Origin: Solobacterium sp.
Lineage (GTDB): Bacteria; Bacillota_I; Bacilli_A; Erysipelotrichales; Erysipelotrichaceae
Length of the DNA: 62,843 nt
Reading direction: 5' to 3'
Assembly (NCBI GenBank): GCA_022486705.1
Contig: JAKVKC010000014.1
Coordinates: forward strand, 1-62,843
Shown here: one piece after another, positions 1-62,843 of the stretch
Numbering within the stretch: the first letter of the stretch is position 1
Layout of the letters: each line of letters begins with the position of its first letter
Made by a program: the position numbers and the translations under genes
Notes under the pieces: generated by a model
The model's input: the letters and a program-made list of their open reading frames with translations, nothing else
Database searches by the model: none
What the model was told of the DNA's origin: nothing

Positions 1-159
1 CAATCAAGTACTTTCCAGTTCTGTATCTGCCTTCAGTAATATATGCATAAAGAAAACCAGAAGAATTTCTTCCTCTGGTAAAAGCTTCTTTTAATTAACC
101 TGTCCTTGACTTGGGGTACAGTTTAATCAGTGATTTTTTTTATATCTAAAACACTATCA
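1..159. other. Gene-poor window edge with a possible IS terminus
   Basis: No complete gene is visible. Positions 101-120 read TGTCCTTGACTTGGGGTACA; the reverse complement begins TGTACC and ends GGACA, which resembles the terminal inverted repeats of IS3/IS150-type elements. On the minus strand an open frame runs from about position 107 out of the window, without a start codon. This may be the edge of a decayed transposon, but no second end or transposase motif is in view, so the assignment is tentative. Confidence 0.25.
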
Positions 160-735
160 TCAATAATGGTTACTAGAATAGTCGTCATTTAAGCGTCCTT
201 TCCAATAATTCACAATTTGCAATTGAAACATTAAGCATGTGTTAATCAGCAAAACTAACATGGATGCCTTTGCGTAAGGTAAAGAGAACTGCACAAGTAT
301 CAAAGAAATTCCTAATATGATTATATATGAAATTACTGAGCGTTTCTTATTCTGCACAATCAAATCATTGCAATAATCACTATTAGAAATCATAACAGGA
401 GAATAAATAATTATATAGAGAAATGATACTAAACATAGACAAAACAAGAACACTAAATCAATTGAAAAAGAAAGACAGTATTCAAAAATGCAGAATACTA
501 CTGAGTAGCATACTATACATAACGGAATACTCTTTGCATGCCAACCACCGCTATATTGTCTTAATAATGAGAGCTCGACAATGAATATTGCTCCAATCCA
601 TACATTATGATTCAAGAGAAATGATAGAATAATCACTGGCAGAAAATCGAGTGTATCTAAAAGAATACATAGAATTCCATAATCAAAAGCAGATAATTCT
701 TCAGAGCTAAATAAATGTCTAATATACGCCAACAT
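160..735 (-). CDS. agrB: AgrB-like accessory gene regulator membrane peptidase
   Basis: A 191-residue, strongly hydrophobic protein with about five or six membrane segments. The family signature is present: R59, G63-G64, H66 and C73 in RQYSGGWHAKSIPLC. The His-Cys spacing of seven matches the catalytic pair of staphylococcal AgrB (His77/Cys84). AgrB proteins cut the C-terminal tail of an AgrD precursor in the membrane and help cyclise it. Its natural substrate here is probably the divergent small ORF at 865-1026. No agrC/agrA sensor genes are inside the window, so whether this is a full quorum-sensing system cannot be told. AT-rich, unlike the neighbouring pst genes, which fits an acquired island. 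Confidence 0.82.
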   Translation of the reverse strand: MLAYIRHLFSSEELSAFDYGILCILLDTLDFLPVIILSFLLNHNVWIGAIFIVELSLLRQYSGGWHAKSIPLCIVCYSVVFCIFEYCLSFSIDLVFLFCLCLVSFLYIIIYSPVMISNSDYCNDLIVQNKKRSVISYIIILGISLILVQFSLPYAKASMLVLLINTCLMFQLQIVNYWKGRLNDDYSSNHY

Positions 736-791
736 ATCTTTATTCTAAAGCATTAACATATCAATAAAATATTTTTCGCTTCAATTTATCA

Positions 792-803
792 CGGAAATTA
801 CCG
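792..803. promoter_or_regulatory. Small palindrome between agrB-like and agrD-like genes
   Basis: CGGAAATTACCG is a 12-base near-perfect inverted repeat (one mismatch) in the 129-base divergent intergenic region. It could be an operator for either gene. No regulator is known. Confidence 0.2.
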
Positions 804-864
804 ATTCATCATCTAAGTATGGATTCTGATTTTTGATTAACTATGCTATTCATAGGAGGTTTAT

Positions 865-1026
865 ATGAATAACACGTCATTTCGTTTTGTGACAAACATC
901 ATATCAAAAATTGGCAGTTCACAAGCATCAAGAATTTCTTGGCACGCGATGTATCAGCCTAAAATCAGAATCAAAAAGGATGTGGTTGTTATCCATAAAG
1001 CTCACAATAGCCATCAATATAAATAA
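865..1026 (+). CDS. agrD: AgrD-like cyclic peptide precursor (predicted Ser lactone)
   Basis: A 53-codon ORF with a good RBS (AGGAGG at 854-859, 5 bases before ATG). The layout is that of AgrD. Residues 6-17 form an N-terminal amphipathic segment (FRFVTNIISKIG), then a small-residue stretch SSQASR. A five-residue candidate ring S25-W26-H27-A28-M29 follows, then YQPKIR, which parallels the YEPKSP after the CFMFV core in Listeria AgrD as I recall it. Serine replaces the usual cysteine, so the ring would be a lactone, as reported for Staphylococcus intermedius. The C-terminal tail is basic (KIRIKKD) rather than acidic, which is unusual. The ORF is divergent from agrB and 18 bases upstream of the secreted protein at 1045. 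The identification rests on pattern, not on a database match. Confidence 0.6.
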   Translation: MNNTSFRFVTNIISKIGSSQASRISWHAMYQPKIRIKKDVVVIHKAHNSHQYK

Positions 1027-1044
1027 TTAAGAAAGGAGACTAAT

Positions 1045-1653
1045 ATGAAAAAAGTATTAAAAGTATTATTAGTTTTACTGTCATGTCTATTATTATGCGT
1101 TTCATCACCAATCAGTGCAAAAGATTCTGACACAAATGAATCTGCTGACCCATCGTCTGCAGCGCATGAATTATCTTCTGATTCTAACCCGTATATTACA
1201 CAATATATAATATCGGACGATACTGGAGAGCATATTATCAAGTATAATAGTTTAAACTACGAGCTGACAATTGATGAATTAACAATAAAGCCTGCTATCA
1301 TGCAACTACCAACAACGAGAGCGACAATTGATTATGGTTCTAGAATGAATCTTCAATATAGTATTCGTTGGCGAGGTGCAGCAGTCATGACAGCTGCACT
1401 TGTTGCAGCAATTCCAGGAATCGGCTGGACAGTTGCCGGAGCTATTATTGGTGGAGCAGCTGCCGAAGGTTCGCCATTATATGTTGCATACACGCAATAT
1501 CATAGTGCAGAAACTTATCGTTCTCAATCGTCTGGTATATACTGCAAGAAAGCAATAAATAAATATATTAGAGCATATAAAAATTGCATTTCCAGAGGAA
1601 ATCTGATTTACGGTCCTGCTGATGGTGGATGGTTCGATCCGATTCAGCCATAG
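1045..1653 (+). CDS. Secreted glycine-zipper protein, bacteriocin-like candidate
   Basis: 202 residues. Residues 1-25 are a signal peptide ending ISA before KD. Then comes an acidic, Ser/Asp-rich stretch (26-100), a hydrophobic Gly/Ala-rich segment around residues 112-142 (TAALVAAIPGIGWTVAGAII then GGAAAEG), and a Tyr/Lys-rich tail with two cysteines, ending GGWFDPIQP. Gly/Ala-rich membrane-active segments are common in unmodified bacteriocins and pore formers, but I do not recognise a specific family. RBS AAAGGAG precedes the ATG. The gene sits between the AgrD-like ORF and a small membrane protein 12 bases downstream, which suggests one transcript and a toxin/immunity or effector role. This is inference. 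Confidence 0.7.
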   Translation: MKKVLKVLLVLLSCLLLCVSSPISAKDSDTNESADPSSAAHELSSDSNPYITQYIISDDTGEHIIKYNSLNYELTIDELTIKPAIMQLPTTRATIDYGSRMNLQYSIRWRGAAVMTAALVAAIPGIGWTVAGAIIGGAAAEGSPLYVAYTQYHSAETYRSQSSGIYCKKAINKYIRAYKNCISRGNLIYGPADGGWFDPIQP

Positions 1654-1665
1654 AAAGGTGGCAGC

Positions 1666-2046
1666 ATGCTGTTATATTCAAGTGATCCGCAGGTGAACTT
1701 AAAAAAAGCGAAAGCAAATCTAATTGGCATTCTTATTGCAGCAATCGTTTTATGCATGATTGCATATTGCATCAAAGGATGGCAAGTCAGCCTTCTCGTT
1801 CTTCTTGCTATGGCTGCTGCAGAAGGCATCGATATCACTGTAGCTGAAAACGCGAGCAAACTGATTGCAAAAATAGATATTGATAAAGCAATACGCAATG
1901 GATATATATTTACTGTCATTGAGGCAATACTGATCATCATCATCTGGATTGTTCTTCTTGGATGGAAGACTGGTGGAATTGTCAGCTGTATCTATATCGC
2001 TGCTGTGGCTGCACGATTTTCGTTCATGAAGAAATCAGCTGACTAG
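1666..2046 (+). CDS. Small multi-spanning membrane protein, possible immunity protein
   Basis: 126 residues with three to four predicted membrane helices (about 18-37, 39-52, 80-98, 103-120) and short charged loops. It has an RBS (AAAGGTGG) and starts 12 bases after the glycine-zipper gene, so it is probably co-transcribed with it. A short membrane protein directly downstream of a secreted membrane-active protein is the usual arrangement for self-immunity, but there is no motif that proves this. Family not recognised. A hairpin terminator follows at 2068. Confidence 0.6.
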   Translation: MLLYSSDPQVNLKKAKANLIGILIAAIVLCMIAYCIKGWQVSLLVLLAMAAAEGIDITVAENASKLIAKIDIDKAIRNGYIFTVIEAILIIIIWIVLLGWKTGGIVSCIYIAAVAARFSFMKKSAD

Positions 2047-2067
2047 ATAATGTTTACAATAGAATAA

Positions 2068-2107
2068 GAGATGGTATATACATGCGTGTATCTACTGTCT
2101 TTTTTTT
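2068..2107 (+). terminator. Intrinsic terminator of the agrD-like operon
   Basis: A stem of about 13 pairs (arms GATGGTATATACA and TGTATCTACTGTC, with G-U pairs and one mismatch) around the loop TGCG is followed by TTTTTTTT. It resembles the terminator at 6426 in sequence (gagat..atacac..gtgtat..ctct). Confidence 0.7.
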
Positions 2108-2125
2108 GCGAGGATGCGGCTGTCT

Positions 2126-2165
2126 TTTACATGCATTTAACACGCATTCGATTTTGGACTTTACA
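2126..2165 (+). promoter_or_regulatory. PhoP-box-like repeats upstream of pstS
   Basis: TTTACA at 2126-2131 and TTAACA at 2137-2142 lie exactly 11 bases apart; a further TTTACA is at 2160-2165. Bacillus PhoP binds TT(A/T/C)ACA direct repeats with 11-base periodicity in pst promoters. This suggests induction of pstSCAB-phoU by phosphate limitation. No phoPR genes are in the window. Confidence 0.5.
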
Positions 2166-2223
2166 TTCTTTTTCTATCATAAAATTGTTCCAAGAAAACA
2201 ATTCAGGAGGATAAGAAAAGAAT

Positions 2224-3120
2224 ATGAAGATCAATCAGATCATGAAATTATGCTTGACAGGGATCCTGGCAGGTTCTCTGACAGCCTGCAGTGCAGGCAC
2301 ATCCAGCAGCAATGCTTCCGCTTCTTCTGCATCTGCTCTCAGCGGCACCATCAGTGCTTCCGGTTCTTCTGCACTTCTGCCATTGGTACAGGCAGCTGCC
2401 GATGACTTCATGAGCGCGAACCCAGATGTATCGATCACAGCCAATGGCGGCGGTTCCGGCACAGGCCTGAAGCAGGTCGCTGACGGTTCGGTCGATATCG
2501 GCAATTCCGATGTCTATGCGGAAGAAAAGCTGGATGCCGCGCAGGCGTCCACGCTGACCGATCATAAAGTTGCCACGGTCGTTGTTGCAGCGACAGTCAA
2601 CAAATCTCTTGGCATCACCAATCTGACCACGGCTCAGCTTACCGATATCTTCACCGGCAAGATCACCAATTGGAAAGAAGTCGGCGGCAAGGATCTGAGC
2701 ATCATGCTGGTGACTCGTCCATCTTCTTCCGGCACACGTGCTTTATTCAAGAAGTGGGCCATGAACAATACCGAAGAGTCAGGAAGCTCTGCTTTGGAAA
2801 CAGATGACTCCGGTACACTGATGCAGACAATTGCCGACAATGAAGGTGCCATCGGCTATGTCGCTCTCTCCTACCTTGTGAACAATACTTCGGCACAGGC
2901 AGTATCGATCGATGGTGTTGAACCAACGTTAGAGAATACCTATCAGGGCAAATACAATGTCTGGGGCTTTGAACACATGTATACAAAGGGAGAAGCTTCC
3001 GGTGTCACAGACAGTTTCCTGCAGTTCATTTCCGGTGATACTTTCTCCAGCAAGGTCGAAGCAATGGGATACGGCGTCGCTTCTAAAATGAGCGATACAG
3101 CTGTGAAATCCCATCAATGA
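2224..3120 (+). CDS. pstS: Phosphate ABC transporter substrate-binding lipoprotein PstS
   Basis: 298 residues. Lipoprotein signal peptide with lipobox LTAC (Cys22), followed by a Ser/Ala linker. Phosphate-binding-protein signatures are present: SGSSALLPLV, a glycine loop NGGGSGTGLKQV, DIGNSD, and RPSSSGTRALF, which form the phosphate pocket in the family. It is anchored outside the membrane and hands phosphate to PstCA. First gene of the pst operon, with AGGAGG upstream. Its stop overlaps the pstC start by four bases (ATGA), giving translational coupling. Confidence 0.95.
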   Translation: MKINQIMKLCLTGILAGSLTACSAGTSSSNASASSASALSGTISASGSSALLPLVQAAADDFMSANPDVSITANGGGSGTGLKQVADGSVDIGNSDVYAEEKLDAAQASTLTDHKVATVVVAATVNKSLGITNLTTAQLTDIFTGKITNWKEVGGKDLSIMLVTRPSSSGTRALFKKWAMNNTEESGSSALETDDSGTLMQTIADNEGAIGYVALSYLVNNTSAQAVSIDGVEPTLENTYQGKYNVWGFEHMYTKGEASGVTDSFLQFISGDTFSSKVEAMGYGVASKMSDTAVKSHQ

Positions 3121-4094
3121 TCATGACCTCCTATGAAAAAAACATACAGGTCAAAGAATCTCTGAGCGCAAAGCGTAAGAAGAAAACAGATCCGCAGATG
3201 TTCCGCAAGGAAACATTCTGGCGGATCCTTGTTACGATATGCGGCATTGCCATCATTCTATTGACCTTGGCCATCGGAGCCTTCCTGATCTATCAGGGTT
3301 CCGGTACCTTCACAAAATTCGGCCATTCCATCTTTGAATTTCTCTTTTCATCCACTTGGGCTCCGACAGATTCCCCTTCTGCTTCCGGCGGCCAGGTCGG
3401 CGCAGCCATCTACATTGTCGGTTCTTTGGAGACATGCGGCTTGGCTCTATTGATTGCGGTTCCCTTCTCCATTGCAGCAGCTGTCTTTATGACTGAGATC
3501 AACCCTAAAGCAGGTACCCGTCTGTTCCGTCCTGCAACGGAGATCTTCTTAGGCATTCCTTCGATCGTTTATGGCTGGGTAGGATTGACAGTATTGGTTC
3601 CCTTCATCCGCGATGTGTTTCATGCAAGCATGGGAGGATTCTCCGTTCTTGCGGCAGGCATCGTACTAGCCATCATGATCTTCCCGACGATCACAACATT
3701 ATCAGCAGATGCCATTCTGAGTGTTCCGGATTCCTATCGCAAAGCAGCGTACGGCCTTGGCTCAACGCGCTGGCAGGTCATTCATCATATCGTTATTCCT
3801 GCCGCTTTCTCCGGCATTCTTACCGGTGTCATTCTCGGTCTCTCCCGTGCCTTTGGCGAAGCATTGGCAGTCGCCATGGTCATTGGCAAGACGCGTGCCT
3901 TTGCGTCCAGTATCCTGGATCCGACAACGAACCTGACAGCCGCGATTGCTTCCGATATGGGCAACACAGCCAATGGCGGTGAATACAATCTCGCCCTCTG
4001 GTCAATGGCTCTGCTGCTGTTCATTCTATCTATTCTTTCCATCATCCTGATCCATGCCATTGCCCGGCGAAAGGAGAAAGTCTATGGTGCGTAA
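3117..4094 (+). CDS. pstC: Phosphate ABC transporter permease PstC
   Basis: 325 residues with six membrane segments. The binding-protein-dependent permease region contains the EAA-type loop (RKAAYGLGSTRWQVIHHIVIP) that contacts the PstB ATPase, then GLSRAFGEALAVAMVIG. It forms the channel with PstA. Starts at the ATG overlapping the pstS stop; a second in-frame ATG six bases later is also possible. It ends 11 bases inside pstA. Confidence 0.95.
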   Translation: MIMTSYEKNIQVKESLSAKRKKKTDPQMFRKETFWRILVTICGIAIILLTLAIGAFLIYQGSGTFTKFGHSIFEFLFSSTWAPTDSPSASGGQVGAAIYIVGSLETCGLALLIAVPFSIAAAVFMTEINPKAGTRLFRPATEIFLGIPSIVYGWVGLTVLVPFIRDVFHASMGGFSVLAAGIVLAIMIFPTITTLSADAILSVPDSYRKAAYGLGSTRWQVIHHIVIPAAFSGILTGVILGLSRAFGEALAVAMVIGKTRAFASSILDPTTNLTAAIASDMGNTANGGEYNLALWSMALLLFILSILSIILIHAIARRKEKVYGA

Positions 4095-4977
4095 TTCTTC
4101 CAGCATTCAAAAAGCAAAACGAGAAGATTCCTTCATGACCGGTCTCTTCTACGGCATCGGCGGTTTCTTCCTTGTCCTGCTGCTGTTCTTGGCCGGATAT
4201 ATTATCATCAAGGGTCTGCTCTCCTACTATCCTGGTCTGTTCTCCTTTACCAAAGCCGGCATCGGCAATCAATTGTTCAATACCGTCTATCTTGTTTTCC
4301 TCTCATTAGTGATCTCTGTACCGCTCGGTATGGCAGCCGGCATCTATATGGCAGAATACGCCAAGGAAGGCAGACTGCTGCGCTTCCTGCGTGTATGCAT
4401 TGAATCATTATCTTCTCTGCCTTCGATCGTCATCGGCTTATTCGGCTATCTCGTCTTCATCCTGATGACTGGCATGCAATGGAACCTGATGGCCGGTGCA
4501 CTCGCCGTCAGTATTCTTTCCCTTCCCTCCATTACTACAACGACTGAAGATGCCATCCGTTCCCTGCCAAAGGGATACAAGCTCGGCAGTATGGCACTTG
4601 GTGCTACGCATTGGCAGACCATTGTCAAAGTCCTGATTCCGACTTGTACTTCAAGGATCATGACCGGTGTCCTGCTGACGGCCGGCAGAGGCTTTGGTGA
4701 AGCAGCTGCCCTGCTGTATACCGCTGGGCAGAGCACCAATATCAACTGGTCCAACTTCAATATCACTTCTCCTACCTGTCCTTGGAATCCCTTCCGTCCT
4801 GGCGAAACATTGGCTCTGCATATCTGGGTCATGCGCACCGAAGGAAGCCTGAATGTCCATGCGACAGATATCGCCAACTTCTCATCCGCTGTCTTAGTCA
4901 TCTTAGTATTATGCTTTTCAATTCTTGTCAGAGTCTTATCTAAACGCTATGAGAAAAAGGTCGGAGGCATCAAATGA
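4084..4977 (+). CDS. pstA: Phosphate ABC transporter permease PstA
   Basis: 297 residues from the ATG at 4084, chosen because AAAGGAG lies 8 bases before it; a longer frame from 4054 has no such signal. Six membrane segments, a permease loop ([20 protein letters not shown]) and the PstA-typical [18 protein letters not shown]. Partner of PstC in the phosphate channel. Overlaps pstC by 11 bases and pstB by 4 bases (ATGA), so the operon is tightly coupled. Confidence 0.94.
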
Positions 4978-5738
4978 CAGAAATAAATTCATCTCTTTTT
5001 TCCATTCAGCACCTGCAGTTCTATTACGGTGAATTCCATGCCCTGCATGATATTTCCTTAGAGATCCCTGCGCATAAGATCACAGCGCTCATCGGCCCTT
5101 CGGGATGCGGTAAATCGACTTTCTTAAAAACATTGGATCGCATGAATGACTTTGAACCTGGGGTCAAGGTAGAAGGATCCATTCTGATGGATGGCGTTGA
5201 TATCTATCAGGATCTCGATCCTATCGCTCTGCGCCGGCAGGTCGGCATGGTCTTTCAGCAGCCGAATCCATTTCCAAAAAGCATCTATGACAATATCGCC
5301 TATGGTCCGCGCCTGATGGGGATCAAAGACAGAAAGAAGCTGGATGAGATTGTTGAAACAGCCTTGAAGCAGGCAGCCATCTTTGATGAAGTCAAGGACC
5401 GCCTGAAGAAATCTGCCCTTGGACTTTCCGGCGGACAGCAGCAGAGGCTCTGCATTGCCAGAGCCCTTGCGGTCAAGCCGAAAGTCCTGCTGATGGATGA
5501 ACCGACGAGTGCCTTGGATCCGATCGCAACAGCCAAGATCGAAGACCTTGTACAGGAATTGAAAGAAGAATATACCATCCTGATCGTTACGCATAATATG
5601 CAGCAGGCTGTACGCATCTCCGATCAGACCGCCTTCTTCCTATTGGGAGATCTAATTGAAGTCGGTCCGACAGAGCAGCTCTTCTCTACACCGAAGCAGA
5701 AAAAAACGGAAGACTATATTACGGGGAGGTTCGGATAA
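4974..5738 (+). CDS. pstB: Phosphate ABC transporter ATP-binding protein PstB
   Basis: 254 residues. Walker [10 protein letters not shown] at residues 41-49, Q-loop [15 protein letters not shown] (the PFPxSIYDN form is diagnostic for PstB), signature LSGGQQQR, Walker [14 protein letters not shown], and a switch histidine in VTHN. It powers phosphate import through PstCA on the cytoplasmic face. Followed after one base by phoU. Confidence 0.96.
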
Positions 5739-5739
5739 G

Positions 5740-6384
5740 ATGAGAATTCAATATACAGAAGAATTGAATCACCTGAATCAGCAGATGATCGAAATGGGTG
5801 CACTTTGCGAGAATGCCATCACCCACACAGGAGATTCCCTGCTGCATGGCAATCATGAAGAAGCGGAATCTGTTCACCGCATCCATGAAGAGATCCTGCA
5901 GAAAGAAAAAAGCATTGAAACGCTCTGCCTGCGCCTGCTTCTCCAGCAGCAGCCCATGGCCAGAGATCTGCGCCAGATCAGTGCTGCCTTAAAGATGATC
6001 ACTGACATGAAGCGCATCGGTGAAGTGGCCAGCGATACCGCTGATATTATTCTCTACATGCAGCGTTTTCATCGCATGGAAGATATTGAGGATCTGTGCC
6101 AGAAAGCTGTCATGATGGTCCATCAGGTCATTGAATCCTTCGTGAAACAGGATCTGACAGAAGCAGAATCCGTCATTGCCTATGACGATATCGTTGACGC
6201 TCTCTTTGTCAAAGTAAAGCAGGATCTTGTTCAGGCAATTCAAAAGAACCCGCAGTACGCGGATGACTATGTCGATCTGCTCATGATTGCGAAGTACTTT
6301 GAAAAGATCGGCGACCATGCAGTAAACATCAGCAAGTGGGTCGTCTACTCTATGACGGGAGAGCTCAAGGAAACTGCTGTCTGA
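5740..6384 (+). CDS. phoU: Phosphate transport regulator PhoU
   Basis: 214 residues from the ATG at 5740 (RBS GGGGAGG at 5723-5729; a longer upstream frame overlapping pstB is unlikely). All-helical with two PhoU repeats. Metal-binding family motifs EVASDTADI (first half) and EKIGDHAVNISKW (second half) are present. PhoU links the Pst transporter to the PhoR kinase and restrains uptake when phosphate is plentiful. Last gene of the pst operon. Confidence 0.93.
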   Translation: MRIQYTEELNHLNQQMIEMGALCENAITHTGDSLLHGNHEEAESVHRIHEEILQKEKSIETLCLRLLLQQQPMARDLRQISAALKMITDMKRIGEVASDTADIILYMQRFHRMEDIEDLCQKAVMMVHQVIESFVKQDLTEAESVIAYDDIVDALFVKVKQDLVQAIQKNPQYADDYVDLLMIAKYFEKIGDHAVNISKWVVYSMTGELKETAV

Positions 6385-6425
6385 TCATTCTATTATATAC
6401 ATGCATCCGTTCCTATCCGATCGAT

Positions 6426-6475
6426 AAAAAGAGATAGTCCATACACATCTGTGTATATACTATCTCTTTATTTCT
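6426..6475. terminator. Bidirectional terminator between phoU and the UPF0210 gene
   Basis: AAAAAGAGATAGT at 6426-6438 pairs with ACTATCTCTTT ending at 6469, with ATACACA/TGTGTAT inside the same stem. It is followed by T-rich sequence on the plus strand and preceded by an A-run, so it can serve phoU and the convergent gene at 6478. Confidence 0.75.
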
Positions 6476-6477
6476 TC

Positions 6478-7845
6478 TTAGTTCTTCAATGCATTCATCG
6501 GTGAAGGAATCCTGCCTCCGCGATTGACCATGACATCTGCTTTTGTTCTGCCTACTGGCATGATCGGGCCTTCGCCCATCAGGCCGCCGAAGACGAGCTT
6601 TTCTCCTGCCTTCTTGCCGATCGCTGGGATCAGTCTGCAGGCTGTTGTCTTGGTATTGATCATACCGATCGCTGCTTCATCCGCAATGATGGCACTGATC
6701 GTTTCAGCTGTTGTATCACCTGGCACAATGATCATATCCAAGCCTACAGAACATACGGCTGTCATTGCTTCAAGCTTTTCTATGGTCAAGACACCTTTCT
6801 CGGCTGCTGCGATCATGCCTGCATCCTCAGATACTGGAATGAATGCACCGGATAATCCGCCGACGGAAGAGGAAGCCATCACGCCGCCCTTCTTGACCGC
6901 ATCGTTCAGCATTGCTAAACAGGCAGTCGTTCCAGGCCCACCGCAGGTCTCTAAGCCAACTTCTTCTAAGATCTGAGCTACAGAATCACCCACGGCTGGG
7001 GTCGGGGCCAAAGACAGATCTACAATGCCGAATGGCACATGCAGTCTGCGGCTCGCTTCACGGCCAACCAACTGGCCCATTCTGGTGACTTTGAATGCCG
7101 TCTTCTTAATGATCTCGGCAATCTCATCCATGCTTGCATCCTTGCCGGCTTTGCGGACTGCTTCTTTGACAACACCAGGACCAGAGACACCGACATTGAT
7201 GACTGTATCCGGTTCAGTAACGCCATGGAAACCGCCTGCCATAAATGGATTGTCCTCTACTGCATTGCAGAAGACAACAAGCTTCGATGCCCCATAGCAT
7301 TGATTGTCTTTCGTCAATTCCGCTGTCTTGACAACGGCCTGTCCCATCAGTTTGACAGCATCCATATTGATGCCTGCTTTGGTTGAACCAATATTGACAG
7401 AAGAACAGACAATATCTGTTTCTGCAAGCGCCTGCGGGATCGAAGCAATCAATGCTTCATCGCCAGGTGTCATGCCCTTCTGCACTAAAGCACTGTAGCC
7501 GCCGACAAATGAGGCATGCACAGCCTTGGCTGCCCTGTCCAATGTCTTTGCATATTTGACTGGATCGCCGCCGCTGGCGCTGACCAATAAAGCAATCGGG
7601 GTGACAGTAATTCTCTGGTTGATGATCGGGATGCCGTATTCACGGGAGATATCGGCAGCTGTCTGCACAAGATCCTTTGCTTTGTTCGTGATCTTGGCAT
7701 AGATCTTTTCGCAGGAACGATCAATATCGCTGTCTGCACAATCCAATAAAGAGATCCCCATGGTGATCGTACGGATATCCAGGTTCTCTTCTTCAATCAT
7801 GCGGATCGTTTCCAGAATATTATCTGAGTTTGTATTTCTGTTCAT
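6478..7845 (-). CDS. PFL/UPF0210 (DUF711) family protein
   Basis: 455 residues, the usual length for UPF0210. Distinctive blocks include [22 protein letters not shown] ([15 protein letters not shown]), [26 protein letters not shown] and [13 protein letters not shown] at the end. Members contain pyruvate-formate-lyase-like sequence but lack a demonstrated reaction. It is nearly always paired with a small ACT protein, as here (8 bases upstream), suggesting amino-acid-responsive control. Cytosolic. Function not established. Confidence 0.9.
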
Positions 7846-7853
7846 AGGATTCC

Positions 7854-8132
7854 TCAGATGGTATGCATGGCATTGAAAATATCTTCATGCATGACATGGA
7901 TCTTCAAGCCCTGCCCTTCCCCTAATGATTCCAGCTCATCTGCGATCTGATGTGTCTTTTCCATTTCTTCCGGGATCTCAACGATCATGATCATGGTAAA
8001 CAGATCCTGCAGGACCTTCTGGGTCACATCCACGATGTTGATGTTTCTTTGTGCACAGTTGTTTGCAACATATGCAAGAATGCCTGGACGATCTTTGCCG
8101 ACTACCGAAATGACTGCTCTCATAGTTTCCAC
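7854..8132 (-). CDS. ACT domain protein (UPF0237 family)
   Basis: 92 residues made of one ACT domain. It opens [20 protein letters not shown], the typical ligand-sensing beta-alpha start, and continues [20 protein letters not shown]. The track-predicted upstream Met-Glu-Thr adds three residues. ACT domains bind amino acids and control partner proteins. Partner is the UPF0210 protein 8 bases downstream. The lipoprotein gene ends 13 bases upstream, so the three genes may share a transcript. Confidence 0.9.
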
Positions 8133-8145
8133 TCCTCCTTAAGAG

Positions 8146-9354
8146 TTACGCTTCTGCCTGCAGATCTTCCAGTGAAAGACCGCAGTAGTATAGTTCCATT
8201 TCCAAATATGTCTTTACATCTTTAATCGTTGTCAGAGTTGAATCTTCGCATCCTGACGAAGCACTGCCGGAATCAAATACAAGGGTGCAGCTTCCCATCG
8301 ATCCTGTATTGCCCTTCCAGCTGTAGGAATAAGCAATGGAATAGTTCGTATATTTAAACGTTTTGTTATTGAAATCGATCGTATAGGACTCGTTGTCATT
8401 GAACGTATCGCTGTACGTACCGTCACCATTATCTGTGTAATCCAGTCTTCCGACAAGTCTCTTTTTAAAGGTATCGGTTACGGTGCTCTCAGCAGTATCA
8501 TCGATCTGGCTCTCTGATGAGATGGCAGATGTATCGATATCTTTATAATTGACGTACTGCGCTTCCGCCGTCTTCGTCTCATCGCTGATCGATACAGAGG
8601 AGGCATCCTGCTTCAGATACGAAACATAGCTGCTGTAGGCAACTTTGACCGCCTGGCTCTTATATGTCACCGAGATCGTAAAGTCTGCCTGTTCCTTGAT
8701 GAAATAGCCTTCTTTGGAGAATGTATCGGTGATCGTGCTGTCATCGATCTGATAGCCGTCATAAGAAGAGAAGCCATAGCTGTCATACCTTGAAGAGAAC
8801 AAGGAAGATGCCGCATCGCTGTTCAGTTTGACCGTATAGATCACGTTTTCATCCTGATCTTTCTCAGCCGTGATCGAAGCAATGCTTGCCTGCGGGATCT
8901 GATAAGCATCCATAGGCACCAGCAGCGAAGACTTCAGATCACTGAAGGACATGTCCTCATAGTAATTGACATTGTTATATGTGTTATACAGACGGCCGCC
9001 ATAATAATCACCGGCCAGATCGGATTCTGTTCCTTTGCTGGAGATATGCTGTGTCGTATGTGCGGAAGGCTGATTGGCCGCAATGCCGGACACTTCCATT
9101 GTTCCATCCATCACGAACAATTCATTGCTGTTATCGCTGTAATCCATCTTATATGTACTGTTCACCGCGGCATAGTAGGAGTCAGGTGTTTTTTTATCCT
9201 TCAAAGAAGCGGTATAGGCGGTATAAGCATCTGTATCCAAAGGCTGTGCGGAGGCAGAAGAGGAAGCTGAGGCTGAAGCAGAAGCTGAACCGGCAGCGGA
9301 GGAACAGCCGCAGAGCATCATACATGCAATCAATACTGTTATCTGTTTTTTCAT
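8146..9354 (-). CDS. Predicted lipoprotein of unknown function
   Basis: 402 residues. Signal peptide with lipobox LCGC (Cys17), then a low-complexity Ala/Ser stretch (SAAGSASASASASSSASA), which is the usual flexible linker of surface lipoproteins in this group. The rest is Ser/Tyr/Asp-rich and mostly beta; a motif of type DYTDNGDGTYSDTFNDN occurs near residue 310. I recognise no catalytic family. Anchored on the outer face of the membrane. Two palindromes lie upstream (9402, 9435). Possibly first gene of a lipoprotein-ACT-UPF0210 transcript. Confidence 0.75.
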   Translation of the reverse strand: MKKQITVLIACMMLCGCSSAAGSASASASASSSASAQPLDTDAYTAYTASLKDKKTPDSYYAAVNSTYKMDYSDNSNELFVMDGTMEVSGIAANQPSAHTTQHISSKGTESDLAGDYYGGRLYNTYNNVNYYEDMSFSDLKSSLLVPMDAYQIPQASIASITAEKDQDENVIYTVKLNSDAASSLFSSRYDSYGFSSYDGYQIDDSTITDTFSKEGYFIKEQADFTISVTYKSQAVKVAYSSYVSYLKQDASSVSISDETKTAEAQYVNYKDIDTSAISSESQIDDTAESTVTDTFKKRLVGRLDYTDNGDGTYSDTFNDNESYTIDFNNKTFKYTNYSIAYSYSWKGNTGSMGSCTLVFDSGSASSGCEDSTLTTIKDVKTYLEMELYYCGLSLEDLQAEA

Positions 9355-9401
9355 AATGCGTATATTTTAGCACAGAAGTATTGCTTGATTGTGTATGGAT
9401 C

Positions 9402-9423
9402 CAGCAAACACGGATGTTTGCTG
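9402..9423. promoter_or_regulatory. Perfect 9-base inverted repeat upstream of the lipoprotein gene
   Basis: CAGCAAACA at 9402-9410 and TGTTTGCTG at 9415-9423 flank CGGA. On the plus strand TTTTGTA follows, so it is terminator-shaped, but no plus-strand gene precedes it. It may be an operator or part of the 5' leader of the minus-strand lipoprotein gene. Confidence 0.35.
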
Positions 9424-9434
9424 TTTTGTACAAG

Positions 9435-9456
9435 ATGATAATGCATTTATTATCAT
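9435..9456. promoter_or_regulatory. AT-rich palindrome, metal-regulator-like operator candidate
   Basis: ATGATAAT at 9435-9442 and ATTATCAT at 9449-9456 are perfect inverted copies with a six-base spacer. The half-site TGATAAT equals the Fur half-site, but the spacer is six bases rather than one, so a Fur call is not secure. It sits between the divergent lipoprotein and hisC genes. Confidence 0.3.
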
Positions 9457-9622
9457 TATTTCCTATTTCTAAATACATTTTATGATGATATATTTCTCTT
9501 TTATTGCTGTTTTCAGGAATTTTTCATAATTATTCTTATTTCTTTTCTCGTTTTTTTGATAATTTGTTGATTTTATATTTTTCAGATGATATACCTGTAC
9601 CATTACAGATACGGAGGCAGAT

Positions 9623-10696
9623 ATGACTAAATTTTTGAGCAGACGCTATAAAGACTTGGCTCCCTATGCACCAGGTCCTCATCCGAAGGATCGGAAGTAT
9701 ATCAAGCTGAATCAGAATGAGAGCCCCTATCCGCCTTCTCCTGCTGTTAAAAAAGCATTGTCTGACTCTTTGGTCGACTCCCTGCACATGTATGAAGATC
9801 CCTTCTGCATGGAACTGCGCGAGGCCATTGCGAAAGTCAATGATCTGAGTGCAGATCAGATCTTTGTCGGCAATGGATCAGATGAGGTGCTGGCCTTTCT
9901 TTTTCAGGCCTTCTTTGATGAAGAACAGGGCGTTGCCTTTACGGATATCACTTATGATTTCTATCAGTGCTGCTGCCGTACCTACAATGTAAACTATGAG
10001 ATCATCCCGCTGAAAGAAGACTTTTCCTATGATCTTGATGCTTTTATGCATACCAAAAAAGGCATTGTGCTGGCAAACCCAAATGCGCCGACCGGCATGC
10101 GGATCTCTTTGGATGAAATTGAGAAACTGCTGCAGAGCAGCTCTGAACGCCTCGTCGTTATCGATGAAGCTTATGTGGACTTTGACAATCCAACCTGCAT
10201 TCCCCTGCTGAAGAAATATCCGCATCTGATCGTACTGCAGACATTCTCTAAAAGCAGATGCTTGGCCGCTGGAAGGATCGGCTTTGCGGCAGCTTCGAAA
10301 GAGATCATCGATGACATGCGTGCATTGAAATTCTCTTTTTCTCCTTTCAATCTCAGTGCACTGTCAATTGCAGCGGGTACAGCGGCCGCCTTGGATACGG
10401 ACTATGTAAAGCAATGTGCCGATCAGACAATTGCTGTCAGAGATAAGTTTACAGAGGGGCTGAAAAGACTTGGCTTCCATTATCTGGATTCGCATGCGAA
10501 CTTTGTTTTTGCCATGCATCCATGCATCTCCGGTGAAGAGCTGTGGCATGATCTGAAAGATGCTGGCATACTCACGCGCTGGTACAATGAACCGCGGATC
10601 AAAGAGTATCTGCGCATCTCCATCGGAACAGAAGAAGATATGCTTCAGGTATTGAAGACCTGTAAAGAGATACTGAAAAAGAGAGGCTTTTGCTGA
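9623..10696 (+). CDS. hisC: Histidinol-phosphate aminotransferase-like PLP enzyme
   Basis: 357 residues, class I/II aminotransferase fold of HisC length. Visible motifs: KLNQNESPYPPSPAV near the start, FVGNGSDEVL, NPNAPTG (substrate/PLP contact), VIDEAYVDF, and FSKSRCLAAGRIGFA with the PLP lysine K210. HisC makes L-histidinol phosphate from imidazole acetol-phosphate and glutamate. No other his gene is nearby, so it may instead serve aromatic amino acid transamination, as some HisC proteins do. RBS GGAGGC precedes the ATG. Confidence 0.82.
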   Translation: MTKFLSRRYKDLAPYAPGPHPKDRKYIKLNQNESPYPPSPAVKKALSDSLVDSLHMYEDPFCMELREAIAKVNDLSADQIFVGNGSDEVLAFLFQAFFDEEQGVAFTDITYDFYQCCCRTYNVNYEIIPLKEDFSYDLDAFMHTKKGIVLANPNAPTGMRISLDEIEKLLQSSSERLVVIDEAYVDFDNPTCIPLLKKYPHLIVLQTFSKSRCLAAGRIGFAAASKEIIDDMRALKFSFSPFNLSALSIAAGTAAALDTDYVKQCADQTIAVRDKFTEGLKRLGFHYLDSHANFVFAMHPCISGEELWHDLKDAGILTRWYNEPRIKEYLRISIGTEEDMLQVLKTCKEILKKRGFC

Positions 10697-10708
10697 GCCC
10701 CTCTTTCA
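10680..10708. terminator. Terminator between hisC and the convergent acyltransferase gene
   Basis: AGAGAGGC (10680-10687) and GCCCCTCT (10697-10704) form an eight-base stem with one mismatch, overlapping the hisC stop. The U-tract is TTTTT on the minus strand and short on the plus strand, so it best terminates the minus-strand gene and may serve both. Confidence 0.55.
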
Positions 10709-10747
10709 TAAACAATGCAATTGATCTGCAGAAGCTTGTCTGCTGCA

Positions 10748-11866
10748 TTACTTCTGAACAGCCGGCTTCTGCTTTTTCTTTTTCCAGCGCAGATACAGTT
10801 CGGTTATACCAACACTGACCAGCAGGACGACTGCTGCAGTCGGAAGAATGCATGCCACCGGAACAGCCGGCAGGCCAAGAACAGTGCAGAATGAGATGAA
10901 GTAGCATATGACCAGCCACTGTACAATATAGATCACATTCAGATGAGCAGACATATACTGCACAGCTGCCGTCAATGGATGCCACGTCACCTTTGCAGAC
11001 AGAACATAATACAGTCCCAATGCAATGAAGATCACCGATGTTGTAAACAGATAATGCAGAAGCGACTGACGGTAATAGATCTTTTCAGCGACTTCATACA
11101 TGGTGCGGACATCAATATGTGCCGCATACATAATGCCTAAAGATATCGCCAATCCAGCAGCGCCGATCATCACTAAACGGCCGTAGAATTTCTTCTTGTC
11201 TTTTACATGCTGGAGCAGTTCGCCGAACACAATGCCAAGCACTGGATAGTACAGCCACAGGAACATTGGAAAGGATGTATATTTATGTGTCAGCAGGAAC
11301 GGCGAAAGCAGATAGCGCAGCCATTCTGGTTCAAAATACAGATTGCTTAAATAGTATCCGGCGACCTGCAGGACCAGGGCTGCGATCAGCATCTGCCATG
11401 CATTCATGCCAAGCTTCTTCATCAGGGCAATTGTCAAAAAGGCAAAGCCGGCAAATTCCAGGATATCAATGTACAGCAGACCGGCGATCGGCGGCATGAC
11501 CAATGACGCGCCAACCAAAGATCCTAAGAACAGCGGCAGCGCTGCCCGGAAGAAGTTCAGCAGATAGCCGTTCTTCAGCAGGTCCAAACCGCGCTTGAAG
11601 TCATCATGCGCACTGTGATGCCTGGCATAGACCATACCGATGCCCATAGCGAACATGAACAGCGGTGCAGCCAGCGGTCCTGCCACAAATTCAATAATAT
11701 TGCGGAAGGCACCGGTCGGATAGATCGTTTCCGTATCGATCACACTGGTCTTTTCATATACATGGACGGTGACCATGGCAATGATGGCGCATGCCTTGGC
11801 CCAATCCAATTCTTTCTGCCGTCCGGTATTGACAATATCTTTGCTGAATACTGTTCCCTCTATCAT
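10748..11866 (-). CDS. Multi-spanning membrane protein, acyltransferase-3/DUF1624-like
   Basis: 372 residues from the ATG at 11866, preferred because AGGGGAG lies 8 bases before it; an upstream in-frame ATG at 11908 lacks this. About ten membrane segments. The first segment reads RQKELDWAKACAIIAMVTVHV, the R-x-x-x-LD-x-x(R/K)-x-x-A-I-x-x-M-x-x-x-H pattern of membrane acyltransferases whose His is in helix 1. Such proteins move acyl groups onto sugars or peptidoglycan at the envelope. Substrate unknown. Single-gene unit. Confidence 0.6.
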   Translation of the reverse strand: MIEGTVFSKDIVNTGRQKELDWAKACAIIAMVTVHVYEKTSVIDTETIYPTGAFRNIIEFVAGPLAAPLFMFAMGIGMVYARHHSAHDDFKRGLDLLKNGYLLNFFRAALPLFLGSLVGASLVMPPIAGLLYIDILEFAGFAFLTIALMKKLGMNAWQMLIAALVLQVAGYYLSNLYFEPEWLRYLLSPFLLTHKYTSFPMFLWLYYPVLGIVFGELLQHVKDKKKFYGRLVMIGAAGLAISLGIMYAAHIDVRTMYEVAEKIYYRQSLLHYLFTTSVIFIALGLYYVLSAKVTWHPLTAAVQYMSAHLNVIYIVQWLVICYFISFCTVLGLPAVPVACILPTAAVVLLVSVGITELYLRWKKKKQKPAVQK

Positions 11867-12015
11867 CTGTTTTCTCCCCTTATCATCATGGAACATCGAT
11901 GAATTCATGACATAATCATAGCGAAAGATACGCTGAAATAGGGCTTCTTATTACCTGTTACTCATTTTTTTACTGATCAATTTCAGAAATGTTTTTCATG
12001 AACATCAGAATGCCA

Positions 12016-12046
12016 GAAAAAAAGAAATGCACTGAACTGTGCATTC
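12016..12046 (-). terminator. Terminator of the phosphodiesterase-like gene
   Basis: On the minus strand AATGCAC and GTGCATT form the stem around AGTTCA, followed by TCTTTTTTT (plus strand A-run at 12016-12023). Confidence 0.75.
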
Positions 12047-12066
12047 CTCATTCAATGCTGCTTGTT

Positions 12067-13164
12067 TTACTTCTTTGCATACAGGATCAGCGGGATCATT
12101 GCCTCTTCTCTTGTGCCGCCGGCATGATCTCCCTTCACTGTTTTCTTTCTTTTATAGCTCAGCTGCCGATCTGTCTCTCCAATGGCAAGATAATCGCCAA
12201 GGAACTCTTCCATGCGTGCATGATGTACACCTGGGCCGAACAGTTTGCCGTGCAATACTTCTTCATGGGTATACAGAGCATAGTCCTTCCCATAGTTCTT
12301 CTTGAAGAGAGATACAAATTGTTCTTTCTTCTCTGGTTTTATATAGAAAGCAATCGCTCTTGGCTCCAGAGCAGGTTCATGCTGAAAACATGCGCACAGC
12401 TGCTGATCCGCATCGAGGCTATGCTGACGGACATCGATCTGGGAATGATCAGCCACGATCATCAATGCACAGTCTTCCGGCAGCTGTTCAGCAAACCTTT
12501 CTGTTTCTGCTTCAATCTCTTTTAACATGATCCCTGTTTCCTTGGAAGATGGCCCTTTCTGATGCATCAAAGTATCAAAGGCATCCCAATAGACATACGT
12601 AAAGCGATTCTGCTTATTCTGAGCCGTTTTGAGGGCATTGTTCAGCAATTCCTGATATGTGCTGGATGGATGTTCCTTTCCCCATCCAGGCCACGCAGAA
12701 TCGCTCTGAACATGATGTTCTCTGAGATCCTGTACAAGATCTTTCTTCATCGGAAGTGCTTTGTCTATGAAACCCGGATACGATGCATCTGTGTATTGGC
12801 TCTTTTCCAAGAAAAGGATCACATTGTCATCGACTTCCTTAAAATACTGATTCCACCCCAGCCAGCCATTTTCTGCCGGGCTCTTCCCTGTCCGAAAGGC
12901 TGTGGTCGCAGCCGAAGTCGTCGGCGGGAATACGGTCGTCATCTCTTTCTTGAGATGCGTATAAAAGAAGCCCTCTTTGGACAGATGTTTCGCCATGACA
13001 GAAGTGCCCATCGCATCAATCAGCAATGCGATCACACAGCGCGGTCTCTTTTCTTTCAGCCATGCATCAAGATCACTGTCCGTATCATGATATGTTTCCA
13101 GATCATAATACTGCCGCAGAGAATTGCCTGCCTTGGTGATGTCCCCGTATTCTTTCCATTCCAT
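12067..13164 (-). CDS. Alkaline phosphatase superfamily protein (nucleotide pyrophosphatase/phosphodiesterase type)
   Basis: 365 residues without signal peptide. Metal and nucleophile motifs of type I phosphodiesterases are present: ALLIDAMG (Asp50), TTVFPPTTSAATTAFRTG with the nucleophile Thr near 82-83, YWDAFDTLMHQKGP, VADHSQ, and GDHAGGTREEAMIPLILY at the end. The family hydrolyses phosphodiester or phosphomonoester bonds with two metals. Substrate not predictable. RBS AAGGAGG precedes the ATG. It lies just downstream of the ribosomal operon terminator. Confidence 0.85.
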   Translation of the reverse strand: MEWKEYGDITKAGNSLRQYYDLETYHDTDSDLDAWLKEKRPRCVIALLIDAMGTSVMAKHLSKEGFFYTHLKKEMTTVFPPTTSAATTAFRTGKSPAENGWLGWNQYFKEVDDNVILFLEKSQYTDASYPGFIDKALPMKKDLVQDLREHHVQSDSAWPGWGKEHPSSTYQELLNNALKTAQNKQNRFTYVYWDAFDTLMHQKGPSSKETGIMLKEIEAETERFAEQLPEDCALMIVADHSQIDVRQHSLDADQQLCACFQHEPALEPRAIAFYIKPEKKEQFVSLFKKNYGKDYALYTHEEVLHGKLFGPGVHHARMEEFLGDYLAIGETDRQLSYKRKKTVKGDHAGGTREEAMIPLILYAKK

Positions 13165-13180
13165 CTGCGATCCTCCTTAA

Positions 13181-13206
13181 GAAAAAAACTGCGGTCTCCC
13201 ACAGTT
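13181..13206 (-). terminator. Terminator of the ribosomal protein operon
   Basis: After rplQ the minus strand reads AACTGTGG-GAGA-CCGCAGTT (eight pairs, one G-U), directly followed by TTTTTTTC. Confidence 0.85.
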
Positions 13207-13219
13207 CTTCATTGTTATT

Positions 13220-13582
13220 CTAGACCAGCTCAATGTAAGCCATTGGAGCTGCATCGCCGCGTCTTACACCTGTCTTAACGACTCTTGTGTATCCGCCATT
13301 GCGATCCTTGTACTTTGGAGCTACTTCATCGAAGAGCTTCTGCAGGACAGTCTTCTGTGTCTTTTCATCAGCGACAACGTCTCTGACATAAGCAGCTGCC
13401 TGACGGCGTGCTGCCAGATCACCCTTCTTGCCAAGTGTGATCAGTTGATCGACGACAGAACGCATATCCATTGCCTTAGCCTCAGTTGTCTCGACCTTGC
13501 CATACAGAATGACAGATGTAGCGAGATTTCTCAGCATAGCCTTGCGATGATCAGCGTTTCTTCCAAATTTACGATTCCACAT
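13220..13582 (-). CDS. rplQ: 50S ribosomal protein L17
   Basis: 120 residues, normal bacterial length. Starts [20 protein letters not shown], the conserved L17 opening with the H-R-x-A-x-x-R-N segment. L17 lies near the peptide exit tunnel. AGGAGG precedes the ATG. Last gene of the operon, 14 bases after rpoA, as in other bacteria. Confidence 0.97.
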
Positions 13583-13596
13583 AATGGTTCCTCCTA

Positions 13597-14556
13597 TCAG
13601 TCAAAGGACTTAAAGCCCAGTCCGAGTTCAATCAGCTTATCCTTAACCTCTTTTAAAGACTTCTTTCCGAGGTTGCGGACTCTCATCATTTCTTCCTCGG
13701 TCTTCTGTGTCAGTTCTTCAACTGTCTGAATTCCAGCACGCTTTAAGCAGTTATACGAACGTACAGAGAGATCAAGATCTTCAATCATCATCTGCTGTCC
13801 CTTATTTGTCTGCTCTGCGCCGCCTTCCTTGACGACATTGTCCATAGCAAGCACATCTTCATTGATCCCTGCGACAATATCGAAGTGATCGATCAGGATC
13901 TTCGCTGCCATTGACAGAGCCTTCTGTGGATTGATAGAACCATCGGTCCATACTTCCATGGTCAGACTGTCATATTTAACATCTTCACCAACACGTGTTG
14001 GTTCAACATTGTAAGCAACCTTAGTAATTGGCGTGTAGATCGAGTCTGTATAGACTGTGCCAATTCCCTGTGAGCTTCCCTGATTCAGCTGCTTATTGAT
14101 ATCAGAGCTTACATATCCGCGGCCATTCTTAGCCTTCAGCTCCATTTCAAGTGTTACATTTTTCTCGAGATGCGCAATCTCAAGATCCTTATTCAGGATC
14201 TCTACCTGAGCAGGGCATGTGATGTCACCAGCGGTGACAGTGCATGGTCCCTTTGCGGAAATCTGAAGATTGTATACTTCATCATCTTCGATCTTCATGA
14301 TCAGCTGCTTCAGCTGCAGGATGATCATGGAAACGTCTTCTCTGACACCCGGGATCGTTGTGAATTCGTGGTAGACTCCATCGACTTTGATAGAGAATAT
14401 CGCTGCTCCCGGCAGGGATGACAGCAGGACTCTGCGAAGCGCATTCCCGATTGTTGTGCCAAACCCTCTCTCTAGAGGAGAGAGAACAAACTTACCGTAA
14501 TTCTCAGATTCAACATATTCCTGTACTTCAAAATCGGCGCGTTCAAACTTTTGCAT
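13597..14556 (-). CDS. rpoA: RNA polymerase alpha subunit
   Basis: 319 residues. N-terminal assembly domain with the conserved [25 protein letters not shown] segment (residues about 30-50), linker, and C-terminal domain with a helix-hairpin ([36 protein letters not shown]) that binds UP-element DNA and activators. Co-transcribed with rpsM-rpsK and rplQ. Confidence 0.98.
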
Positions 14557-14581
14557 GCAACAATCCTCCTATTGTCTTTTA

Positions 14582-14983
14582 TTAACCACGCGGTCTCTTT
14601 GGCGGACGGCATCCGTTATGAGGGATCGGTGTAACATCGTTGATTGCAGTGATTGTAAGACCTGCAGTTTGCAAAGAACGGACAGCAGACTCACGGCCTG
14701 CTCCTGGTCCCTTGACATTGACTTCAACGGTTTTCATTCCCTGCTGCACAGCAGCCTTGCCTGCTGCTTCAGCACACAGCTGAGCAACATAAGGTGTTGA
14801 CTTACGGGAACCTTTATATCCTAAAGCACCTGCGGAGCTCCAAGCAACAGCGTTGCCTGCTTCATCCGTGATGGTAACAATTGTGTTATTAAATGTGCTA
14901 TGGATGTGCGCAATGCCTTTAGCGACATTACGCTTTGCCTTCTTCTTACGAGCAGTGGCATTAGTATTCTTCTTAGCTGGCAT
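14582..14983 (-). CDS. rpsK: 30S ribosomal protein S11
   Basis: 133 residues. Contains [18 protein letters not shown] and ends [12 protein letters not shown], typical S11. It sits on the 30S platform with S7 near the E site. The N-terminus has the basic [16 protein letters not shown] extension common in Bacillota. Gap of 12 bases to rpsM. Confidence 0.98.
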
Positions 14984-14995
14984 TTCGTCCTCCTA

Positions 14996-15361
14996 TTACT
15001 TCTTCTTGTTCGCGACAGTACGACGCGGACCTTTTCTAGTACGAGCATTCGTCTTCGTACGCTGACCGCGAACTGGCAGGCTCTTTCTGTGACGGAGTCC
15101 GCGATAGGATCCAATCTCCATTAAGCGCTTGATGTTCAAAGCAGTCTCACGACGGAGATCGCCTTCAGTCTTGATTGCATCGATCTGAGTACGGATGGCA
15201 GTTTCCTGAGCATCTGTCAGATCGTTTGTTCTTGTTTCAGCATCTACACCGGCAGCTGCGCAGATCTTCTTTGCAGTTGTTGGGCCAATTCCATAAATGT
15301 ATGTCAGAGATATTCCAATGAACTTGTTCCGTGGAATATCGACACCAGCAAAACGTGGCAT
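14996..15361 (-). CDS. rpsM: 30S ribosomal protein S13
   Basis: 121 residues. Starts [13 protein letters not shown], contains SLTYIYGIG and [28 protein letters not shown], the basic tail that reaches the P-site tRNA. 30S head protein contacting L5. 22 bases after rpmJ. Confidence 0.98.
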
Positions 15362-15383
15362 ATTTTATTCTCCTCTTTCTCTC

Positions 15384-15497
15384 TTAACCCTGTCTCTGCT
15401 TATGCTTAGGGTTTTCGCAGATAACCATGACAACGCCCTTGCGCTTGATCACTCTGCATTTATCACAAATTGGTTTTACAGATGGTCTAACCTTCAT
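15384..15497 (-). CDS. rpmJ: 50S ribosomal protein L36
   Basis: 37 residues, starting [20 protein letters not shown] and ending HKQRQG. The zinc ligands are present: C-x2-C (CDKC), a third Cys in VICENPKH and the His. The usual position before rpsM is kept. RBS AGGAGG lies 9 bases before the ATG. It belongs to the C+ (zinc-binding) type. Confidence 0.96.
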
Positions 15498-15693
15498 AAT
15501 ATTTTGCCTCCTGGACAATTTTTAATTTTAACATATTCAGTATTGAATGTCTGTAGGTAATATCCAACGTGTTTCTTTCCCAGGAAATACAGCGGAATCT
15601 CATTTCTGTTAAAATGCGAATGCGATTCATTCGGATTTTAACAGCAACGTTGGTATGAGATCCAACAGCATACTGTATTGCTGCAAGTAACAA
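15487..15693 (-). pseudogene. infA: Possible infA (IF1) relic between adk and rpmJ
   Basis: The 228-base adk-rpmJ gap is where Bacillota carry map and infA. One minus frame, with only a TTG start, contains SHTNVAVKIRMNRIRIL and later DITYRH. These match IF1 landmarks (GHxVLAHVSGKIRMNxIRIL and GRITYR) at nearly the right distance, but the OB-fold N-terminal half and the SPYDL segment are absent. The KIRMNRIRIL codons coincide with the inverted repeat at 15606-15644, so the likeness could be accidental. Called a relic with low confidence; IF1 may be encoded elsewhere. Confidence 0.3.
15606..15644 (-). promoter_or_regulatory. Long inverted repeat upstream of rpmJ
   Basis: CTGTTAAAAT-CGAATG (15606-15622) pairs with CATTCG-ATTTTAACAG (15628-15644): 16 of 17 pairs with a five-base loop. 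It lacks a U-tract directly behind it, so it is more likely a leader hairpin or attenuation/processing element for the rpmJ-rpsM-rpsK-rpoA-rplQ segment. Confidence 0.45.
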
Positions 15694-15699
15694 ATCCCT

Positions 15700-15719
15700 G
15701 GGAGGGATCCTTCCCTCCC
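15700..15719 (-). promoter_or_regulatory. GC-rich hairpin just after adk
   Basis: GGGAGGGA and TCCCTCCC with a four-base loop form a strong eight-pair stem starting about 6 bases after the adk stop. The following minus-strand sequence AGGGATTTGTTA is a poor U-tract. It may be a weak or conditional terminator or an RNA-stability barrier separating the spc and alpha segments. Confidence 0.45.
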
Positions 15720-15725
15720 TGGCAT

Positions 15726-16379
15726 TTATTTGCTTAATGTACTTAATACTTCTTTGATCGAACCGAAGACCTCTTCTGGTTTCCGATCAGCGGCAATGTG
15801 TGTTGCCACACCTTTCGCATCATAGAAATCAATGACGGGCTTTGTGCTCTTTTCATATTCATCCATTCTGACCTTCAGCTGTTCGACCGTGTCATCTTTT
15901 CTCTGTACGAGATCAGATCCGCACGCATCGCACTTGCCTTCTGTCTTGGATGGTTTTGTATGAATATGATAGATCGCACCGCATTTCGGACAGATTCTTC
16001 TTCCGGTGATCCGTTCCTTCAGAGTATCAAACCCAACTTCCAGCGCAATAACGCTTTCCACCGGTTTGCCGATCTTATCAGCGATCTTCGTGAATGCCTC
16101 CGCCTGTACAAGCGTACGCGGGAAGCCATCCAGCAGATATCCTTTCTGACAGTCCGGTTTCTGAAGCCGATCTTCAACCATAGCATTGATCACGTCATCC
16201 GGTACGAGCTTTCCAGCAATCATATAGGATTGAGCTGACTTGCCAAGTTCCGTATTGTTCTTCACATTCTCTCTGAGCATATCGCCCGTAGAAATGTGAG
16301 GGATATCATATTCTGATACGATCATATCAGACATGGTACCTTTTCCTGCTCCGGCAGGACCCATGATCAGAAGATTCAT
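15726..16379 (-). CDS. adk: Adenylate kinase
   Basis: 217 residues. P-loop GPAGAGKGT at residues 7-15, STGDMLRE (AMP site), GFPRTLVQAE, and a LID with four cysteines (CPKCG ... CDACG) that binds zinc, as in Gram-positive enzymes. Converts ATP + AMP to 2 ADP. Located after secY as in most Bacillota; map does not follow here. Confidence 0.97.
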   Translation of the reverse strand: MNLLIMGPAGAGKGTMSDMIVSEYDIPHISTGDMLRENVKNNTELGKSAQSYMIAGKLVPDDVINAMVEDRLQKPDCQKGYLLDGFPRTLVQAEAFTKIADKIGKPVESVIALEVGFDTLKERITGRRICPKCGAIYHIHTKPSKTEGKCDACGSDLVQRKDDTVEQLKVRMDEYEKSTKPVIDFYDAKGVATHIAADRKPEEVFGSIKEVLSTLSK

Positions 16380-16398
16380 TCGTTTTATCCTTCTTTTC

Positions 16399-17682
16399 TT
16401 ATCTTAGGAAACCATGATACTGCTTCTGTGTCAGCTGACCTTTCAGCTGAGCCATTGTCTCTAAGGCAACACCGACAACGATGATAATACCTGTACCGCC
16501 GATGGATGTTGACTTTGGAAGCGATGTGAACATAGGCAGGATATATGGAATCACAGCAACGATGGTCAAGGCTGCTGCTCCCAGAACTGTAATGCGGTTC
16601 AGGACCTTGTGCAGATAGGTCTTTGTCTCAGAGCCTGGGCGGATACCAGGAATATAAGCACCGCTCTTGCCAAGATTGTCAGCCATCTGTTCAGGATCGA
16701 CCTGCAGATCTGTGTAGAAGAAGGTGAATAGAATGGTCAGCAATGCATACAGCAGAAGTCCTGTCCAGCTCGTCAATGACAGCCAGCTGCTCAGTGTCGT
16801 ATACAGATCTGTGTTGAAGAAACTGATGACGATCTGCGGCGCAGTGATAATGGACTGTGCGAAGATGACTGGGATAACAGATGCACTGTTGATCTTCAGA
16901 GGCAGGAATGTAATATCGCTGCCGCTGCGTGTCGTTGTGCTGTTCGTGTACTGAATTGGGATCTTTCTGACCGCTGTCTCCATCACAATAACGAAGACAA
17001 TGATCACAAGATACAGAGCACAGTACAAAGCAAACTGCAGAATGCCATTGAACATCTCACTGGAACTTGATCCAGCAACAAGTACGTTGTATACCTGCAT
17101 GAAGTTCGATGGAATGTTGGCAACAATGCCGGCAAAGATAATGATAGAAATACCATTGCCAATGCCTTTCATGGAAATACGATCGCCGATCCAGATCAGG
17201 AACATTGTTCCTGCGGTCAGTACGGTAGCGGTATACAGATAGCCGGAAAGATTTGCATTCTCCAGAATTGCATACTGCTTATCGAAGCCATATACCAAGG
17301 AATATGCCTGTACAAATGACAGGACAACACCTAAGTAACGAGTGATCTTTTCCATTTTCATACGGCCGGTCTGTCCGGACTTTGTCATTTCTGTCAAAGC
17401 AGGAATGACATCCATGGACAGCAGCTGAATGATGATGCTGGCAGTAATATACGGGGTAACTCCCATAGCGAAGATGCTCAATTTCTCAAGTGCTCCGCCG
17501 CCCAATAAGTTCATCATATTGAGAATGGAATTGTCCGCAATCTGCGAAGATAGTGTTGTTGTGTTCACACCTGGTACTGCGATGGCCGATCCAACACGAT
17601 AGATCAGCAGCATTGCAAGGGTAAAGAAGATCTTTTTGCGGATCTCTTTATTCTTGAACAAGCTGGCGAACGTGCGTCCCAT
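16399..17682 (-). CDS. secY: Protein translocase subunit SecY
   Basis: 427 residues, ten membrane helices. Hallmarks: RVGSAIAVPGV in the first helix region, MGVTPYITASIIIQLL, and ALETMAQLKGQL near the C-terminus. Forms the SecYEG channel used by the many signal-peptide proteins in this window. Starts 2 bases after the rplO stop. Confidence 0.97.
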   Translation of the reverse strand: MGRTFASLFKNKEIRKKIFFTLAMLLIYRVGSAIAVPGVNTTTLSSQIADNSILNMMNLLGGGALEKLSIFAMGVTPYITASIIIQLLSMDVIPALTEMTKSGQTGRMKMEKITRYLGVVLSFVQAYSLVYGFDKQYAILENANLSGYLYTATVLTAGTMFLIWIGDRISMKGIGNGISIIIFAGIVANIPSNFMQVYNVLVAGSSSSEMFNGILQFALYCALYLVIIVFVIVMETAVRKIPIQYTNSTTTRSGSDITFLPLKINSASVIPVIFAQSIITAPQIVISFFNTDLYTTLSSWLSLTSWTGLLLYALLTILFTFFYTDLQVDPEQMADNLGKSGAYIPGIRPGSETKTYLHKVLNRITVLGAAALTIVAVIPYILPMFTSLPKSTSIGGTGIIIVVGVALETMAQLKGQLTQKQYHGFLR

Positions 17683-17684
17683 GA

Positions 17685-18125
17685 TTACAGAACCTCAGCT
17701 TTTCCGCCTGCTTCTTCGATTGCCTTCTGGGCAGACTTGGAAAACTTTTCAGCTTGTACTGTCAGCTTCTTTTCCAGCTTGCCGTTACCAAGGACTTTCA
17801 CACCATCAAGGTGCTTCTTGACTAAACCGGCAGCCTTCAAAGCTGTGTAATCTACAGTGACACCGTCATCGAACTTGTTCAGATCGTCAACGTTAACAAC
17901 TGCATATTCTTTACGAGTATAGTTTGTGAAACCTCTCTTAGGCATTCTCTTGAAGAATGGTGTCTGACCACCTTCAAAACCAATTGCGACGCCGCCGCCG
18001 CTTCTGGCATTCTGGCCCTTCTGGCCCTTGCCAGCTGTTTTGCCGGTTCCGGAACCAAGACCTCTACCGATTCTCTTCTTTGTTGAACGGGCTCCTTCTG
18101 TTGGCTTCAATTCATTTAATTTCAT
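17685..18125 (-). CDS. rplO: 50S ribosomal protein L15
   Basis: 146 residues. [20 protein letters not shown] start and the Gly-rich [18 protein letters not shown] stretch are typical. It follows rpsE by only 13 bases: rpmD (L30), which normally sits between them, is absent. Assembly protein binding 23S rRNA. Confidence 0.97.
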
Positions 18126-18138
18126 CTAGAGTCCCTCC

Positions 18139-18660
18139 TTATCTGATCTCAGCGACTTTCTTGTCGCGGAGCTTTGCAATTTCATCAACTGTACGCAGTT
18201 CCTTCAGTGCCTTTAACGTTGCATAGACAACGTTGACAGATGTACGTGAACCGATGACCTTTGACAGAACATCAGCAACACCTGCAAGCTCAAGGATATT
18301 GCGGACAGCACCGCCTGCAATAACACCAGTACCTGGTGCAGCAGGAGCAAGGAATACTGTGGATGAACCATGAGTAACCTTGATCGCATGTGGAACTGTT
18401 CTTGTGCCGTCAACTAATTTGACGTTGAATACATTCTTTGTAGCGCACTCTTCAGCCTTCTTGATTGCATCTGGAACTTCGGATGCCTTGCCCATTCCAA
18501 ATCCAATACGTCCCTTATGATCGCCGACGACGACCAATGCAGCAAAACGCATTCTGCGTCCGCCTTTAACGGTCTTGGATACACGGTTGATGGAGACTAC
18601 TACAGAGTCGAACTCTTTTGGTTCGCGCTTTCTGAAATCTCTTTTTTTATCGTATGGCAT
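18139..18660 (-). CDS. rpsE: 30S ribosomal protein S5
   Basis: 173 residues. N-terminal double-stranded-RNA-binding segment with [20 protein letters not shown] (the fidelity and spectinomycin loop region) and [18 protein letters not shown]-terminal domain [20 protein letters not shown]. Decoding accuracy protein at the mRNA entry. 18 bases after rplR. Confidence 0.98.
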
Positions 18661-18678
18661 TTCAGTATCTCCCTTTCC

Positions 18679-19035
18679 TTAGAACTTCAGTCCAGCTTCT
18701 CTTGCTGCTTCAGCAAGAGCCTGAACTCTTCCGTGATATACATAACCGCCACGGTCGAAACGGACGGACTCGATCTTTGCATCTAAGCACTTCTTGGCAA
18801 TCGCTTCGCCAACCTTCTTGGCTGCTTCAACGTTTCCGCCATTCTCCAGCTTCAGTTCCAAAGAACTTGCAGCACAGAGAGTTTTTCCTGTTGTATCATC
18901 AATGACCTGTGCAAAGATGTTTGCATTGGAACGGAATACGTTCAGTCTTGGGCAGTCGGGAGTACCGTTGACTACATTGCGTACACGCTTATGACGGCGG
19001 ATGCGCTCTTCATTTTTCTTCTGTAAATTCAGCAT
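18679..19035 (-). CDS. rplR: 50S ribosomal protein L18
   Basis: 118 residues. Contains [34 protein letters not shown] and [24 protein letters not shown]. Binds 5S rRNA with L5 in the central protuberance. Confidence 0.98.
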
Positions 19036-19054
19036 TTTCTACTCTCTCCTTCCC

Positions 19055-19603
19055 TTACTTTTTAGCCGCAGCTGTCTTGCCTTCCTTACGGCGAACGATC
19101 TCATCCACATAGCGGATGCCCTTTCCTCCGTACGGCTCTGGCTTTCTGATCTCTCTGACCTCAGCAGCGAACTGGCCAACCATCTGCTTATCAATACCAG
19201 ATACATTGATGGTCGTAGCATCAGGGCATTCAACCTTGACACCTTCTGGTGCTGTCAGTTTAACTTCATGAGAGTATCCAACAGTCAATGTGATCGTGTT
19301 ATTGGCAACAGAAGCTCTGTAACCAATACCGACGATCTTCATCTGCTTGCTGAAACCAGTGGAGACACCTTCGACCATTGTATTGATCAGTGCTCTTGTG
19401 GTTCCATGAAGCTGCTTTGTATGCTTCTCATCGTTAGGACGCTTAACTGTAATGACTCCAGCATCAACCTTGATGTCCATCAATGGGGAGAAGGACTTTG
19501 TCAGTGTTCCCTTAGGTCCCTTTACAGTCACCTCATTCTCACCGGCAACAGATACTTCAACGCCAGCTGGAATGGTAATCAGTTTATTTCCGATACGTGA
19601 CAT
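19055..19603 (-). CDS. rplF: 50S ribosomal protein L6
   Basis: 182 residues, two repeated L6 domains. Starts MSRIGNKLITIPAGVEV and ends with the rRNA-binding PEPYGGKGIRYVDEIVRRKEGKTAAAKK. Lies near the GTPase centre and sarcin-ricin loop. Confidence 0.98.
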   Translation of the reverse strand: MSRIGNKLITIPAGVEVSVAGENEVTVKGPKGTLTKSFSPLMDIKVDAGVITVKRPNDEKHTKQLHGTTRALINTMVEGVSTGFSKQMKIVGIGYRASVANNTITLTVGYSHEVKLTAPEGVKVECPDATTINVSGIDKQMVGQFAAEVREIRKPEPYGGKGIRYVDEIVRRKEGKTAAAKK

Positions 19604-19624
19604 TTGTCTAGTTATCCTTTCTCA

Positions 19625-20026
19625 TTACCAGACGTAGGCTACGACTTCGCCGCCTGCGTGCTGTTTTCTTGCTTCTTTGTCTGTCATCATTCCATTGGAT
19701 GTTGAAATGATAGCAATGCCCAGTCCATTGAGGACCTTTGGCACTTCGTTGCCCTTTGCATAGACACGAAGTCCTGGCTTAGAAATTCTCTTGATGCCTG
19801 TGATGACCTTTGCACCGCGTGCACCATACTTTAGAGTAACGACGATTTTCTTCTCGATACCCTCGCCTTCTACGGCGTACTTGTCAATATATCCTTCTGA
19901 CTTCAGGATCTTAGCAATTTCTACCTTGACCTTTGAAGCTGGGGTTACATCAACTGTTGTCATGTGTGCCTGAACTCCATTACGGATTCTGGTCAGCATG
20001 TCAGCAATAGGATCTGTCATATTCAT
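19625..20026 (-). CDS. rpsH: 30S ribosomal protein S8
   Basis: 133 residues. Opening [17 protein letters not shown] and closing [27 protein letters not shown] are diagnostic. The ATG at 20026 is taken over the next in-frame ATG (20020) because GGGAGG is better spaced. Binds 16S helix 21 and in many bacteria also the spc mRNA as repressor. Confidence 0.98.
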
Positions 20027-20043
20027 ATCGCGCTACCTCCCTC

Positions 20044-20229
20044 TTACCAGCTTGCCTTCTTGACTCCAGGAATCTGACCTTTGTAAGCCAGCTCTCTGAA
20101 GCAGATTCTGCAGAGCTTATACTTCTTTAATACTGAATGCGGACGTCCGCATCTCTCGCAGCGAGTATACTCGCGTGTGGAGAACTTCGCTGGACGAGAA
20201 GCCTTAACTTTTAAACTTGTCTTTGCCAT
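20044..20229 (-). CDS. rpsN: 30S ribosomal protein S14, zinc-binding type Z
   Basis: 61 residues from the ATG at 20229 (RBS AAGGAGG); a longer frame has no ribosome site. Two C-x2-C pairs (CERCG and CRICF) hold zinc, and the short length marks type Z, found in Gram-positives. Position between rplE and rpsH is standard. Confidence 0.97.
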
Positions 20230-20245
20230 GTCTGTCCTCCTTCTC

Positions 20246-20785
20246 TTACTTCTCAAATGGCATGCCGAGTTCCTTCAGCAATGCATATGCTTCTTTGTTG
20301 GACTGAGCTGTTGTAACAATGACAACATCCATTCCTCTGACCTTGGCAACCTTATCAAAGTTGATTTCAGGGAAGATCAGCTGTTCCTTGACGCCCAATG
20401 TGTAGTTTCCTCTGCCATCAAAAGCAGTAGAAGATACACCATGGAAATCTCTTACACGAGGCAGAGAGATATTGAACAGCTTATCAAGGAATTCATACAT
20501 TCTCTCACCGCGGATCGTGACCTTGCAGCCAATTGGCATGCCTTCACGCAGCTTGAAGTTTGCAATAGACTTCTTAGCCTTTGTAATGACTGGCTTCTGA
20601 CCGGAGATCTCTGTCATCTCTTCAACAGCTTCATCAAGAAGCTTGCTGTTCACGATGGAATCGCCGACACCCATGTTGATAATGACCTTAACAACCTTTG
20701 GTGCCTGCATTGGAGATGTATACTCGAACTCTTTGATCAGAGAAGGCTTAACTGTTTCTGTATATTTCTGTTGAAGACGATTCAT
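20246..20785 (-). CDS. rplE: 50S ribosomal protein L5
   Basis: 179 residues. Conserved [42 protein letters not shown] and [22 protein letters not shown]. Binds 5S rRNA and P-site tRNA. Its ATG overlaps the rplX stop by one base, giving translational coupling. Confidence 0.98.
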
Positions 20786-21105
20786 TACTTCTTAGCCTCC
20801 TTGATCTCTGCGCCGGACTTCTTGAAGATACGTGTCTTCTTTCCATCCTCGACTTTATAACCTACACGACTGATGCTCTTGGCTTTCTTGTCATAGAGCA
20901 TTACATTTGAAGCATCGATTTCAGCTTCCTTTTCAATCACGCCGCCTTCAGGGTTCTGCTGGTTAGGCTTCAAAGACTTCTTGATCATGTTGACACCTTC
21001 AACGATGACCTTGTTGTTCTTTGGGTCAACGGATTTCACTTCGCTGACGGTTCCCTTGTAGTGGCCGCTGATGACCTTAACTGTATCACCTGTCTTGATT
21101 TTCAT
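20785..21105 (-). CDS. rplX: 50S ribosomal protein L24
   Basis: 106 residues from the ATG at 21105 (AGGAGG upstream; an upstream extension would run into rplN). KOW motif [19 protein letters not shown] at the N-terminus, then [11 protein letters not shown]. Early assembly protein at the tunnel exit. Confidence 0.97.
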
Positions 21106-21118
21106 TCTGCGGTCCTCC

Positions 21119-21487
21119 TTATAAAACTTCCGGAGCCAGGGAAACAATCTTAGTGAATCCCTTATCACGGAGTTCTCTTGCGACCGGACCAAAGATACGT
21201 GTTCCGACCGGTGTCAGGTCATCCTTGATGATGACTGCTGCATTGTCGTCAAACTTGATATAAGAACCATTGTCACGTCTTACACCATAAACTGTACGAG
21301 CGATAACTGCCTTGACGACCTGGCCGTCCTTGACAGTACCATTTGGCTGTGCGCTCTTAACTGCGCAAACGACGATATCGCCGATTGATGCAGTCTTGCG
21401 CTTTGAGCCGCCTAAGCATCTGATGACGAGTAATTCCTTGGCACCAGTGTTATCAGCAACTACCAATCTGCTTTCATTCTGAATCAT
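21119..21487 (-). CDS. rplN: 50S ribosomal protein L14
   Basis: 122 residues. [23 protein letters not shown] and [25 protein letters not shown] are textbook L14. Located at the subunit interface and the docking site of RsfS. Confidence 0.98.
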
Positions 21488-21506
21488 TGCTTTTTCCTCC
21501 TGTGCC

Positions 21507-21770
21507 TTAAAGTATTACTGCCTTTTCAACAACCTTGACCAAACGGAAGTGCTTATCCTTTGATAAAGGTCTTGTTTCCATTACTTCAACAATGTCGCCG
21601 ACCTTTGCTTCGTTGTTCTCATCATGAACCTTGAAGCGAGTCGAAGCCTTTACGTGTCTGCCATATAAAGGATGAGCCTTCGATGCGGTGATCTCTACGA
21701 CGATTGTCTTGTCCATCTTATCGGAAACTACTGTTCCGTGAAGGACCTTACGCGCGTTTCTTTCTGCCAT
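21507..21770 (-). CDS. rpsQ: 30S ribosomal protein S17
   Basis: 87 residues, OB fold. Contains [19 protein letters not shown] and [22 protein letters not shown]. Primary 16S binder in 30S assembly. 14 bases after rpmC. Confidence 0.98.
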
Positions 21771-21784
21771 ATTTCATGCCCTCC

Positions 21785-21988
21785 TTACTTAGCTGCTTCT
21801 GCATTCTCACGTTCTGTCAGAACGGTATAGATGCGAGCGATTGTTTTCTTGATATCTTTGACGCGGGATGGATTCTCCAGATTTCCTGTAGCCTGTGCAA
21901 AACGCAGACCATACAGTTCTTCTTTCAGAGAAACAACTTCCTTCTGGAGCTCTTCGTTACTAAGATCTCTGATTTCTTTTACATTCAT
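21785..21988 (-). CDS. rpmC: 50S ribosomal protein L29
   Basis: 67 residues, two-helix protein. MNVKEIRDLSNEELQKEVVS and LRFAQATGNLENPSRVKDIKK match the family. Near the tunnel exit beside L23. Only 2 bases after rplP. Confidence 0.97.
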   Translation of the reverse strand: MNVKEIRDLSNEELQKEVVSLKEELYGLRFAQATGNLENPSRVKDIKKTIARIYTVLTERENAEAAK

Positions 21989-21990
21989 GA

Positions 21991-22410
21991 TTACTTAGCC
22001 TCCTCGCCCTTCTTAACAAAGCGGGTCTCTACGCAGAGCTTATTGGCGCCAAGTCTCAGAGCCTCACGTGCTGTGGCCTCATCAACGCCGCCTACTTCGA
22101 AGAGAATTCTTCCCTTCTGGACAACTGCTACCCAATGATCCGGAGCACCCTTGCCTGATCCCATACGTACTTCCAACGGCTTCTTTGTTTTAGCAAGCTG
22201 CGGGAATACCTTGATCCAGACCTGTCCGCCACGGTTCATATAACGTGTCATAGCAACACGTGCTGCTTCCAGCTGAGCGGAACTTACATAAGCTCCTTCT
22301 TCAGCTACAAGTCCATACTGGCCAAACGCAATTGTGCGTCCTGCCTTAGAAATACCTTCGTAAGAAACACGATGAGGTCTTCTGTATTTGGTTCTATTTG
22401 GCATTAACAT
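21991..22410 (-). CDS. rplP: 50S ribosomal protein L16
   Basis: 139 residues beginning [14 protein letters not shown], so the first of two close ATG codons is used. Contains [22 protein letters not shown] and [15 protein letters not shown]. Supports A-site tRNA. Two bases after the rpsC stop; its RBS lies inside the end of rpsC. Confidence 0.98.
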
Positions 22411-22412
22411 AA

Positions 22413-23264
22413 TTAATTCTGACCTCCTTCTGCAGGAGCTGCTTTTTCAGCTGGCTTTGGTGCAGATGCAGCTGCCGGACGACGGCTGCCTCTTGCTGTG
22501 CGGGAACTGTTTCCTCCCCTTCTGCCGCCTCTGTGATCCGGTCTTCTTGAATTGGCTGGAGCTTCTGGCTCCTTGACCATCTGTCCAGGCAGAACTTCAC
22601 CGCGGCAGATCCAGACCTTGACACCGAGCTTGCCATATGTTGTATGTGCTTCTTCACATGCAAAGTCGATATCTGATCTTAATGTATGCAGAGGAACGAC
22701 TCCTCTGGAATAGCCTTCCTGACGAGCAATTTCAGCTCCGCCCAGTCTGCCCTTTGCCAATGTCTTGATGCCCTTGGCGCCAGAACGCATGGTCTGCTGA
22801 ATTGCCTTCTTCTGAGCAATACGGAAGGACTGACGTGCTTCAAGCTGTTCACAGATCTTACGTGCAACCAAACGTGCATCCAGATCTGGATTGGCGACAG
22901 CAACAACATCGATCTTGACATTCTTGCCAGTCATCTTTGTCAGCTTAGCCTTCAGTGTATCAGCCTTGCTCTTAGGAGCCTTGGCTGCTTCACCTTCTGC
23001 ACCAGCTGCAGGTGCGGACATTGTCTTGCCGACAACAGCGCCTGGTCTTGCACAGCGGATGATCACCTTGACATCCTTCTTGCCTGTTCTCTCAATTTCA
23101 ATACGAGAGATATATGCATCTTTCAGTTCCTTTTCGAGGAAGCTGCGGATCTTGACATCTTCGTTCAGAAGATCTCCATAATTAGCCTTGTTTGCGTACC
23201 ATCTGGAATCCCAGTCGCGGATCACGCCGACACGCATGCCAATTGGGCTTACTTTTTGTCCCAT
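22413..23264 (-). CDS. rpsC: 30S ribosomal protein S3 with an insertion in the KH loop
   Basis: 283 residues against about 218 in Bacillus. The core is clear: [22 protein letters not shown] at the start, [17 protein letters not shown], and [17 protein letters not shown]. Two oddities. First, after RPGAVVGK (ends at residue 80) the usual GG-x-x-x-E of the KH-domain GXXG loop is replaced by about 21 residues (81-101) of Ala/Pro/Gly/Lys-rich sequence before [12 protein letters not shown]. Second, the C-terminal 55 or so residues form a disordered Arg/Ala/Pro/Gly tail. S3 lines the mRNA entry channel. The reading frame is intact, and flanking genes are normal, so it is likely functional. Confidence 0.95.
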
Positions 23265-23281
23265 ATTCTGATCTTCCTCCC

Positions 23282-23617
23282 TTATCTCTCATCGGAAACC
23301 ACAACTGTAATGTGGCTTGTTCTCTTCATAATCGGGGAAGCGTTTCCCTTAGCTCTTGGCATGAAGCGCTTGAGGACAACGCCCTCATTTGCATAGCATT
23401 CCTTGACATACAGGGAATCAGCATCCAGCTGATTATTGTTTGTTGCATTAGCGGCAGCACTCTTGACTACCTTGTACACTGCTGTAGCGGCCTGGTTCGG
23501 TTCGAACTTCAGGATCGCCAGAGCTTCATTTACACTCTTTCCGCGGATCGTATCTAAGACCAATCTGACCTTGCGAGGAGTGAAACGAACTGTTTTTGCG
23601 GTTGCTTTTACATCCAT
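23282..23617 (-). CDS. rplV: 50S ribosomal protein L22
   Basis: 111 residues from the ATG at 23617, which has GGAGG before it; an upstream extension into rpsS is rejected. Typical [21 protein letters not shown] opening and the long hairpin ending [13 protein letters not shown]. Lines the exit tunnel and is the site of some macrolide resistance changes. Confidence 0.97.
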
Positions 23618-23630
23618 TGTCTTCTCCTCC

Positions 23631-23915
23631 TTACGCCTTCTGATCAACAGCGGCCTTACCTTCACCGTGTCCGCCGAACTTTCTTGTTGGGGCAAACTCA
23701 CCTAACTTATGTCCGACCATATCTTCTGTTACATACACAGGGACGAATTCCTTGCCGTTATATACAGCGAATGTCTTGCCTACAAACTTAGGGAAGATCG
23801 TTGAACGGCGGGACCATGTCTTAATTACATCATGACTGCTTGCCGCATCCTGTGCTTCAACCTTTTTCATGAGGCTGGCATCAATGAATGGGCCTTTCTT
23901 AACGCTTCTTGACAT
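23631..23915 (-). CDS. rpsS: 30S ribosomal protein S19
   Basis: 94 residues. [20 protein letters not shown] and [42 protein letters not shown] are diagnostic. 30S head protein paired with S13. Confidence 0.98.
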
Positions 23916-23936
23916 TATTCATTCTCTCCTTTCAAC

Positions 23937-24770
23937 TTACTTTCCATTCTTTCTTCTCACGATTAACTGAGAAGACTTAGCCTTAGGATTTCTTGTCTTG
24001 ACGCCCATAGCTTTCTTGCCCCAAGGTGTCATTGGAGACTTACGTCCTACTGGCTGTTTGCCTTCACCACCGCCATGCGGATGGTCGACAGGGTTCATTG
24101 CAGAACCTCTGACATGAGGACGAACACCTAAGTGTCTGTTGCGGCCAGCTTTTCCTAAGTTGACCAGAGAGAAATCACCATTGCCGACAATGCCTACAGT
24201 CGCACGGCAGTTGTCATGGACCTTTCTGACTTCGCCGGAAGCCAGACGCAGAGTAACGAAACCGCCTTCTGATCCAAGGATCTGAGCGGAGCAGCCTGCA
24301 GCACGTGCCATCTGGCCGCCCTTGCCTGCTGTTAATTCAACGTTATGAACATATGTTCCATCAGGAATATTCTTCAGTTCCATTGCATTGCCTGTCTTGA
24401 TATCGACAGCTGCACCGGAAACTACTTTGTCGCCGACATTCAGATCTGCTGGGCAGATGATGTAGCGCTTCTCACCATCAGCGTAATGAAGCAGAGCGAT
24501 GTTTGCATTTCTGTTTGGATCATATTCAATGGAAGCTACCTTAGCTACCACATCATCCTTGTTTCTCTTGAAATCGATGATTCTGTACTTCTGTTTTTCA
24601 CCGCCGCCCTGATGACGGGATGTGATACGGCCTGTGTTTCCGCGGCCGCCCTTCTTATTTAACGGAGCGAGCAGGCTCTTCTCAGGTGTTGACTTTGTGA
24701 TGCGGTCATTGCTGAGAGTGCTCATGTTTCTGCGTCCGTTATTGGTCGGCTTATACTTTATGATTGCCAT
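23937..24770 (-). CDS. rplB: 50S ribosomal protein L2
   Basis: 277 residues. Conserved [13 protein letters not shown] start, [17 protein letters not shown], and the peptidyl-transferase-proximal [18 protein letters not shown] with the essential histidine. Gap of 62 bases to rplW. Confidence 0.98.
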
Positions 24771-24832
24771 TTTCCTTTATTTTCCTTTCGCAGTTTGTCC
24801 GGAGATAGCGAATTCCTCCGATATTTTAATGC

Positions 24833-25129
24833 TTACTTGCTCTCTTCATTCTTGAAGAGATCGATGGACTTTCCTTCAGGCAGTGTAACGATTGCCTTCT
24901 TGATAGCCTTTGTCATGCCTTCGTATTTGCCAACTCTCTTTGATTTGGAGTGCTGGTTGACGATGTTCACCTTTTCCGCAGAGATGTTGTAGATCTCTTT
25001 AATAGCCTGTTTTACGGAAGACTTGTTAGCATCTCTTGCGACTTCAAACGTTACTTTGTTTTCATCGGAAGAAAGCTTCATTGTCTTTTCAGTGACGATC
25101 GGTCTGATGATAATATCACGTGCGCTCAT
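24833..25129 (-). CDS. rplW: 50S ribosomal protein L23
   Basis: 98 residues. DIIIRPIVTEKTMKLSSDENKVTFEV and KQAIKEIYN...KVNIVN are typical. Docking site for trigger factor and SRP at the tunnel exit. Overlaps rplD by four bases (ATGA). Confidence 0.97.
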   Translation of the reverse strand: MSARDIIIRPIVTEKTMKLSSDENKVTFEVARDANKSSVKQAIKEIYNISAEKVNIVNQHSKSKRVGKYEGMTKAIKKAIVTLPEGKSIDLFKNEESK

Positions 25130-25758
25130 GCGGCGAAATCCTCCCCTGCCTTAACAGCAGCAGCTTCTGTGAACACGATCTTGTCTGCGTTCATAATGTC
25201 ATAGACATTGAGGCTGGAAACTGTAACGAGCATTGCGTTCGGAATGTTTCTCATGGAAACAAATGCATTGTCGAAATCCTCAGATGCATCAGCGACAAAT
25301 AATGTCTTTCTGTCAAATCCGAATGCATTCAATAATGCAACAGCCTTCTTTGTCTTAATCTCATCAAAGCTGAGATTCTCAATGACTGTCAGATTCTGAT
25401 CTGCGTTCTTTTCAGATAGAGCAGAACGGAGAGCCAGCTGTCTGACCTTGCGATTCAGCTTAACGCTGTACTTTCTTGGGTGAGGTCCGAATGCGATGGC
25501 GCCATGTCTAAACTGTGTTGCACGAGTAGAACCCTGACGGGCACGGCCTGTACCCTTCTGACGGAATGGCTTCTTGCCGCCGCCAGAGACAAAGCTTCTT
25601 GTCAATGTGCTATGTGTACCCTGTCTTAATCCTGCAAGATAAGCAAGAACAGAGTCATAGATTGCCTGCTGATTCGGTTCAATGCCGAATACAGCATCGG
25701 ACAGCTCGACCTTCTTAACGGCCTTGGCTTCCTGATTGTATACATCAATCTGAGACAT
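25126..25758 (-). CDS. rplD: 50S ribosomal protein L4
   Basis: 210 residues. The tunnel-lining loop KKPFRQKGTGRARQGSTRATQFRHG is well conserved. C-terminal half LFVADASEDFDNAFVSMRNIPNA is normal. In enterobacteria L4 represses the S10 operon; whether that holds here is unknown. 9 bases after rplC. Confidence 0.98.
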   Translation of the reverse strand: MSQIDVYNQEAKAVKKVELSDAVFGIEPNQQAIYDSVLAYLAGLRQGTHSTLTRSFVSGGGKKPFRQKGTGRARQGSTRATQFRHGAIAFGPHPRKYSVKLNRKVRQLALRSALSEKNADQNLTVIENLSFDEIKTKKAVALLNAFGFDRKTLFVADASEDFDNAFVSMRNIPNAMLVTVSSLNVYDIMNADKIVFTEAAAVKAGEDFAA

Positions 25759-25767
25759 TGTTTATCC

Positions 25768-26571
25768 TCACTTTCCCTTGCGAGCTGCACTCTCGGCAGC
25801 TTTCTTAGCCTTTTCAGCTTCTTCCTTCTTTGCTTCTTCAGCAGCGAGTTCAGCATTAACTGTATTGGCAACCTTTGCAAGTTCCTCTTCAACAGATGCT
25901 CCCTGGTAGGAAATCAGCTCGGAAGTCTTCACTTCCTTGACAGGCTTAACTGTAGTCTTGATTGTAACGAGTCCCTTTCTCGGTCCTGGCACATTGCCTT
26001 TGACAAGGATATATCCTTCTTCAGCATTGACCTTGATGACCGTCAGGTTCTGGTTTGTTGTTGTGTATCTTCCTTCTTCGCCCGGCATTACTGTACCCTT
26101 GTTGACAACGCCGTTGTTACGTCCGTTGGTAGCAAGTGAACCAATATGTCTTGCGTTCTTGGAACCGCCGTGTGTCAGAGGTCCCTGTTTAGCATTGTTA
26201 CGAACGATCGTGCCGCTGTAACCTTTGCCCTTTGATGTGCCCTGGACATCGACGATGTCGCCGGCCTTGAACAGATCAGCCTTGATTTCTGCACCAACTT
26301 CGAAACCGTTCATTTCATCGCCCTTAACCTCAGCGATATAGTGCTTAGGAGCTGTGTTAGCCTTCTTTGCATGTCCGATTGCAGCCTTTGTAGCACGCTG
26401 TTCCTTTACATCTTCATAGCCAAGCTGAACAGCTTCATAGCCGTCCTTCTCAACTGTCTTCTTCTGCAGTACGACATTAGGTTTGACTTCGACGACGGTA
26501 ACAGGAATCAGAGTTCCTTCGATCGTGAAGACCTGGGTCATACCAAGCTTACGTCCTAAAATACCCTTCAT
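25768..26571 (-). CDS. rplC: 50S ribosomal protein L3 with charged C-terminal extension
   Basis: 267 residues against about 209 in Bacillus. The first 205 residues are normal: [60 protein letters not shown]. The tail from about residue 215 ends in an Ala/Glu/Lys-rich helix ([19 protein letters not shown]) likely to project from the surface. Similar tails are seen in Mollicutes relatives. Frame is intact through to the stop. Confidence 0.96.
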
Positions 26572-26593
26572 TTAATTTCACCCTGTTCCTTTC

Positions 26594-26905
26594 TTACAGT
26601 TTGATCTCGATATCTACACCTGAAGGCAGGTCCAGTCTGGATAATGCATCGATTGTTTCTGCGCTCGGGCCGATAATCTCAATCAGTCTCTTGTGTGTAC
26701 GGATCTCAAACTGCTCACGAGAGTCCTTGTACTTGTGAACCGCGCGAAGTACTGTGATCACCTCACGCTCAGTAGGCAGCGGAACAGGTCCGACGATCTT
26801 CTTTGCGCCGTGGTTTGTAGCAGTCTTAACGATCTTTTCGCTGGCTGCATCCAAACTTCTGTTCTCGTAAGCCTTCAAACGAATTCTTACAGAGTTCTTT
26901 GCCAT
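26594..26905 (-). CDS. rpsJ: 30S ribosomal protein S10
   Basis: 103 residues from the ATG at 26905, preceded by AAGGAGG; the frame stays open further upstream but that region is leader [33 protein letters not shown] and [19 protein letters not shown] are diagnostic. First gene of the operon; S10 also serves as the NusE transcription factor. Confidence 0.98.
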
Positions 26906-27033
26906 GAATTTTTCCTCCTTATATTCACTCCCATATTGGGATCGCTCAGTGGAAATTCCCCGGTTATCACGTTTCGATGCTTCGTGACAACGCATTTCAG
27001 CGTGCCGGCAACCTCCCACTTCTACGCGAGTGC
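26906..27033 (-). promoter_or_regulatory. S10 operon leader RNA
   Basis: About 125 bases separate the predicted start of transcription from rpsJ. The leader begins with CGTAGAAGTGGGAGGT, a GTGGGAGG element also seen in other Bacillota S10 leaders as I recall them, and contains GC-rich complementary segments (GCCGGCACGC ... CGTGATAACCGGGG). It is probably a ribosomal-protein-binding autoregulatory leader. Structure not computed. Confidence 0.45.
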
Positions 27034-27039
27034 TTGAAT

Positions 27040-27068
27040 ATAATATCATCCATTTATACTGGATGCAA
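27040..27068 (-). promoter_or_regulatory. Promoter of the S10-spc-alpha operon
   Basis: On the minus strand TTGCAT (27063-27068) and TATTAT (27040-27045) are 17 bases apart, matching sigma-A promoters. It is the only good promoter upstream of rpsJ. Confidence 0.75.
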
Positions 27069-27404
27069 GAACTTTTTCGAAAATGTTTGCATGTCAACGG
27101 ATTTCAGTGGGTCATATTTAAGGAAATATGCCTGATCATCATCATTTCATAACAAAATTGCTGCTAAATACATCCGGATTATGCAGAATAAACAAGCAGA
27201 ATATTCAAGGATATCCCCTCCAAGCCTCATGGCCGCAGTCTCAGCAGCGCCTCAGCACGAAAATGCGGGATCAATTATCTATATCCTTATATATATGGCT
27301 CCAGTTTGGCACTTATTGATCTTTCCACATGAAAATCCCACTTCCATAGGACAAGCTTTCAGAGCTCATCTACTTTCATGGGATTCATCATTGCAATTCT
27401 ATCT
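27069..27404. other. Intergenic stretch without a recognisable gene
   Basis: 336 bases between the S10 promoter and the stop of the giant surface protein gene. The plus-strand open frames here have no RBS and no protein-like composition. A seven-base complementary pair (AATCCCA/TGGGATT, about 27330-27390) with a loop of roughly 40 bases lacks a U-tract, so I do not call a terminator for the giant gene. Confidence 0.5.
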
Positions 27405-30400
27405 TCAGTTGAATTTAGCCTTGTTTTTCCTGAGCAGGATCAAGCATCCTGCAGCCATAAGCGAGCTCAGCCCAAGCATGAGGATCCAATTGTTCAGGCC
27501 GGGTGCGCCTGTATCCACAATCTCGTTATATTCTTCTTTTGCCTTTTCAATTGTGAATTCCGCAGCGACTGGTCCATCATACCCTGTGTAGTATGCGCTG
27601 ATCCTATGTGTCCCCACCAACAGCTGATTCAGATAAGCAGGTGAGATCCACAGTCTTGTACTGCCGCTTTCTGTGCGATAGTCAGTTCCTTCTGTCAATG
27701 TCATACCATCGATCATTATTTTCTCTAAACGTCCCAATGGTGCATTGATCTCGAAATACAGTTCCTCTTGGCTGCCTAAGATCCAGGAAGAATTCATTCC
27801 CTTTGTGAAGACATATGCAGCAGAACTGATATTCAATGTTCTTTCAAATGTCAATTTGTAACCATAAAGATTGCTGATGTTTTCCGGCAGGCATATTGTT
27901 CCGACCGCATTCACTGTCTGATCTGCCGTCAGGTAGGAATCATAATCCCCATACGTCCATATGATCGGCACATTGACCGTACTGCCGTCTGTTAAGACAA
28001 TGTCTGTATTATCTGGCAGATCAAATGCGCTTCTATCCGTACCATTCAGATAAGACAGCTGGATCGGTCTCAAGGCTGGTTCTGCCCCAAGTACTGCGTT
28101 CGCCAATCTGACCGTATAGTAGCCAACAAAGTCACTGCCATCCTGATATAAGATTGCTTTCTGCCCATTGACCGTAAGCACTGTTTCATCCGTCAGTCCA
28201 AATACCGGTGCTGCAGAGCTCCAAGCCCTTGTACCTTTCTTGCGCATGTTGATTGTTTGACCATCATCATTCATCTTGAGCGTGATCTTCGCTGTATACG
28301 CATAGCCATAATTCTCCGCAACGCCTGTATCCGGCATCCATTCAATCTGCATATTCTTTGCGCTGATCTCGTATTGATTTGTGATGGTGATCATCGTCTG
28401 TCCTGCTTCCGTAGATAGATCAGAACCCAAGATCGGATCCGTGACCGTCGTAGAGATCTTATTCACAACAGGAACATAAGCAGCCGTCAATTCCACATCA
28501 TTCGCTGGCATTGCCGTTGTTGGGCATGCCACTTCTGTATTGAACTGTGTTCCATCTTTCCAGCCATAGAATGCCTCATCTTCAACATTAGGGGCAACCA
28601 GATCAATTGTTTCACCCTCACTGTATGTATACGTCTTCCGGTCAACAATCTTATCTGCATTCAGATCGTAGCAATTGACCGTCAGTTCATATTCCGCAGG
28701 AATCGTGTAAGTGAATTCCTGTTTACTGACTTCACTGCTTGCATATCCATCCTTTACGGCAAATGCCCTGACTTTATAAGTTACCGAAGTACCCTTATCT
28801 CCTTCAATCTGTATAGGCAGTACATATGGCGTACTGTTCACCGTTGGATCACTAGGTGCATCATCGGTCTTGCTGATCTCATAATAGATCGTGCTTCCCT
28901 CCACACCATTCAGCAGAACAATGCCTGTCTGTCCCGTGTACGCAAATTTAGGTGCTGCAAGCTGCGGAAGATCATCGCCTTCATATGCAAAGGTCACAGT
29001 CTTTGCTAAGACATAGTCATCATCATTCTCGCCTGTCTTTTCATAATAAGGCGCCGTATCATCCACATCTACACGGTATGGAATGTCCTTGCTCTGTATG
29101 ATGCATTTAAATGTATTGCTGCCTTCCACATGTTCCGCACTGACTGGTACGGATACAGAAGTGCCATTGTCAAGTACCAATGAAGCTGTGCTTGGCAGCA
29201 GTGCCTTCATTGTATCTTCAGATGTACCTTCAGGAACAATATAGTCCGCATCATTCCATACAACAGAAACAATCTTTGTATGTGCTGTAAAGAATACTGC
29301 ATATACATTCATACTTCCATCATCATTGTAGTCAATGAAATCACATGGATAGCCATTCACTGCAATATCATCCTCGGTCAATGACTCTGTATTGAACATA
29401 TGCGATGCATCTGCTTCTACCCTGATCTCTGCGATACGGATATCACCATATGTTGGTGTCGATAGATCAGACCAAGTCAATGACATCCATTCCAATCCTT
29501 CTGTATCAGAAGAGATCGAACTGGATAAGTCTTCCCCAATGACTGGTTCATTCATTGTAAATGCCAGAGAAGAGATCTCTGTCTTCTTTACATAATTTGC
29601 CTTCAGTTTTACTGCGTATGCAGGCATGGTGAAGGACAGTGATGAAGATGCACAGCTCAAGTTGGCAATGATCGTTCCATCATTCTTTTCAGCCGTCCAT
29701 CCAGTAAATTGATATCCAGATACAACTGCAGCTGCTGTCTTTACTGTTTCACCTGCTTTGTATTCGCCAAGTGTATGAACAGATGTACTTAACGCTTCTT
29801 TGCTATTTCCATCAAAGCCCTGGGCAGTAACACTGTAATACTCATTTGCAGCTGTACCGGCAGTCTTATCGAAAACATATACAAAGCTTAAGGATCCATC
29901 CTCATTCTTGAATACCGAAGCATCATGCCCATTAATTGTACCGGCAACCGTATCGCTGAAGACATGATTGTCTGATGGTGCAGCCACATTGATGACTGCG
30001 GTATATGCCGTACCGCCATCTGCTTTGCCATCTTCTAGTACACCCGGTCTCCAATCAACAGTTGTATCATCACAGGCAATTGTCTGATTCATCGTGACAG
30101 ACACATTGCTGCGCATCTTGCTGCCTTGCTCAGGCTTCCAATAATCAGAACCAATGGTCATCGCAACTTGAGATACCACAGTCTGATAGTTAGCACTTAC
30201 GACAAGATCGCTCTTGCCCATAGTAAATACAACAACATCGCTTGAAGTATCATAGAAATATTCAGATCCGCTAGTTACGATCCATTTATCAAATTGCTGA
30301 TCAGAAGCAGGATCATCTGCCTTCAGTAAGATAGTATCTCCTTCATGAGCAGTAAGACTGGTTTTATAATTTGGATCCGTTCCATTCATATTGATTGCAC

Positions 30401-33400
30401 CGCCGCCAGTTACAGTAATGTTATATGCATCTGGAAGCGTCACTGTATAGTTCAATGTTGCAACATCACTTGTTCTATACTCATCTTTTACTGTGCATGC
30501 TTTAACTGTTTGCGTTGCATCAATCGCAATCTGAGCAGTGTACTTCATTCGATTTTGATTTTCATTGTCGCTAGGATCAGTTCCATCCAGTGTGTACCAG
30601 ACTGTTCCTCCTTGGCTTGACGTCAATGTCAATGTTTGCGCTGAAGTATAGTTCCCCGACTTCAAACTAGCAACTGGCATCTTTGCTTTTTCTTTGGCAC
30701 TAACTGTAGCCACATATGGAACCAGTGTCTTGCCATTTTCATCAACATAATCAGGCAATGTATTATACTTTGTATTATACTTTGCGTTGTAATTCACTGT
30801 TTGCTGTTCTTTAATATCAGCGTTATAAGCATTATTATCTTTTTCCCAAGTCAGGTTAACAACATCAGTATTTCCATCGGTGTAAGTTAATACTGTCGAA
30901 CCAGGGAGATCCTTCTTTATCGCACTAGCAACATTTTCTGCCGTATCATGCACGTATGTACCGCTTGTTGGTGTGATTTCAATCTTGCTTAGCACAGCCT
31001 TTGCAGTTGTGAATTCCACATACACTGTCAATGTACCATCGGAGTTCCGCACTTTGTTCTTAACAGTGCCGCCATCCACAGTAATTGTAGAAGCATCTGT
31101 GAATTTATGGGTTCCATCAGGTGTCAAAGTGAATACAGCAATACAACTCCGATTGTATTCAGGTACTGCATCATTCAGCCATTTCACGCTGACACCAGAG
31201 ACGCCTGTAGTTGTTGTACTTGCCGCATTTGATTCAGGTAAAGGTTTTCTACCAACAGGTACAGTAGTCATTGTGACAATTGGATTAACAATTGCAGTCT
31301 TTTCAGTATAGCAAACTGTAACTGTCGTATCTGCCTTGCCCATTGTACCTGTAATTGATGTACGATCATTATTCATTGAATATGTTCCATCGCTATAAGA
31401 TATCGAATCATAATTATACTCAGATTCATCTGTCCATGGTATTGATACATCGTTACCACTTTCATAAGTCATCTCATATACTGTTGTTGCAGAAGCTTCG
31501 CCAAGTTTCTTCTGCACCGTCAACTTAAATGCATTAAACTTATAGCTCACTTTGATGTGCGTATCATCAACTCTTTCAACAACACCATCCAATATTTCAT
31601 TACCTATTGTCACTTTTGCAGAAACATTGCTTGCGTACTTTTGTCCATCAACTAACGGAAGCGTAACTGTTGCAGTGTAGACTTTATCTGATTGTGCTGT
31701 ACTATCATTTGGATTCCATGTGACAGACACATCACTTGATTTTATACAGGAATCAAGCCCTGTAACAGATGTTGCTAAAGACGAGTTAACTACCGGCTTA
31801 TCTATAGTGAAGTTAACAGTATTCACTACATAGTTTGCTTGAATCTCTACATCATTTGCTGGCATAGTGAAAGAAGTTTTCTTAGCACTAGGATCCATGA
31901 TTGCTGCATTCCCACTGACGACTGTCCATCCAACAAAGGTCTTTCCTGCTGGAACTTCATCTGCTTTCAATACAACAATATTTCCTGTATACGGACGGTT
32001 GCTGTCTGTGATATCTTCTAGTGCAGAATTTTGAGCTTTACCGCCAGTCACAGTAACACTATGCTGCTGGGTCGCAAGAGAAATCACATACCTATAAGAA
32101 CTTACAATACTGTCACTGTAACCAGTTCTAGTAGCATATGCTTGCAATTGTTTCCTAACGGTAGATGCTTCAACACCTTCGATAGTGAATGGCTTTGTGT
32201 ACTCTTTCCTTGTTTGGCTTGTCGTTGGATCAGATCCGTCAAGGGTATAGTAAATATGATCACTGCCCTCGCTCGTGAGCGTGATATCGACATTGCTATT
32301 TGAATACTTTGAACCAGGCTCTGCTGTTACTGGATTCGCTTTATCTGCTGCTAACACTGTAATCTTGATATTTGAAGTAGCAGACTTTCCTGAATCTCCA
32401 ATACGGATGTAATTTGCTGCCGTATCAATACTTCCTGCAACAGTAAATGATTGTTCCTCAAGTTTAGTTGGATCATATGTACCATCTGTAAGAGAATCAT
32501 CAAGGGTGATATCTGCTTGCACTACGCTCCAGTTCTTGCATGTTACCTCAGCAGTTGGATTTGTTTCCTGTGCTTTAGCAACGATGCCAGCAAGATCATC
32601 TGCTGAACTGTGTGCAAGCTTGATCTCTGTTGGATATACAATATCTTCTACTGTCGCATTGAGATTGAATTTGATCTTCAATAATAGACTGCCATCCGCT
32701 CTAACTTCAGCTTTCATCTTTTCTGTTGGGCTTGGGTCAGAAGATACAGAATAAGATAAACCGTTTTTATATTCTGGCGTCACTTGGCCTGAACGTACAA
32801 GCTTCGGCAGCACGACCTCAGCTGTCATTGAACCATCAGAGTTCGTTGTCCATTTCACTGGTACGCTTTCATATCCTCTATATGTATAGCCGCTGTAAGT
32901 ACCAGAATATCCTTGGGAACAGTATGCCTTATCATCACTGGAAGCATACCAGTTTACGCTATCAGAAAGCTGATTTGGCTTATCAAGATACATCTCATTA
33001 TTCTCTGTACCAGTTGTGTTAAATTCCAATTTGACTGAATTGATCTTATACACTCGATCAGACCAAATGTATACGTCATCACTAGGCATAACAAATGTCG
33101 TCGTGGAACAGCTGGAATCAGCGAAGGATACCTTTTTTGTATCCGAAGACCAAGAAACAAACTCAGAGTTATCATCTGAAGCAGCAGAAACTGTAATCAC
33201 TTCGTTTGGATAATATTGTCCACCTGTATATTTGCCATTATCATAGATCGTTGCATAATGTTTATCCGCGCCAGGGAAGACGGTGTACGTTGCTGTCACA
33301 GGATCACTATACACTCCATCCTTATATGCAACTGCCGTAACAGTGAAATCCTTGCGTACCTTATAATCAGAATCTAAGGACAGATAATTTCCAAATAATT

Positions 33401-36400
33401 TAGTTTCTTTGCCAAGAGTTTCAAGACTTGGGGTTGTTGATTCTCCATTTGTATTCAGCGTATAGAAGATCTGTGCGCCTTTTGTTTCCGTAGAAATTTC
33501 TATCTTCTTACCGCTCGAAGAATCAGACACACTTAGCTGCTTGAATGTCGGCGCAGCAGGCTTTTCAAAAGTTTCAGGATCTGTGCTGAATCCTTTATAA
33601 TCATCCTGATAGAGACTATCCTGTGCTCTCATCCAGGCAAAATTAACTTCTGGATAATGCTGAGTAGCTATTGCTGTCGTGTTGTAAGCAAGTGTGCCAA
33701 GAAGGTAGTTATTAGCTGTACTAGTGGTTCCGCCATCATAAGAATCTTTATTATAATCATAACTAACAAATGACATTAACATATCGAGAATAACTGGAAA
33801 AGAATACTTCAATGCATTGAATCTTTCGGTACCAAGAACATCTTCAAGCCCGCTCTTCACAAGAGCATTCCATATTATTTTCCTTTGACGATTTTTCGTA
33901 TCTAAATCTTGCAGTCTATAATTCCATGTTATTGCCGCATTGTAAAGTGACAGTATTTCGGTTAATTCCATCTTGTCTAATAACAAGCCAAGTTTTTCTG
34001 TAGCAGCATCACTTGTTTTTTTATCTAAGCCAAAGACAAGGTTAATCACTACTGCCAATGCATCTTGCATAGTATATGAATGTATTCCGGTTTCGCCCGC
34101 TCTACTAGCATCCACAAGATTCCCATCGTCGTCTACGTACCATTTGTTACTATAAAGAGCACGATAACCAGCCTCGCCATCAGGATCTACAGGGTCATAG
34201 ATATGCGTTTCCTTTTGAGTGAATATATCTGTCCAAGAGGATTTATTAAATTTTTGGCTTAATCCGTATTTCAGCAAAAAATTAATCATGGTTGAATAAT
34301 AGTTTGCAACTCCATCTCCAGTAATTATCTTACCTGTAGAGCCTATTAAATTCACCCATGTTACGCTCCCCAAAATATAATTAATCGTTGCTTTTTCAAA
34401 ATAATCAGTAAAGTAGATATCATTATTAATCAAGTTGAGCTGTTTCATCATACTTACACGAAGATCTTTATAAATAGAACTATCACTTGCATAGTAATTA
34501 CTGCTATTATTCGATATTGTCGTATCACCTGGAATATAATGATCAATACCATATCTAGTAAAGCCCATGATAGATGGTGCTACCATAGGTACGAGATCTG
34601 ATTTGTTGATGAGATTATGAATTGAACTATATTGTGTACTCAATGGCTCATACTTAGGATAACTAGCATCCCATGTTGTATGATCTAATGCATCTGTTTT
34701 TGTAACATTTACTGCTCCTTGAGGTGCTTCAAACGTATATGCGTATACATTTTTTTCATTTGCAAAATCAAAACCATCAATGACTCTTCTTGCCGTCAGA
34801 TTGGCAGTTGCGCCGCCTCTCGAATAACCAGTGATCCATATCTTGCATGCATCCTGCATTTGTGCTGTGAAATGATCAGATATATATTTTTCAATTCCTT
34901 CCATAACTTGATCTGCCGCATTGCTGAAACCTTTGGCTTCACCATCATCTGTGGCACTGTCATTCATTGTTGTATTGCTGCCCCACTCTGTTTCATAGTT
35001 GGCACCGCGAACAGCCACAGCTAAAATATATTTTGCCTCCGGTTTTCCAGTATCTGGATTTTTTATTGTGGTTTTCTTCAATGCAATTGTATAACCAATT
35101 GTGTATCCAGTATCTGTTTTTGCCGGCGTAGGATAATGCACATCAATATTGCTAAAGCCAAGTTTCCCATATAGATCAATGACATTCTGTGCTTGCTCAG
35201 CAGGTGTTGCCTCAGTAGAATCATCCTGACTTGGTCTGCGGAAAGCGGCCATCGCAAGTCCCATTGTTGCAGTAGCTAATTGCTGATTGTAGTTATCTGC
35301 AGATTGCGAAAACAATTCATCACTATAGTAGATAGAAGATTCTTTATCAATTTTCGAATCTAATACAGAAGTATACTTAAAAGGAATCTTTTTATATTCA
35401 GTGTAATCCGATTCTCCTTTTGTTCCTTCAGTGATTATTTCTGGTCCAACAGATGATGCCGTATCTGGACTTGTTCCTTTCTGCAAGTATTCATTGCCGC
35501 TTCCATCCATTACAACATAATAATCAGCATAATCAGAACGTAATACATACTGTGAAATACCAGAACATACTCCATTATTTGTTAATTGAATTCTATCAGA
35601 ATCACTGAGTTTAGTAGAAACATAGACAACACTAGTTGCTGCTAAAGAACCCTTATCGATATCATTATATGTACGCAGATATAGATTATGGTATCCATTG
35701 TTCTGACAATAAACCGTACCACCAGTCAATGCTAAATAATTGTAACCACCATTAACATAGATACCGCTTCCTACTTCAGAAGACTCTGATGTATCAGCAT
35801 CTACTGTATTTCCCATGATCGTTCCACTATTCAATTCTGCGTGTCCCGCATTCACATAAAAACCGCCGCCATTTTTTGCTGCATTGTTGTTCATGATTGA
35901 AACACCCATAATATGAGTCTGTCGAGCACCATTTAACCAGTTATAACCATTGATATAGACGCCGCCACCAGAAGAATCCGTTCTATTGCCAATGATCAAG
36001 CCGCCTTTTAACAATACATTTCCATAGTCAACGAAAACACCGCCGCCATCATCATAAGAATGATTATAACCAATGATTCCGCCTGTCATTAACACGGTTA
36101 CTTTTGATCCAGGCAGGTATTCTTCATTGTCTTCGGTTGAATTGACATAGATTCCGCCGCCGCATCCACCAATCGATGTTATTTCTTCTGAGGCGTAGTT
36201 ATGCGTTATCGCACCGCCAGTCATATAAAATGTTCCGTCTCCTGCTTTTGCAGAATAACCACCTAAATGTATGCCGCCGCCATGCCCGCCGCTGGTCATA
36301 TTATAGCTGATTGCACCGCCATTCATGATAATGTCCGCGCCTTCATCTGAAGCAGTTATACCGCCGCCGCCTTGTGATGAAACATTGCCGGCAAGGGTTC

Positions 36401-37130
36401 CGCCATTGATAGTCAATGTCGCATTTCCACATACAACGATACCGCCGCCGCCAGTACTGTTTGCGCCGCCAGCAATAACACCGCCATAGAGCGGCTGTGT
36501 ATTCCTGCTCGCATCTGCTGTTGGAAACCAAAGATAAGAATCGACATATCCCATATGCATTCGCGTAGAATTACTATCTTCAATGGTCAGACTTCCACCC
36601 TCAGGAATACGGAAAACCTCGCCATTGCCCGCAGTAGAGTGGGATGCACCTGCATTGCCTCGATTAACCATATACCCATTCAGATCCAGGGTGATATCTC
36701 CAGCAGCATTTGCTATACCATACAGAAATGCACCATCATAATAATTGCTGCCTTGATCCGGTGCCTGCATAATATGACCATCTTCATAAACAGAGCCTTC
36801 CCAATCATGATATAGCGTCATTGTCACATTCTTTTTATTTTCCGCTGATTGCTTCACTGCATCAGACCAAGCATACGAAACAATACAGCTTTGTTTTTGA
36901 CTATCATCCCAATCACGATTGCAGGAACTATATGTAGAGTAAAGTTCCTCCAAATAATAATATTTCTTTTTTCCGTCCGTTATTTGAACGGTCGCAAGCA
37001 GCGTTTTTGAATGATTTTCTGTTTCCTCATAAGCATTGATCGTTGTAAGAATGGATTGCGGTACAACCGTAATCATCATTATTAAAGCCAGTCCAAACAC
37101 AAATACTCTTTTCATGATCTTCTTCAGCAT
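27405..37130 (-). CDS. Giant anchored surface protein with beta-helix, lipase-type domain and repeats
   Basis: 3241 residues. Order: signal peptide (1-33); a right-handed beta-helix-like region (about 150-530) with repeated INGG and GGGI turns; an alpha/beta-hydrolase lipase domain (about 590-1150) with nucleophile elbow GYSRGG (Ser770), then SDLVPMV (Asp845) and FTRYGIDH (His864) as the likely triad; four chitobiase-C-terminal-like units of YTLDGSDPT type (near 1217, 1630, 2177, 2753); five divergent InlB/Flg_new-like repeats ending in FTMPANDVEIQANY-type strands; and a C-terminal VDTGAPGLNNW, hydrophobic helix and LRKNKAKFN. The end looks like a variant sorting signal without LPxTG. The lipase domain is shared with the gene upstream (36-base gap). 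Substrate is inferred to be host or bacterial lipid; adhesion is possible. Confidence 0.9.
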   Translation of the reverse strand: MLKKIMKRVFVFGLALIMMITVVPQSILTTINAYEETENHSKTLLATVQITDGKKKYYYLEELYSTYSSCNRDWDDSQKQSCIVSYAWSDAVKQSAENKKNVTMTLYHDWEGSVYEDGHIMQAPDQGSNYYDGAFLYGIANAAGDITLDLNGYMVNRGNAGASHSTAGNGEVFRIPEGGSLTIEDSNSTRMHMGYVDSYLWFPTADASRNTQPLYGGVIAGGANSTGGGGIVVCGNATLTINGGTLAGNVSSQGGGGITASDEGADIIMNGGAISYNMTSGGHGGGIHLGGYSAKAGDGTFYMTGGAITHNYASEEITSIGGCGGGIYVNSTEDNEEYLPGSKVTVLMTGGIIGYNHSYDDGGGVFVDYGNVLLKGGLIIGNRTDSSGGGVYINGYNWLNGARQTHIMGVSIMNNNAAKNGGGFYVNAGHAELNSGTIMGNTVDADTSESSEVGSGIYVNGGYNYLALTGGTVYCQNNGYHNLYLRTYNDIDKGSLAATSVVYVSTKLSDSDRIQLTNNGVCSGISQYVLRSDYADYYVVMDGSGNEYLQKGTSPDTASSVGPEIITEGTKGESDYTEYKKIPFKYTSVLDSKIDKESSIYYSDELFSQSADNYNQQLATATMGLAMAAFRRPSQDDSTEATPAEQAQNVIDLYGKLGFSNIDVHYPTPAKTDTGYTIGYTIALKKTTIKNPDTGKPEAKYILAVAVRGANYETEWGSNTTMNDSATDDGEAKGFSNAADQVMEGIEKYISDHFTAQMQDACKIWITGYSRGGATANLTARRVIDGFDFANEKNVYAYTFEAPQGAVNVTKTDALDHTTWDASYPKYEPLSTQYSSIHNLINKSDLVPMVAPSIMGFTRYGIDHYIPGDTTISNNSSNYYASDSSIYKDLRVSMMKQLNLINNDIYFTDYFEKATINYILGSVTWVNLIGSTGKIITGDGVANYYSTMINFLLKYGLSQKFNKSSWTDIFTQKETHIYDPVDPDGEAGYRALYSNKWYVDDDGNLVDASRAGETGIHSYTMQDALAVVINLVFGLDKKTSDAATEKLGLLLDKMELTEILSLYNAAITWNYRLQDLDTKNRQRKIIWNALVKSGLEDVLGTERFNALKYSFPVILDMLMSFVSYDYNKDSYDGGTTSTANNYLLGTLAYNTTAIATQHYPEVNFAWMRAQDSLYQDDYKGFSTDPETFEKPAAPTFKQLSVSDSSSGKKIEISTETKGAQIFYTLNTNGESTTPSLETLGKETKLFGNYLSLDSDYKVRKDFTVTAVAYKDGVYSDPVTATYTVFPGADKHYATIYDNGKYTGGQYYPNEVITVSAASDDNSEFVSWSSDTKKVSFADSSCSTTTFVMPSDDVYIWSDRVYKINSVKLEFNTTGTENNEMYLDKPNQLSDSVNWYASSDDKAYCSQGYSGTYSGYTYRGYESVPVKWTTNSDGSMTAEVVLPKLVRSGQVTPEYKNGLSYSVSSDPSPTEKMKAEVRADGSLLLKIKFNLNATVEDIVYPTEIKLAHSSADDLAGIVAKAQETNPTAEVTCKNWSVVQADITLDDSLTDGTYDPTKLEEQSFTVAGSIDTAANYIRIGDSGKSATSNIKITVLAADKANPVTAEPGSKYSNSNVDITLTSEGSDHIYYTLDGSDPTTSQTRKEYTKPFTIEGVEASTVRKQLQAYATRTGYSDSIVSSYRYVISLATQQHSVTVTGGKAQNSALEDITDSNRPYTGNIVVLKADEVPAGKTFVGWTVVSGNAAIMDPSAKKTSFTMPANDVEIQANYVVNTVNFTIDKPVVNSSLATSVTGLDSCIKSSDVSVTWNPNDSTAQSDKVYTATVTLPLVDGQKYASNVSAKVTIGNEILDGVVERVDDTHIKVSYKFNAFKLTVQKKLGEASATTVYEMTYESGNDVSIPWTDESEYNYDSISYSDGTYSMNNDRTSITGTMGKADTTVTVCYTEKTAIVNPIVTMTTVPVGRKPLPESNAASTTTTGVSGVSVKWLNDAVPEYNRSCIAVFTLTPDGTHKFTDASTITVDGGTVKNKVRNSDGTLTVYVEFTTAKAVLSKIEITPTSGTYVHDTAENVASAIKKDLPGSTVLTYTDGNTDVVNLTWEKDNNAYNADIKEQQTVNYNAKYNTKYNTLPDYVDENGKTLVPYVATVSAKEKAKMPVASLKSGNYTSAQTLTLTSSQGGTVWYTLDGTDPSDNENQNRMKYTAQIAIDATQTVKACTVKDEYRTSDVATLNYTVTLPDAYNITVTGGGAINMNGTDPNYKTSLTAHEGDTILLKADDPASDQQFDKWIVTSGSEYFYDTSSDVVVFTMGKSDLVVSANYQTVVSQVAMTIGSDYWKPEQGSKMRSNVSVTMNQTIACDDTTVDWRPGVLEDGKADGGTAYTAVINVAAPSDNHVFSDTVAGTINGHDASVFKNEDGSLSFVYVFDKTAGTAANEYYSVTAQGFDGNSKEALSTSVHTLGEYKAGETVKTAAAVVSGYQFTGWTAEKNDGTIIANLSCASSSLSFTMPAYAVKLKANYVKKTEISSLAFTMNEPVIGEDLSSSISSDTEGLEWMSLTWSDLSTPTYGDIRIAEIRVEADASHMFNTESLTEDDIAVNGYPCDFIDYNDDGSMNVYAVFFTAHTKIVSVVWNDADYIVPEGTSEDTMKALLPSTASLVLDNGTSVSVPVSAEHVEGSNTFKCIIQSKDIPYRVDVDDTAPYYEKTGENDDDYVLAKTVTFAYEGDDLPQLAAPKFAYTGQTGIVLLNGVEGSTIYYEISKTDDAPSDPTVNSTPYVLPIQIEGDKGTSVTYKVRAFAVKDGYASSEVSKQEFTYTIPAEYELTVNCYDLNADKIVDRKTYTYSEGETIDLVAPNVEDEAFYGWKDGTQFNTEVACPTTAMPANDVELTAAYVPVVNKISTTVTDPILGSDLSTEAGQTMITITNQYEISAKNMQIEWMPDTGVAENYGYAYTAKITLKMNDDGQTINMRKKGTRAWSSAAPVFGLTDETVLTVNGQKAILYQDGSDFVGYYTVRLANAVLGAEPALRPIQLSYLNGTDRSAFDLPDNTDIVLTDGSTVNVPIIWTYGDYDSYLTADQTVNAVGTICLPENISNLYGYKLTFERTLNISSAAYVFTKGMNSSWILGSQEELYFEINAPLGRLEKIMIDGMTLTEGTDYRTESGSTRLWISPAYLNQLLVGTHRISAYYTGYDGPVAAEFTIEKAKEEYNEIVDTGAPGLNNWILMLGLSSLMAAGCLILLRKNKAKFN

Positions 37131-37166
37131 ATCAATGCCCTCCCGAAAGAAACTGCAATACTCTTG

Positions 37167-39242
37167 TTAATTGAAATACTTCACCGAAGTATCTGGTACA
37201 ACATAATCATCTTTATCTTTTGTTTCTGGTGTAAAGTAGCTGTCCTGCGTACGGAGCCAAGACAGAATGACTTCATTGTTATGCACTCTCATATAAGAAC
37301 CGCTATTGCCAACTAATGTTGCTAAAACTCTCAATTGGTCACTTTCCAGATTCAGCTGGAGCTTGCCGTTTTCGGAAATGATCAGTTCATTGTACTGTTC
37401 ACCATTGCTGCTGCTTGTATAGCCATCGCTGCCCAGCAGAAGCGCTGAGAGGAACTTGACCAGATAGCTGACATTGACCCCCTTCACCCCTGTCAGCCGC
37501 TGAATTTCGTCAGAAGCATAGCCAGCAGCTTTCATGGCAGATGAGAATGCCGCAGCCATGATATTCGTAGAAGCATAATTCAGCAGCGTAAATACTTGTT
37601 CCAATGTTTTCTGGCTGTTCAAAGCTGCGCTGGCCAGCTGCAGATACGTCCTTACTTCACTGAAAGTCAGACCTGTTCCATACTGTGCCAGCTGCTGATT
37701 GATATCATCGATTTCTTCCTGGCTGAAATTTTCTGTATCTGCCAGAAGCTGATCAGCCATATCGGCTGCCGCTTTCAGCTGTGCTTTTTCGCTCTCGCTC
37801 AGGCCATCTACCGTCGTAACAAGCTTTTCCTGCAGCCGAGAGATCACATACTGAGCATACATGACACAGACGCCTGCTTTCGTCAGCACATCGCCAGTCA
37901 GATACTTCATCATATTGGCTGGACGAGCTGAATAGTCGCCAAGATAGATGACCATGAAGGCCTGGATCACCGGCTGATACTTTACATAATCTTCTCTTGT
38001 TTTGATCAGATTCTTGGCTAAGAAAGCCAATCTTCCCTGCAGGAAAGTCTCCTGCGATTTATACGTATCCAGAATATCTGCCGAAGTATCATTTACGATG
38101 CTCAGGCTTCCACTCGCAAGTGAGAACTTCTTTGGTGAAAAGACATCAGGGTCTCCGCCGCCGGTACTGTAGATAGTGTAAACAGTTGGATTCAGCTTCT
38201 GCAGATATGCAAGCATAGCGCTTGTGTTTGTATCCTGATGTGAAGCAGTATCGTAGCCAGCGTCCAAGGTATGATCCGTCCCATATCTTGTAAAGCCCCA
38301 TTGATCCAAGGCAAGCATGGAAACAGGATCATATGCGGCAAAGATATTATGGATAAAAGCATAGTTGGTATGAAGGGCTTCTTTTTCAGCTTCAGTATCA
38401 TAGTGGACACCCGCTGGTGTACCGAAGGTATATGCATAGATATCCTCTCTCTGCAGAGAGATATTGGTCAGTCTTGGATCGCTGGCCGCATTGTCTGCAT
38501 ACCATCCGCCTACTAAATTGGCGGTCGCTGCACCTCGGCTGTAGCCAACTGTCCAGATCTTTGTATCGCCGGAAATGCCATGCCGCTGAACATAATCAGC
38601 GGAGAACCGAACGACTTCTGTCATTGCATTGTAGAAGCCTTCCGCAAAGCCCTCGGAATTGCTGCCATCGCCGATGGTAAAGTTGCCAGCCCATTCTTTT
38701 TCATAGCCGGCAGAACGTGGCACAATTGCAATCAGTGTATATGTTTTCCCGTTCTCTGTGATCTTTTTTGTGGCCACGCCAGCGCCGATCGTCTGTTCGC
38801 CAGGCTGCACTGTATAGTTCTTATTGACTTCGAAATCTTCAAAGCCTAAATTTGTTAAAAGTTCCTGCAGATTTTCGCTCTTATACCAATACGTGTCATC
38901 CGCGGAAGTATTCTTCTTATTCAGCGCTGTCAATGTTCCATTGTCATAGCAATTGATCGAAAGATCCTCATCTCTTACCGCATTGGCACTGATGGAAGAA
39001 GATGCCAATGACATTGAAGCAGTTGCCAGATGATTGTTATAGACAGATGCTGCATCTTTAAAGTAATCATCTGAGTATGCCATCTCATCCGTGTAATCCG
39101 TATCCGTAATTTCATGCGGTGTAAAATGGTAGGAATACATTTTGTATTCTGTGCTCTCTGCATTGATCGGAACGATCTGCGTACATGCAAGCACGGCTGC
39201 GAAAGCTGCTTCTGATACTTTTCTGACAGATAATCTTTTCAT
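37167..39242 (-). CDS. Secreted lipase-fold protein, paralogue of the giant's catalytic domain
   Basis: 691 residues with an N-terminal signal sequence (about 1-28, ending INAE). The catalytic region matches the giant protein: KIWTVGYSRGAATANL (Ser235), AAYDPVSML (Asp305) and FTRYGTDH (His324), with the same Asp-His spacing of 19. A helical stretch (about 400-600) follows and the C-terminus has no anchor, so it should be released. The Ser-Asp-His set fits class 3 lipase-type hydrolases. It overlaps the membrane protein gene upstream by four bases (ATGA). Confidence 0.82.
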   Translation of the reverse strand: MKRLSVRKVSEAAFAAVLACTQIVPINAESTEYKMYSYHFTPHEITDTDYTDEMAYSDDYFKDAASVYNNHLATASMSLASSSISANAVRDEDLSINCYDNGTLTALNKKNTSADDTYWYKSENLQELLTNLGFEDFEVNKNYTVQPGEQTIGAGVATKKITENGKTYTLIAIVPRSAGYEKEWAGNFTIGDGSNSEGFAEGFYNAMTEVVRFSADYVQRHGISGDTKIWTVGYSRGAATANLVGGWYADNAASDPRLTNISLQREDIYAYTFGTPAGVHYDTEAEKEALHTNYAFIHNIFAAYDPVSMLALDQWGFTRYGTDHTLDAGYDTASHQDTNTSAMLAYLQKLNPTVYTIYSTGGGDPDVFSPKKFSLASGSLSIVNDTSADILDTYKSQETFLQGRLAFLAKNLIKTREDYVKYQPVIQAFMVIYLGDYSARPANMMKYLTGDVLTKAGVCVMYAQYVISRLQEKLVTTVDGLSESEKAQLKAAADMADQLLADTENFSQEEIDDINQQLAQYGTGLTFSEVRTYLQLASAALNSQKTLEQVFTLLNYASTNIMAAAFSSAMKAAGYASDEIQRLTGVKGVNVSYLVKFLSALLLGSDGYTSSSNGEQYNELIISENGKLQLNLESDQLRVLATLVGNSGSYMRVHNNEVILSWLRTQDSYFTPETKDKDDYVVPDTSVKYFN

Positions 39243-39928
39243 GAGTTCTTATTTCCTTTCACTCCCCTGATGAATGACATATTGATGAATACCTGCGAAG
39301 GTATATAGAAGATCCACACCAAATAGAAAGATACTGCATACAGCGTGGTGCTCAGCCCCGCCGCATTGCGGATGCCGACCGATACATCGCAGCCGAAGAA
39401 CAGCAGGATCCCAATCGCAAGCAGAAGTTTCTCAGGTGTATGTTCTTTGACATAATTATGCCAAGCAGAGAAAACATTTACGGTAAGATTTGCCATAGAG
39501 TAAGAAGATGCCAGCAAGGTGAAATCTGTCTTTGCCACAAAGACAGCTAAGAAAACAAACAGAACCGCTCTGGCCAACAGGCTGATCTTATTCACCCCCA
39601 GATACAATGCATAAACTGTCTGCACAGCACAGAAGAGCAGAATACCGATGATATAGTAATTATTGATGCCCACTAAGAACAGATCTGCGCACAGTGTCAG
39701 CAGAAGGGCCAAAGGGATCGCTTTCTCTTTCCATGTTCCGTGACTGACATTCCCATGAATGTAGAAATGCAGCATGACAATAAAGTTCAGTATGATCGCT
39801 GGATACTGCATCTTTGTATATACTGATTCCGGTACGCATGTCTGCAAAGAAACTGTTCCAGCTAAAAGAGCAGCTTCTGCCACAAAGTAACACAATAAAA
39901 TGGTCCTATCTCCGCCTGCTTTGCTCAT
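39239..39928 (-). CDS. YhhN/lysoplasmalogenase-like membrane protein
   Basis: 229 residues from the ATG at 39928; the frame can be extended to a TTG at 39967 but with no better RBS. About eight membrane helices. Acidic and aromatic membrane motifs of the YhhN/TMEM86 family are visible: LTLCADLFLVGINNYYIIGILLFCAVQTVYAL and LLFFGCDVSVGIRN. Family members cleave the vinyl-ether bond of lysoplasmalogens. It is translationally coupled to the lipase gene, which fits a role in lipid processing. Family call is by pattern and moderate. Confidence 0.6.
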   Translation of the reverse strand: MSKAGGDRTILLCYFVAEAALLAGTVSLQTCVPESVYTKMQYPAIILNFIVMLHFYIHGNVSHGTWKEKAIPLALLLTLCADLFLVGINNYYIIGILLFCAVQTVYALYLGVNKISLLARAVLFVFLAVFVAKTDFTLLASSYSMANLTVNVFSAWHNYVKEHTPEKLLLAIGILLFFGCDVSVGIRNAAGLSTTLYAVSFYLVWIFYIPSQVFINMSFIRGVKGNKNS

Positions 39929-40009
39929 ATCTTTTCGTCCCCGTTTTTTAAAGAATGTGTAGTGCAAGTATATGTAGTGCTTTGATCATTTGTGTACGCA
40001 TAAAAACAG

Positions 40010-40036
40010 CTATAATATCCGCTATCAGTATTATAG
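40010..40036. promoter_or_regulatory. Perfect 8-base inverted repeat upstream of the lipase operon
   Basis: CTATAATA (40010-40017) and TATTATAG (40029-40036) are perfect inverted copies separated by 11 bases. Either arm contains a -10-like TATAAT/TATTAT, so a bound regulator could block the promoter of the membrane protein-lipase-giant operon. Regulator unknown. Confidence 0.4.
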
Positions 40037-40122
40037 TATGAACCGTCTTCTTTATGCTGTATTATTACAAAATACTCTTTTGCAAAAAGCCATTTTAAAC
40101 TGCTGTTTGAAACAATTTTGCA

Positions 40123-40150
40123 TAAAAAACTAAGCCGTTTTCAGCTTAGC
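40123..40150 (-). terminator. Terminator of the HAD-barnase-barstar operon
   Basis: On the minus strand CTAAGC and GCTTAG flank TGAAAACG and are followed by TTTTTTATG. Confidence 0.8.
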
Positions 40151-40161
40151 AATTTGATTTA

Positions 40162-40440
40162 TCAGTCTTCCGCAAAATGGATATGAATATGCGGATTCTC
40201 TTCTGCCGCTCTTCCCAGGACCATCAGTACTTTGTATGCATACTTTTCCTGGCAGATTGCATCAATATTGTCTCTTGTCAGCAGGATGTCCACATCTGTA
40301 TCCACTTCGGATAAAACATCATTCAAAGCATCCAGGTTTTTGCCGAAATGCGCCGGAAGCGTAAATAATTCCTTCATATAGAGGGACATGGATTCCCGAT
40401 CCATGATCCGATTTGCATCAAGTATGATCTGCTTATTCAT
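40162..40440 (-). CDS. Barstar-type ribonuclease inhibitor
   Basis: 92 residues from the ATG at 40440. The barstar signature HFGKNLDALNDVL holds the two acidic contacts (Asp37, Asp41, matching barstar Asp35 and Asp39); the usual Trp between them is Asn40. Barstar blocks the active site of barnase in the cytoplasm before export. The gene overlaps the barnase gene by 8 bases, so both are made together. No signal peptide, as expected for immunity. Confidence 0.88.
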   Translation of the reverse strand: MNKQIILDANRIMDRESMSLYMKELFTLPAHFGKNLDALNDVLSEVDTDVDILLTRDNIDAICQEKYAYKVLMVLGRAAEENPHIHIHFAED

Positions 40441-40894
40441 AGTTTCCATCTCCATACAGCAAAGTAAATGTTTCGTAATGGTCATTGGTATAGTAGATAT
40501 CAATATTCTGAGCATCATCATCGTAGATGATCCTCTCTGCCCCGCGTGAAGTCTTCGTCAGTGTATTGATATCGCACTCATAGTATTTTCCCGAGATCTG
40601 CGGCAGCACTTCTTCATAGTTGCCATAGACATCGCCGCCGATGCATCTGCCTTCGACTGTTTCATGCAGAGCACCGCCTGACCAGCCCTTTTTCCTGGCT
40701 TCTTTTTTTGTCATATAGCAGGAAGGAAGATGCTGATACATTTCCAGATACAGGGCAACTTCATTCTTCTGATCCGTGACAATATCTTCAGCAATGGCCG
40801 GCGATGACTTTCTTGTCGCCGCAGTGCTTGGCTTAGTGCATGCACAAAGGTTCAGGCACAGAAAACATGCAAGCAGTTTCTTCAGCGCATCCAT
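40433..40894 (-). CDS. Barnase-type ribonuclease, exported as a lipoprotein
   Basis: 153 residues. N-terminal lipobox LCAC (Cys19) suggests membrane anchoring outside the cell, unlike the soluble secreted barnase. The catalytic set is complete: Lys63 (MTKKEA), Glu106 (YYECDIN), Arg117, Arg121 (RGAERII) and His139 (NDHYETF), corresponding to barnase Lys27, Glu73, Arg83, Arg87, His102. GRCIGGDVYGNYEEVLP is also typical. Cleaves RNA after guanosine. Starts 13 bases inside the HAD gene, with a weak RBS; paired with barstar downstream. Confidence 0.88.
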   Translation of the reverse strand: MDALKKLLACFLCLNLCACTKPSTAATRKSSPAIAEDIVTDQKNEVALYLEMYQHLPSCYMTKKEARKKGWSGGALHETVEGRCIGGDVYGNYEEVLPQISGKYYECDINTLTKTSRGAERIIYDDDAQNIDIYYTNDHYETFTLLYGDGNYE

Positions 40895-41559
40895 GATGTA
40901 TCTTCAAGAAAGAGATGAGCAATTTCTTCATAGCTGGATACGATCTTTACCGGGTACTCCGAAATGCAGCGTCTTTCATATTCAAACCAAATGGGAACCA
41001 TGCCAGCTTTTACAGCACCTTGGATATCTGTCGCAAAAGTATCGCCGATAAAGGCCACTTCACCTGTCTTCAGCCCCATCTTTTCAGCCATGATCTCATA
41101 GATCTTCGGATCTGGCTTATGGATCCCGTACTCACCTGAAGCAATGATGACATCAAAGTATTTTTCAATCTTAGCTGACGCAATCTTTTTCTTCTGAAAT
41201 CTTTCATCACCATTGGTCAGAATGCCAAGCTTATATTTTTCCTTTAACAGCGGCAGTGTCTTCTTTACGCCAGGGATCAATACCTGCGATTTGCAGAACT
41301 CCTCATTCCATTTTTCTTTCCATGCCTGAATGTCCATCTCCGGCACATAGTACTTCTGCACCAAAGAAAAGACATGATCCTTTTTTATTGACCCATATTC
41401 ATCCCAGATCATGCATCTCTGCACCATGCTTTCAAACTCGACCGAAGAAGGATCCATCTCCGGCCGCATCTCATGCAGGAACGCACGAAAAAGATAATAT
41501 GCAGATTCATATCGTTTGGACAAAGTGCAGTCAAAATCAAATACTATTCCTTTTATCAT
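40882..41559 (-). CDS. HAD-superfamily hydrolase
   Basis: 225 residues from the ATG at 41559, chosen because HAD proteins begin directly with MIKGIVFDFDCT. All four motifs are present: DFDCT (nucleophile Asp8), ILTNG, lysine in HKPDP, and GDTFATDIQGA. Cytosolic phosphatase of phosphoglycolate-phosphatase/YjjG type; substrate unknown. The frame could be extended to 41637, but the promoter at 41566-41593 would then lie inside the gene. Overlaps the barnase gene by 13 bases. Confidence 0.85.
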   Translation of the reverse strand: MIKGIVFDFDCTLSKRYESAYYLFRAFLHEMRPEMDPSSVEFESMVQRCMIWDEYGSIKKDHVFSLVQKYYVPEMDIQAWKEKWNEEFCKSQVLIPGVKKTLPLLKEKYKLGILTNGDERFQKKKIASAKIEKYFDVIIASGEYGIHKPDPKIYEIMAEKMGLKTGEVAFIGDTFATDIQGAVKAGMVPIWFEYERRCISEYPVKIVSSYEEIAHLFLEDTSWMR

Positions 41560-41565
41560 GCCATT

Positions 41566-41593
41566 ATCATAACAAGAAAAAACGCGGATGCAA
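41566..41593 (-). promoter_or_regulatory. Promoter of the HAD-barnase-barstar operon
   Basis: TTGCAT (41588-41593) and TATGAT (41566-41571) lie 16 bases apart, with the extended -10 TGT directly before TATGAT. Transcription would begin about at the ATG at 41559, implying a leaderless mRNA. Confidence 0.6.
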
Positions 41594-41656
41594 TTCTTAA
41601 ACATGCACTTATTGAAAATCTGCACATGAATGAACATTTTTTCCTGTCAATTCCCA

Positions 41657-41685
41657 CAAAAAAAGACACTCTCATAAGAGAATGC
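41657..41685 (-). terminator. Terminator of tuf
   Basis: On the minus strand CATTCTC-TTAT-GAGAGTG (one T-G pair) followed by TCTTTTTTT. Confidence 0.85.
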
Positions 41686-41702
41686 CCTTTGTTTGAAAGC
41701 AA

Positions 41703-42896
41703 TTACTTGTCGATCTCTGTGATCGATCCAGAACCTACTGTTCTGCCACCTTCACGGATGGAGAACTTTGTGCCCTTTTCAATAGCGATAGGATCCAAGA
41801 GCTCAACGCTCATGACAACGTTATCGCCAGGCATGCACATATCAGTTCCTTCAGGAAGAGTGATGACACCAGTAACGTCTGTTGTTCTGAAATAGAACTG
41901 AGGACGATAGTTGGAGACGAACGGTGTATGACGGCCGCCTTCTTCCTTAGTCAGTACATAGACCTGAGCCTTGAACTGTGTATGAGGAGTAACGGATCCT
42001 GGCTTAGCCAGAACCTGTCCACGCTCAACCTGTTCACGGTTGATACCACGGAGCAGTGCACCGATGTTATCGCCGGCCTGAGCAAAGTCCAGAGTCTTTC
42101 TGAACATTTCAATGCCAGTAACAACTGTCTTCTGTGTAGGCTTGATACCAACGATTTCAACTTCATCGTTCATGTTCAGCTTACCGCGCTCGACACGGCC
42201 TGTAGCAACTGTGCCACGGCCTGTGATCGTGAAGACATCTTCAATTGCCATTAAGAATGGCTTATCGAATTCATGAACTGGAGCTGGGATATAAGAGTCA
42301 ACAGCATCAAGGAGCTCCTTGATAGCTGGTGTCCACTTAGGATCGCCTTCCAGAGCCTTCAGAGCAGAACCGCGGATAATAGGAGCATTGTCTCCATCAA
42401 ATCCATATTCTGTCAGAAGTTCACGTACTTCCATCTCGACAAGATCGATCAATTCAGGATCGTCGACCATGTCGCACTTGTTCAGGAAGACAACAATCTT
42501 AGGTACGCCTACCTGACGGGAGAGCAGGATGTGCTCACGTGTCTGAGGCATTGGTCCATCAGTTGCTGCAACGACGAGGATTGCTCCATCCATCTGTGCT
42601 GCACCTGTGATCATGTTCTTGACATAGTCAGCGTGCCCTGGGCAGTCGACATGTGCATAATGTCTCTTGTTTGTCTGATACTCAACGTGTGCTGTGTTGA
42701 TTGTGATGCCACGTTCTCTCTCTTCTGGTGCTCCGTCGATTGCATCATATGCTTCAAACGCAGCCTTACCATCTTCTGGATGAGTTGAGAGATACTTTGT
42801 GATTGCAGCTGTCAGAGTAGTCTTGCCATGGTCAACGTGTCCGATTGTACCAATGTTTACATGCTCCAAGCTACGGTCAAAATGTTCCTTTGCCAT
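41703..42896 (-). CDS. tuf: Translation elongation factor Tu
   Basis: 397 residues. G1 GHVDHGKT, switch [13 protein letters not shown]3 [22 protein letters not shown]4 NKCDMVD, and domains II-III with [11 protein letters not shown] and FRTTDVTG. Delivers aminoacyl-tRNA to the A site. Has its own promoter at 42944-42972 besides read-through from fusA. Confidence 0.99.
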
Positions 42897-42943
42897 ATTG
42901 GTCTTTTTTTCCTCCTGGTTATTTACCTTTTCAGTCTGTTCTC

Positions 42944-42972
42944 ATTCTACTTGAATCAGAACATCTTTGCAA
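42944..42972 (-). promoter_or_regulatory. Internal promoter for tuf
   Basis: In the 104-base fusA-tuf gap the minus strand has TTGCAA (42967-42972), 17 bases, TAGAAT (42944-42949). This fits the extra tuf expression seen in many bacteria. Confidence 0.6.
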
Positions 42973-43000
42973 TAAGTTCGTGTTGCAAAATCAACGATTA

Positions 43001-45079
43001 TTACTCACCTTTTACAGAGTTCTTCTCGATGATTTCCTTCGCAATGTTCTTTGGAACTTCTTCATAGTGATCCATCTGCATTGTGAAGATTCCACGTCCC
43101 TGTGTGAAGCCACGCAGGTCAGTGACATAGCCAAACATCTCAGCCAGAGGTACGAACGCCTTGACCTTGATGGCATTGCCTGTTTCTTCCTGTTCACGGA
43201 TCTGTCCACGTCTCTTTGTGACATCTCCCATGACAGCGCCTAAGTACTCAGACGGTGCTGTAATATCGACCGCCATGATTGGCTCCAGGATCGTTGGGCT
43301 GCACTTCTTAGCAGCTTCTCTCAATGCGAGGGAAGCAGCGATCTTATATGCCTGCTCGGATGAATCGACATCATGGTAGGAACCGTCGAACAGTTCTGCT
43401 CTGATATCAACGACCGGATAACCGGCAACAAGACCATTTGGAAGAGCTTCTTCCAGACCCTGCTGTGTTGGCTTGATGAATTCCTTAGGAATCGATCCGC
43501 CGACTGTCTTATCTTCAAACTCAAATCCCTTGCCTGGGTTCGGGATGAATCTGATCCATACATCACCATACTGACCATGTCCGCCAGACTGTCTGATGAA
43601 ACGTCCTTCAACTTCAGCCTGTGCTTTGATTGTTTCACGGTAGGCAACCTGCGGTGCGCCCGCTGTTGCTTCGACCTTGAATTCTCTTCTCATACGGTCA
43701 AGGATGATATCCAGCTGAAGTTCACCGACACCGGCAATGATTGTCTGGCCTGTTTCTTCATCTGTATATGTCTTGAAGGTTGGATCTTCTTCTGCAAGCT
43801 TCTGCAGAGCAACATCCATCTTCTGGGAATCTGCCTTTGTCTTTGGCTCTACTGACATCTGGATAACTGGATCTGGGAACACCATCTGCATCAGTTCGAT
43901 TGGATGATCTTCATCGCAGAGCGTATCAGATGTAGCGGTATACTTCAGACCGACAGCGCCGGCGATATCACCTGTATAAACATCAGTAATATCCGCTCTG
44001 TGGTTTGCATGCATACGGACCAGACGGCCCAGTCTTTCTCTCTTGCCCTTGGTTGCATTCAGTACGTAAGAACCAGCTGAAGCATGTCCAGAGTAAACTC
44101 TGAAATATGTCAGACGTCCTACGAACGGATCAGTAGCGATCTTGAATGCTAAAGCAGAGAATGGCTGATCATCGCTAGGATGACGTACTTCTGGGGTGCC
44201 ATCATCCAGATGTCCGTTGATAGCTGGGACATCGGTAGGAGCTGGCAGATAATCTACGACTGCATCCAGCAGCATCTGAACACCCTTGTTCTTATATGCG
44301 GAGCCGCACAGAACTGGGAAGAATTCAGAAGTCAGGACACCTTTGCGGATTGCTCTCTTGATCTCTTCGATCGTTGGCTCTTCGCCTTCCAGGACCTTCA
44401 TCATGACATCATCGTCATAATCAGCAATAGCCTCGAGCATTGCTGCTCTCTTTGCCTTTGCTTCTTCTACGAACTGGTCTTCAATCTCTTCAACATGGAT
44501 ATCTGTACCCAGATCGTTTTCATACATTTCCTGCTTCATTGTAACGAGATCGATGATTCCGCGGAATGAACCTTCAGCACCGATCGGCATCTGGATAGCA
44601 GCTGCCTTGGCACCTAAACGGTCACCGATAGAAGCGACACTCATATTGAAGTCAGCTCCGGTAGCGTCCATCTTGTTTGAGAAGACAATACGCGGAACAT
44701 GATATTCACTGGCCTGTCTCCAGACAGTTTCTGTCTGCGGCTCAACTCCAGCCTTGGAGTCGAGTACCGTGACGGCACCATCCAGTACACGCAGAGAACG
44801 TTCAACTTCAGCAGTGAAGTCGACGTGCCCCGGAGTATCGATAATATTGATCTGGCAGTCCTTCCAATGACATGTAGTAGCAGCAGAAGTGATCGTGATT
44901 CCACGTTCCTGTTCCTGCGCCATCCAGTCCATCTGGGAAGCACCGTCATGAGTCTCACCGATCTTATAAATCTTACCTGTGTAATACAGAATACGCTCTG
45001 TTGTTGTGGTCTTGCCTGCATCAATATGAGCCATGATTCCAATATTACGAATCTTGTCTAATGGGAACTCTCTTGGCAT
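43001..45079 (-). CDS. fusA: Translation elongation factor G
   Basis: 692 residues, five-domain EF-G. G1 [19 protein letters not shown], switch [14 protein letters not shown]3 [10 protein letters not shown]4 NKMDATGA, and domain IV tip [14 protein letters not shown]. Catalyses translocation and ribosome recycling with RRF. Starts 18 bases after rpsG. Confidence 0.99.
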
Positions 45080-45097
45080 TTATAACTCCTTCCTATA

Positions 45098-45571
<474 letters not shown>

Positions 45572-45586
45572 CTATCTTCCCCTCTC

Positions 45587-46003
45587 TCACTTGCTCTTCG
45601 GTTTCTTTGCACCATACAAAGAACGCGACTGATTTCTATCAGCGACACCAGCGCAGTCCAATGTACCACGGATAATGTGGTAACGGACACCTGGAAGATC
45701 CTTGACACGGCCGCCTCTGATCATAACGACAGAGTGCTCCTGCAGGTTATGGCCTACGCCTGGGATGTATGCTGTAACTTCGAGTCCATTGGATAAACGG
45801 ACACGTGCATACTTACGCAGAGCAGAGTTTGGCTTCTTAGGTGTCATTGTTCCGACACGTGTGCAGACGCCTCTCTTCTGTGGGCTGTCAAGCTTTGTTG
45901 CATGATTCTGAAGTGTGTTAAAGCCTCTGTTCAATGCAGGGGACTTTGACTTGTAAACTTTATCAGTACGGCCTTTGCGTACTAACTGGTTTATTGTTGG
46001 CAT
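45587..46003 (-). CDS. rpsL: 30S ribosomal protein S12
   Basis: 138 residues. [12 protein letters not shown] start, [20 protein letters not shown] (lysine at the classical streptomycin position, so no resistance change there) and [20 protein letters not shown]. Decoding-centre protein. First gene of the str operon. Confidence 0.98.
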
Positions 46004-46098
46004 TGTAATCTCCTCTCACTTTATGCACACATTACCAAGTGTGCCTTCTCTTAGACTAAATTTAAGTCTCACAAAGAGACCTTTTTTCGCTAAGCGTT
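46004..46098 (-). promoter_or_regulatory. rpsL leader with two hairpins
   Basis: The leader holds GCACAC (46025-46030)/GTGTGC (46039-46044) and GTCTC (46066-46070)/GAGAC (46076-46080) inverted repeats. These may form an autoregulatory str-operon leader; no ligand is known. Confidence 0.4.
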
Positions 46099-46102
46099 TA
46101 TA

Positions 46103-46131
46103 ATATTAGCTTTACCCTGCCCATATGTCAA
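46103..46131 (-). promoter_or_regulatory. Promoter of rpsL-rpsG-fusA-tuf
   Basis: On the minus strand TTGACA (46126-46131) and TAATAT (46103-46108) are separated by exactly 17 bases, a near-consensus sigma-A promoter. Confidence 0.8.
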
Positions 46132-46304
46132 TGATTTTTACAAAATTTTTTTGTCCACACATCCGTGCGTGTCTTATAGCATATTTTGGCTGAACCACCA
46201 GTTTTTCCATGCTTTATCTTTTTTTGCTTTCAGCCGTCTGGAACGGCACCGCTGGCAGTTCACAGAATTTTCAGAAAAATACCCTGTCTGTCTCCCGCAA
46301 TCCC

Positions 46305-46333
46305 TTTCATTTTAAAAACATGTCATATATAAT
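46305..46333 (+). promoter_or_regulatory. Promoter candidate for the zinc-ribbon protein gene
   Basis: TTTCAT (46305-46310), 17 bases, TATAAT (46328-46333). The -10 is consensus, the -35 weak. No gene or other signal is seen in the rest of the gap from 46132 to 46304. Confidence 0.45.
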
Positions 46334-46356
46334 GAAACGAGATTTTAGGAGGTACT

Positions 46357-47256
46357 ATGAGCAAGAATAATAAAGTATGCGATTTTTGTCTTAGCGAAGC
46401 AAGCGGAATGTTCAGCCGTCATGAAAAAACAGCAGACGGGCACTATATATGCAAGAACTGCAAAGCCATCATTCAAAGTTATGGACTGCCAGTAAAGTAT
46501 GACCTGTTCCAAGCCTTGGTAACAGCGCAGCCGAACATGAAAGATATGATCATGGACACTTGGCTGGAGAACAATAAAGCAGCGGATGCTTTAGCAAAGT
46601 TCTATCCTCTCCCGCAGATCCTTCTGCATGATGGAGAGCACTGCTTAAATGCGGTCAAAGCAGTATATAACGTCAAGAAAGAATCAATTCCGCAGGAATT
46701 TGCGGTCAAGAGCATTGCAGATATTCGCAAAGGCACCATCCAGAATATTGAGGATTCACCGGAAAGATCCGGATCGGAAAAGGTCGAAGGCATGCTGTAT
46801 GAAACAGAAGCTGCGCTCTACTTCCTGTCTGAGAAGATCGTCAATGTCCATCGTTTAGGCTATGTAAAGCGGAACACAAAGGATATGGATCATGTTGTGA
46901 TCCAGACACCTTCCAAAAAGTTTACCTATTCTGTGCCGCATTCTGATCTGTTCTTTATGAGAGAACGGTTCTATCAGAAGGTCAACGCAGTCCTGAACAA
47001 TAAGCGCCAGCATCTGATCTATATCTCAGATGACAACCAGCTGACCGTAACACCTGGCATCTATGATATTCCGCGCACCCTGAAACCTGGCATCTACAAA
47101 GTCAAGGCCATCAATGATGCCGGTCTCCATGTCAAAGATGCACTGGGACATGTCAAAGATTATTATGAAAATGAAGAATCGATCGATCTCAGTGCCGGCG
47201 GCACATTGGAATGCACTGGCGAATATAAGCTTGAGTGGGTCGGCGATAAAAAGTAA
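46357..47256 (+). CDS. DUF4428-type zinc-ribbon protein of unknown function
   Basis: 299 residues. N-terminal zinc ribbon with C8-x2-C11 and C32-x2-C35, as in DUF4428. A middle region of mixed alpha/beta follows, and a C-terminal part with repeated TPGIYDIP / KPGIYKVKAIND strands suggests a beta-sandwich. No signal peptide, so cytosolic. RBS TAGGAGG precedes ATG. Monocistronic with its own terminator. Function unknown. Confidence 0.75.
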   Translation: MSKNNKVCDFCLSEASGMFSRHEKTADGHYICKNCKAIIQSYGLPVKYDLFQALVTAQPNMKDMIMDTWLENNKAADALAKFYPLPQILLHDGEHCLNAVKAVYNVKKESIPQEFAVKSIADIRKGTIQNIEDSPERSGSEKVEGMLYETEAALYFLSEKIVNVHRLGYVKRNTKDMDHVVIQTPSKKFTYSVPHSDLFFMRERFYQKVNAVLNNKRQHLIYISDDNQLTVTPGIYDIPRTLKPGIYKVKAINDAGLHVKDALGHVKDYYENEESIDLSAGGTLECTGEYKLEWVGDKK

Positions 47257-47261
47257 AGAAA

Positions 47262-47300
47262 AGGCTTAGTTCTGCGTGATGACGTGAGCTAAGCTTTTTT
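47262..47300. terminator. Terminator after the zinc-ribbon protein gene
   Basis: GGCTTAG (47263-47269) pairs with CTAAGC (47289-47294) and inner GCGT/ACG pairs, followed by TTTTTT. The A-rich 5' side lets it also serve the convergent methyltransferase gene. Confidence 0.7.
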
Positions 47301-48606
47301 AGTGATAGATCCATCCTTTCGGATACTTATTTTTAAATACATGATGCGTGATCTTGGCAAACCCAAGCGGCTGAGCATCCACGCAGACCAAAGCATATCC
47401 ATCTTTCACTGTCTGATCGGAGATATCTAAGGTCTCCCCTTTGAGATAGCGGATCGTTCTTTCATCCTCTGATGAAAAATTCAGCACATTGTCACAGTCC
47501 TTTTCTTTTAAAGCCATGGCCAATGCCCCATCAAATTCAAAGCGGTCTTTCTTTTCTTCTCCCAACAGCAGTCCAGAACGCAGAATGCGGAGCCCCTTCG
47601 TATCGATCCCGCATGCAGGTACAAACAGATGCTTATCATTGATGATCTCTTCCTTGCCAAACGGCAGTTCGATATGGACCGGCGCATGCTGCCAGATCAC
47701 TGAGGTCATATCATCATTTGCTTTCTTCTCATTTCCCTTCTGCAGAAGACAGACAAAGTGTCCTTCGCCATGGATCCGATGCGGGAACAGTTTCGTGCCA
47801 CATGCATTCTGTACAAAGCCTTCTGTTTTTCTGATCGGCAGAACATGCAGTGACGGATCCAATGAACATGCATACTGGATGATCTCTTCATCTTCCTGCC
47901 GGGAAAAGGTGCATGTTGAATAGACCATTGTGCCGCCATCCTTCAGCATAGCCAAGCAGCACTTAACAATCTCTTTCTGGATCGGCACATAATGCGAAGA
48001 TCCATTTTTCATCCACGATCGGATCAAAGAATTCTCTTTGCGGAACATACCTTCTCCAGAACATGGCGCATCGATCAGGATCTTATCAAAATAGTGCGGA
48101 AAATATTCTTTCAGCTTCTGGGGATCTTCTGCCATAACAAACGCATTGGCAATGCCGAAACGTTCGATATTTCTTAATAATGCATGGCTCCGGGATACAC
48201 TGATATCATTGGCAAATAAAAGTCCTGTTCCCGCCAGCTTCGTGCCAAGTTCTGTGCTCTTGCCGCCAGGTGCAGCGCAGACATCCAGCACACGGTCATT
48301 CTTTTCAATCGGCAGAACTGCCGCTGGCAGCATCGCACTTGGTTCCTGAATATAGTAAAGACCGGCATAGTAATACAGGTGCTTTGCGACCGGATCTGTA
48401 TCCCGATAATAGAAACCATTTTCACACCAGGGCACTGGCTCCAATGGATACGGAAACGACGCCAGAAAATCTGATACAGAGATCTTATCCGTATTGACCC
48501 GCAGTCCATGAAAGCATGGCTGTGCAAAAGAAGCTTCATAGGAAGCATATTCATCCTGCAACAGTTCTTTCATTTCTCTCTGATATGTTTCCGGCAGTTC
48601 TATCAT
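47299..48606 (-). CDS. RsmB/RsmF-type 16S rRNA (cytosine-C5) methyltransferase
   Basis: 435 residues. SAM-binding motif VLDVCAAPGGKSTEL, catalytic IDAPCSGEGMF and STCTF with the two cysteines of m5C RNA methyltransferases. The C-terminal third (about 300-435) fits the RsmF RNA-recognition extension. Adds methyl groups to cytosine in 16S rRNA. Its start overlaps the GNAT gene stop (ATGA). Confidence 0.9.
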   Translation of the reverse strand: MIELPETYQREMKELLQDEYASYEASFAQPCFHGLRVNTDKISVSDFLASFPYPLEPVPWCENGFYYRDTDPVAKHLYYYAGLYYIQEPSAMLPAAVLPIEKNDRVLDVCAAPGGKSTELGTKLAGTGLLFANDISVSRSHALLRNIERFGIANAFVMAEDPQKLKEYFPHYFDKILIDAPCSGEGMFRKENSLIRSWMKNGSSHYVPIQKEIVKCCLAMLKDGGTMVYSTCTFSRQEDEEIIQYACSLDPSLHVLPIRKTEGFVQNACGTKLFPHRIHGEGHFVCLLQKGNEKKANDDMTSVIWQHAPVHIELPFGKEEIINDKHLFVPACGIDTKGLRILRSGLLLGEEKKDRFEFDGALAMALKEKDCDNVLNFSSEDERTIRYLKGETLDISDQTVKDGYALVCVDAQPLGFAKITHHVFKNKYPKGWIYH

Positions 48607-49127
48607 AGCGGATCATCTCCTCTGAGCTTTTTCTCGGCTAAGATCACGCAGTCAGCCGCATTGCTCTTGGTCTCTTTCACTTTCACAAATCCATTCTTCA
48701 GCCAGAAATGTTCTGCCTGCGGATTTCCCTTTGCCCATGCCAGCTGAATCTGAGCAGCACCGCTCTTTTTCAAGTATGTGCACAGTTCATTCACTAGAGC
48801 AGAACCGGTTCCTTTTCCCTGTCTATCTTCTGCAAGCATGAAGAAGCCGATAAAAGCTATTCCTGCGGTGGGATAATCCGCGATCAGATCCATGACAGCA
48901 ATCAGTTCATCCTGATCATAATAACCAACAAAGTATTTATCCTTTTCTGTCTTTCCTTCCGGCAGTGCATGCATGTCATCTCTGACCATTTCTTCCGATG
49001 CCTCAGGCGGGCAGTATTGAAAATACAGCGGATTGTCTTGGTACAGCTGATAAATACTCTGTATATCATCTTCCTTCAGCTTCCGTGCATGATATGTCAA
49101 TGAAAGCTGTTCTATGTCTATCTTCAT
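48603..49127 (-). CDS. GNAT family N-acetyltransferase
   Basis: 174 residues from the ATG at 49127 (RBS GAGGAAA); a longer frame to 49208 is less likely. The acetyl-CoA loop EDRQGKGTGSALVNEL and the C-terminal HFWLKNGFVKVKE are typical. Substrate unknown. Coupled to the rRNA methyltransferase gene downstream. Confidence 0.85.
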   Translation of the reverse strand: MKIDIEQLSLTYHARKLKEDDIQSIYQLYQDNPLYFQYCPPEASEEMVRDDMHALPEGKTEKDKYFVGYYDQDELIAVMDLIADYPTAGIAFIGFFMLAEDRQGKGTGSALVNELCTYLKKSGAAQIQLAWAKGNPQAEHFWLKNGFVKVKETKSNAADCVILAEKKLRGDDPL

Positions 49128-49244
49128 CGTGTTTCCTCGCATATTCAGTGTAAAGAAGAAATGCACCATGTCAACCATTCCTAATGGCCCGATGAAACAT
49201 AGTACCAAAATACAAGTTCTTCATATCATAATGCGTGGAGCTGA

Positions 49245-49272
49245 TTGACAATCATTTCACAAGTACTAGCAT
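49245..49272 (+). promoter_or_regulatory. Promoter candidate of the flavin reductase gene
   Basis: TTGACA (49245-49250), 16 bases, TAGCAT (49267-49272). Perfect -35, modest -10. Confidence 0.45.
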
Positions 49273-49350
49273 TTTCAATATCAGCTGTTTCAGCTGGATT
49301 CTTTTGACTGCATGCAGCATCGCAGCCATCAAGGAATAGAGGAGGAAAGA

Positions 49351-51174
49351 ATGAAGAACAGAATCAAAGCAGGGATTGCGGCACTGTCAGCAATCTCCCT
49401 GCTGCTGGTCGGATGTTCATCAGGGACATCAAAAGCAGCAGCTATGAAAGACGGCACGTATGACGGTGAAGCACAGGGTCACAACGGAAAACTGAAAGTA
49501 TCCGTCACGATTGCTTCCGGCAAGATCAGCGATGTCAAAGTCACGGACAACATCGAAACGACCGGTGTCTGTGAGAATGCCATTGCCAATGTGCCGGCAG
49601 AGATCGTCAAGAACAATTCCGTATCTGTTGATGCAACAACAGGTGCCACAGTAACTTCCAGCGCAATCCGCTTAGCAGTGCAGAATGCCATTGAGTCCAA
49701 TGGCGGAAACATTGATGCATACAAAGCGAATGTTGAAACAAAAAAGAACGATGATCAGACACTGGACTGTGATGTGGTTGTTATCGGTGCCGGCGGCGGC
49801 GGTATGACTGCTGCGGTCAGAGCTGCGGAAGATGGTGCCAAGGTCATTCTGATTGAAAAGAATGGGCAGATCGGCGGAGATACAGTGCTCAATGCTGGCA
49901 CATTGATCGCTACAGGCTCCAAGTTCCAGAAAGAAAAGCTGAATGAAACAAATGATTCCCCAGAGCTTGCCTATGCCGATATCATGAAAGTCGGTCTGAA
50001 TGCCAATGATCCAGAGATGGTCAAAATGATCACTGAATCAATCGGTGAAACAGTTGACTGGCTGGTCGATGATATGAAAGTTCCTTATGATGTCGCAGCG
50101 ACGCAGTATCCTGATCACAGTGCAAACCGGCAGATCGGTGTTGTCGGCAGATCGCCTGTCTTCTTTACCACAATGGCTGCCAACTTCGAAGCTTTAGGCG
50201 GCACGACCATGCTGGAAACAAAAGCAGATACACTGCTGACCGATAAAGATGGAAATATTTCCGGTGTCAAAGCAACGGATAAAACAGGTGCCACGGTCAC
50301 CATCAATGCAAAATCAACTGTCTTAGCGACGGGCGGATACGGTGCCAACAGCAAGCTTCTGCCGACAACGCTTGGCGGATATATGTTCTACGGAAGAAGC
50401 ACTGATATGGGCGATGGCCTGACCATGGGCGAAGCCGTCGGTGCCAATACGATCAATCTAGACTGTGTCAAAGTCTACCCACAGGGCATTGAGACAATGA
50501 CGGGCAGAGCACTTGCAGCAACAGCATCTTCAACCGCTGCCACAAATGGCCATGGTGCAATCTACATCAATACAAAGGGACAGCGTGTCGTAAAGGAAAC
50601 AGGCACTTTAGCCGACATTACCAATGCGACCGTAGCTCAGAGCGATAAGATCCTGTATCTTCTGATGGATGAAGATGCCTATAAGACTTATGTTGCAAAG
50701 AGCTTGGAAGACAAACTTGTCAGTTCAGAAGATGATATCAATAAATGGTATGACATCAAGAATGATGACAAGCCAGTCATCACAAAGGGAACAGATCTAT
50801 CCGCCATTGCCAAAACAATGGGCATTGATGCGGATGCTCTGAAAGCAACGGTCGCAAAGTATAACAGCGACTGTGCTGCTGGCACAGATACACAGTTCCA
50901 GAAGGAATCTCCAACAGCTGTGAAAGACGGCGGCACTTACTATCTGGTAGAACAGAGACCTCGTTTCTGCACAACACTTGGCGGATTGAAAGCAGATTCT
51001 TCCATCGCTATTATAGATGCGAATGGAAAAGCAATCGGCAATCTGTATGGTGCAGGCAGTGTTGTCGGCGGCGGCAATGGCAAAGATTCGATGACCGCCA
51101 TGATGAACTCCTGGGCTATCGGGTCCGGCAGAGTCGCTGGTGATTCAGCCGCAGAACATGCATTAGGAAAATAA
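49351..51174 (+). CDS. FMN/FAD-dependent reductase lipoprotein, fumarate/urocanate-reductase-like
   Basis: 607 residues from the ATG at 49351 (RBS GAGGAGG). Lipobox LVGC (Cys22). Residues about 35-125 are an FMN-binding domain with the flavinylation motif DATTGATVTSS, where ApbE attaches FMN to threonine. From about 140 comes an FAD-binding fumarate-reductase domain (VVVIGAGGGGMTAAV) ending in GGNGKDSMTAMMNSWAIG. Such extracellular flavoproteins reduce fumarate, urocanate or similar acceptors using membrane-derived electrons. No apbE or electron-donor gene is nearby. Acceptor not predictable. Confidence 0.88.
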   Translation: MKNRIKAGIAALSAISLLLVGCSSGTSKAAAMKDGTYDGEAQGHNGKLKVSVTIASGKISDVKVTDNIETTGVCENAIANVPAEIVKNNSVSVDATTGATVTSSAIRLAVQNAIESNGGNIDAYKANVETKKNDDQTLDCDVVVIGAGGGGMTAAVRAAEDGAKVILIEKNGQIGGDTVLNAGTLIATGSKFQKEKLNETNDSPELAYADIMKVGLNANDPEMVKMITESIGETVDWLVDDMKVPYDVAATQYPDHSANRQIGVVGRSPVFFTTMAANFEALGGTTMLETKADTLLTDKDGNISGVKATDKTGATVTINAKSTVLATGGYGANSKLLPTTLGGYMFYGRSTDMGDGLTMGEAVGANTINLDCVKVYPQGIETMTGRALAATASSTAATNGHGAIYINTKGQRVVKETGTLADITNATVAQSDKILYLLMDEDAYKTYVAKSLEDKLVSSEDDINKWYDIKNDDKPVITKGTDLSAIAKTMGIDADALKATVAKYNSDCAAGTDTQFQKESPTAVKDGGTYYLVEQRPRFCTTLGGLKADSSIAIIDANGKAIGNLYGAGSVVGGGNGKDSMTAMMNSWAIGSGRVAGDSAAEHALGK

Positions 51175-51187
51175 ACGGTGTACAAAA

Positions 51188-51222
51188 AGGCACTCAGCAT
51201 TTTTCTGCTGAATGTCTTTTTT
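51188..51222. terminator. Terminator between the flavin reductase gene and purL
   Basis: GCACTCAGCA and TGCTGAATGT form the stem around TTTTTC, followed by CTTTTTT; AAAAA on the other side may also end purL transcription. Confidence 0.7.
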
Positions 51223-51228
51223 CATGCC

Positions 51229-54200
51229 TTATTTAAAGTAATCGACCGCGCCCTGGAAGATGAATTCCTGCGTTTTCAGATCTGGAATATTGCGGTACAG
51301 ATCTCTGCCGCTTCTTTCAGAGTGGCCCATCTTGCCAAGAATTCTTCCATCCGGTGAAAGGATCGCTTCCACGGCATTGTAAGAATTATTTGGATTAAAG
51401 CGGATATTGTCCGTCGGTTCATTTTCAAGATTGACATACTGTGCGGCAATCTGGCCGTTCTCAATCAATGACTTCATGACATCTTCTTCGGCGACAAAGC
51501 GTCCTTCGCCATGCGATATCGCTACATCCGTCACTTCTCCGACCTTGGCATACTTCAGCCATGGGGACTTCACGGAAGAGACCTTAGTACGCGCAAGCAT
51601 TGACTGATGGCGTCCGATCGTATTGAAGGTCAGAGTTGGACAATGTTCATCTGTGTCCATGATCTTTCCATATGGAACAAGTCCGAGCTTGATCAATGCC
51701 TGGAAGCCATTGCAGATACCAAGCATCAGTCCTTCTCTATGATCCAATAGATCGGTGATCTCTTTCTTTACCTTTGGATTGCGGAAGAAAGCAGTAATGA
51801 ATTTTCCTGATCCATCTGGTTCATCGCCGCCGCTGAAACCGCCTGGGATCGCAATGATCTGTGAATGCTGAATTGCTTTGGCAAAGCGATCTGCACTGTC
51901 TTCAATCTCCTGTGAGGTCAGGTTGCGGACAACGAATATTTCGGCTTCTGCCCCTGCTCTTTCAAATGCACGTGCGGTATCGTATTCGCAGTTGGTGCCT
52001 GGGAAAACAGGGATCAGGACATGCGGTCTGTCCATCTGATAGGATGCATGCATGCATGCCTGTTCATCGCTGGCAATGGTCTTTAAGACATCATCCTGCT
52101 TTGACAGATATGGATATACCGGCTGCAGTTTATCTTCATACGTCTTCTGCAGATCGCTGTAAGCGATCGTACTGCTCTGATATGTCAGTGCATATACTTT
52201 TTCTGTTGTGCCAAGCAGAGTCATATCTTCAAAGGTATCTTCGGTTTCAAACATGAATGCACCATAGCATTTGGCAAACAGTTCTGTTTCACTGATCTCA
52301 TTCTGGATGGCAAAACCAATGTGATTGCCAAGCGCACACTTCAGAATGCCTTCGGCAATGCCGCCATTTTCCAGAGTCCATACCGACAGTGCTTTGCCTT
52401 CCGCAATAATCTGTTCCATGCGGTCAAAGACTCTTCTCACACTGGCAAAATCCGGTACGCCATTGCTGTCTGTCTGCGGCTTCAGAAGATAGACATGATG
52501 GCCAGCACCCTTCCATTCATCGGAAAGGACCGTATCTGCCTTAGCCGTAGACACGGCAAAGGAAACAAGAGTCGGCGGAACATCAATATTTTCAAATGTT
52601 CCGGACATAGAATCCTTGCCGCCGATGGCAGCGACACCAAGTTCGAGCTGTGCTTTCAATGCACCGAGCAGAGCGCCGAACGGCAGTCCCCATCTCTTTG
52701 GATCCTGATAGACATGTCCGAAATATTCCTGGAATGTGAGCCATGCATGATGATAGCTTCCGCCAGCCGCAATGATCTTAGCTAACGATTCAATGACTGA
52801 ATTGATCGCTCCTTTATATGGAGAATGCGACATCAGATATGGATCATAGCCCCATCCCATCAGAGATGCAGTATTAGTCTCGCCCTTCAGGACAGGAAGC
52901 TTAGCTGCCATTGCCTGTGCCGGTGTCAGCTGCCACTCTCCGCCGAAAGGCATCAGTACAGTATTGGCACCGATCGTACTGTCAAAGCGTTCGGCCAATC
53001 CCTTCTGCGAAGCAATGTTCAGATCATCTGCCAAAGCATTCATCTTCTCATTGAATGGACGCGCATCTGCTTTCGTTTCTTCTGAAGTCTCTTCATCGAC
53101 TTCTGCGGTGATATATTTCTTGGCACCATTGGAATTCAGGAATTCACGAGAGATATTGACGATCTCTGTTCCGCCCAATTCCATGACCATTCTTGGGTCC
53201 TTTGTGACTGTCGCAACAATCGTAGATTCCAGATTTTCAGCATCAGCGTATGCTTGGAAAGCAGCTGCGTCTTCTTTTCTGGTGACCACTGCCATTCTTT
53301 CCTGTGATTCAGAAATCGCCAGTTCGGTGCCATTCAGGCCCTCATACTTCTTGGTAACTTTGTTCAGATCAATATGCAGTCCATCTGCCAATTCGCCGAT
53401 GGCAACGGAAACACCGCCAGCACCGAAATCATTGCAGCGCTTGATCAGTTTTGTTGCATCGCCATTGCGGAACAGTCTCTGCAGTTTTCTTTCTTCTGGA
53501 GCATTGCCCTTCTGGACTTCGGCACCGCATGTTTCCAATGATTCGAGATTATGTGCTTTGGAAGATCCTGTTGCGCCGCCGCATCCATCTCTGCCAGTAC
53601 GGCCGCCTAATAAAATCACGACATCGCCTGGATCTGGTTCCGTACGGATGACATTCTCACTTGGAGCTGCCGCTATGACAGCACCGATCTCCATTCTCTT
53701 TGCTGCATAGCCTGGATGATAGATCTCATGTACCAATCCGGTAGCCAGACCGATCTGGTTGCCATAGGAACTGTAGCCATGCGCTGCTGTCGTAACGATC
53801 TTGCGCTGCGGCAGTTTGCCTTTCATAGTGTCTTCCATCGGTGCCAAAGGATCCGCCGCACCGGTAATGCGCATTGCCTGATAGACATAGGAACGGCCGC
53901 TCAATGGATCGCGGATCGCACCGCCTAGGCATGTTGCTGCACCGCCGAATGGTTCGATTTCTGTCGGATGGTTATGTGTCTCATTTTTGAACATCAGCAG
54001 CCAATCCTGATCCTCGCCGTTCACATCGACTTTGATCTTTACGGAACATGCATTGATCTCTTCCGATTCATCCATGTCCTTCAGTTTTCCAGCTGCCTTC
54101 AATGCCTTGGCACCGATCGTGCCAAGATCCATCAGAGTAATCTTCTTATCCGGACGATTGATATACAGTTTCTTTCTCAGCTCCAGATAATTCTGATAAG

Positions 54201-54945
54201 TCTCTTTAATATATTCCGGTTTGATATCGGCATCCTCAATGATCGTATTGAATGTCGTATGCCGGCAGTGATCGCTCCAATACGTATCAATGACACGTAC
54301 TTCGGTGATCCTTGGGTCTCTCTTTTCTTCATTCTTAAAATAGTTCTGCAGGAATTCAATATCAGCAAGATCCATGGCCAGGCCATACGTATCAATGAAC
54401 TTCTGCAGACCTGTTTCATCAAGATCTGTAAAACCATCCAGCACTTCCGGCAGCGGCGGCAGCGGATATGTCTGATGGATGGATGCAGGTTTCACCAATG
54501 ATGCTTCTCTGGCTTCCACGGGGTTGATCAATGTTTCTTTGATCACTTCTTTATCATGCTCATCCAGATTGCCGGCAATGTAATACAGACGTGCTGTACG
54601 GACTTCCGGTCTCTGTTTCATGGTGCTGAGCTGAATGCACTGCGCGCAGGAGTCTGCCCGCTGATCAAACTGGCCTGGCAGATATTCTACCGCCAATAGC
54701 CACTCGTTCTCTTTTGGTTCAGGTGCTTTTTCCTCATACAGATCATCGACCTGCGGTTCACTGAATACGGTCGTCAGTGCCGCTTTATAATCTGCTTCAT
54801 CAATATTTTCAGCATCATAGCGATTCAGGACTCTGACACCTTTGATCTTATCGGAACGAAGTGCAGTTTTCAGATCATTCCAAACACCGTCTGCTTCTAC
54901 TGCAAATGGCTTTTTCTTTTCTACAAAGCAACGATATACTGTCAT
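51229..54945 (-). CDS. purL: Phosphoribosylformylglycinamidine synthase, single-chain PurL
   Basis: 1238 residues from the ATG at 54945 (GGGAGAAG upstream); a longer frame overlaps purD. The full-length form joins synthetase and glutaminase: DTYWSDHCRHTTF, GGAATCLGGAIRDPLSGRSY, then the C-terminal amidotransferase with PGGFSGGDEPDGSGKF and the nucleophile Cys in LGICNGFQAL. Converts FGAR + Gln + ATP to FGAM, purine step 4. The separate purS/purQ of Bacillus are not needed. Last gene of the pur operon. Confidence 0.96.
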   Translation of the reverse strand: MTVYRCFVEKKKPFAVEADGVWNDLKTALRSDKIKGVRVLNRYDAENIDEADYKAALTTVFSEPQVDDLYEEKAPEPKENEWLLAVEYLPGQFDQRADSCAQCIQLSTMKQRPEVRTARLYYIAGNLDEHDKEVIKETLINPVEAREASLVKPASIHQTYPLPPLPEVLDGFTDLDETGLQKFIDTYGLAMDLADIEFLQNYFKNEEKRDPRITEVRVIDTYWSDHCRHTTFNTIIEDADIKPEYIKETYQNYLELRKKLYINRPDKKITLMDLGTIGAKALKAAGKLKDMDESEEINACSVKIKVDVNGEDQDWLLMFKNETHNHPTEIEPFGGAATCLGGAIRDPLSGRSYVYQAMRITGAADPLAPMEDTMKGKLPQRKIVTTAAHGYSSYGNQIGLATGLVHEIYHPGYAAKRMEIGAVIAAAPSENVIRTEPDPGDVVILLGGRTGRDGCGGATGSSKAHNLESLETCGAEVQKGNAPEERKLQRLFRNGDATKLIKRCNDFGAGGVSVAIGELADGLHIDLNKVTKKYEGLNGTELAISESQERMAVVTRKEDAAAFQAYADAENLESTIVATVTKDPRMVMELGGTEIVNISREFLNSNGAKKYITAEVDEETSEETKADARPFNEKMNALADDLNIASQKGLAERFDSTIGANTVLMPFGGEWQLTPAQAMAAKLPVLKGETNTASLMGWGYDPYLMSHSPYKGAINSVIESLAKIIAAGGSYHHAWLTFQEYFGHVYQDPKRWGLPFGALLGALKAQLELGVAAIGGKDSMSGTFENIDVPPTLVSFAVSTAKADTVLSDEWKGAGHHVYLLKPQTDSNGVPDFASVRRVFDRMEQIIAEGKALSVWTLENGGIAEGILKCALGNHIGFAIQNEISETELFAKCYGAFMFETEDTFEDMTLLGTTEKVYALTYQSSTIAYSDLQKTYEDKLQPVYPYLSKQDDVLKTIASDEQACMHASYQMDRPHVLIPVFPGTNCEYDTARAFERAGAEAEIFVVRNLTSQEIEDSADRFAKAIQHSQIIAIPGGFSGGDEPDGSGKFITAFFRNPKVKKEITDLLDHREGLMLGICNGFQALIKLGLVPYGKIMDTDEHCPTLTFNTIGRHQSMLARTKVSSVKSPWLKYAKVGEVTDVAISHGEGRFVAEEDVMKSLIENGQIAAQYVNLENEPTDNIRFNPNNSYNAVEAILSPDGRILGKMGHSERSGRDLYRNIPDLKTQEFIFQGAVDYFK

Positions 54946-54961
54946 CCATCTTCTCCCTGTT

Positions 54962-56224
54962 TTATTTTCTGCCGATATCTCTGCGGCAGTGCATGTTTTC
55001 AAAACCAATCTCATCGACCGCGCTGTACGCAGTCTTCAATGCATCATCCAAGGTATTGCCAAGAGCAGTCACGCCTAAGACACGGCCGCCGTTGGTATAG
55101 TATTTTCCATTTTCCAGTTTTGTTCCGGCATGATAGATGTAAACATCGTCGTGCTGGCCATGTTCATCCAAGCCATGGATCTCATATCCTTTTGTATACT
55201 TCACCGGATATCCGCCGGATGCTTCGATCACACATGCACAATGTTCATCAGACCAATCGATCTTGACTTTATCCAGTGTCTCATCGTGACATGCTTTCAT
55301 GATGGTATACAGATCCCCTTTCAGCAGAGGCAGGACGACCTGTGTTTCCGGATCGCCGAAGCGGCAGTTGTATTCCACGACGCGCGGTCCTGTTTCTGTC
55401 AGCATCAGTCCGAAGTACAGGCATCCTTTGAAGGCTCTGTCTTCGGCATTCATTGCATACATGGTCGGAAGGAAGATCTCATCCATGCATTGCTGCGCGA
55501 TCTTTTCTGTATAGTATGGCGATGGAGCAATGGTTCCCATGCCGCCGGTATTCAATCCCTCATCATGATCATCGGCCCGCTTATGATCCATAGAAGAGAT
55601 CATCGGGCGAATGACTTTAGAGTCTGTAAAGGCCAGGACAGATACTTCCGGTCCTTCCATAAATTCTTCAACTACAACTGTATTGCCAGCCGTTCCGAAC
55701 ATCCGATCAATCATCAGTTCACGAATAGCTGCCTTCGCATCTGCCAATGATTCTGCAATCAGAACGCCTTTGCCAAGTGCTAGACCATCTGCTTTCAGTA
55801 CGATCGGGAACGTATTCTTTTCTTCAATATACTGCAGTGCTTTCTTAGCATCATCAAAGATCTGATAGTCGGCCGTCGGTATGCCATACTTCTTCATCAG
55901 GTTCTTTGAGAATGCTTTTGATGCTTCAATGACCGCCGCTTTTGCCTTTGGTCCAAAGCAAGGGATCCCCTGCTTCTCCATTTCATCGACCATGCCCAGA
56001 GCTAACGGATCATCCGGTGTCACCACACAGAAATCTGCCTGCTTTTCCTTGGCAAATTTCACCATGCCTTCGACATCCGTCGCTTTGATGTCAACACATT
56101 CTGCCTCTGATGCAATGCCGCCGTTTCCCGGGGCACACCAGATCTTTTCAATCTCCTTATTTTCCAGCAGCTTATGGATGATCGCATGTTCACGTCCGCC
56201 GCTTCCAACTACTAATATCTTCAT
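54962..56224 (-). CDS. purD: Phosphoribosylamine-glycine ligase (GAR synthetase)
   Basis: 420 residues, ATP-grasp enzyme. MKILVVGSGGREHAIIHKLLE opening, GLALGKGVLIA in the ATP-grasp B domain, and VVEYNCRFGDPETQVVLPLL. Joins phosphoribosylamine and glycine, purine step 2. 16 bases before purL. Confidence 0.97.
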   Translation of the reverse strand: MKILVVGSGGREHAIIHKLLENKEIEKIWCAPGNGGIASEAECVDIKATDVEGMVKFAKEKQADFCVVTPDDPLALGMVDEMEKQGIPCFGPKAKAAVIEASKAFSKNLMKKYGIPTADYQIFDDAKKALQYIEEKNTFPIVLKADGLALGKGVLIAESLADAKAAIRELMIDRMFGTAGNTVVVEEFMEGPEVSVLAFTDSKVIRPMISSMDHKRADDHDEGLNTGGMGTIAPSPYYTEKIAQQCMDEIFLPTMYAMNAEDRAFKGCLYFGLMLTETGPRVVEYNCRFGDPETQVVLPLLKGDLYTIMKACHDETLDKVKIDWSDEHCACVIEASGGYPVKYTKGYEIHGLDEHGQHDDVYIYHAGTKLENGKYYTNGGRVLGVTALGNTLDDALKTAYSAVDEIGFENMHCRRDIGRK

Positions 56225-56242
56225 CTTATCCTTCTTTCCTGA

Positions 56243-57418
56243 TCAATGATGGAACAGGCGTACGCCATTGAATACCATCGTCATGCCATATCTGTTGCAT
56301 GTTTCAATGACATTGTCATCACGGATCGATCCGCCTGGTTCTGCAATATAGGAAACCCCCGACTTATGTGCTCTTTCAATATTGTCACCGAAAGGGAAGA
56401 AAGCATCAGAGCCTAATGAGACACCGGTCTCCTTTGCCAGCCAATCCAGCTTTTCCTGCTTGGAGAGCGGCTCTGGTCTTGTTTCAAAGAAATTCTGCCA
56501 TGTTCCTTCACGCAGTACATCCTCATATTCATCAGAGATATAGACATCGATCGTATTGTCACGGTCTGCTCTGCGGATGCCTTGCTTGAATGGCAGTGCC
56601 AATACTTTCGGATTCTGGCGCAGCCACCAATTGTCTGCTTTATTGCCAGCCAGTCTGACACAGTGCACTCTGCTCTGCTGTCCAGCACCAACGCCGATGA
56701 CCTGGCCATTCTTGGCATAGGCAACCGAATTGGATTGGGTATACTTCAGCGCGATCAGTGCGATCTTCAGATCTCTGACAGCATTTTCCGGCAGATCATG
56801 ATTCTCGGTAACGATATTTGTGAATAGGGAATCATCGATCTTTACATTGTTGCGGCCCTGTTCAAAAGTAACTCCGAAGACCTGCTTTCTTTCGATCGGA
56901 TCCGGAACGTAGTTTGGATCGATCTCAACAACGTTGTACATTCCCTTTTTCTTTTCTTTCAAAAGAGCCAAAGCTTCTGGGGTATATCCTGGCGCAATAA
57001 CACCGTCAGATACTTCTTTCTTGATCAGACGTGCGGTATCTTCATCGCAGATATCGGAGAGCGCTGCCCAATCACCGTAGGATGACATGCGATCTGCACC
57101 GCGTGCACGGGCATAGGCACAGGCCAATGGCGATAAATTCTCTTCATCGACAAAATAGATCTTCCGATCTGTTTCGTTCAGCGGCAGGCCAACGGCTGCC
57201 CCGGCAGGTGAAACATGCTTGAATGATGCGGCACTTGCTAAGCCTGTTGCTTCTTTCAATTCCTTGACCAGCTGCCAGCTGTTCAGGGCATCCATAAAAT
57301 TGATGTAGCCAGGACGTCCATTCAGTACTTTGACCGGCAGTTCGCCGTGTTCCATGAACAGACGTGAAGGTTTCTGATTCGGATTGCATCCATACTTCAG
57401 TTCCAATTCCTTAGCCAT
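56243..57418 (-). CDS. purH: Stand-alone AICAR formyltransferase
   Basis: 391 residues from the ATG at 57418 (AAGGAG upstream). Only the transformylase half of PurH is present: SFKHVSPAGAAVG holds the catalytic Lys-His, ADRMSSYGDWAAL and QSNSVAYAKNGQVIGVGAGQQSR follow. The IMP cyclohydrolase half is missing and is supplied by the preceding gene, which overlaps by 8 bases. Transfers formyl from 10-formyl-THF to AICAR, making FAICAR. Such stand-alone enzymes are also called PurV. Confidence 0.92.
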   Translation of the reverse strand: MAKELELKYGCNPNQKPSRLFMEHGELPVKVLNGRPGYINFMDALNSWQLVKELKEATGLASAASFKHVSPAGAAVGLPLNETDRKIYFVDEENLSPLACAYARARGADRMSSYGDWAALSDICDEDTARLIKKEVSDGVIAPGYTPEALALLKEKKKGMYNVVEIDPNYVPDPIERKQVFGVTFEQGRNNVKIDDSLFTNIVTENHDLPENAVRDLKIALIALKYTQSNSVAYAKNGQVIGVGAGQQSRVHCVRLAGNKADNWWLRQNPKVLALPFKQGIRRADRDNTIDVYISDEYEDVLREGTWQNFFETRPEPLSKQEKLDWLAKETGVSLGSDAFFPFGDNIERAHKSGVSYIAEPGGSIRDDNVIETCNRYGMTMVFNGVRLFHH

Positions 57419-58127
57419 TGTTTTTCTCCTTATTCTTGTTATAGATCTTTGTTTCCGTTTCACCTGTTTCGATCGTGATCTGACGGGTGAATAATGATAC
57501 TTTATTATCCTGATTCAAGGCTTCCCAGATATGATCTGAGAAAGCATCAAACGGTTCATGATCCACTGTCCATTTGATCGGTGCTCCTTCAAAGGATGGA
57601 ATCGGGCTCCCATTTTCTTTATATGTAGAAATGAAGTGCCCATAGCCTGGTTCTTCTTCTGTGTAGTCAAAGAACTGCCGCTGCGTGCTCTGCTCATTGC
57701 CATCTGCGCTCTTCAGGATCGACATCTGCACATCTGCGCCTTTGACCAAGGCAGAGATCCGCGGTGTCCAGTTCGGGCCATCCGGTTCAAATGTTCTTGT
57801 GCGCAGGGCATCCTCAAAGGATTTCCCTGCCTGCATGAAGTCATAGATCGTATCTGTCTGATCGCCATTGGTAACGATCGTCGTGTCTTTCAGTACTTTC
57901 ACCGGTGCATAGATGATCAGACTTGGATCTTCCAGCTTGGCCGGATCAAAAGCCTGTGTGCGGATGCCGTTTCCTTCTTCGGCAAAGATGCGGTTGCGGG
58001 AATTCTCACTTCTGCCCATGATCCAATATGCAATGCGCATTTTCTTACCGCATGGTGTACGTCCAATGGCAATGCCTCTGCCCGGATATTCATTCTTTGC
58101 CAGATACTCATATAGACTGACTGTCAT
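57411..58127 (-). CDS. purO: PurO-type IMP cyclohydrolase
   Basis: 238 residues, IMP cyclohydrolase-like family first known from archaea. Visible: NEYPGRGIAIGRT at the start, YWIMGRSENSRNRIF, LIIYAPVK and NWTPRISA. Closes FAICAR to IMP, the last purine step. Placed directly before the stand-alone AICAR transformylase, together replacing bifunctional PurH. Overlaps purN by 4 bases. Gene symbol follows the archaeal enzyme. Confidence 0.85.
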   Translation of the reverse strand: MTVSLYEYLAKNEYPGRGIAIGRTPCGKKMRIAYWIMGRSENSRNRIFAEEGNGIRTQAFDPAKLEDPSLIIYAPVKVLKDTTIVTNGDQTDTIYDFMQAGKSFEDALRTRTFEPDGPNWTPRISALVKGADVQMSILKSADGNEQSTQRQFFDYTEEEPGYGHFISTYKENGSPIPSFEGAPIKWTVDHEPFDAFSDHIWEALNQDNKVSLFTRQITIETGETETKIYNKNKEKNNG

Positions 58128-58732
58128 TCTGCTTTCTCCTCCGCTATTTTTTCTGCGACCATTTCAGCTGCTTTCGGAAGCAGGATCCATTCGGCCTGCT
58201 CCATGACTCTTTTCTGCAGGATCTCTGGGGTATCTCCCTCCTGGATCTCTACTGCTTTCTGCAGAATGATCTTTCCGCCATCCGGGATCTCATTGACATA
58301 ATGAACGGTTGCACCAGTCACCTTGACGCCGCGGGCCAGCGCTGCTTCATGTACATGCAGACCATAGAAGCCTTTGCCGCAGAAAGATGGGATGAGAGAT
58401 GGATGAATATTGATCATGCGATCACGGTAGGCATCGATCACCGATGTTCCAAGAATTGACAGGTAGCCTGCTAAGATGACCATATCGATCTTATATGCAT
58501 GCAGGGAAGCGATCAGAGCCTGATCAAATTCTTCCTGGCTTGCATAGTCTTTTCTTTTTACAGATATTGCTGGAATAGCAGCCTTCTTGGCTCTTTCCAG
58601 TGCATATGCTTTATCATTGGAAGCCAGCACAAGGCTGATCTTCCCATGCGGGATCTTTCCGGCATTTTCAGCATCGATCAGCGCCTGCAGATTTGTGCCG
58701 CCGCCGGAAACAAGAACAGCGATCCTGATCAT
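58124..58732 (-). CDS. purN: Phosphoribosylglycinamide formyltransferase
   Basis: 202 residues. RIAVLVSGGGTNLQALIDA and MINIHPSLIPSFCGKGFYG with the catalytic His, then VTGATVHYVNE. Formylates GAR with 10-formyl-THF, purine step 3. The C-terminal Asp of the active site lies in VNEIPDGGKII. 2 bases after purM. Confidence 0.96.
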   Translation of the reverse strand: MIRIAVLVSGGGTNLQALIDAENAGKIPHGKISLVLASNDKAYALERAKKAAIPAISVKRKDYASQEEFDQALIASLHAYKIDMVILAGYLSILGTSVIDAYRDRMINIHPSLIPSFCGKGFYGLHVHEAALARGVKVTGATVHYVNEIPDGGKIILQKAVEIQEGDTPEILQKRVMEQAEWILLPKAAEMVAEKIAEEKAE

Positions 58733-58734
58733 GA

Positions 58735-59775
58735 TCAGTCGATCACGACCTCGTGGCCGCCCTCCTCCATGGTGCCGATCACAGATGCCTTGATGCCATC
58801 TGCTTTCAGCGATTCAATGGTCCTCTTAGCATCGCTTGGATCAACAATTACAGCCATGCCGATGCCCATGTTATAAGTATTGAACATATCATGTTCATCA
58901 ATGTTTCCAACTTTCTGGATCAAAGAGAAGATCGGGAGAATATCCCAGCTTCCCTTTTTAATATGCACATTCAGATCTTTGCCGAAAGCACGCGGCAGAT
59001 TTTCATAGAAGCCTCCGCCAGTCACGTGAGCAATGGATTTTACATTGACCTTCTCCAATAAATGCAGGATTGGTCTGACATAGAGCTGCGTTGGGGTCAG
59101 AAGTGTTTCTCCCAGCGGCCTGCCCAGCTGTTCACTGTACATATCAATGACGCCTGGCTTTTCAATATCAAATACTTTGCGCACTAAAGAGAAGCCATTG
59201 GAATGAACGCCAGAGCTTGCTAAGCCGATCATCACATCGCCAGCCTTTGCGGCATCTGTCTTCAGGATCTTCTTCTCATCCACAAGACCTACCGTAAAGC
59301 CCGCAAGATCATATTCCTCTTCCGGCATCATGCCAGGATGTTCTGCTGTTTCTCCGCCGACCAAAGCACAGCCGCTTTCTACACAGCCATCCGCAACGCC
59401 CTTGACGATCGAAGCAATCTTTTCCGGATTGTTCCGGCCGCAGGCAATGTAGTCTAAGAAGAACAAAGGCTTGGCACCGGCGCAGATGACATCATTGACG
59501 CACATGGCGACACAGTCGATGCCGATCGTATCATGCTTGTCCAATAAGAAAGCCAGCTTCAGTTTTGTGCCGACACCATCTGTGCCGGAAATGAATACTG
59601 GTTTTTCATATCCGCTGAGATCCGGAGCAAATAATCCCCCGAAGCCGCCGATCCCGCCAAGTACGCCGGGGATCTTTGTGCGTGCCACATCTTTTTTCAT
59701 CAGCTCAACTGATTCATAGCCAGCTGTTACATCAACGCCTGCTGCTTTATATGCATCACTATAGCTCTTCGCCAT
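58735..59775 (-). CDS. purM: Phosphoribosylformylglycinamidine cyclo-ligase (AIR synthetase)
   Basis: 346 residues from the ATG at 59775, which overlaps purF by 17 bases; a longer frame into purF is rejected because homology starts [16 protein letters not shown]. Contains [31 protein letters not shown] and [11 protein letters not shown]. Closes FGAM to AIR, step 5. Confidence 0.96.
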
Positions 59776-61234
59776 CTTCTGTTCTCCTTGCGCCCTTATA
59801 TGGTTCGCTGCTCTCACCGATCTTTTTTTCAAAACGATCCTTGCTTGTTTTTTCCGGTACTGCGGATGGATATTTCTCTGTAAAGCAGCCCACACAGAAA
59901 TCACAGTCTGCTTCACTTGCCATCTTCTTGACACCTTCCACACTGAGATAGCCCAATGTATCTGCGCCGATCATCTGACAGATGCCTTCTTCGCTCATCT
60001 GGCATGCGATCAGATGTTCCTTGGAATCAATGTCCGTGCCGTAATAGCATGGGGCAATGAATGGCGGTGCCGATACCCGTACATGGACCTCCTTTGCGCC
60101 GGCATCCCGCAGGAGCTTTACAATGCGGGCACTTGTCGTTCCTCTGACGATGGAATCATCGACCATGATGACGCGCTTTCCTTTAATGACAGATGGTACA
60201 ACATTCAGCTTCATGCGCACGCCATTATCACGCTGTGCCTGCGTCGGCTGAATAAATGTTCTGGCAATATAGCGGTTCTTTACAAAGCCCATGCCATACG
60301 GGATCCCGCTTTCTTCGGCATAGCCAAGGGCCGCATCCAAGCCTGAATCCGGAACGCCGATGACAACATCTGCATCTACCGGATGTTCCTTGGCCAGGAT
60401 CTTCCCGGCATTTCTTCTTGCTTCATGGACCGACATGCCTGCAATGTAGGAATCCGGTCTGGCAAAGTAAACAAATTCAAAGACGCACATATGCGATCTG
60501 CCTTTGCAGTGCGTACGGATGGAACGAATGCCGCTGCTGTCTACGACGACGATCTCGCCGGCATCCAGATCGCGGATATATTCTGCGCCTAAGACATCCA
60601 GCGCACATGTTTCCGAAGCAAAGATGATCTCGCCCTCTTTGGTCTTGCCCATAACAAGCGGACGGTAGCCTGTTTCATCGCGTACGGCAATCAGTTTTTC
60701 CGGTGACATGATCACCAGGGAATATGCCCCTTCCAAACGATCCATTGCCCTATCCACAGCTGCCTCAATGGAACTTGCGGTCAGCCGTTCCCGAATGATC
60801 ATATAAGAGATGATCTCGGAATCATTGGTGGTATGGAAGATCGCCCCGGAGAATTCAAGCTGGCGGCGCAGTTCTGTTGCATTGGTCAGATTTCCATTAT
60901 GTGCAATGGCAAGCTGTCCCTTGATATGGCGCACGACCAGAGGCTGCGCATTGGTGCGGTTCACAGTGCCGAAGGTCGAGTATCTTGTATGGCCGATGGC
61001 CATCTGCCCCGTGCCAAGCTTCTCCAGCTCAGAAGCCGTAAAGACATCTCTGACGAGACCCACATCTTTATGACATACAATGACGCCGCGGTCATTGACC
61101 GCAATCCCGCAGGATTCCTGGCCGCGATGCTGCAGGGCGAACAGGCCATAATACGCCTCAGTTGCGACCGGATGATTCTGCTCTGGAGCATAGACACCGA
61201 AGATGCCGCATTCCTCATGAATTGTATTCTGCAT
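59759..61234 (-). CDS. purF: Amidophosphoribosyltransferase
   Basis: 491 residues. N-terminal glutaminase Cys follows an eight-residue propeptide (MQNTIHEE before CGIFGVY). PRPP site [14 protein letters not shown]-terminal cysteines in DFCVGCF and other Cys residues fit the oxygen-sensitive Fe-S form of Bacillus type. First committed step from PRPP. Gap of 4 bases to purE. Confidence 0.97.
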
Positions 61235-61238
61235 TTCT

Positions 61239-61736
61239 TTAAAGCTCCTTTGCCTTTTCCTGGATCGCAGCGTCTTTTGCTAAGACACCTTCATACTGTG
61301 CCCGACGGTCGGCCGCAATCTTTTTAGCCAAAGCATCATCGCTCAGGGCAATGATCTCAGCCGCTAAATATGCTGCATTCTTTGCACCGTCAATCGCAAC
61401 GGTCGCAACCGGAATGCCGCTTGGCATCATCACAGTTGCCAACAGTGCATCCACACCATCCAAAGCAGCGCTCTTCAGGGGAACACCGATCACAGGGATC
61501 ACGGTATGAGCTGCCAATACACCAGCCAAAGCGGCTGCCATGCCTGCACCCGCAATGATCACGCCAAAGCCATTTTCCTTGGCCTGCGAAGCAAACTCCG
61601 CTGCCTCTTTCGGTGTGCGATGGGCTGAGTACACATGGACTTCGGTTGGAATACCATATCCTTTCAGCACTTTGACTGCTTTTGACATGACCGCAAAGTC
61701 ACTGTCCGATCCCATAATAACCGCTGCTTTTTTCAT
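61239..61736 (-). CDS. purE: 5-(carboxyamino)imidazole ribonucleotide mutase
   Basis: 165 residues. VIMGSDSDFAVM, VHVYSAHRTPKEA (catalytic His) and GVPLKSAALDGVDALLATVMMPSGIPVATV mark class I PurE. No purK is next to it in this window. First gene of the pur operon, AAGGAG before ATG. Confidence 0.97.
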   Translation of the reverse strand: MKKAAVIMGSDSDFAVMSKAVKVLKGYGIPTEVHVYSAHRTPKEAAEFASQAKENGFGVIIAGAGMAAALAGVLAAHTVIPVIGVPLKSAALDGVDALLATVMMPSGIPVATVAIDGAKNAAYLAAEIIALSDDALAKKIAADRRAQYEGVLAKDAAIQEKAKEL

Positions 61737-61984
61737 TCTTCTTCTCCTTCATTCCTAACAAATAAAAACAGCCCACAAGTCATCTGTGAGCTGTATAAAA
61801 GCAATTGAATTTACTGTATCTTAAATTTCCCATATACAAAGAATGCAGAATACGGGTATCACGCAGTAAGCAAAAAGATTCGATTGTCTGGAGAGTCACA
61901 ACACAAGACGCCATAGCTCCATCCTTCCGTCCGACAGGACAAAATAGTTACCAGAAACTGAAATATATTTACTTATAGTAGAAC
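61737..61984 (-). promoter_or_regulatory. Structured leader upstream of purE
   Basis: About 245 bases. It has TTTGTC/GACAAT closing a region with TGGAG/CTCCA and TCCT/AGGA arms, then TTACTG/CAGTAA enclosing CCCGTAT/ATATGGG, then the terminator hairpin at 61764-61796. This looks like a riboswitch or other attenuator. I could not match it to the purine, ZTP, PRPP or THF riboswitch consensus. A free small RNA is also possible. Confidence 0.45.
61764..61796 (-). terminator. Terminator hairpin in the purE leader
   Basis: On the minus strand ACAGCTCACA-GATGACT-TGTGGGCTGT (ten pairs, one G-U) followed by TTTTTATTT, about 26 bases before purE. It would stop transcription before the operon unless antiterminated. 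Confidence 0.75.
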
Positions 61985-61990
61985 ACGAAT

Positions 61991-62019
61991 ATCGTAAGGG
62001 ATTCCCTTAAAAAAGTAAA
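61991..62019 (-). promoter_or_regulatory. Pur operon promoter with palindrome in its spacer
   Basis: TTTACT (62014-62019), 17 bases, TACGAT (61991-61996). The spacer holds the 7-1-7 palindrome TAAGGGA-T-TCCCTTA at 61995-62009, an operator-like site that would block RNA polymerase. It differs from the Bacillus PurR box. Confidence 0.5.
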
Positions 62020-62048
62020 GGATTTCCCGGCTGTTTCATAATTTACAT

Positions 62049-62741
62049 TCAGATGATGTGCCGCTGGGCATCCGCAAGATACAGAACGATGATCTTTGTC
62101 CGGCAGGACACAAAGACAGTACATGCATAATCTGCTGGAATACGAAAGGAATTGCCCGGCAGCAGATCATTTTTATCTTCTTCATGCTGGATCGTCACTT
62201 TTCCTTCAATGCAGTCAATACTGACCGGCTGCTTGCTGCAGCAGAAATCTATTTTCTCTGATTCTGAGAAGGCCAGCATATTCAGCTGAAAGAATTCATC
62301 ATTGATCAGATGAGAACGTGATACCTGTCCTGGTTCATAGTGCACCAGATGAATGATATCCTGGACCAGATGCGGAATAATGCGCATGGCAATTTCGGAG
62401 TCTGCACACAGCACGATCTCGGTAAAGATGACATCGTCGGTATCCGCAAAATATCCGGCATATTCATTGGCGGGGCGGAAGTATCCCTGCCCTGCCTTGA
62501 TGAGTGCGGAGCGTGTGTCCGTATCCTCATATCCTTTGACATCGATCCGCATCTCTCCTTTGCGTACCATGATCAGTACCGGACTGCGGAATCTTTCCAA
62601 GGCCATATAGGTCCCCTTGGCCATCGAAATGCATGAGATGCGATATCCATCGCAGTCATACGTTGTATTTACGATCGTTGCATCCGCAATGACCGGATTC
62701 TCCTGGATCGGACAGATTACTCTTTCATAATTGCTCTGCAT
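62049..62741 (-). CDS. Cupin-domain protein
   Basis: 230 residues with two cupin-like halves: one around residues 43-110 (LERFRSPVLIMVRKGEMRIDVKG and AGQGYFRPANEYAGYF) and one at the C-terminus (EDKNDLLPGNSFRIPADY). No DNA-binding domain is visible, so a regulator of AraC type is not supported. Substrate unknown. RBS GTGAGG just after the stop of the upstream flavoprotein gene (gap 6 bases), so they are probably an operon. Confidence 0.65.
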   Translation of the reverse strand: MQSNYERVICPIQENPVIADATIVNTTYDCDGYRISCISMAKGTYMALERFRSPVLIMVRKGEMRIDVKGYEDTDTRSALIKAGQGYFRPANEYAGYFADTDDVIFTEIVLCADSEIAMRIIPHLVQDIIHLVHYEPGQVSRSHLINDEFFQLNMLAFSESEKIDFCCSKQPVSIDCIEGKVTIQHEEDKNDLLPGNSFRIPADYACTVFVSCRTKIIVLYLADAQRHII

Positions 62742-62747
62742 GCTGCC

Positions 62748-62843
62748 TCACTTTCTGCTGCTTGCTTCTCTTTTTTTCTGATCTAAGTATGCGGCGGCTG
62801 AAATTGCCGCAATATTCCCTTCCCCTGCGCTCTTGATGAACTG
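62748..62843 (-). CDS. 3' end of a thioredoxin-reductase-like flavoprotein gene (partial)
   Basis: The last 31 residues are in the window: QFIKSAGEGNIAAISAAAYL followed by DQKKREASSRK. The AAGDG-x-AA-x-SA-like pattern near the C-terminus is typical of thioredoxin reductase/AhpF-type FAD enzymes, where it contacts FAD. The start lies beyond the window edge. Confidence 0.6.
   Translation of the reverse strand, partial: QFIKSAGEGNIAAISAAAYLDQKKREASSRK

Follow-up and report, generated by a model that had tools for sequence, protein, structure and literature searches.

The window analyzed here is the whole of contig C14 (62,843 bp), one of 40 contigs in a 2.08-Mb draft genome of Solobacterium sp., and the region studied covers approximately its first 6 kb. 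An agrB gene (160-735, minus strand) is separated from the contig start by 159 bp and stands head-to-head with an agrD-type gene for a signal precursor (865-1026, plus strand), the two start codons being 129 bp apart. Three plus-strand genes with good ribosome sites follow the intergenic region (736-864): the AgrD-type ORF, a gene for a 202-aa secreted protein (1045-1653), which starts 18 bases after agrD, and a gene for a 126-aa small hydrophobic membrane protein (1666-2046). The initial annotation had described agrB and agrD and overlooked the operon that contains the other two genes. Beyond the agrD row, genes resembling a pst phosphate uptake operon with phoU were recognized by eye at 2224-6384.

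The AgrB protein (191 aa) matched PF04647 with 68.6 bits (E = 5.6e-19; curated cut-off 23), which makes it a member of this Pfam family and bears out the AgrB-type protease with a His66/Cys73 motif that had been annotated. Of 106 AgrBs, 104 have His and 105 have Cys in the columns aligned to these residues, which are seven apart. We take His66 and Cys73 to be the catalytic residues. No PDB sequence resembled AgrB at E ≤ 10, and the viral contigs gave no AgrB match.

The AgrD-type ORF encodes 53 aa and is preceded by an AGGAGG ribosome site at 854-859. As annotated, it lies head-to-head with agrB and contains SWHAM followed by YQPKIR; it is a short ORF beside agrB in which Ser25, the first residue of the predicted ring SWHAM, stands where Cys, Ser, or Thr is expected, five residues before an aromatic-Q/E tail (position -5). 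The proposed search with TIGR04223 gave a divided answer: the ORF was the best match in the genome (E = 0.02; the second match, at E = 1, has an internal stop), but its score of 17.5 bits (E = 0.0035, over 29 of the 38 profile positions) lies under the curated cut-off of 19. The same loose limit produced matches in 10 of 14 control genomes, none above the cut-off. When a profile was built from the genus, using 23 AgrD-type ORFs but not that of the window, the window ORF outranked all other segments of the window (1773 in total; E = 4.1e-5; the next, 0.074). With a profile of the 13 divergent-type ORFs only, it ranked second (E = 0.12), which weighs against the explanation that we prefer.

A second natural version of the window AgrD, P0002, is 85% identical and has the same ring core; it changes mainly at both ends, leaves FRFVTNIISKIGSSQASRISWHAMYQP unchanged, and scores 13.8 bits on TIGR04223, also below 19. 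Judged from sequence alone, the evidence for AgrD identity is moderate, and the place and orientation of the ORF add to it. We conclude that AgrB and the 53-codon ORF are real and together make up an agr locus. An ordinary codirectional agrBD was considered and rejected. Nor is this a single agrBDCA operon in the staphylococcal style: agrD is divergent in the window, and the relatives are ordered agrB-agrA-agrC.

The occurrence of AgrB in the genus was limited to 16 of 70 genomes, with 31 matches. Twenty-nine loci were analyzed, a partial match inside the L067 stretch and the broken copy of G048 being omitted. An AgrD-type ORF was present in 27 of them, with Ser at position -5 in 25, Thr in two, and Cys in none. 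The 17 AgrDs encoded on the strand opposite to agrB all had Ser; the 10 codirectional ones comprised eight Ser and two Thr types. The two loci without an AgrD were L071, which begins about 95 bp before agrB, and L070, where no ORF had the motif. This comparison upholds the annotated Ser-type AgrD in a divergent layout, and the suggested check on S25 and YQPK came out positively, since the relatives retain Ser (or Thr) at -5 as well as the aromatic-Q/E after it.

In the other genera of the order, 100 AgrB matches were tabulated and 80 loci analyzed, of which 42 had no AgrD match. The remaining 38 carried 24 Ser, 12 Cys, and two Thr types, counts that lean toward Ser: the AgrD profile was seeded by genus sequences drawn with a pattern permitting Cys, Ser, or Thr, and these all proved to be Ser or Thr, so that the Cys types of the other genera are probably more numerous than counted. 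Eight weaker matches (E from 0.011 to 0.8) were left uncounted, the Cys-type L119, L143, L148, and L155 and the Ser-type L107, L120, L121, and L126. The counted AgrDs do not all adjoin agrB (L059 and L062 are about 2.1 kb away and L158 1.9 kb). In nine of the 12 Cys-type loci agrD was divergent, eight times at 772-857 bp from agrB and once at 196, and divergence as such is therefore not unique to the Ser class. The initial annotation had presented Ser as an unusual ring closer. It is not exceptional, because 24 of the 38 loci outside the genus carry it and Ser lactones are known: the excerpted text of PMC12312760 lists Ser rings for S. pseudintermedius, E. faecalis, and C. difficile agr2. The TIGR04223 family itself can hold Ser-type members, as a Ser-type AgrD (L134 type) found in a different family of this order scored 31.3 bits, above the cut-off that the window ORF and P0002 fail to reach. 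AgrD-like ORFs in which Thr replaces Ser/Cys at the ring-closing position were also seen in L060, L063, L131, and L132.

In an AgrB tree of 106 rows, midpoint-rooted so that a group is one side of a branch, 21 rows formed a group with support 96/88. Nineteen of them have a divergent Ser-type AgrD, the window included, and the others are L070 and L071. Two divergent-Ser rows, L113 and L164, were placed outside the group, and the AgrBs of L081, L128, and L129 were dropped as too short. The group was kept when the tree was rebuilt minus nine rows, namely L103, which the window row joined via long branches, and eight others; it then had 19 rows, 17 of them divergent Ser, with support 99/89. Two features of the window AgrB weigh against the preferred explanation: only one end branch in the group is longer than its own, and its identity to any row does not exceed 29%. 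Within the 21-row group agrA directly follows agrB in 18 rows and agrC is present in 17; some of these loci also served as input for the profiles behind these counts. The exceptions are L068, which has neither receptor gene, L073 and L078, which reach contig ends, and the window, which is cut by an insertion sequence. We conclude that the divergent layout is a class of agr loci. Seven other AgrDs of this class were compared with TIGR04223; one scored 12.3 bits and six gave no match, all below the cut-off.

The intergenic regions of the class contain direct repeats spaced by 21 bp. When 15 regions were pooled (three near-duplicates dropped; L059, L062, and L128 outside the set), the summed best match at this spacing was 128, against 98.4 ± 3.7 in 100 shuffled sets, the highest of which reached 114; other spacings from 12 to 39 gave 89-105. 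LytTR regulators bind 9-bp repeats with mostly 12 bp between them, according to the excerpted text of PMC6193735, and the 21-bp spacing matches that arrangement. The window copy (736-864) holds a weak pair: its best match is 8/11 at spacing 20, which taken alone is not beyond chance and weighs against the explanation that we favor.

The initial annotation reported that agrC and agrA were absent. This absence is an artefact of an insertion sequence (IS) at the contig edge. Bases 1-127 of the window are identical on contig C25 and bases 1-125 on C6, and the window start (1-125) was recognized as an IS end because these copies all finish with one shared terminal sequence (TAAACTGTACCCC on the minus strand); the contig break falls within the element. 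The adjoining 126-188 (minus strand) is the 5' fragment of agrA, a LytTR response regulator gene. Its 21 codons are cut by the IS and aligned to residues 3-20 of the L065 agrA (50%, E = 0.001; database of 14). The agrA start overlaps the 3' end of agrB, which links the two genes; agrA begins inside the window before the IS cut, and a locus lacking receptor genes was considered and rejected.

The end of contig C32 bears the same terminal TAAACTGTACCCC, and adjoining it are the remaining 215 aa of a LytTR regulator and then a histidine kinase. The regulator part aligns with relatives from about residue 24 (in L078, query position 4 corresponds to subject position 24). The pieces on C14 and C32 are thus contiguous in the alignment, and each adjoins an identical IS terminus. 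The three bases flanking the IS match between the two sides, which resembles a target-site duplication but would occur by chance once in 64. Since the start of agrA is on C14 and the rest on C32, both at an IS end, we infer that agrA was interrupted by the IS and that the assembly broke within it. The two contigs would then join here, and agrC, on C32, most likely lies across the break from agrB. An IS insertion together with a contig break can thus mimic a quorum system without receptors.

Contig C2 of the same genome carries another agr locus, which is complete and includes a divergent AgrD. We considered and rejected a Cys-type AgrD encoded elsewhere as the partner of the window AgrB. A scan of genome contigs for the window locus matched only a broken sister copy, the agrB of G048. 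This genome, given as the same genus, retains an agrB fragment only (L028/L084), which has frame breaks and is about 96% identical at the DNA level along some 335 bp; by eye, it lies between an istA/istB-like ORF pair and a transposase-like ORF. The second agr locus of G048 is likewise complete. Of the named relatives, the nearest found was the MAG Erysipelotrichaceae bacterium AS4GglBPBL_16, which has the same broken agrB as contig C161 of G048.

The 202-aa protein has a signal peptide, a hydrophobic Gly-rich stretch, and a C-terminal GPADGGWFDP; here and below, signal peptides were judged by eye and from hydropathy. Three homologues were found among 5.8 billion proteins searched. In 315 genomes of the order, full-length relatives occurred in three others, and any match at all in 11, its own genome included. 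The protein had no Pfam match, a weak match to a PHROG without an assigned function (E = 0.0025), and, in the viral contigs, a match over 17 residues at one locus. An AlphaFold model made from four sequences was useless (mean pLDDT 44.7).

The 126-aa protein was assigned to the membrane from hydropathy, and its Pfam matches were all sub-cut-off. In G207 a homologue of it follows the secreted-protein homologue (30%, E = 5e-5), and in G117 a weaker relative does so (E = 4e-4 over 20 residues); the small membrane protein in the same place in G265 has no detectable similarity to it. The divergent-class AgrD profile gave no match near the secreted-protein homologues of these three genomes in the stretch examined. 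Judging by these neighborhoods, the 202-aa protein seems to be a secreted protein that has a fixed partner and was brought under agr control, and the 126-aa protein is possibly its immunity or export partner.

Taken together, the locus is very probably an agr quorum-sensing system arranged in two divergent rows, one with agrB-agrA-agrC and one in which agrD precedes the genes for the secreted protein and then the small membrane protein. In the mechanism that we propose, AgrB would cut AgrD after Met29, and the hydroxyl of Ser25 would close the five-residue lactone SWHAM. The trimmed peptide would be exported and sensed by AgrC, and phosphorylated AgrA would bind the shared intergenic region and activate both rows, which would make the signal and the secreted protein increase together at high density. 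With agrA interrupted by the IS, the window copy is probably signal-blind: it can probably still make the signal and not answer it, unless the complete C2 locus answers.

Several other explanations were weighed against this reading. The cut agrA, the sister G048 with nothing but an agrB fragment between transposase-like ORFs, and the complete second agr locus in both genomes would all suit a decaying or orphan locus, where agrB and agrD are relics of IS attack and no active signal is made. Yet agrB, agrD, and both downstream genes are open, the agrD side has good ribosome sites, and the variation of P0002 falls mainly at the ends and spares the ring core; we regard decay as rather unlikely. 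For the downstream pair, a bacteriocin-like effector with its immunity protein, placed under quorum control, is a candidate reading, though we would sooner bet against it. The signal peptide and the Gly-rich hydrophobic stretch fit such an effector, as does the recurrence of the pair in G207, and more weakly in G117, with no divergent-class AgrD found nearby; the lack of a Pfam match, the low pLDDT of the structure model, and the downstream membrane protein of G265, not detectably related, speak against it.

The ring might also be larger, closed by another Ser (e.g., SRISWHAM), or the pheromone might be linear. Several Ser residues do precede YQP, and the excerpted text of PMC12312760 describes a nine-residue Ser ring in E. 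faecalis, but the -5 residue is Ser or Thr in all 27 AgrD-bearing loci of the genus and the alignment shows no conservation of the window Ser at -8, which makes this improbable. Less probable still is that AgrB processes the AgrD of another locus and that ORF 865-1026 is a chance ORF or simply the leader of the secreted protein. The TIGR04223 score under the cut-off and the weak score against the divergent class alone would agree with this; on the other hand, the ORF is the best match in genome and window, its place and orientation are correct for the class, its core is conserved in P0002, and the one other AgrD observed in the genome is paired with an adjoining AgrB. We therefore retain the divergent agr locus with a five-residue Ser lactone as the preferred reading.

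Like the agr system of S. aureus, this locus would combine AgrB, a cyclic peptide precursor, and AgrC/AgrA, with AgrA sites between two divergent transcripts, as described for P2/P3 in the excerpted texts of PMC4227749 and PMC12312760. The S. aureus locus consists of agrBDCA plus RNAIII, whereas here agrD is on the transcript opposite agrB, the secreted protein occupies the position of RNAIII, and agrA precedes agrC in the relatives. The window AgrD further differs from that of S. aureus in having Ser for Cys and a basic tail. Closer in ring structure are the S. pseudintermedius AIP (STGFF) and C. difficile agr2 (SSWVA), five-residue rings beginning with Ser as predicted here; their loci appear in the excerpted text of PMC12312760 as agrBDCA and agrB2D2C2A2. 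The Enterococcus faecalis fsr/GBAP system shares the Ser lactone (PMC12312760, in excerpt) and differs in its nine-residue ring and in fsrD lying inside fsrB (PMC12312760, PMC3673130, both in excerpt). A literature search on AgrD, lactone autoinducers, divergent agrBD, and Erysipelotrichaceae, covering titles and abstract openings, with preprints and most subscription papers outside its scope, did not find the class. What is new is a layout variant of the agr locus, in which Ser is usual for its kin and receptor genes are not lacking. This divergent class has Ser or Thr where Cys is usual, and its tested AgrDs all fall below the standard cut-off.

The signal gene of this class often precedes a secreted protein. 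In the window, L067, L076, L081, L102, L103, and L104, the divergent agrD is followed by a gene for a protein that resembles, by eye and hydropathy, a signal-peptide-bearing protein or a lipoprotein; in L068 such a protein is encoded 617 bases away. Directly after agrD, no gene of exported type was seen in, for example, L080, L082, and L064. In L081 and L102 (/L233) a second agrD occurs further along the same strand, which suggests tandem signal-cargo units.

The most novel point, found in relatives only, is the fusion of AgrD cores to exported proteins. In L069, L078 (= L239), and L128 (= L237), a single ORF next to agrB encodes AgrD joined to a protein of exported appearance. Fused copies with no adjacent agrB occur in G051 (L221:8747-9532) and in G034 (L230:4368-5051), a genome without an AgrB match. 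The L069 fusion and the metagenomic P0006 have different AgrD cores and the same remainder; as G051 holds a P0006-like core elsewhere, a chimeric assembly could account for this exchange. P0007 shares its linker and signal peptide with L069 and P0006 and has another core and another cargo, the latter being similar (27.7% over 256 residues, E = 4e-17) to the cargo encoded separately in L081. P0008, which is not fused, is related to the L069 cargo (32%). No cargo protein matched a Pfam family above its cut-off.

We tentatively suggest, as a doubtful generalization at this stage, that the AgrD of this class acts as a leader for quorum-controlled secreted proteins, with an exchangeable core placed before an exchangeable cargo, separate or fused. 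If so, one cut by AgrB would both start signal formation and free an exported cargo with its signal peptide, and the fusions in relatives would make this possible coupling of AgrB processing to protein release testable. Two minor observations concern these genomes. In the genome of L128 (G206), agrB lies in two overlapping frames, as if broken (L237:6918-7480). In G051, a stop codon separates an AgrD-like stretch from a cargo at L222:360-1265, in the manner of a decayed fusion.
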